Source: a virus. From it: a stretch of DNA of 25,255 nt. Below are positions 1 through 25,255 of the stretch, in pieces. Below the pieces are notes generated by a model, which searched no databases, had not been told where the DNA came from, and saw only the letters and a list, made by a program, of their open reading frames with translations. The first letter of the stretch is position 1, and each line of letters begins with the position of its first letter. The stretch lies in the IMG/VR virus record IMGVR_UViG_3300037826_000132, positions 1 to 25,255 of that record; one strand, 5' to 3'. Position numbers and translations under genes: made by a program.

Positions 1-1481
1 GTTTGATCCGACACGCCTAGTGACGGCTCAGTGCGCATAGAGACAGGGAGTTTCCACAGAGCAGACACACGACTACCGTCACTAGCATTTCCTATTGACG
101 GACAAATATCTGTAACTGCCTCATAGGTCTCTCTGTAGTAGTAATACTGACACCGCCGCAGTTCATCCCCGATAGGGGGAGCGCGGTAAGTTGTGAGTGA
201 CGCGCCACGCTCTACCTGCGCCTGCGTCACAAGAACATAACCAGTCGTGAGTGCCCCGAAGTCAAAGCCAATTTGTACACCGTTAGCAATGTCTGTCATG
301 CCTGATGTTGTGAACGTGTAATACACTTGTGTCCACGATGCATCAGGACACGCCTGAAGTGCTTGCGTGAGACGGTTTGTGGATGTTGTCCAGTCATCAG
401 TTGCCGACGGTGTGTCTACCACCAGGTCGGGGGTGATTGGTGCGCCAGTGTCGTTGTATATCCTCGCCTGTATAGTCATGGTCTCTTGTGGAGTATCAAT
501 TGCCTCCAGGCGCTGAGCCACCACGCACGAGGTAACAGACGCTGCGCCATTTACTCGTAGTGAGTACGTTGAGCGAGGACTGGAGACAGATGTACTTTGC
601 TCTTGTGTGACAGATGCCCCAGACGGAAGCACAAACCACCGATCGGCAAGGTATGTTACCGAACCTGCTGGACAGTTCGTGGAACCCGTGCCACGCTGCC
701 AGACGGCAAAAGCGCTGTTGAAGATAATGTTTTTTGTTGGTACGGTGTGGATGTCACCAACCCCATTCCAGGTCAACCCATTCCACCGAAACACTCCTCC
801 CATACTGCCATTAAAGAACAGTTCGTTCAGAGAAGGCGAAACCGGGAAGGATGTTCCGATTTCGATGAGCAGGTTTTGTGAGCCAGCATTGTCCACATTG
901 GCATACAGCTTGCCATCCGCGCTGTCCATATAGATAACAGCCTGGCCGCTCACACCCGATGGCGCACTGCCTTCCTCAACCCGCAGCGCAGCGGTTTCCC
1001 ACCCCGCGCCACCGAAACGAAAGAGCCGCCCCAGGTCGGTGCGGAAAAAGTAGTCACCGGTGCTGGGCGTGCCAGGAAAACTCGTGCCCGCATCAATGGT
1101 TGTCCCGCCGAGTTCCACCGGCGTGTCGCCATGCACTTTCGCATAGAGCCGGTGGTCGCTGCTATCCATATAGATGACTGCCCGGCCGGTGGTGCCGATG
1201 GGTGCGCTGCCTTCCTCAACCCACAGTGCAGCGGTTTCCCACCCCGCGCCACCGAAACGAAAAAGCCGCCCCAGGTCGGTGCGGAAAAAGTAATCGCCGG
1301 TGGCGGGCAGGCCCGGAAAACTCGTGCCCGCATCAATGGTTGTGCCGGTCCCGCCGAGTTCCACCGGGCTGGCATTGTCGATAGAGGCGTACAGTTTGCC
1401 ATCCGCGCTGTCCATATAGATGACGGTTTTATCGAACTGGCCAGAGGGCGTTGCGGTCTCGTTGAGAATGATTGTTGACAT
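1..1481 (-). CDS. Tail fibre protein, tandem-repeat N-terminus, truncated by window edge
   Basis: The frame opens at ATG 1479-1481 (GGAGAG upstream, one base after the previous stop) and runs without a stop to position 1, so it is incomplete. At least 493 residues are visible. Residues about 20-99 and 101-180 are two copies of an about 81-aa repeat (VIYMDSADGKLYA, PVELGGT, TIDAGTSFPG, TGDYFFRTDLGRLFRFGGAGWETAAL, VEEGSAP). A third, diverged copy follows (VIYMDSADGKLYANVD, IGTSFPVSPSLNELFFNG, GVFRWNGLTWNGVG). From about 250 is a jelly-roll-like region (FNSAFAVWQRGTGSTNCP, LADRWFVLPSGASVTQEQS, DTPQETMTIQARIYND), then VLVTQAQVERGASLTTYRAPPIGDELRRCQYYYYRETYE. The QVERG and CQYYYYRE motifs are classic of tail-fibre glycan-binding domains. 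Antisense frames here are shadows of the repeats. Confidence 0.8.
   Translation of the reverse strand, partial: MSTIILNETATPSGQFDKTVIYMDSADGKLYASIDNASPVELGGTGTTIDAGTSFPGLPATGDYFFRTDLGRLFRFGGAGWETAALWVEEGSAPIGTTGRAVIYMDSSDHRLYAKVHGDTPVELGGTTIDAGTSFPGTPSTGDYFFRTDLGRLFRFGGAGWETAALRVEEGSAPSGVSGQAVIYMDSADGKLYANVDNAGSQNLLIEIGTSFPVSPSLNELFFNGSMGGVFRWNGLTWNGVGDIHTVPTKNIIFNSAFAVWQRGTGSTNCPAGSVTYLADRWFVLPSGASVTQEQSTSVSSPRSTYSLRVNGAASVTSCVVAQRLEAIDTPQETMTIQARIYNDTGAPITPDLVVDTPSATDDWTTSTNRLTQALQACPDASWTQVYYTFTTSGMTDIANGVQIGFDFGALTTGYVLVTQAQVERGASLTTYRAPPIGDELRRCQYYYYRETYEAVTDICPSIGNASDGSRVSALWKLPVSMRTEPSLGVSDQ
961..1368 (-). repeat. Two-copy tandem DNA repeat inside fibre gene (241-nt period)
   Basis: Segments 961-1120 and 1202-1368 are near-identical direct repeats offset by about 241 bases. 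Long shared stretches include the GTTTCCCACCCCGCGCCACC and GCCCCAGGTCGGTGCGGAAA blocks. A few substitutions occur, as does a 6-base difference (extra GTGCCG-like bases in the second copy, encoding GTGTT rather than GTT). The repeats encode the tandem fibre modules. They allow copy-number change by recombination and could cause assembly collapse. Confidence 0.8.
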
Positions 1482-1482
1482 A

Positions 1483-2556
1483 TTACTCTCCATACCTGCG
1501 ATACGCAGTACTCGTTGAGCCTCGTTCTAATTGTATCTGTGTTGTCTCGATAAGTTGAAAACTGGTTGACGACCCTAATGTGTAGATCATAACCATGAGG
1601 TTCACAAACATGTCTGTAAGTTGGACATCCTCTTTCTTGTATCGCTTATTAGGGCCAGGTAGGGTCGTCTCACCCATTAAATATAAGTCACTAGCAAAGG
1701 TAGGGGGTGTTGTAGTCCAATCTGTGACAATGTTCTGCGGGCGATCATCGACATCTCCTCTCCATTCCAGGACGGCAAGCGCTACATCGTCACCAAAATA
1801 TGTTTGTATTAATGCGCTTACTGACACCTTTGATCCTAACATGTGTTGACAGTCCTCATTGCGAATGAAATGGCACCAGGCAATTCTGCCTCTTCCGACG
1901 GGAAGTGGAGATAGTCTATATGAAGGCTCTATTACCGCCGCACCCGGAACTGCAGAATAAGTGATCGTTTCTAATCGCACCGAGTAGCGAGGGTGCTCCC
2001 CATCACCGAACCATGGTAGACCCTCCCAGTTCACCCCCACTCTTTCCTTTTTTTCGAAGTAGATCGGCTGGCTTGTGAAGCTGAAAGACGCCGTATTACT
2101 CGTACGTATTTCCGTGTCGGGTATATTCACCGCCGACACTGTTGTGCCGTCTGGAAAAGGAGATGGGCTAGCATTAACATGAACATCCATGCCAGTAGTG
2201 ATCAGGCCAATATTTGAGGCTGTAAATCCTGTGACAATGTCTGTTGACGTGCCACTACTTAATCCACTCAGGTCAACCCGAACAGCAGGTTTATTGAATC
2301 CCTCACACGCCCCGTTCTTCACCACATTAATCCCATCCCCGGTGGTTTTCTCATCAATACTCCCACTCGTGCTTCCGACTATATCTCCACCTACGTGGAG
2401 TGTTCGTCCTGCCGGCACAGTCAACGTTTCTCCTGCCGGCACGATGTAGTTGGGGTAGTTTTTTGTGGCAACGCTGGTGCCTTCGGGGCTTTCCTCTGTT
2501 CCCTGGCTCATTGTTTGCTGCTCCAGGTTGCGTACTCGTTCGATAATGTTACTCAT
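1483..2556 (-). CDS. Tail fibre / carbohydrate-binding protein
   Basis: This 357-aa protein has a short N-terminal coiled-coil-like segment (MSNIIERVRNLEQQTMSQG), then a small beta element PAGETLTVPAGRTLHVGGD (residues about 40-58). A long beta-rich region follows, with a jelly-roll appearance: RLSPLPVGRGRIAWCHFIRNEDCQHMLGSKVSVSALIQTYFGDDVALAV and, near the C-terminus, TSFQLIETTQIQLERGSTSTAYRRYGE. The QLERGS-x-T-x-[YF] ending is a hallmark of tail-fibre carbohydrate-binding domains. ATG 2556 overlaps the hub stop (ATGA). It probably binds host surface glycans or attaches the next fibre gene. Two Cys (residues about 229-238) lie in the jelly roll. Confidence 0.62.
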   Translation of the reverse strand: MSNIIERVRNLEQQTMSQGTEESPEGTSVATKNYPNYIVPAGETLTVPAGRTLHVGGDIVGSTSGSIDEKTTGDGINVVKNGACEGFNKPAVRVDLSGLSSGTSTDIVTGFTASNIGLITTGMDVHVNASPSPFPDGTTVSAVNIPDTEIRTSNTASFSFTSQPIYFEKKERVGVNWEGLPWFGDGEHPRYSVRLETITYSAVPGAAVIEPSYRLSPLPVGRGRIAWCHFIRNEDCQHMLGSKVSVSALIQTYFGDDVALAVLEWRGDVDDRPQNIVTDWTTTPPTFASDLYLMGETTLPGPNKRYKKEDVQLTDMFVNLMVMIYTLGSSTSFQLIETTQIQLERGSTSTAYRRYGE

Positions 2557-3674
2557 GTTTGCTCCAATTCCATATCAAGTTCTACCTGCTCACCATCGCT
2601 ATCAGCGCTTATTGACACGCTGTTGACACGTCCGGTATAGGTGGTGCCGTCCTCCGACTCATAATACGTCACGAGGTCGCCGGGGAAAATATCTACCCCG
2701 TAGCGCGAACCAGGAACGTCAAGCACGCGACACGCCAGCGTTGTGGTAGCGCGCTGCTCACGTAGCAGCGCAAATGCCTCGTTTGCAACCGCAACGATGC
2801 CAGACTGCTGTGTTGCGCTCTTGAAATCTTCAATCAGTCCGAACTGCTCAGTGATGAGCGCATCAATCGAAACCGCCTCTACCTGGCGGTAGCGACCTTC
2901 ACCTGGCCCGCCAATATACGCAACAGTCGTCTCGTTTTCATAGTCTATCGTGTCTGCGATTTGGTCTATGTTTCCCCGCAACCTGGAGAGCACCACGCTC
3001 GCTGTCCTATCTCTGCCGCGTTGGCCGGGGTATGTGTTCAGGGTGGGGTTGCCAGTGTAGGGTGATGTGGCGTCTGCAATCACATCAAACCCCAGCCATG
3101 TGCCCTTTTCCCAACTATCCTCGCAAAGGCTTACACAAACATCCCACACACCTTTGTATGCAAACGATCTGCGAACGGTTTCGCCACCGCTCGCGCTGGT
3201 GCCAAAATCCAGCACGCTTGACCAGTCGCGTTCGCTGATATTGAGCAGGCCGGCATCGGTAAACTGTTCGCTCACCACCTCGTGGATGAGGTCGTCCGCC
3301 GGGCCATACTTTGCCGCCTCATCCGAACCAGGGCGATTCGCCACAATGCGCCGGCGGAGGAGCGTGTTTGCCGTCTGACCGTACACGGTTAACAACCTGG
3401 CGTCCTGGTCACGCTGGTACTTGCGCACGAGCCAGAATGTCTCAAAGAGCAGCGCGAAGTTCCCGCCATCCACCGCACGCCAAACGTAGATGCGCATATC
3501 TCGACCTGGCACACCCGCACTCAAAAACTGCGTGCGCCTCTCCACCGGAAGCGTCAACTCAAGGCTACCAACACCGTTGGCATACCACTGCGCACGAAAA
3601 CTTATCCAGTCGCTCAAGAGCGCAATACGCGTGCCCTCATCAGATGCGAGCCAGATTTCATACTCACTACTCAT
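2553..3674 (-). CDS. Tail hub / ReqiPepy6 gp37-like baseplate protein
   Basis: I start at ATG 3672-3674 (ATGA overlap with the previous stop; purine-rich GGGGGG...GAGGG upstream), giving 373 aa. The N-terminus EIWLASDEGTRIALLSDWISFRAQWYANGVGSLELTLPVE, then GRDMRIYVWRAVDG and LFETFWLVRKYQRDQDARLLTVYGQTANTLLRRRIV, matches the gp37-like siphovirus tail hub family (Tal/gp27-type barrels). A C-terminal RYGVDIFPGDLVTYYESEDGTTYTGRVNSVSISADSDGEQVELDMEL matches the second barrel of the hub. This protein closes the tail tip and anchors fibres. It is followed by an ATGA overlap with the fibre gene. Confidence 0.72.
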   Translation of the reverse strand: MSSEYEIWLASDEGTRIALLSDWISFRAQWYANGVGSLELTLPVERRTQFLSAGVPGRDMRIYVWRAVDGGNFALLFETFWLVRKYQRDQDARLLTVYGQTANTLLRRRIVANRPGSDEAAKYGPADDLIHEVVSEQFTDAGLLNISERDWSSVLDFGTSASGGETVRRSFAYKGVWDVCVSLCEDSWEKGTWLGFDVIADATSPYTGNPTLNTYPGQRGRDRTASVVLSRLRGNIDQIADTIDYENETTVAYIGGPGEGRYRQVEAVSIDALITEQFGLIEDFKSATQQSGIVAVANEAFALLREQRATTTLACRVLDVPGSRYGVDIFPGDLVTYYESEDGTTYTGRVNSVSISADSDGEQVELDMELEQT

Positions 3675-4531
3675 CCCTCGACCCCCCAATACTGTTCGGT
3701 GTATGTGATGTTTGCACTGACGGAGAATGACACGTCTGTAATAATGGTGTTCCTGCCAGGTAGAAGCAACATTCTGGAAATAGCACTACTGACAGACAAC
3801 TCGCCGACCAGATCGGTGTCTATACCTGCTATTGTTTTAAAGACTTGTGGGGTAGTGGGTTCCGACAGGTCTATCGTCACTGTGTCACCGCTAGACATCA
3901 CCGGTCTTGAACCAATGTCGAATGAAACAAGGCCACCAGTTGTAGTGTTTGCTATGCTCGCAACGCTCCGTAATGGAGCGCTGCTGGTAAAGATAATGAT
4001 CGGGTATCCTGGGGCAGTCCCTCTATTCACGACGAATGTGGTTTCTGGGAAGCTTGTTACCAATTCCTGCGTGGTTGTTTCCAGTGTTTGCCAAAAAGGC
4101 CAGTCAGAAACAAAACGCAACACCACATCCACGCCATTACGATATTCCTGACTCCCGGTCAATCCATCCACATAGCGCACAGCGATCTGCCGCCCCTGCT
4201 CAGTGCTGCGCAGAAGCACCTGTCGACCGACAATGAGGCGCGCCAGGCGCGTCATTTCTCGATCTACCCGGAAAATATCATCGTTCAGAAACCGTCCGGC
4301 GATGGTGAGCACCCGCGATGGCACGCGGTACCCCTCGTATTGCCCACCGCGCCGCAGGGTGAACTCGTCAACCCGTTGTGATACTGGCGCAACTCCCAGG
4401 CCATCGAACCCCAACGCAAAGAAACCAAACGATGATAATGGATACGCGGTGCCATCTACAATCAGGGAAAGGTCTTCCAGGGCATAGCCATTGCGCAGGG
4501 CTGGCAATGTGTTGTAACGCTTGATGGTCAA
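3671..4531 (-). CDS. Second Dit-like distal tail protein
   Basis: A 286-aa protein starts with TTG 4529-4531, overlapping the preceding stop by four bases and preceded by AGGGAG six bases upstream. It has the N-terminal Dit pattern: LSLIVDGTAYPLSSFGFFALGFDG, RVDEFTLRRGGQYEGYRVPSRVLTIAGRFLN, RLARLIVGRQVLLRS. After NGVDVVLRFVSDWPFWQTLE comes a C-terminal beta domain (FPETTFVVNRGTAPGYPIIIFTSSA...), as in SPP1 gp19.1-like proteins. It lacks the carbohydrate-binding insert of the preceding gene. Two consecutive Dit-like genes may reflect duplication and specialisation into a ring protein and an arm. Confidence 0.7.
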   Translation of the reverse strand: MTIKRYNTLPALRNGYALEDLSLIVDGTAYPLSSFGFFALGFDGLGVAPVSQRVDEFTLRRGGQYEGYRVPSRVLTIAGRFLNDDIFRVDREMTRLARLIVGRQVLLRSTEQGRQIAVRYVDGLTGSQEYRNGVDVVLRFVSDWPFWQTLETTTQELVTSFPETTFVVNRGTAPGYPIIIFTSSAPLRSVASIANTTTGGLVSFDIGSRPVMSSGDTVTIDLSEPTTPQVFKTIAGIDTDLVGELSVSSAISRMLLLPGRNTIITDVSFSVSANITYTEQYWGVEG

Positions 4532-6072
4532 TCACTTCTCCCTGTTGCTGTGAGATAGCGCTCATACCAGGAGATGGCACACGTGACGCCCGCCGCTGCC
4601 GTCAGGGTGACGGTGTTGTCTCCTGACTCCAGTTCCGCTCCGATTAAATCCGATGACACAGTGATTGTGTCGCGGGCATCCAAACCATTCAGCTCCACCG
4701 TCAGCGCCTCGGTGTCGATGATGTAGTAATCCCCGCTCGTGAGCGTCTGGGTAATAGTGATTGTTGCGCTTCCGATGACAATACTGGTAATACTCCCCGC
4801 GCCAGTAAACGCAATCACGACAGACGCAGGTGCAGTCCCCTGGTATGTCACGGTGTTTGCCCCGCTGGTAATTGCCTGGCTCTGTTGCTCCACTCCACGC
4901 CAGTAGGGAGCCAGTGCAAGGAGTTCCAGTTCGATGTCCTCGCCGTAGTCGTTATCGCTATCACCCTGCATACCACCCTGGTAGATCACATCAATCTCTA
5001 CCGCCTGCGCCACATCGGCATTCGGTTGGTAGCGCAGGGTTGTGGCGGATGGTAGCGGGCGGGTGGATGGGTTGAGGAGTGACCACAAGTCGGCCCGCAG
5101 CATCTGCAGGTGCAACCATGTCTCACCCTGCAGACGCCCAGTCAGGGTGATCGTACGGGATGCCACGCGTTCGCGTGCATAGTATGCTCCTGGCAAACCT
5201 CCGTATTCGTGGCGGATAGGCTCGATAACCGGAACGAGGTGACTTACCAACCCGGTGACGATCAGTCCCTGTTTCCCCACATCCATGAGCGTTCCGCTCA
5301 GCCCTGTTTTGCGTGTGCTGGTACTGTTGTCTGGGGTGCCATTCCAAATCCAACCAGGGAAGCTGCCGTCGCCATACTCGGTGTTGATGGTGGATAGCAT
5401 CCAGGCATCAGTAATCACGTCGCTGGTGCTGGCGTCATCAGCCTCCACATACAGGCGGTAGGGGTCTGTCGTCCTCGCGTTGAATGACAGGGTGACGCGT
5501 TGCCAATCGGTTGATGCAGCTATGGATTGCGATTCAACGATGAAATTGGTGTTACCGCGCACGGTGATGCGATGTGTGCCACTGCCCCCCCGCAGGTATA
5601 CCGAGAAGAAATAGTCGGTGAATACCTCCAGATCTTCAATCTCCACATACACACCGTTGCGTGGCTCGTCTGCTACACCGGTATAACCATCTTGGATACG
5701 GATCAGTATCGCAGCACTCCGGACGCGGCGCAACATCGCAACCGAAAACGCACCAGACCATGTTGGCGTTGTTTGCTCACTGTCTGGTGCAACCTCCAAT
5801 GAGCCAGTATCATCCACCTCCACAGTGCCACCGTCCTCAACTTCAAGCGCACCATAGAGCACAGCGCTTTCCGTAGCCCCCACCGTGAATGTGTCGCCGC
5901 TCTCAACCGTGCGCGTCTCGCGCACCGGAAGGATGGATGGAAACTCAAACGAGGGAGTGGGTATCAGATTATCGGCAGGAGTGAATTGTGCAATTTGCAG
6001 CACCCCACGCTGCTGACAGAGAAGCGGGGTGTCCTCGCCCGCGAGTTCTGGTATGGAGTAGTATCGCCTCAT
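4528..6072 (-). CDS. Distal tail protein (Dit-like) with inserted carbohydrate-binding region
   Basis: This 514-aa protein is the first gene after the tape measure, in the Dit position. Residues 50-92 form a beta-solenoid-like element (TRTVESGDTFTVGATESAVLYGALEVEDGGTVEV). Residues about 105-225 look like a CBM4/9-type jelly roll (WSGAFSVAMLR..., FFSVYLRGGSGTHRITV, DWQRVTLSFNARTTDPYRLYVEADD, DAWML). Residues about 260-514 look like Dit: GLPGAYYARERVASRTITLTGRLQGETWLHLQMLRADLWSLLNPSTRPLP, then a second beta domain with SGDYYIIDTEALTVELNG. Dit forms the ring between tube and tip. Evolved Dits with carbohydrate-binding domains help host binding in other siphoviruses. The stop TGA overlaps the next gene's TTG start. 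Confidence 0.7.
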   Translation of the reverse strand: MRRYYSIPELAGEDTPLLCQQRGVLQIAQFTPADNLIPTPSFEFPSILPVRETRTVESGDTFTVGATESAVLYGALEVEDGGTVEVDDTGSLEVAPDSEQTTPTWSGAFSVAMLRRVRSAAILIRIQDGYTGVADEPRNGVYVEIEDLEVFTDYFFSVYLRGGSGTHRITVRGNTNFIVESQSIAASTDWQRVTLSFNARTTDPYRLYVEADDASTSDVITDAWMLSTINTEYGDGSFPGWIWNGTPDNSTSTRKTGLSGTLMDVGKQGLIVTGLVSHLVPVIEPIRHEYGGLPGAYYARERVASRTITLTGRLQGETWLHLQMLRADLWSLLNPSTRPLPSATTLRYQPNADVAQAVEIDVIYQGGMQGDSDNDYGEDIELELLALAPYWRGVEQQSQAITSGANTVTYQGTAPASVVIAFTGAGSITSIVIGSATITITQTLTSGDYYIIDTEALTVELNGLDARDTITVSSDLIGAELESGDNTVTLTAAAGVTCAISWYERYLTATGRSD

Positions 6073-9000
6073 CGGTTCAGTGCCGCCATCTGGTTGAATT
6101 CACCTTGTACATTGCGCATCGGTGCGTTGCTGGATACGTTGAGGTTGTAGTTGTTTGTAGTGGATTGTGCCGCCAACGCGGATTGTTCTTGCATGCGCAT
6201 AGAAACCTCGGCGCTCATCGCCGTAAGACTTTGCATGCGCACCATTTTGCCGGTAACCTCATCGAGCACTGCGCCGAATTGTTGCATGGCGACTATGTCC
6301 TGGTCTAGTGTTGGCGTAATCGATGGTAGTCGTTGTCCAGTCTCCAGACCCATAGATGGAACAGGAATATCACCCAGGCTTTTTACACTCTTTGCCATTT
6401 CTTTTTTGACTGGCCCTATTTTTTCTGCGAACCCGACGCCAATGCCTTCGGCAGATGGCGCACCCGCCCGCTCTGCCATCACGGTCGATGGAGATGAAAT
6501 GCCAAGGATCTCTCTGATTGGTTCTGGCAGATCCTTGGCCTTGTCACTCAACCAATCAGTTAAGCGATGATAGGATTCCTCCATGCCTTTCTTGATACCA
6601 TCAATCAGGTTGCGCCCGGTTTCTGTCCAGTTGCCAGTATAGTCACTAATGGTGCGCGCCAGGCCGTTATCACCGAAACCAAACAAGCCTGTTATCCAAC
6701 CCCATAGTGTATCCCACGCAGTTTGCATGCCGTTCTGGAGTGCTCCAATCAGGTTTTCGCCAGCGTTCAGGAATGGCTCGGTGTCGAATGTGATGTTCGT
6801 GAATTTTTCGAGAAACCCCCCGACTGCATCCCATGCCGAGTTCCATGCAGCATTCCAACTATCACCAATAAGCCCAAGTACCATCCCGATGGCACCCTCG
6901 ATGACGCTTAGTGCTCCATTAACAACACCCTCTAAAGTGCCCCATACGGTCTCTACAATGTCGCCGGCTGATGTCCAGGCAGTCTCCCAGTCGCCTTGTA
7001 GTATCGCCAGTACAATGGTGAGCGTGTCCTCTATGACTGACAATGCGCCTGTGATAACACTACTGATAATCCCCCATGCGCCATCTAACACCATTTGTAT
7101 CTCATCACTGTGCGCCTGGATGAATTCCTGGATAGCTGTTAATACTGGCACTACTGTGGCATTTATGATGCCCATCGCAACCTGGATGACCTCAATGATG
7201 ATGTCCCAGGTGGTAGAGATTATGCCGCCAATGCTTTCCCACACGGTTGACATAAATGTTTCTATCTCATTACCATGTGCCTCGATGAATTTCTGGCCTT
7301 CTCCAAACAGAGATTTGATTATTTCCCAAAGCGGCGTAACGATATTGACGATGGTCTCTTTGGTTATCTGCCACGTCTCCTGCAGTTTAAGAACCTTATT
7401 GCCGAGGTCGGTATTCTCATCGCCCATCTTTCCGAACACTGAACTTATTGTATTTTGTAATGAGGTGACCGCCTCCGAAGCGGCACTTGAAAATGCCTCA
7501 ATAGTAGACTGCAATCCTGTGGTGTCAACCCCAAACGTGCTTAAGACGCCCTGAATGACACCCCAGGCCATCTCGATACGCATCTGAATTTGAGACCAGA
7601 CGCCTTCCACCACCTTTTGCGCACCGTTTTGTGCGTTCTTCCAGTCACCAGCAAGCAGCCCTGTAAAGCCCTCGATCGTGCCGGCAATGATACCAACCGC
7701 GTCACTGATGGTGCGCTCGATTGTGTTCCACGCACCTTCTACCACACCAGGTATAGCTCCCATGATTGCATCAATTTCGACCCGGTGGTCTGTCAAGAAC
7801 GTGGAAACATTGTCGATTGCGGTGTCCCAGGCTTCAGACAGTTCGGCTGTCGTGTCGTCCCACAGAGACTGCATTTTCGGCCCCCACCGGGAGAACGAGG
7901 ATTGCAACGTAGAAAGAGTGTCACTGGTCACACCTTGAATTTCCTCAAAACCCTCATCCCAGTCGCTGGTCATGTCATTCACAGATGATTGCAGAAAAGA
8001 AAATACCGAACTGGTTTTGTCTCGTATGTCACCAAAGTCTGTGACCCAGGCAGTCGCCATGCCCGCAACAGTTGCGCCAAGTGCCAGAAAACCAGGCGCG
8101 AGCGGCGCCAGGGTGGCAAATGCAATGGGAATGGCAACGATAGCGCCACTTACCGCACCAAGTGCAATGATGAGTGGCCCGGCTGCCACCGCAATCGCAC
8201 CTAACGCCAGGGCTGCGTTCTGTACAGGCGCGGGGAGTTCGCCAAACCACCGCACGCCCTCGGTCACAGTGTCGACGACCTTCCGCAATCCAGGCAGAAA
8301 ACGTCCGGCGAATTCGATTTGCAATGTCTCCACAGCACTTTGCAGGAGTTGGATACTGCCTTTCAGATTATCCATGCGAGTAGCAGCCTGCGAACCTGCA
8401 TCTACCTGAGCAAGACTGGACTGCATCTCTGTGAAGCCCTCTGCTCCAGCATTAGAGAGCGCAATAGCAGAGCGCATAGCATCCTGGCCAAATATGGTGG
8501 TCAGGTGGCGATTGCGCTCCTCCTCCGATAGACCAGCGGTGGCTTCTGCAAGCACGTTGGTGATTTCTGTCATGCTCCTCAATTGACCACTTGCCGTGAA
8601 GAACTGATTTTGACCATCTGCGGTAATAATACCGAGTTCGCGCATCGCTGCAGCTGCGTCTTTACTACCCGGCACCAAACGCGTCATGAGCGTCTTCAGG
8701 CTGGTGCCAGCATCTGAACCGCTCTTGAAGAGCGGAGAAATCACAGCAAGGGTGGTGGCGAAGTTATCAAGCTCGCCACCGACACCAGCAAAAACACCAC
8801 CGCCTTGCGCCATCGCCAGACTGAGGTCTTGCCAACCAAATTTGCTATTGACTGTGACACCAGTCAGGTCGTTGATTACATCTGGTAATTCGCTTGCTTC
8901 CTTGTCGAATGCCAACATCGCGTCGGTGGCAATGTCAGCCGACTCAGGGAGATCAGCACCCGTTGCTGCAGCAAACGAGAGCGTTGCATCCAGTGCTCCG

Positions 9001-9422
9001 CCGAGGATTTCGGTGGCTGATAATCCATTTTTGGCGAGCATCTCAATACCCGCCGCAGACTCTTGTGCTGAAAACTTGGTGGAACCGCCAAGGTCGATGG
9101 CCATTTGTTCTAGTTTGGCCATCTCGTTTGTGGTGGGGGAGAGGACCGCCTCCACGCCAGAGAGTGTCTCCTCAAACGTAGCGGCAGTATCAATGCTGGC
9201 GAGAGCAGCCTGTCCCAGGGGCCGCGAGATGTTGTTGTTGATGCTCTCGCCGGTCTGCTGGAGATTAAGCGATGCCAGGGACTTATTCATCCCTGACATG
9301 TCGAGCGAGTTGGCGGCCTTGCTAAACCCCTGCACCGCGCCCGTTGCCTTGCCCATGTCGCTTTCAAAAGCGCGAGCATCTTCGGCAACGAGCCGCACAC
9401 CAGTTTTCTTCAGGTCAGCCAT
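6069..9422 (-). CDS. Tape measure protein (TP901-type)
   Basis: At 1117 aa this is the longest gene in the window. It sets tail length (about 0.15 nm per residue predicts a tail near 165 nm) and is threaded through the tube by the chaperones. Residues about 60-400 are the TP901 tape-measure domain: ATFEETLSGVEAVLSP, GGSTKFSAQESAAGIEMLAKNGLSATEI, then SGSDAGTSLKTLMTRL and LSEEERNRHLTTIFGQDAMRS. Residues about 400-460 are a hydrophobic stretch (three or four membrane-type segments). The middle (about 470-900) is rich in Trp and repeats motifs such as GDWKNAQ, GDWETAW and GDSWNAAW, with long helices of I/L/V and W. The C-terminus (about 930-1117) includes ISSPSTVMAERAGAPSAEGIGVGF, typical of tape-measure ends. 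SD GGAAG lies nine bases before ATG. The stop overlaps the next ATG (ATGA). Confidence 0.93.
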   Translation of the reverse strand: MADLKKTGVRLVAEDARAFESDMGKATGAVQGFSKAANSLDMSGMNKSLASLNLQQTGESINNNISRPLGQAALASIDTAATFEETLSGVEAVLSPTTNEMAKLEQMAIDLGGSTKFSAQESAAGIEMLAKNGLSATEILGGALDATLSFAAATGADLPESADIATDAMLAFDKEASELPDVINDLTGVTVNSKFGWQDLSLAMAQGGGVFAGVGGELDNFATTLAVISPLFKSGSDAGTSLKTLMTRLVPGSKDAAAAMRELGIITADGQNQFFTASGQLRSMTEITNVLAEATAGLSEEERNRHLTTIFGQDAMRSAIALSNAGAEGFTEMQSSLAQVDAGSQAATRMDNLKGSIQLLQSAVETLQIEFAGRFLPGLRKVVDTVTEGVRWFGELPAPVQNAALALGAIAVAAGPLIIALGAVSGAIVAIPIAFATLAPLAPGFLALGATVAGMATAWVTDFGDIRDKTSSVFSFLQSSVNDMTSDWDEGFEEIQGVTSDTLSTLQSSFSRWGPKMQSLWDDTTAELSEAWDTAIDNVSTFLTDHRVEIDAIMGAIPGVVEGAWNTIERTISDAVGIIAGTIEGFTGLLAGDWKNAQNGAQKVVEGVWSQIQMRIEMAWGVIQGVLSTFGVDTTGLQSTIEAFSSAASEAVTSLQNTISSVFGKMGDENTDLGNKVLKLQETWQITKETIVNIVTPLWEIIKSLFGEGQKFIEAHGNEIETFMSTVWESIGGIISTTWDIIIEVIQVAMGIINATVVPVLTAIQEFIQAHSDEIQMVLDGAWGIISSVITGALSVIEDTLTIVLAILQGDWETAWTSAGDIVETVWGTLEGVVNGALSVIEGAIGMVLGLIGDSWNAAWNSAWDAVGGFLEKFTNITFDTEPFLNAGENLIGALQNGMQTAWDTLWGWITGLFGFGDNGLARTISDYTGNWTETGRNLIDGIKKGMEESYHRLTDWLSDKAKDLPEPIREILGISSPSTVMAERAGAPSAEGIGVGFAEKIGPVKKEMAKSVKSLGDIPVPSMGLETGQRLPSITPTLDQDIVAMQQFGAVLDEVTGKMVRMQSLTAMSAEVSMRMQEQSALAAQSTTNNYNLNVSSNAPMRNVQGEFNQMAALNR

Positions 9423-9425
9423 TCG

Positions 9426-9686
9426 CTATCGCTTCCGTTTACGCTCCATTTCGCGCATGTGGTCATAATCCATCACCGCCTGCATGCGCTGCCGCACGCG
9501 CCGCTCGGCCAGGATGAGGATTTGTGTGTGTTTGTCGAGAGCAAAAAATGCAGATGGATCACTAAATCCACGTTGCTGGCTCACATCCAGTATCTCCAGG
9601 AGAAGCGCCGTATCCGAGTCTGTCTCAATGCTGAAGTGTGATTTCTGTGTTGGGCATCGCCATATCGGACGTCCCTTCCACATCAT
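9426..9686 (-). CDS. Tail assembly chaperone T-like extension (frameshift partner)
   Basis: An 86-codon frame overlaps the end of the G-like gene by 62 bases and ends three bases before the tape-measure ATG. Its first possible in-frame ATG pair is 9681-9686, with no good SD. Its C-terminal part (DTALLLEILDVSQQRGFSDPSAFFALDKHTQILILAERRVRQRMQ..., ending MEMERKRKR-like basic tail) is helical and basic, as expected of a T domain that binds the tape measure. The frame is +1 (equivalent to -2) relative to the G-like frame. The frame before position about 9735 is closed by a TGA, so a shift must occur between there and the G stop at 9625. Start shown is the ORF start, not the true junction. Confidence 0.55.
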   Translation of the reverse strand: MMWKGRPIWRCPTQKSHFSIETDSDTALLLEILDVSQQRGFSDPSAFFALDKHTQILILAERRVRQRMQAVMDYDHMREMERKRKR

Positions 9687-10137
9687 CCCGAAACGACTCG
9701 GCTGCGGTTTGCACCTCCTGGTCGGTCACCCGTTCACCCTGGATCGCCTTGACCAATCGGCTCACCTCATCGTCACCAGAGCACACAACGTGAGCAATAT
9801 ATGCCGCACGCGGGGAAACATTGCCCACGTTGGTTACCGCAGCAATGACACCATGGAGCCGCCACGCTTCTTCTTCGTCAACCTCCATGTCCACGCCAAA
9901 ATCGATCATCATATAGATGGTAAGTGTGGTCAACCACTCGTTGTGTTGTGCCAGTTCTGCTCGGTAGTGAGGGTGATCGGGGTTCGGGTCGCCTGTGCCT
10001 GTGTCAATCGGTGGTGGGGGGGGTGGATGTGAGTGGCGAAGGAACATGGCAATGGTGGGAGAGACGCGGTTGAGCCGCGCCACCTCACCATTTTCAAACT
10101 CAAACACTGGTTTGTCTGGTGCTCTTCGTCCGTTCAT
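9625..10137 (-). CDS. Tail assembly chaperone (G-like)
   Basis: This 170-aa acidic protein lies directly before the tape measure, where siphoviruses encode gpG/gpGT. SD GGAG lies four bases before ATG 10137. Residues 1-45 end in a run of prolines (HPPPPPPIDTG), followed by an acidic helical region with LTTLTIYMMIDFGVDMEVDEEEAWRLHGVIAAVTN, typical of the chaperone's conserved helices, and end ...MAMPNTEITLQH. The last 62 bases overlap an open frame carrying a second part (9426-9686), the arrangement expected for frameshift-produced GT. Confidence 0.72.
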   Translation of the reverse strand: MNGRRAPDKPVFEFENGEVARLNRVSPTIAMFLRHSHPPPPPPIDTGTGDPNPDHPHYRAELAQHNEWLTTLTIYMMIDFGVDMEVDEEEAWRLHGVIAAVTNVGNVSPRAAYIAHVVCSGDDEVSRLVKAIQGERVTDQEVQTAAESFRDDVEGTSDMAMPNTEITLQH

Positions 10138-10149
10138 GATACTCCTTTT

Positions 10150-11697
10150 CTATGTAATATTAGGTTCGCCGATGAGGATAACGCCATCCTCTTCGTCTCC
10201 TGCCACCCCACCGATCACGAGATAATTAACCTGGCGGCCGGTGTCCATCACCGATGGATACGCCATCCGCGTGGCCTTGCTGAAAACTGGCAGGTTCGCC
10301 AGTCGCTTGCTGGTTGTGCTGATGTCCCAATCTTGACCACCGTCCCAACTCGTCAGGATGCGAGCAGCGGTCGGACTATCGGCAGTGGTGTGACTGACGT
10401 GCAACACCTCATCGTTGATGACAACAATGTCCGCTACGGCTCCCGTTCCTGCACCATCAAACGTTTCCGGAGCGAACCAGGTCTCTGCGCCATTTTCAGT
10501 GTAGTACAGATTACCCGTTGCGGTACCCACCCACCAGCGATACTTGTTGTGCAGCCCGACCGCCTGTATGGTTGCAGCCTCTGGTGAGGTGGTCACGCTC
10601 GCCCAGGTGCGGCCTCGGTTGTTGGACACAATGACCGCACCGTTTGCTCCAACTGCAACCAGGGTATCACCCCTGCCACTTATACGCGAGAGGTCTTCGC
10701 TCGTGGCGTCACCCGCCTCGCTCGCGGTGACACCACCAACCAGGTTGGATGACTTGTAAACATAGCCGTTCGCAGCGCTGAAAAACACCTCGCGCTGGGT
10801 GAGCACAAACACATCGCTGGCGGCGTTGGTCGACCACTCGGTCGGAGTGACCTTGGTGAGCGCGCCTGGCACACCAGTCAGTTGATTGATGGTTGCGTAG
10901 TAGTAGCAATCGGTGCAGACAATCAGGAGGTTCTCGCCAACAATACGAATAGCAACTGGCACGTCGCTCCCATCCCCGACTTGCACTTCTGTCCAGGTAG
11001 CACCACCATCCAGTGTGTAGATGTACTCGGTGGGTTCCGCGCTATACGGCACCTGGTCACTCTTAGCCAGTGCATAGATTTGTCGCGTCGGGTCAAATTG
11101 TGGGCCGCACTCCTCGCCCTGGCAGTTGTTGAGGCGACCATACGTCACATCCACAACTTCACGTGCAACCTGTGTGGTGGCCTTTTCGCCAAAGTAGATT
11201 GTCCCCACCGGATAAGGATTCTCACGAAGCCGTAGCGTCACCTCGTCCTGAATTGCCTCATCGCTATCGAACGACATGCGGTCACCGAGGTCTTTGTCAG
11301 TGACGATGCCGTAGGGTAGAACGTTGATATAGCCGTCCCATCCCCGCAGAAAATCGCCAAGTTCAGAACATGCACCACTCACCAGGTAAGCGGTAATAGC
11401 ACAACGGTTTGCCAGGAGTTGACGCGGAATGCCCTGCCGTCGCTCGCGGAATGTCAGCGTGCCCTCTGCAAGATCTGGCGGCTCCTCCATCGTGCCTACC
11501 ACAATGTATCGGCCAGGGTTGGATGGGTCATAATTATGGATTGGGTCAACACCACCGGACTGCGGAGCGGATACCCCCGTTGCAATCGTGTATGTTGCAT
11601 CCTGGCCTGCGTATTCCACAGGTGTGCCTCTTCGCGCCCCGCCGTAGGCCAGGAAGAGGCGCTTGTGTTGTGTTGTCCAGATCGGTGTTTCTGGCAT
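10150..11697 (-). CDS. Probable tail tube protein fused to Asp-box (sialidase/BNR-like) propeller
   Basis: This 515-aa protein starts at ATG 11695-11697 with AAAGGAT ten bases upstream. The ORF extends further upstream inside the previous gene, but the SD decides the start. It occupies the major-tail-protein place: after the connector, before the two chaperone frames and the tape measure. Residues 1-215 (GVSAPQSGGVDPIHNYDPSNP..., LTFRERRQGIPRQLLANRC, DGYINVLPYGIVTDKDLG, ENPYPVGTIYFGEKATTQVAREVVDVTYG) look like the beta-barrel of a tail tube or cap. From about 225 on are Asp-box repeats: 227-235 (DGGATW), 357-365 (RGRTW), 399-407 (NGAETW) and 449-457 (DGGQDW), spaced as in beta-propellers. Asp-boxes are structural, so enzyme activity is not implied. 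Alternatively the whole protein is a decorated neck or tail protein and the tube lies elsewhere. Confidence 0.6.
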   Translation of the reverse strand: MPETPIWTTQHKRLFLAYGGARRGTPVEYAGQDATYTIATGVSAPQSGGVDPIHNYDPSNPGRYIVVGTMEEPPDLAEGTLTFRERRQGIPRQLLANRCAITAYLVSGACSELGDFLRGWDGYINVLPYGIVTDKDLGDRMSFDSDEAIQDEVTLRLRENPYPVGTIYFGEKATTQVAREVVDVTYGRLNNCQGEECGPQFDPTRQIYALAKSDQVPYSAEPTEYIYTLDGGATWTEVQVGDGSDVPVAIRIVGENLLIVCTDCYYYATINQLTGVPGALTKVTPTEWSTNAASDVFVLTQREVFFSAANGYVYKSSNLVGGVTASEAGDATSEDLSRISGRGDTLVAVGANGAVIVSNNRGRTWASVTTSPEAATIQAVGLHNKYRWWVGTATGNLYYTENGAETWFAPETFDGAGTGAVADIVVINDEVLHVSHTTADSPTAARILTSWDGGQDWDISTTSKRLANLPVFSKATRMAYPSVMDTGRQVNYLVIGGVAGDEEDGVILIGEPNIT

Positions 11698-11711
11698 GGT
11701 ATCTATCCTTT

Positions 11712-12938
11712 CTAAATTGCGTATCCACCCGGCAGACGCTGCTGATTGACGTGCTTCCAAGCCAGCACCGCGCCGCGTCGTGTGCCAAACGGATTACTGA
11801 GATCTGCTGCTGATATTGCCCCGAACGCCTCGCCTGCATCGCCGCTCGTGCGGGCAAGGTCTTGCTGGAGATAGCGCCACTGTTGTCCCGCGCCCCTGCA
11901 TCCGCAAAGCTCCCGCACGGTCTGTGCAATGGCGAGATACGTGACCGTGCGCTGCCATGTCCTGTCCATTTCTCGACTGGTGAACGGGTATCCCGCCAGA
12001 TAGTTGATGACCACACGGTCCGGCGGGCGATTGCACTGCTCCCACCACCCCGTGCCAGTCCACGTGCCGTCGGTTTTTCTCGCCTGTCCAACACCCACCA
12101 CCCCCGCCGGACCATCTCGGATGCCAACACGAGCGGGAGCGGTGGCAATCGCAGCCGGATCAGTGCCAACCGGCTCGCAGCTCGCCCACGATGGAAACGG
12201 CACAGCCTCCCAAACGAGCGTGGCCTGCTCATCGGTGTTCGTGGTGCGCTGATACACGGCGATCTCTGACACAAAATTGCTATCAACCGTCGGGTTGATT
12301 GGCGTGCGCTGCACCCCTTCGTATCTGATCGGTTTCACCAATAACCATTTCCTGCCGGTGATCGTCGCTACACCGCCACTGATTGCCACCTGCACTGGCT
12401 CGATACGCCAGCGATCCATATCATCGGTGAGGCGGTCCGCATTGGTGAAGTATGCCACCACCTGGTCAGCATCGGTGACAGTGGTGGCAATTGTAGCGGT
12501 GAAGGTCTCGGCAAGGCCGTCGCCATCCTCATCACTGAACAGCACATCAGCGTCGCCAATGAGCGTGAGTTGTTCGGTTCCCGCAGCCTGGACATAATGG
12601 TCTGGGAGCTTCAATGGCAGATAGCGCCCCATCGGGTCGGTGAGATACGATCCGTAAAAACCTGGTTGGTGGGTGGTTGGCCAGGTTATGGTTTCTGACA
12701 AGTAGCGTGGAGCAGGCCAGTAATGCAGATAGTTACGGATCAATTGCTCTGCCGTCTCAATCGCGCGCCGCACTTCGTCTCGCCCCAAACGATCCGCAGA
12801 CTGCCACGCATATTCGTACACAATATCATCACAATCTGCGCGGATGGGCGTGTATGTCGTGTCGCTCAACTGCCAGAAATGCCAGGGATGATAGGAAATG
12901 ATGTATCGCAGGTGATCAATAGGCAAGAGGTTCATCAT
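11712..12938 (-). CDS. Head-tail connector/adaptor protein with large insertion
   Basis: The start is ATG 12938 or 12935 (adjacent Met codons, both with weak SD), giving 407-408 aa and overlapping the DUF1360 gene by about 20 bases. Residues 1-80 (LLPIDHLRYIISYHPWHFW, DDIVYEYAWQSADRLGRDEVRRAIETAEQLIRNYL) and the C-terminal part (PDRVVINYLAGYPF..., REMDRTWQRTVTYLAIAQTVRELCG) look like a gp6/gp15-type adaptor: helical bundles that ring the portal. Between them is a beta-rich insertion with an acidic DEDGDGLAE loop (about residues 136-144 from ATG 12938) resembling a Ca-binding dockerin/thrombospondin loop, and a TITGRKWLLVKPIRYEG strand region. Position between capsid and tail tube supports the connector role. 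It is about twice the usual adaptor length. Confidence 0.68.
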   Translation of the reverse strand: MMNLLPIDHLRYIISYHPWHFWQLSDTTYTPIRADCDDIVYEYAWQSADRLGRDEVRRAIETAEQLIRNYLHYWPAPRYLSETITWPTTHQPGFYGSYLTDPMGRYLPLKLPDHYVQAAGTEQLTLIGDADVLFSDEDGDGLAETFTATIATTVTDADQVVAYFTNADRLTDDMDRWRIEPVQVAISGGVATITGRKWLLVKPIRYEGVQRTPINPTVDSNFVSEIAVYQRTTNTDEQATLVWEAVPFPSWASCEPVGTDPAAIATAPARVGIRDGPAGVVGVGQARKTDGTWTGTGWWEQCNRPPDRVVINYLAGYPFTSREMDRTWQRTVTYLAIAQTVRELCGCRGAGQQWRYLQQDLARTSGDAGEAFGAISAADLSNPFGTRRGAVLAWKHVNQQRLPGGYAI

Positions 12939-13209
12939 CGTCAATCTCAACTTCGTCTATGATTTGACGGATCACCACAGCGGCACCTGCGATGCCAAGC
13001 CAATGCACGACCCATCGCGGCGCAACGCTCATCACGAGTGCAAACCAGAACGACAGGCACAGCGGGCAATGGATGCCACTTGCCAGGTGGGGGTATCGAT
13101 CAGCCCATGTGCGCAACGAGACCAACACATCTGCCGGGCCATCCTCATACGCGATCATGCGAGCAACGCGATAGGTTGCCAGAATGCGGAGCAGGGTATC
13201 ATGATGCAT
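12916..13209 (-). CDS. DUF1360-like membrane-associated protein
   Basis: I choose ATG 13207-13209, which overlaps the glycosyltransferase end by 11 bases and has GAGGAAGG upstream at about 10 bases, giving 97 aa (MHHDTLLRILATYR...). A longer in-frame start at 13272 lies inside the previous gene. Family pattern: an N-terminal LLRILATYRVARMIAYEDGPADVLVSLR segment, a C48-x2-C51 pair (HCPLCLSFW) and hydrophobic segments (about 52-62 and 66-83) probably embedded in the membrane, then an acidic tail (DEVEIDDDEPLAY). This matches the DUF1360 layout (tyR-la-l-i--EdGP ... CPxCLSxW). It is common in phage head-tail gene clusters, but its function is unknown. Confidence 0.68.
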   Translation of the reverse strand: MHHDTLLRILATYRVARMIAYEDGPADVLVSLRTWADRYPHLASGIHCPLCLSFWFALVMSVAPRWVVHWLGIAGAAVVIRQIIDEVEIDDDEPLAY

Positions 13210-13696
13210 TCTTGCGTGGCCTTCCTCGCTTGCGTGGTGGTGCAAAGTCGAATACATCATCGATATTGCCATCGTCCTCTTTGGTATCGGTTTCTTCCAG
13301 ATCAGGGACTACTGCCGGATCAGGTTCAGCAGGTTGTTCGTCAGTAGGCGGGTCTGGCTCCGGTTCGGGCACATGGGGCACCTCAACAGGCGCCACGTCC
13401 GACAAGGTCGGCACCACAGGCAACGGTGGGGGCACGGGATCCTGTGGCGCGCTTCGGACAGAAGGTGCAATCACTCGCAGATGCCCGCTGCGCTGGAGCA
13501 GTATGTCCACATCATCGGGGTGAACTTCCTTACATTTGTGTGATGGTGACGCACTGAATTGATAACTGCGCCCCTTCAGTCCATTGTAGCGCGTGGTGCC
13601 TTTGCGAGTGCCGGTGTAGCACATCCGTACGGTAGAACTGTTGAGACTCCGTGCGGTACTGGCGGGCTTTGCGGGCTTTCCTCCACAACAGGCCAT
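13199..13696 (-). CDS. Nested in-frame C-terminal module 'MACCGG' with own SD
   Basis: ATG 13694-13696 is codon 775 of the glycosyltransferase. It is preceded by AAGGAAGG (13707-13714), then A7 (13700-13706), giving a purine-rich SD with about 10 nt to the ATG. Translation from here would give a 165-aa protein with a Cys-Cys start, a small beta domain (residues about 24-75: YTGTRKG..., YNGLKGRSYQF, HPDDVDILL), a Pro/Glu/Asp-rich linker (about 85-150) and the GRP AT-hook at its C-terminus. The beta domain looks like small stand-alone phage proteins beginning MACCG that I recall beside capsid genes. Here it is in frame with the glycosyltransferase, without an intervening stop. It may be made as both a fusion and a separate protein. 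Confidence 0.5.
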   Translation of the reverse strand: MACCGGKPAKPASTARSLNSSTVRMCYTGTRKGTTRYNGLKGRSYQFSASPSHKCKEVHPDDVDILLQRSGHLRVIAPSVRSAPQDPVPPPLPVVPTLSDVAPVEVPHVPEPEPDPPTDEQPAEPDPAVVPDLEETDTKEDDGNIDDVFDFAPPRKRGRPRKNAS

Positions 13697-16018
13697 TTCT
13701 TTTTTTCCTTCCTTGTATGCACCATAGACATTATCAAAATACTCAACGAGTTCTGTTTTGTGGTCATCCAGGTAGCGGCGCCGGGTGCCCGCGTCCATGC
13801 GGTAGCCCACCAACGGGACGGGCACGAGATGTCCACAGATGCCAGCAGCGGCGCAACGTGCGAAGAAATCCCGCACCTCCATCGACTGCATCTGCTCGTC
13901 AAACCCGCCCACCCGACGAGCATAATCTGCGCGCATCAGCACAGTAACCAAATGACGGGTTTCGTAGAGCATAGCCACCTGGTGGTATGCCGATGCGGGT
14001 TGGACATAAGATGTGTCACCTTCCAGGAATAATGCGTGACCGTATATGTAGCGCCCGGTCTCATCGTGCGCATCCACCATTTGCTGGATTGCTCCCGGCA
14101 TCAGGTAGTCGTCGGCATCCAACCAGATGAGGAGTTCAGATTGTACATGACGCAATCCCTCGTTGCGAGCACAACCCGCTCCCTCGCCGCCTTTTGTTCG
14201 CACCACCTGGGCAAAGGGGTAGGGATAGAGAATTGCAGATGGGATGCCATATGTTGTGTCGTCTACGACAAGCACGTGCCAGTCTCGATACGTTTGCCCC
14301 ACCAAGCTCTCCATCGCGGTGGGCAGGTAGCGCTCGTGCCCAGAGCCAACCGGGATGACGACAGTGACACGCGGCTTGTGGTAGCTCAACACTAATGGTT
14401 GTTTGCTTGCGGGAGCAGCGAAAGGGTACTGTCGATCTTGCGCCCAGGGCAGCCATGTCTTCAGGTCTGGCTCAGGCTGCGAATGCCGCACACTGGTACG
14501 ATGCTGGCGATAATTATACAGCGGCTCGCGGCTTACCAGTCGCGGTTGGAACCCTATTGCTACGCCACGTAACCAAAAATGGTAATCACACGCACGGCTA
14601 TTACCCTGACTGACAGTATCCTGGTAGCCGCCAAGCCGCTCCCACATCTCCCGGCGATGCATCGCCACGCCGGGTATGAGGTTGCGCTTATGCACGAATG
14701 TTTCAAAATGGAATTCTGCATCAGGCCATACTACGGACTGGGACGATCCATCCTCGCTCATTGACCGCACGTTACTGTAGACAATCCCTAGCGTCGGATC
14801 ATCGAGGAGTGCATCATGTAGCGTCTCAACATAGCGCGGCGCCAGGGTGTCATCTGCAGCCATGTGGAACACATACGGCTGTGTTGTGACGGCTATGCCG
14901 GCGTTGACCGCACTGGCGATACCGCGATTGCTCTCGAAGCGAATGCTTCGTACCCGATCTGCATAACGCGCTACAATGGCAGCAGTGTCGTCGGTGGAGC
15001 CATCATCAACCACAATGATTTCGTCTGGCACTCGCGTTTGTGTAAGAATGCTGTCCAGGCATTGCGGCAGCCAGTGTCCATAGTTGTAGCACGTTACTAC
15101 GCACGCCACACCATGCGGCTCGTGAAACTTCCACTGATAAGCCTGCTGGTACAAATCAATATATCGCGGAATAATGGCCGCCCAGGCGTGTGCCTGGGCT
15201 GCATCACGGCAATTTGCGCCAATCTCTGCACGATGCTTGATGAGCCAATGATACCCTGCGACAAGTCCATCAATATCGCCCGGCTCCACGAGCCATCCGG
15301 TTTCCTGATGACGAACAAGTTCAGCGGTACCACCGTGATTGTACCCCAACACTGGCACCCCGCTTGCCATCGCCTCTATTGTGCTGATACCTTGGCTCTC
15401 TAGGGTGGTAGCGAGATAAATACTGGCATTCCGTATGAGTTCTCGCATGCGCGGGTATGGCACCTTGCCGGTGAGCTTCATGTGTGGCGACACATCCACA
15501 CCACCTGGGGCAAAGGTGCTGATTACCGCAATACCTCGCTTTGCGAGTTCATGTGCGGGGGTGGGGTTGCAGATGGCGTTGACACGGTATTTATTCCATA
15601 GCACATAGCCGCCATTCTCCCCCGTCCCCCAATCGTTTGTGTGAATGCCATTAGGGAGAACAGTAGGTTGCATACGCATATCACGCCGCAGCAGTTGAGC
15701 GCACCACTCTGACGGCACAGTAACACTGGCCAGTCGTCGGCGGAGATTGGCGGCGAGAGATGCACTCACTGCGTAGTCATATGCGCCCCATGATCCCGGA
15801 TCACCAGTGTAGTGGAACCCGTGCAGGTGGAGAACATCAAAGTCCTCCACCTGCTTTTTGACATACCCCACATGCATAATCACGAGATCAGCAGAGTAGG
15901 GTGTATCCACGAACTGCATGCCGTGTTCTGGGAGGTGTTGGTGGAGCGCCTTGCAAACTTGCGCAACTCCACCAACACCTCTCATATTATCAGGTCCGGG
16001 TTCCATGTACAATTTCAT
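13199..16018 (-). CDS. Three-domain glycosyltransferase (GT4-GT2-GT2) fused to a Cys-Cys virion-type module with AT-hook
   Basis: This is a 939-aa protein from ATG 16016-16018 (GAGG seven bases upstream; a GTG codon earlier is also possible). Residues 1-290 are a GT-B/GT4 domain with E207...E215 (E-x7-E in ESQGISTIE), SGVPVLGYNHGG and the TGWLVEPGD finish. Residues about 300-510 are a GT-A/GT2 domain with VVDDGSTDD (D338, D339) and MAADD at 386-390 in place of the usual DADD. Residues about 550-745 are a second GT2 domain with VVDD (586-587) and an intact LDADDYL (634-637). From residue 775 follows MACCGGK, a YTGTRKGTTRYNGLKGRSYQF segment, HPDDVDILL, a Pro/acidic linker and a C-terminal PRKRGRPRK AT-hook. 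It probably transfers sugars to virion proteins or host glycans. The domain fusion is unusual, and the DADD change in the first GT2 may reduce metal binding. Confidence 0.85.
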   Translation of the reverse strand: MKLYMEPGPDNMRGVGGVAQVCKALHQHLPEHGMQFVDTPYSADLVIMHVGYVKKQVEDFDVLHLHGFHYTGDPGSWGAYDYAVSASLAANLRRRLASVTVPSEWCAQLLRRDMRMQPTVLPNGIHTNDWGTGENGGYVLWNKYRVNAICNPTPAHELAKRGIAVISTFAPGGVDVSPHMKLTGKVPYPRMRELIRNASIYLATTLESQGISTIEAMASGVPVLGYNHGGTAELVRHQETGWLVEPGDIDGLVAGYHWLIKHRAEIGANCRDAAQAHAWAAIIPRYIDLYQQAYQWKFHEPHGVACVVTCYNYGHWLPQCLDSILTQTRVPDEIIVVDDGSTDDTAAIVARYADRVRSIRFESNRGIASAVNAGIAVTTQPYVFHMAADDTLAPRYVETLHDALLDDPTLGIVYSNVRSMSEDGSSQSVVWPDAEFHFETFVHKRNLIPGVAMHRREMWERLGGYQDTVSQGNSRACDYHFWLRGVAIGFQPRLVSREPLYNYRQHRTSVRHSQPEPDLKTWLPWAQDRQYPFAAPASKQPLVLSYHKPRVTVVIPVGSGHERYLPTAMESLVGQTYRDWHVLVVDDTTYGIPSAILYPYPFAQVVRTKGGEGAGCARNEGLRHVQSELLIWLDADDYLMPGAIQQMVDAHDETGRYIYGHALFLEGDTSYVQPASAYHQVAMLYETRHLVTVLMRADYARRVGGFDEQMQSMEVRDFFARCAAAGICGHLVPVPLVGYRMDAGTRRRYLDDHKTELVEYFDNVYGAYKEGKKEMACCGGKPAKPASTARSLNSSTVRMCYTGTRKGTTRYNGLKGRSYQFSASPSHKCKEVHPDDVDILLQRSGHLRVIAPSVRSAPQDPVPPPLPVVPTLSDVAPVEVPHVPEPEPDPPTDEQPAEPDPAVVPDLEETDTKEDDGNIDDVFDFAPPRKRGRPRKNAS

Positions 16019-16031
16019 CACGCAACCTCAA

Positions 16032-17450
16032 TTAACTGGTCGGTGAGTAGTAGGACTGCGGTGTCGTCAGCAGCTTGCCGCCATCGGTGTAGTAAGTATC
16101 GCCGGGTTCCCAGTCAGGGAAGTGCCCGCCGCTCACCGTTGTATACGCTACATTATCCAGGCGTCCAGCCAGGTGAGGCGTTCGCAATACCAGGCGCGTG
16201 CGTGCCTGCGCGGTGATTTGCAGGCAGTTGTTGAGCGGCGGCTTTTTGTGGAGGAGAAACCGCCCGCCATCCACCACCTGATAACTCCCGCCGGGCGAGA
16301 ACATTTCTGCTGTGTCGATGGGCTGTCCTGCAAAACTAAAATACTCCATATACAACACAGGCATCCGCCCTAGCGTTGTGAATGGGAGAAGGTAAATCGG
16401 ACTACTGAACACCCCGGCGCTGGCCTCTTCAGTTACTGTGTCATCGAGAATGACCGGCACACGTTGGCCGTCAATCATCAGAAACTGCCCGGTCATGGCA
16501 ATCATATCGCCCCGCATCTCGTCACGCGCCTGGGTGTTGTCACGAGCATCAATGAACTGCGTCGTGTCGTTGGTGGTCGTGGCAATACCCTCACACCCGG
16601 TGGTGTGATATGCACACGGCCACACCTCCGACAACTCGTAGAAGAGGTTCGGGTGCATCACAAAGCGCCAACTCGTGTTGGGCAGCCCTGCCTTTCGTGC
16701 GGTGTCCTGGAGGTAACGGTACATATTCGACACGCGCTTGACATAGGTCGTGCCGTTGCTGTTCACAACCAGGTTGTCCATGTCCACAACGTAGCTGTCA
16801 GCGCGGGGGCAGGCAACACCAGTGAAAACATCACGGTATCCTGTGTTGACCAGGGTGTCCAGGCCATAGAAATATTCGCGGTCTCCGTCGTTATTGGATG
16901 GGTCGCCGGTGTAGAGTTCACGTGAAAACTCATATGTCCATCCTACTGCAAGGGCATAGAGTTTAGCGGTGGCGTCCCTGGTGATCGCTGTCTGCATGGG
17001 GCCAATCGGCAACCCTGGTGCAACCCCGCTCGTCGGGTCGAGGCCCCCGAAAATCTGTAGGTCATCAAACTCGCCACGGTTGGTGTACAACCCCACCTCG
17101 GTGATGTCAATGGATTGGGTCTGCAGCCGTTGCTTGCCGAGCGGGAGCATGGTGGTGCAGATTTTCCGCGTTCCAACGGTTTTGGGGTCGTCGCATGGGC
17201 CGGTAGGGTCATCACCACTGTTCGCTGTCTGCCCCGTAAACAAGGCGTAATTCGGGTTGGCATAGCGCGTCTCCATAACCGGCAGTTGCGCAATCAGCCC
17301 CTGCACCGGCAGTTGCATGGCGGTAAACACTGCGCGATCCAGGCCAGGTTGCGCGAATAGACCACCGGGGCCAGTTGGATGATATGCCGACGGTGTACTC
17401 ACGGTTTTAAACGCTGTAGCAAGCGCGTTAAGGATTTGCTGCTGGTCCAT
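16032..17450 (-). CDS. Major capsid protein (HK97-fold candidate)
   Basis: This 472-aa protein directly follows the protease/scaffold gene, with a GGAAAGGGGG purine block as ribosome site and an ATG abutting the stop. The N-terminal about 60 residues (helical, MDQQQILNALATAFKTVSTPSA) could be a delta-like arm. The rest is mixed alpha/beta, with elements expected of the HK97 fold: MQTAITRDATAKLYALAVGWTYEFSRELYTGD resembles a spine helix preceding the A-domain, and RFVMHPNLFYELSEVWP resembles the 'Mxxxxxxxl' A-domain segment. The C-terminus RLDNVAYTTVSGGHFPDWEPGD is Tyr/Gly-rich. Six Cys residues are present (DDP and KIC regions, CPRADS, PCAYHTTGCEG). The next gene, 11-14 nt downstream, is the glycosyltransferase, so this capsid is a plausible glycosylation substrate. 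Confidence 0.8.
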   Translation of the reverse strand: MDQQQILNALATAFKTVSTPSAYHPTGPGGLFAQPGLDRAVFTAMQLPVQGLIAQLPVMETRYANPNYALFTGQTANSGDDPTGPCDDPKTVGTRKICTTMLPLGKQRLQTQSIDITEVGLYTNRGEFDDLQIFGGLDPTSGVAPGLPIGPMQTAITRDATAKLYALAVGWTYEFSRELYTGDPSNNDGDREYFYGLDTLVNTGYRDVFTGVACPRADSYVVDMDNLVVNSNGTTYVKRVSNMYRYLQDTARKAGLPNTSWRFVMHPNLFYELSEVWPCAYHTTGCEGIATTTNDTTQFIDARDNTQARDEMRGDMIAMTGQFLMIDGQRVPVILDDTVTEEASAGVFSSPIYLLPFTTLGRMPVLYMEYFSFAGQPIDTAEMFSPGGSYQVVDGGRFLLHKKPPLNNCLQITAQARTRLVLRTPHLAGRLDNVAYTTVSGGHFPDWEPGDTYYTDGGKLLTTPQSYYSPTS

Positions 17451-17993
17451 CTACATAGCCCCCTTTCCAAAGAGCAGGTCGGAGATCAGGGTCTCTGGCG
17501 AGTTCCCGTTTGCGGCATTCTGTTGCTCCCTGAAGCACTTTGCCTCTTCTTCGCTCACCAGTGTGGTCTTGCTGGTGCTCGCGGAATGCCCGGTCATCGC
17601 ACGCGGTAGCGGCTCCGCTTCTGCCATGGCCTTGATTTGCGCCTGCAGGTTTGCCACCTGCGTTTGCAGCGCCGCTACCGGGTCGGTGGTTGACTCCCCT
17701 GGGGTTTCCTTCTTGTCGTACCCCTTCATCTCTTCCAACGCTTCCACCAGCGGAGAGATAGCCTCGGCTACCGCCATGGCGATCATCTGGTAGGTTTTCT
17801 GGTCGGCCTCGCTCATACCCCCACCGCCGTCTTCCATCTTGTCCTCTTCGCCTTCCATCTTGTGCCGAATATGTTCCTGTTTTGCTGTTTGTTCGGCACT
17901 GAACATATTTGCTTTCAGGCGATTGAGCGCTTCCTGTCCCGTTGCATCCTCACCGAGCAGGTGGCGCAGATGCAGTTCTTGTTCTTCTGTCAT
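17451..17993 (-). CDS. Nested in-frame scaffold protein (internal start within protease gene)
   Basis: ATG 17991-17993, codon 321 of the protease gene, is preceded by a perfect AAGGAG (18000-18005) with a six-base spacer. Translation from here gives a 180-aa highly charged protein (MTEEQELHLRHLLGED...) that lacks the protease domain and contains the acidic EGEEDKMEDGGGG linker and the coiled coil. This mirrors lambda C/Nu3, where scaffold is made from an internal start in the protease gene so that free scaffold outnumbers the fusion. The SD is stronger than that of the full-length gene, whose ATG at 18953 has only a weak GAGG-like site. The function is inferred from position and composition. 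Confidence 0.75.
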   Translation of the reverse strand: MTEEQELHLRHLLGEDATGQEALNRLKANMFSAEQTAKQEHIRHKMEGEEDKMEDGGGGMSEADQKTYQMIAMAVAEAISPLVEALEEMKGYDKKETPGESTTDPVAALQTQVANLQAQIKAMAEAEPLPRAMTGHSASTSKTTLVSEEEAKCFREQQNAANGNSPETLISDLLFGKGAM

Positions 17994-18953
17994 TTTGGTC
18001 TCCTTAACTGTCAATGACGTAAATCGGTTTGATGCCTTGTGCTTCGGGAGCAGAGAGCGCTCAACCCGACGTATCCAACTATATACCCCGTCTCTGTCTG
18101 GTTCCCACACGAGGTGCTCGAAACCGATAGAGACGCCAATTTCGCCGGCTTTTTCCGCAAGGCGCTGCCCTGCCACCGGGTCGTGGAAAGTGCCGCTCTC
18201 GATCAGGTAGCGGCCATCTATTGCATTAAAATCGCAGGTGCCTAGCTCGGCGTCCGGTACATGCCACCACAGGAGTGGTCCGTACTCACCGGTCTCGTAA
18301 GCACGGGCGGCATCTGCTGTAAGTGCAGCCTTGCTGACAATCTCACCATCCCGATCCTCATACGCCGACGATGAGATGGCGAGCCATCGGTAGTCTCCGT
18401 TGGCATCCTTGAAAACCATCGCCAATGGGGCAATGGGTGCGGTTTTGTGTGTCTTCTCTGTTTTTTTGTCCGCCGCATCCATCTGGCGCACACGTGCCCG
18501 CGCCCAGGAAAACCCCTCATCGCCGCCCCACCCCTGCCAGGCTTGCCACCCTTTGCCCTGGTCGTCCCACGTGGAGCCGTCCTTGTTGACTTCGTGGCGC
18601 TGAAAAAAAGAGAGCATACGCCGTACAACATCAGGAGAGAGAGTCTGGCGATTGATCAACTGGCGGGCACGCGCCAACCCGACGCTGGTCATACCGCGTT
18701 GGGATTGCGGCTTGTCGGCTCGAACTTCCAGTGCGCGGCGGGCATTTTCGGCCATCGCTTGGGTAGGACGAAAGTTGATGTGATCGTATTTTTTAGGTGC
18801 TTTGCGTGTGGTGCCGTAGTAGGCAGCGTTCAGCGCGTTCAGGTGTCGCTGCGCACGCTCCTGGCTCTCGTGGCAACCGCCAGGTATTGGCGCGGATGAG
18901 CCGCGCTTCACCACACACCATCGGTTATTCTGTTGTGCGATTTTCCAGGGCAT
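17451..18953 (-). CDS. Prohead maturation protease fused to C-terminal scaffold
   Basis: This 500-aa protein has four visible regions. Residues 1-48 form a small PWKI...CVVK...GGCHES element common at the start of phage head proteins. Residues 50-158 are a charged domain ending WDDQGKGWQAWQGWGGDEGFSWARA, known from many phage proteases and portals. Residues about 175-320 are an HK97-type (U35-like) serine protease core with H231 (LLWWH) and S275 (GVSIGF) as probable catalytic residues. Residues 321-500 are a highly charged scaffold with a predicted coiled coil (VAALQTQVANLQAQIKAMAEA, about 425-445). The protease cleaves scaffold and capsid delta domains after prohead assembly. A separate scaffold start lies inside the gene at 17993. 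The stop TAG abuts the capsid ATG. Confidence 0.85.
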   Translation of the reverse strand: MPWKIAQQNNRWCVVKRGSSAPIPGGCHESQERAQRHLNALNAAYYGTTRKAPKKYDHINFRPTQAMAENARRALEVRADKPQSQRGMTSVGLARARQLINRQTLSPDVVRRMLSFFQRHEVNKDGSTWDDQGKGWQAWQGWGGDEGFSWARARVRQMDAADKKTEKTHKTAPIAPLAMVFKDANGDYRWLAISSSAYEDRDGEIVSKAALTADAARAYETGEYGPLLWWHVPDAELGTCDFNAIDGRYLIESGTFHDPVAGQRLAEKAGEIGVSIGFEHLVWEPDRDGVYSWIRRVERSLLPKHKASNRFTSLTVKETKMTEEQELHLRHLLGEDATGQEALNRLKANMFSAEQTAKQEHIRHKMEGEEDKMEDGGGGMSEADQKTYQMIAMAVAEAISPLVEALEEMKGYDKKETPGESTTDPVAALQTQVANLQAQIKAMAEAEPLPRAMTGHSASTSKTTLVSEEEAKCFREQQNAANGNSPETLISDLLFGKGAM

Positions 18954-19537
18954 TAGGGGGCAGCCTCATACAGTGCAATTTCAGACGTGACCATCCGTGC
19001 CCCTCCCGACCGGTTGGTAAGCCGCAACAGGTATGCTGTTCCGTTCTTGAATACCCACTCATTATCACCCCTGATAGAGCTGGATGTGACCGACGAAAAG
19101 AATCCCACCCCCGTACCGGCAGGGATGGCAATGGTATGGATGAGCGTTCCCGTACTGCTCACGGTTGCATCCTGCCGTGCGGTGGTTACGGCAGTGTTCG
19201 AGAAGGTGCGGTTGAAGTTTTGCGGTGTTATAGCAGTGCCGGTTTCAGCGTTGTAGGTGATGCCCTCGTACAACCGTAACTCAAAATCCCCCAACGTAAA
19301 AACCAGGAACAGGATGTGCGCCGCCTTGTCAGCAGGTGTATCAATAATCAGGTCGGCATTGGCATCGTCTGCAACGCGATTGTCGTCGAACCATGTTGCG
19401 GATACAACATAGAGCGCTCCATCATGAACGGTGACGTGCTCCCAGTCTATTGGCGCGGTGTACAAACCATACGCGCCCCCACCTGTATCGCGTGCTGCCC
19501 CAGTATAGTTGCCAATTTGTATTTCCTTGCGTGACAT
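18953..19537 (-). CDS. Putative capsid decoration / head structural protein
   Basis: I start at ATG 19535-19537, preceded by TTTGGAGAACC (GGAG at good spacing), giving 194 aa (MSRKEIQIG...). The protein is beta-rich and soluble. It has a HILFLVFTLGDFELRLYEG segment, a TGTAITPQNFNRT turn, a GTLIHTIAIPAGTGVG strand pair and a late NEWVFKNGTAYLLRLTNRSG strand. This pattern (hydrophobic readout of a deformable ring, F/Y-E segment, PxNxNR turn, terminal LRLTN) occurs in many uncharacterised phage virion proteins beside capsid genes. Position before the protease and just after a promoter suggests an abundant head protein. The stop TAA overlaps the protease ATG by one base. No precise family name can be given. 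Confidence 0.55.
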   Translation of the reverse strand: MSRKEIQIGNYTGAARDTGGGAYGLYTAPIDWEHVTVHDGALYVVSATWFDDNRVADDANADLIIDTPADKAAHILFLVFTLGDFELRLYEGITYNAETGTAITPQNFNRTFSNTAVTTARQDATVSSTGTLIHTIAIPAGTGVGFFSSVTSSSIRGDNEWVFKNGTAYLLRLTNRSGGARMVTSEIALYEAAP

Positions 19538-19558
19538 GGTTCTCCAAACAAAAGTGAT

Positions 19559-19582
19559 GCATGGATCACACTCGATCCATGC
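19559..19582 (-). promoter_or_regulatory. Perfect 9-bp hairpin in leader RNA upstream of decoration gene
   Basis: The arms GCATGGATC and GATCCATGC are exact reverse complements around a 6-nt loop (GAGTGT on the minus strand). The structure ends 21 bases before ATG 19537. It is followed by ATCACTTTTGTTT, a weak T-rich stretch, so it could be a poor terminator or attenuator, an mRNA-stabilising 5' hairpin, or a processing site. Each arm contains a GATC (Dam) site. Confidence 0.55.
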
Positions 19583-19667
19583 GGGTTGGGTGGGTGTGTG
19601 TCTCGCCCAACACATCTTCAATCCGCACGGGCATATTTCGCATTGCACCATAGAGTGCTTAATGTCC

Positions 19668-19696
19668 AGTATACTCCTCACTCGATAATAATGCAA
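19668..19696 (-). promoter_or_regulatory. Predicted sigma70-type promoter for decoration-protease-capsid block
   Basis: Reading the minus strand, TTGCAT (19696-19691) and TATACT (19673-19668) are separated by exactly 17 bases. They match the -35 and -10 consensus at 4 of 6 and 5 of 6 positions. Transcription would begin near 19661, giving a leader of about 124 nt before ATG 19537. It lies in the only real intergenic gap, directly upstream of the genes whose products are needed in the highest copy number (decoration, scaffold, capsid). Confidence 0.62.
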
Positions 19697-19744
19697 GCAG
19701 GAAATGGCGCAAGGCCACGAGATTGTGGTTGTTTTTTGATGTTG

Positions 19745-20227
19745 TCATGATTTTTTCACCTCACTATCAATGGCACGCTGGAGTGTGTTTGGTAGGATGC
19801 GTCGCCATTTGTCAGATATCTCTTGGCTGAACTCACGCGGGGCCGTGCCAGGGTGTTTGACACGCGGGGTGAAAACCATTGTGCTACCCCGCGAGCCGGC
19901 GGTGCTCCCGATGACACGCGGCGTTGTCTTTGGTTTGGATGGCACGCCGAACCGCAGGGTGCTGGCGTTGCGTGCAACAATGATGTGTGGCCTGGTTCCC
20001 TCATCCACGAGGCCGTAAATGAAATCGGTGGTGAAGATGTTGCGTTCTGCCCACGACGGACGGTCAATCCCGAACGCAGGTTGATGCTTCCACGTTTGGG
20101 TTGTTACCTGCATGTCAACCTGCACGCCCCGCGCCGCACCTTCCATCGCATTTTCTACTGCCCGCTTCAGTTTTTTTCTGCTGATGAACTTCGGGGCGAA
20201 GACCTTTGTTTTGATTTTCATCGTCAT
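19745..20227 (-). CDS. HK97 gp10-like protein (tail completion/neck)
   Basis: I start at ATG 20225-20227, whose A overlaps the preceding stop (TGATG). This gives 160 aa beginning MTMKIKTKVF. Upstream in-frame codons (to 20293) lie inside the previous gene and have no SD advantage. Diagnostic for the HK97-gp10/tail-completion family are VDEGTRPHIIVARNASTLRF near the middle and HPGTAPREFSQEI near the C-terminus, which form the fold's central strands and C-terminal helix. Such proteins usually terminate the tail tube or sit at the neck. Here the gene lies between the minor head gene and the decoration/protease genes, earlier than in lambda- or HK97-like maps, so its exact role is less certain than its family. 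Confidence 0.72.
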   Translation of the reverse strand: MTMKIKTKVFAPKFISRKKLKRAVENAMEGAARGVQVDMQVTTQTWKHQPAFGIDRPSWAERNIFTTDFIYGLVDEGTRPHIIVARNASTLRFGVPSKPKTTPRVIGSTAGSRGSTMVFTPRVKHPGTAPREFSQEISDKWRRILPNTLQRAIDSEVKKS

Positions 20228-20784
20228 CACACGAGTACCCCGCCGCGTATACGGTATGGCGACCCGGCGGCGCGTTCGGGGCAGGTCTGGCAATGGTTCT
20301 CGCTCGCCCCCAATCGCCAGTAGCAGTCATAATCACCATTCTCTTCATTGATTGTCACGATCACCCACGAGCACTTGCAGTTTGATAGACATTGTGTGCC
20401 CTCGGCGGGCATAAACGGGAGTGGCAGAAAACGCGTTGCGCCGCGCCAGTAAGGTGTCTTGATTGAGCGGGCATACATCCTGGCACGCTCGCGCCAGCCA
20501 GTCAGAAACTCATCGGTGTCCTGCATGACCAGGGCAAAATCCCCCAGGAAGCGCAGCTGCACCTGTACGTCCTGCATCACTGCCACAAGGCCAGGGTCAG
20601 GGATGTTTGTGCCGTCCCACCCGGCGAACGCAGCGGCAGTAGAGTAGCGAGCAATCATACGGTTCATCTCATCCTGCCATTGCTCAATGGTTATGGTGCC
20701 GCGTTCGAGTCGGCTCATCAAGTCGTCAATCCGCACAATGAATCTGTTAATGAGTTCGCGCAAGTTGGCAGGGATTTCATCCAC
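20227..20784 (-). CDS. Minor head protein with C-terminal Cys cluster (MuF-like C-terminal region)
   Basis: This 185-aa protein starts with GTG 20782-20784, which overlaps the portal stop (TAGTG) and has a strong AGGAGGT 6-7 bases upstream. Residues 1-110 are helical and charged. The C-terminal part has an LPLPFMPAEGTQC segment, then C132, C136, C138, a W at 140, C154, W156, C165 and C168 (HCQTCPERA), and ends GSPYRIRGG. This C-x3-C-x-C ... C-x2-C arrangement, with its LP-x-P lead-in and CxxCxxRA, matches the tail of phage minor head/MuF-type proteins encoded next to portals. It is probably a zinc or disulfide knuckle. Such proteins join the prohead in small numbers near the portal. It is much shorter than full MuF proteins. 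Confidence 0.65.
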   Translation of the reverse strand: MDEIPANLRELINRFIVRIDDLMSRLERGTITIEQWQDEMNRMIARYSTAAAFAGWDGTNIPDPGLVAVMQDVQVQLRFLGDFALVMQDTDEFLTGWRERARMYARSIKTPYWRGATRFLPLPFMPAEGTQCLSNCKCSWVIVTINEENGDYDCYWRLGASENHCQTCPERAAGSPYRIRGGVLV

Positions 20785-22202
20785 TAACGCACCTCCTCGT
20801 ATAACCTGATCGCGTGCGCCATCTCCTGTTCTATGAGCGCCATGGCCTCGGCTTCGGTAACCTCCTTCACTGCAAATAGGGATGATTCCTCCTCCTCAGT
20901 AGCCGCTGAAATCATCTCCGGTTTTTCCGTGTCATCCAGGGTCTCGGTCGGTGTCTCATCCACCGCCAGGAACTCCGGTGGCGCCTTACCCTCATCAACC
21001 AACATTTGCAATCCCTGCTGCGGGGTAAGCACACCACTATCCACATTGGTCTTTACTGTTTTTGCCCAGGTCTCGTTGATGTTTGCCCGCGCTTGCTCAT
21101 CGCGCAGGTCGGTAGTAACAAACACAAACGTTGTCTGGTCATCAAAGACTTTTTGGTTCAATTGGTGGGTAAGTTGCATACGGAACAGTGCGATTTGCCG
21201 CCCCGACGCCTCTTTCTCGATAACTATCGCTTGCCCCGTGCCGCCGAGGGAATTGTGGAAAAACTCCGGGTCAAGGTCGGTAGGGAGAATGCCTACCGCA
21301 TTACAAATACGCAACTTCGCTTCACGGCGCTCTTTTTCGGCATCGAAGTTTTCCGGCAGGCTGGTGAATGGAATCTCGATGTGGTTGACTGTTGCATCGG
21401 TCATCATGCCCATGATGACGCTGGCGAGATACTTCGTATAGCCCTCGCTCTGCGCCTGCGCCTTTGCGCGCGTAACTGCATCCTCCACCATCTGTGTCGT
21501 GACACCAGTGATGAGATCGAGCTTCTGTGGGCGCACACCCGTTAATCGCTCACCCACCAGGCGATCAATGGAGTGGAGTTTGTGGATAGCACGGTAGCAC
21601 CGTGACGCGGCGCAACGACCTCTGCCATAATAGGCAGGGTCTGGGTGTTGCATGCTCACCAGGTTGATGACCTGCCACCACTGCATGCGATGATAGCCGT
21701 CGGCGGCAAGATACCAGACTGGTTCTTTGCTGTCTCCCGTCCGCCAGCACCGCAGGCTATCCAGATGCTTCAATCCGATGATCGGGGCGCGGGGGTCGTT
21801 CTTCTCACGGATTAACTCAATCCACGCACCATTGTCAGTGCAGAGCCAATCCTGCACCAGGAGCGAGACGAACGCGACCCATCCGTCATTAAGCTCTGCC
21901 TCATGGATAATGTCCTGGGCGCGGCGGGCACGGCGGGGAACACTGCTCTCCACTTCCCACCCCTGGCTTGCAATCTGCGATGCAGCGATAGTGACGGCAT
22001 CACCAAAGTCTGAGCCGCCATCCTGGATGAGCAAGGAGCGCATGATGGCGTCGCGTGCCTGGGAGCCGTAGACAGGCAATTCATATGGCAGGATGGAGTA
22101 GTTGCCGTCTGCACCACCCCAGAGTGAAAAGACAAACGCGCCGCCGCCATCCGAGTGCGTAACGCTCTGCTGTTCGACTTTTACAACATCGGTTGCGGGC
22201 AT
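20784..22202 (-). CDS. Portal protein
   Basis: A 472-aa protein follows terL, the canonical place for the dodecameric portal through which DNA enters and to which the neck attaches. Recognisable stretches are a central segment with helices and an ITGVTTQMVEDAV region, a late block LGGTGQAIVIEKEASGRQIALFR, and FVFVTTDLRDEQA, typical of phage portal stem and wing regions. The C-terminus is acidic (TEEEESSLFAVKEVTEAEAMALIEQ) and probably helical. I choose ATG 22200-22202 because a perfect AGGAGG lies eight bases upstream and the terL stop overlaps it as TAATG. An in-frame ATG at 22226 would add eight residues but has no SD, and the AGGAGG would lie inside it. Confidence 0.85.
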   Translation of the reverse strand: MPATDVVKVEQQSVTHSDGGGAFVFSLWGGADGNYSILPYELPVYGSQARDAIMRSLLIQDGGSDFGDAVTIAASQIASQGWEVESSVPRRARRAQDIIHEAELNDGWVAFVSLLVQDWLCTDNGAWIELIREKNDPRAPIIGLKHLDSLRCWRTGDSKEPVWYLAADGYHRMQWWQVINLVSMQHPDPAYYGRGRCAASRCYRAIHKLHSIDRLVGERLTGVRPQKLDLITGVTTQMVEDAVTRAKAQAQSEGYTKYLASVIMGMMTDATVNHIEIPFTSLPENFDAEKERREAKLRICNAVGILPTDLDPEFFHNSLGGTGQAIVIEKEASGRQIALFRMQLTHQLNQKVFDDQTTFVFVTTDLRDEQARANINETWAKTVKTNVDSGVLTPQQGLQMLVDEGKAPPEFLAVDETPTETLDDTEKPEMISAATEEEESSLFAVKEVTEAEAMALIEQEMAHAIRLYEEVR

Positions 22203-23521
22203 TACAATGTCCTCCTGTGTGGCCATGCCAGGTAACGCAGGGCATCCAGTGCGTTATCGTTCGTTTTTTCCGGCTCTTCGCTGCCACGCTTGTAGGCATA
22301 CGCGGTCATCTCATGCCGCAACAGGCGACAACGCGGGTGAATGAGCAGGTGGACAAACCCATTCGTGTCTGGAGCAAGCATTCCACGCACCACCTTGATG
22401 CCTTCAGCAACAGAGTGGGTCGCTTTCATCGCCGGTAATCCCAGCGCTTGCATCTTCCCGCGCAATTCTGCCGCGCTACTGTCTAGGTAGATGACAGACG
22501 GATTCGGGTATGGCAGGGTGAGCACCTCTTCCAGATGCTTACTGCTCTCCCGGTGGATGGCGTGGTGTTCTGCAAAAACACAAACCTGCCCGTTCTTGCG
22601 CACCTGAGCCAACAGAAAAACGCGCGGGTGGCTGTTTGCAGTATACAACCCCGTGCGCTCGTCACGTGAGCCGGTATATCCGTCGTCTACACCCCAGACG
22701 ATCTCACCGTTGCCGGGTTGGTAGTCGGCGTCATCAGAGATGTTGTGGGTGCCAAACGTTGTATAGATCAACCCCTCGGCTTGTACCCATAGCCCCTTGA
22801 GTAGACGATCCTTTGCCGATCCCGTCAGGCTGCCCAGAGTGTCGAGATACGCACGCCCCTGGGTTGTCCAGTCGTTGCCGTCCCACAAACGCGGGTTGTC
22901 TTTATGTGTGGAGTTGATGAGCCGCAACGCCCCGGACTGGTAGCGCAGATACAACCAATGGAGCGGCGTGGTGGGGTTGACGTCGCCAATGATTTGCTGA
23001 ACAGGCCGACTATTGTTGCGGAGACGTGAGAGCAACGCAAACCAGTCCTCTTCATTAAGTTCAGTTGCCTCTGGCGCGAATATGTCATCATACTCACTGG
23101 ACATGATCTTTGTTGCCTTGTCCATGCCGCCTACGACGACGTGCGCCCCATTTGGGTAGCGATAAGCCTGGCGATTATTGCGGCGCGGGCCATCAGTGAT
23201 CATTGGATGCTCAGTACCCAGCACATGCTCCTCATACGTCACAAGCGCGGTTTCAGGTAAACTCGCCTTCCATTTCCGCACCATGAGCGCACGGTATCGC
23301 CCGTTTGCCTGCGCCCGGTCATGCATAAGTTCCAACCAGGCGCGTGTCTTGCCTGTTCCGGCCGGGCCAGCGATCAGTACCTCCCGCTCGGTGGCCTGAT
23401 GGAGTTCGGCGGCAGCTCCGTGCGGGGTGTATCTCCTCGCCTGCCGTGACGGGGTCTCCATCCGTGCTTGAACTTGTTGCTCAAGCATCGCTATGCGTTT
23501 GTTGAGTGCTGCTCTCTGCAA
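22202..23521 (-). CDS. terL: Terminase large subunit (packaging ATPase/nuclease)
   Basis: This 439-aa protein, numbered from TTG 23521, is the motor that pumps DNA into the prohead and cuts it. The N-terminal ATPase shows Walker A AGPAGTGKT (51-59) and a Walker B-like DDIFAPEATEL (145-155), with E151 as the likely catalytic Glu. A Pro precedes it where Asp or Asn is common. The C-terminal RNase H-fold nuclease shows acidic residues D279/D280 (GVDDGYTG), D347 (IYLDSSA) and D422/D426 (TNDNALDAL). The start is uncertain. TTG 23521 has a GGAG seven bases upstream, while ATG 23488 overlaps the terS stop by eight bases but has a weak SD. Either leaves both domains intact. The stop TAA overlaps the portal ATG by one base. 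Confidence 0.92.
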   Translation of the reverse strand: MQRAALNKRIAMLEQQVQARMETPSRQARRYTPHGAAAELHQATEREVLIAGPAGTGKTRAWLELMHDRAQANGRYRALMVRKWKASLPETALVTYEEHVLGTEHPMITDGPRRNNRQAYRYPNGAHVVVGGMDKATKIMSSEYDDIFAPEATELNEEDWFALLSRLRNNSRPVQQIIGDVNPTTPLHWLYLRYQSGALRLINSTHKDNPRLWDGNDWTTQGRAYLDTLGSLTGSAKDRLLKGLWVQAEGLIYTTFGTHNISDDADYQPGNGEIVWGVDDGYTGSRDERTGLYTANSHPRVFLLAQVRKNGQVCVFAEHHAIHRESSKHLEEVLTLPYPNPSVIYLDSSAAELRGKMQALGLPAMKATHSVAEGIKVVRGMLAPDTNGFVHLLIHPRCRLLRHEMTAYAYKRGSEEPEKTNDNALDALRYLAWPHRRTL

Positions 23522-23882
23522 AACGCTGCTCCAATACCTCTACCCTGCCCAACAACTCGGTGTCGTACAGGCCCAGTAGTTTGGCCTCATCCTGCAAAAC
23601 CTTGAGGTAGAGCCACCAGTCTTTTTTTCTTGCAGCTTGTGTACGGAGAAACCGCCGTGCGGCGAGATGTTCCGCCATTGCGGTAGAACGGTACTCGGCG
23701 GCCTCCTCACTGAGCCGGTCACGAGCACGAGAAATAAGGGTGTCAACAGTGCGTTGATTAGCGCCCCATTCTCTTTCTGCGTACTGAGAAATTTCCTGCC
23801 GATTACTGCCGCTGAGGAGTAGCGTGTAAACCTTGTCTACGCGGCGCTGCTGTTCGAATGTGGTGACCTGTCTGCGTGCCAT
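23481..23882 (-). CDS. terS: Putative terminase small subunit
   Basis: This 133-aa protein sits directly upstream of the large terminase and overlaps it. The N-terminal half (residues about 5-60) looks like a helix-turn-helix of the sigma-factor/terminase type: a basic start (MARRQVTTFEQQRR), a helix VDKVYTLLLSG, a turn, then ISQYAEREWG and a recognition-like helix QRTVDTLISRARDRL. The remainder is helical and charged, consistent with an oligomerisation region. TerS normally recognises the phage packaging site and feeds DNA to TerL at the portal. The assignment rests on position, size and the HTH, because small terminases share little sequence. A weak SD (AGG) precedes the ATG. Confidence 0.7.
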   Translation of the reverse strand: MARRQVTTFEQQRRVDKVYTLLLSGSNRQEISQYAEREWGANQRTVDTLISRARDRLSEEAAEYRSTAMAEHLAARRFLRTQAARKKDWWLYLKVLQDEAKLLGLYDTELLGRVEVLEQRFAESSTQQTHSDA

Positions 23883-23889
23883 GCTATGC

Positions 23890-23973
23890 CTATTCTGTGA
23901 AGTGGCGGTTGTAATTGCGAGGATGCGGCTGCAACTCAGCGATAGGGGGCGTTGTTTCTGTTGGTTCAGTCAT
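23890..23973 (-). CDS. 27-aa peptide resembling the N-terminal start of a ParB-like domain
   Basis: An ATG at 23971-23973, preceded by a good SD (GGGGAG about 5-6 nt upstream), opens a 27-codon frame ending in TAG at 23890-23892. The peptide reads MTEPTETTPP followed by IAELQPHPRNYNRH and FTE. The middle segment closely resembles the opening strand and turn of ParB/sulfiredoxin-like domains in phage proteins (pattern I-x-x-L-x-P-H-P-x-N-Y-x-x-H). The domain stops there, and no frame downstream continues it because the terminase small subunit begins eight bases later. It overlaps the end of the membrane-protein gene by eight bases. It may be a truncated remnant of a ParB-like gene or a real micropeptide. 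Confidence 0.5.
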   Translation of the reverse strand: MTEPTETTPPIAELQPHPRNYNRHFTE

Positions 23974-24157
23974 TGCGTCTCCCCAAAACAAACCCGACGA
24001 TGCCCGCCAGGAGCGTCCCTATCAGTCCGGTGACCACCAGTACTTCTGGTATTATTGCGAACGGGATGCCGGCAACCAGACCCACGATGACATGGAGAGC
24101 CAGTGTCGCAATCACCGCCAAGATAGTGAGGGCGAGCGGGTAGAGTTTCTCACTCAT
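23966..24157 (-). CDS. Small two-helix membrane protein, unknown function
   Basis: This 63-aa protein is almost entirely two hydrophobic segments, residues about 7-31 and 36-58. A short polar N-terminus (MSEKLYP) precedes them and a charged RRND tail follows, which suggests a hairpin in the inner membrane. Its ATG overlaps the thyX stop by four bases (ATGA), so it is translated in the same operon. Small two-TM proteins in phage operons are often holins or superinfection-exclusion factors, but there is no lysin nearby and no family motif, so I do not assign a role. Coding status rests on the clean ATGA junction, the amphipathic composition and the absence of a competing frame. Confidence 0.65.
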   Translation of the reverse strand: MSEKLYPLALTILAVIATLALHVIVGLVAGIPFAIIPEVLVVTGLIGTLLAGIVGFVLGRRND

Positions 24158-24957
24158 GGTGCCACCCCGTCATCCAAATCGGACACATCAACACCAAGTA
24201 ACTTTAATACGTGTACAATAAAGTACTGCTTGTGATGCCCTCCTTCAGTGTTGGCTGCGTTGCGGAGCGTGCCAATAACGCGGTCAATGACGCCCGGTGT
24301 GGGGGCTGGGCGTTTGGTGATGCACTGCGCAACAGTGGGGGCAACAGTGTGCAAAATAACCAGCACCTGCTCCGCAACCTGGCGATGCTCCTCCTGCGCA
24401 TGCATCGACAACCGCTGCTGAATGTAGTGATACCAGGAGCGGATGGTGCCGTTGACGTAGAGTGTGGTTTGGGTGCCCTCGTTGAGGAGGCGGCGAGCTT
24501 GCTCACGGCTGATACCGCGTTGCAGTGCATTGTTATACAAGTTCTCGGCAACGTCATCCGATGTGTCACACGCCGCTCTCCACCACGCCTGCACATCTTC
24601 GTCGTCAATGATTGTATCAACAGCGTCCCGTCGTGAGGCAGGCTGTTGCCGCGCTGGGAGTGGCGACTCAAACGCAATACGGCTGTCGTAGCGGCGGCTC
24701 TGCTGTTGCACGCCGTCCCACTCACCGCCGTTGTGCATTGACCAGTGCCGAATAATCTGCGTAGCGATGGGAAGACTGGTTGTGATGCTGACACACATAT
24801 TCGCCATCGCCAAAACCGACCAGTGACCGTCACGAATGGCGCTGCGAATGAACTGGTCTGGTTTCGGATTAGCAGCCTGCCGCGTTGATGACACGCGAGC
24901 GCAGTAGGCCATCATGGCCTCTGCGTCTGGTGTATGCCACACAAGTTCTACATTCAT
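24154..24957 (-). CDS. thyX: Flavin-dependent thymidylate synthase (ThyX), divergent
   Basis: This 267-aa protein converts dUMP to dTMP using FAD, NADPH and methylene-tetrahydrofolate. Family features visible are an N-terminal strand-helix region ending in an ARVSS-like segment (residues 20-24), a signature region starting RHW (70-72) and ending QSRRY (86-90), R155/R156 after a helix, and a dUMP-site-like block around residues 173-189 (R173, R182, then HAQEE). Two oddities stand out. The third residue of the RHR-x7-S motif is Trp instead of Arg, and about seven extra residues (GGEWDGV region) separate it from the Ser. The C-terminus, residues about 203-267, is longer than in typical 220-230-aa family members. 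The start ATG overlaps the dcd stop by one base, and the stop overlaps the next ATG (ATGA). It pairs with the dcd-like gene upstream for thymidylate supply. Confidence 0.88.
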   Translation of the reverse strand: MNVELVWHTPDAEAMMAYCARVSSTRQAANPKPDQFIRSAIRDGHWSVLAMANMCVSITTSLPIATQIIRHWSMHNGGEWDGVQQQSRRYDSRIAFESPLPARQQPASRRDAVDTIIDDEDVQAWWRAACDTSDDVAENLYNNALQRGISREQARRLLNEGTQTTLYVNGTIRSWYHYIQQRLSMHAQEEHRQVAEQVLVILHTVAPTVAQCITKRPAPTPGVIDRVIGTLRNAANTEGGHHKQYFIVHVLKLLGVDVSDLDDGVAP

Positions 24958-25255
24958 TACACCCTCGCAATTGTGACGCCCTGTTGGTTCTGGTATAGCC
25001 CCTCATAGAGCAAGCGAGGCTCATCACCGGCAAAAAACACACATTGCACGATGCCCTCTCCTACCCAAACCCGCGACGAGAGCGTTGCGGTATTGCTGAG
25101 TTCGATGGTGAGGTAGCCCTCCCAGCCTGGCTCCATCGGGGTGACGTTGGCGATGACGCCATTGCGTGCATATGTGCTTTTCCCCGTCACGATAGCAAAT
25201 ACATCGGATGGTATGCGGATGTATTCCGCAGAGCGTGCCAGGACAAATGAACGCG
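24957..25255 (-). CDS. dcd: dCTP deaminase / dUTPase-family protein, C-terminal part (runs off window edge)
   Basis: The frame is open from the right edge of the window to the TAA at 24957-24959, so the N-terminus is missing. About 98 residues are visible. They carry the trimeric dCTP deaminase/dUTPase signature: a GKSTYAR segment (family gRSSlaR), then an invariant-like PGWEGYLTIELSN stretch, and a C-terminal YQNQQGVT tail that in the family closes over the nucleotide. The family deaminates dCTP to dUTP, or hydrolyses dUTP to dUMP, in the cytosol. Whether this copy is mono- or bifunctional cannot be told without the N-terminal catalytic region. The stop overlaps the thyX start by one base (TAATG), so the two are probably translationally coupled and supply dUMP for ThyX. 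A GTG at 25188-25190 is an internal codon and not a start, because homology continues upstream of it. Confidence 0.87.
   Translation of the reverse strand, partial: RSFVLARSAEYIRIPSDVFAIVTGKSTYARNGVIANVTPMEPGWEGYLTIELSNTATLSSRVWVGEGIVQCVFFAGDEPRLLYEGLYQNQQGVTIARV

Follow-up and report, generated by a model that had tools for sequence, protein, structure and literature searches.

To our knowledge, glycosylation of the virion has been demonstrated in few phages. Passages citing Freeman et al. 2023 report capsid and tail-tube glycosylation in mycobacteriophages (cited in PMC11256854, PMC11600133 and PMC12619734) and name capsid and tail-tube proteins as the targets of the glycosyltransferases (GTs) from cluster F and O phages (cited in PMC11600133 and PMC12619734). 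Other viral GTs are described in a citing passage as DNA-hypermodifying enzymes (Pyle et al. 2024, cited in PMC12619734). In the Mycobacterium phage Bombitas, five separate GT genes lie between the genes for the major capsid protein (MCP) and the head–tail adaptor. In bacteriophage lambda, the nested protease–scaffold genes C and Nu3 share a reading frame in which an internal in-frame start gives rise to the free module alongside an enzyme–module fusion.

The locus described here lies on a 25-kb virus record from IMG/VR (25,255 nt; this whole stretch is called the window), and the minus strand carries all of its main genes (Table 1). In order, they encode ThyX, TerS/TerL, the portal, two to three small head proteins, a protease/scaffold protein and a putative MCP; then come the GT gene, a DUF1360-like gene, a putative connector, a BNR-propeller protein and tail chaperone-like proteins, followed by tape measure, Dit-like and minor tail genes. 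The DUF1360-like gene is kept beside the GT gene in most relatives. The GT gene represents a conserved, previously unnamed design in which one to three GT domains are fused to a phage head-region module (the C-module) that has its own internal start. We propose, with moderate confidence, that its product is a virion-glycosylation enzyme, presumably acting on a virion protein, and that the C-module holds it at the head during assembly.

Table 1. Features of the GT locus and neighboring genes (window positions).
Feature	Position	Strand	Remarks
GT4–GT2–GT2–C-module fusion gene	13199..16018	-	939 aa; stop codon 13199-13201
GT4 (GT-B) domain	15125..16018	-	residues 1-298; EX7E (E207, E215) intact
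GT2a (GT-A) domain	14429..15115	-	residues 302-530; MAADD (A387) for family LDADD, CD (C477) for family ED
GT2b (GT-A) domain	13703..14374	-	residues 549-772; LDADD intact (634-637), EV (V715) for family ED/EE
Internal Shine-Dalgarno-like site AAGGAAGGA	13706..13714	-	9 nt ahead of in-frame ATG 13696
C-module reading unit from internal start M775 (MACCGG...)	13199..13696	-	165 aa
C-module core fold	13469..13633	-	residues 796-850; beta strands and one helix
Disordered Pro/acidic tail, AT-hook-like KRGRPRK at end	13202..13462	-	
Putative MCP	16032..17450	-	synteny; weak HK97-type motif similarity
Putative head maturation protease/scaffold	17451..18953	-	
Small DUF1360-like gene	12916..13272	-	one membrane-type segment; overlaps GT gene 3' end
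Putative head–tail connector	11712..12950	-	synteny

The 939-aa minus-strand reading frame claimed in the earlier note stands: it opens with an ATG at 16018, 13 nt past the MCP stop and with a GAGG-like ribosome-binding site (RBS), and runs for 939 codons to its stop. The same holds for the placing of GT4, GT2 and GT2 domains in one chain, which is borne out by a Pfam match to PF00534 (E=3e-18) and by two GT2 stretches (PF00535, E=3.7e-51 for GT2a). Structure prediction, which had been proposed as a check, gave an AlphaFold2 model with a 64-sequence family alignment (mean pLDDT 87.4, pTM 0.83) that comprises a GT-B fold, two GT-A folds, a small folded C-module (796–849) and a disordered tail (853–939). 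Foldseek matched this model to chondroitin polymerase (E=5e-27), heparosan synthase, SpsA and BshA. The GT4 domain thus combines a GT-B fold, an EX7E motif and the PF00534 match with structural similarity to BshA, and GT2a combines a GT-A fold and the PF00535 match with similarity to the chondroitin polymerase K4CP and to SpsA. The C-terminal Cys-Cys pair is present as C777 and C778, with Cys in 59/60 and 59/62 of the aligned family residues. The reported AT-hook is motif-like (KRGRPRK), although its PF02178 match (E=0.027) falls below the cut-off and lends weak support; the tails of relatives are variable, with basic or AT-hook-like ends, HHH_5 (E=5e-11) or E3_binding. No transmembrane segment was found in the GT protein, and a soluble, cytoplasmic multi-domain enzyme forms part of the explanation that we favor with the moderate confidence given above.

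Several catalytic motifs are nearly invariant across the family: EX7E in GT4, DADD and ED in GT2a, and DADD and E(D/E) in GT2b. The EX7E glutamates E207 and E215, invariant in 67/67 relatives, are intact in the window. The AADD noticed earlier in place of DADD in the first GT2 domain proved to be the sole exception among 70 aligned members (D387A; Asp in 69/69 others). GT2a also carries E477C (Glu in 68/68 relatives), and neither its DxD nor its ED motif is intact; in GT2b, DADD is kept and the acidic ED/EE residue is lost through D715V (Asp or Glu in 66/66 relatives). GT2a retains D389 and D478, which we take to be the expected metal ligand and base of GT2 enzymes, while the presumed base of GT2b is lost. 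Because A387, C477 and V715 are each confined to the window phage, AADD is, as judged from the family alignment, a lineage-specific loss; sequencing error is an unlikely source of these changes, as E477C takes three base changes. The suggestion that the three domains may not be equivalent was therefore sound in treating AADD as a true departure from the family, and it overlooked the loss in GT2b. As GT2b is affected in its active site besides GT2a, the window chain may not have three active domains: both GT2 domains may be inactive. Since the GT4 domain looks intact by its motifs and both GT2 domains lack residues that are invariant elsewhere, the glycan of the window phage may be shorter or altered.

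A search for the same domain order, also suggested in the earlier note, found the chain to be common to about 70 distinct uncultured phage contigs in IMG/VR. A loose GT2 alignment scan of that collection yielded about 30 whole-chain contigs, and two further scans brought the set to 70 distinct members, 64 of which show <85% mutual identity and exceed 700 aa. Homologues are 28–45% identical to the window protein. Among isolated phages, no full domain chain was found; the matches were GT2/GT4 fragments that each spanned less than 80% of the protein, and single-protein pattern scans of viral and genome collections with the GT and the MCP gave no matches. The earlier note had linked the catalytic domains to what looked like a virion-type module, and the homologues are not unrelated host-envelope enzymes that lack it: the module lies in frame in the same ORF in 63/67 homologues with an intact 3' end, and the other four have a single in-frame TGA at the junction. 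The number of GT domains varies: one member (L219) has a chain that lacks the GT4 part, another (L224) has this part as a separate reading frame upstream, a second lineage has the order GT2–GT2–C-module (L231, L232, L240, L242, L260 and L272; L267 with one GT2), and two Chloroflexota contigs (L443 and L446) carry single-GT2–C-module genes. An A7 run at the junction had raised assembly error as the origin of the fusion, which is ruled out by the more than 60 other homologues that are also fused.

Alternatively, both the fusion and the start within it could be incidental, two neighboring genes having been joined in frame, with the old RBS of the second retained and no co-assembly involved. Compact phage genomes often contain fusions, and four relatives do have a stop at the junction. 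However, fusions with one, two and three GT domains share this junction, and the 63 homologues remain fused across the whole range of sequence identity. Moreover, the four TGA members (L209, L218, L220 and L401) have no usable start past the stop and so seem to need read-through. We consider an incidental fusion unlikely. For three of these members (L209, L218 and L220), recoding of TGA throughout the genome was ruled out, as no other in-frame TGA occurs in the compared genes. The hairpins at the TGA sites are SECIS-like in look, with only that of L209 standing out against mononucleotide shuffles, and selenocysteine at the junction TGA is a candidate.

The internal start of the C-module is a new point, missed by the earlier note. 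Just before the module, the family has a junction motif, M-x-C-C-G-G or M-x-C..C, located at a Shine-Dalgarno (SD) site. An in-frame junction start with a duplex of ≤ -8 kcal/mol was present in 44/63 members (window included), against 5.7 expected if the junction were like other in-frame starts (maximum 13 in 2000 draws), and in 31 members, versus 6.8 expected, the junction SD is stronger than any other SD inside the gene. Synonymous-codon shuffles gave 24.6 strong junction SDs (maximum 32 of 200); the family signal thus stems partly, not wholly, from the amino-acid sequence. A control region 300 residues upstream had 0 strong SDs versus 5.9 expected. The M-CC junction, with SDs of -7.4 to -10.3, is also found in the GT2–GT2–C-module lineage and in the two single-GT2 genes. 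In the window itself, the internal SD (AAGGAAGGA) has a duplex of -7.6 kcal/mol, compared with -6.8 for the start of the GT gene; it is moderate, lying below several chance sites under strict spacing and not above synonymous shuffles. From the conserved internal in-frame start and its SD ahead of the module, we infer that a free C-module is probably produced alongside the fusion; the free module genes of two relatives, described below, also favor this.

The C-module core spans about 55 aa and is predicted to be beta-rich with one helix (pLDDT 91–95). Its fold has no significant match in the PDB or BFVD, the module is absent from PHROGs, tblastn found none in isolate phages or plasmids, and a DNA pattern scan gave no matches. 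As no functionally characterized homologue of the C-module was found, its reading as a head component draws on position and recurrence. The module might itself be the acceptor, such that the fusion glycosylates itself or free copies and the module serves as a glycan-bearing head decoration protein. In two relatives (L216 and L363), the fused copy is immediately followed by additional, free C-module genes that have an SD of their own, and the model shows flexibility both in the linkers that join the CC motif to the core and in the long Pro-rich tail; both features would suit such a role. The linker is short in some members, which counts against it, and we regard the C-module as a rather improbable acceptor. 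Read-through of the TAG between the tandem modules was ruled out for L216 and L363, since the second copy has its own SD.

Turning to the gene neighborhood, most loci span 6–10 kb; in 55/70 of them an MCP homologue precedes the GT gene on its strand, and in none does one lie downstream. The connector lies downstream in 58 loci, with 59 loci having at least 2.5 kb of downstream flank. The GT gene directly follows the MCP gene in the window and in L223, and 1–8 genes intervene in most others. The place between major capsid and connector claimed in the earlier note is thus upheld as a fixed gene order; the identities of the MCP and the connector, however, come from gene order, as neither family has an identifying Pfam, PHROG or PDB match, and among known MCPs the putative MCP gave a weak HK97-type motif alignment, to that of Bombitas. 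By Pfam, the 110 genes in the MCP–connector intervals include GT2 (16), Methyltransf_24 (13), DegT (10), epimerase/dehydratase (7) and sulfotransferase (4) members, together with acetyltransferases and others. This gap is a sugar-building island within the head block, and its layout, with GT genes between a putative MCP and an adaptor or connector, is that associated with virion glycosylation.

Three classes of acceptor were weighed against this setting. The chain could be a moron that remodels the host envelope, through receptor masking or superinfection exclusion, and simply sits in the structural operon: GT4/GT2 enzymes typically serve in envelope glycan synthesis, GT families of phages are classed as morons, and the GT2–GT2 part resembles capsule polymerases by Foldseek. 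Among 40 family contigs, some of them fragments that make absence counts incomplete proof, Bac_transf lipid-carrier initiators and Polysacc_synt flippases were each found in 0/40, with positive controls. Together with the lack of a transmembrane segment in the GT, this argues against a self-contained envelope pathway; the constant site between putative MCP and connector and the repeated fusion to a phage-only module speak against it as well, and an envelope moron appears doubtful. A further possibility is that the enzyme glycosylates phage DNA, with its GT domains decorating hydroxymethylated bases and the basic, AT-hook or HhH tail serving as a DNA handle. The DNA-binding-type tails of relatives, the ThyX gene of the window and the precedent of DNA-hypermodifying viral GTs are in keeping with this possibility. 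In the same 40 contigs, however, ThyA-type synthases or hydroxymethylases were found in none, with positive controls, and ThyX in just 3, which argues against DNA hypermodification, and the gene lies in the head block near DegT, epimerase and sulfotransferase genes, not among replication genes. We judge DNA glycosylation to be very unlikely. From these arguments, and by analogy with the mycobacteriophage GT block between MCP and adaptor and the capsid and tail-tube glycans reported for mycobacteriophages, a virion protein is the most likely acceptor.

The hosts of the family are probably Chloroflexota, as judged from binned contigs, which is not proof for the window itself. Two contigs binned to this phylum (L445 and L449) carry a near-full-length GT chain with the C-module, and other contigs carry shorter versions. 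The MCP profile matched 1/400 Chloroflexota genomes and 8/396 genomes in the same class; it matched 0/297 Actinomycetota genomes, and Actinomycetota were set aside as hosts.

Together, these observations may be joined in a mechanism for virion glycosylation in which an enzyme of the late head operon would build a short glycan on a virion protein while the particle assembles. Translation from the normal start would yield the enzyme–module fusion, and translation from the conserved internal in-frame start the free module; the fusion would then be a minor, enzyme-bearing form of a small head-region protein, recruited to the growing particle through the module that both products have in common. 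We infer here the making of a free module, its role in the head, a glycan on the virion and the identity of the glycosylated protein. A fuller reading, which we offer tentatively, is that one frame yields two products, the head module alone and a less abundant version with one to three GT domains, and that co-assembly places the latter on or in the procapsid, such that the particle would carry its own glycan synthase. This reading would extend to a widespread lineage, probably of Chloroflexota phages, with one sub-lineage in which a UGA-encoded junction Cys would give a selenoprotein or a read-through fusion. A module that is fused to one to three GT domains and apparently also made alone offers a testable mechanism for targeting an enzyme to its acceptor, and it suggests that phages anchor sugar-building enzymes to their own particles. 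The M-CC-G motif with the C-module profile could serve as a marker for self-glycosylating phages in metagenomes. The locus also points to a capsid protein family that PHROGs lack and, within a structural operon of phages, to a candidate site of selenocysteine insertion or read-through.

Compared with known systems, the mycobacteriophage blocks (Omega/cluster J, e.g., Bombitas; Che8; cluster O) likewise place GT genes in the head block, and that of Bombitas also has genes for a methyltransferase and a UDP-glucose dehydrogenase in the interval from MCP to head–tail adaptor. Their GTs, however, are separate and lack the C-module, whereas here three GT domains share one chain with a nested start; the phages are also unrelated, with Chloroflexota as the probable hosts here. 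The DNA-modifying viral GTs are similar in being phage-encoded and in the presence of DNA-binding-type tails, but differ in that no hydroxymethylating synthase occurs in the 40 relatives. The E. coli K4 chondroitin polymerase and Pasteurella heparosan synthase, the best structural matches, have two GT-A domains per chain; unlike these bifunctional GT2–GT2 polymerases, the window chain adds an N-terminal GT4 and a phage C-module and has active-site losses, and the whole-chain TM-score is low, reflecting different domain packing. Lambda C/Nu3 is alike in principle through its internal in-frame start, whereas here the enzyme is a GT, the module is unrelated and co-assembly is putative.

Four contigs carrying homologues of the glycosyltransferase (GT) fusion gene (L209, L218, L220 and L401) have an in-frame TGA at the junction between the second GT2 domain (GT2b) and the C-module. 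This codon occupies the column of the junction Cys codon of relatives (RRG*GGN versus RRSC); the C-module frame stays open 3' of it, with neither a usable start nor a Shine-Dalgarno sequence (SD) downstream, and a hairpin with G-U within its loop lies approximately 20-28 nt 3' of it. From sequence, the TGA is a candidate selenocysteine site or programmed read-through site. At the junction of the window itself, the seven-A run is a possible slippage site and is not kept in relatives.

Free C-module genes, one or two per contig and tandem, lie immediately 3' of the fused copy in four contigs; several begin M-x-C-x-C directly past the stop. The C-module tail is exchanged from phage to phage: it may be AT-hook-like, HHH_5, E3_binding (PSBD) or another small domain of helical type (C-termini of L232, L260, L267 and L213). 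The ORF of the Chloroflexota contig L446 directly follows the MCP, and its long C-terminal region appears glycosyltransferase-like by eye.

Coordinates of features in the window and in related contigs
Feature	Location	Remark
In-frame TGA (single)	L209:12356-12358; L218:12329-12331; L220:12350-12352; L401, same site	
Seven-A run (GGAAAAAAAGAAATG)	window 13700-13706	between internal SD and ATG
Extra free C-module genes	L216:12635; L360:9172 + 9336; L361:8584 + 8748; L363:8578 + 8766	
Single ORF	L446:1728-3539	GT2b, M-GCCG junction, C-module, long further C-terminal region
Putative major capsid protein (MCP)	window 16032-17450	
BNR/sortilin-type beta-propeller protein	window 10150-11760	major tail protein expected in that slot
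Two overlapping genes	window 9426-10137	upstream of tape measure; resemble tail assembly chaperones G/GT
Two Dit-like (distal-tail) genes	window 3671-6072	in succession
Phage ThyX	window 24154-24957	

Turning to the structural genes, the putative MCP family (26 members aligned) was without a PHROG, Pfam or PDB sequence match and is a candidate new MCP family on these searches. The propeller is kept across the family, its nearest relatives being about 40% identical. The overlap of the G/GT-like genes contains no canonical slippery heptamer, and the first-transcribed Dit-like gene carries a long N-terminal extension. ThyX was detected in only 3 of 40 relatives, and the signature of the window copy is atypical, reading RHWSMHNGGEW...SRRY as against RHRxxSxN.
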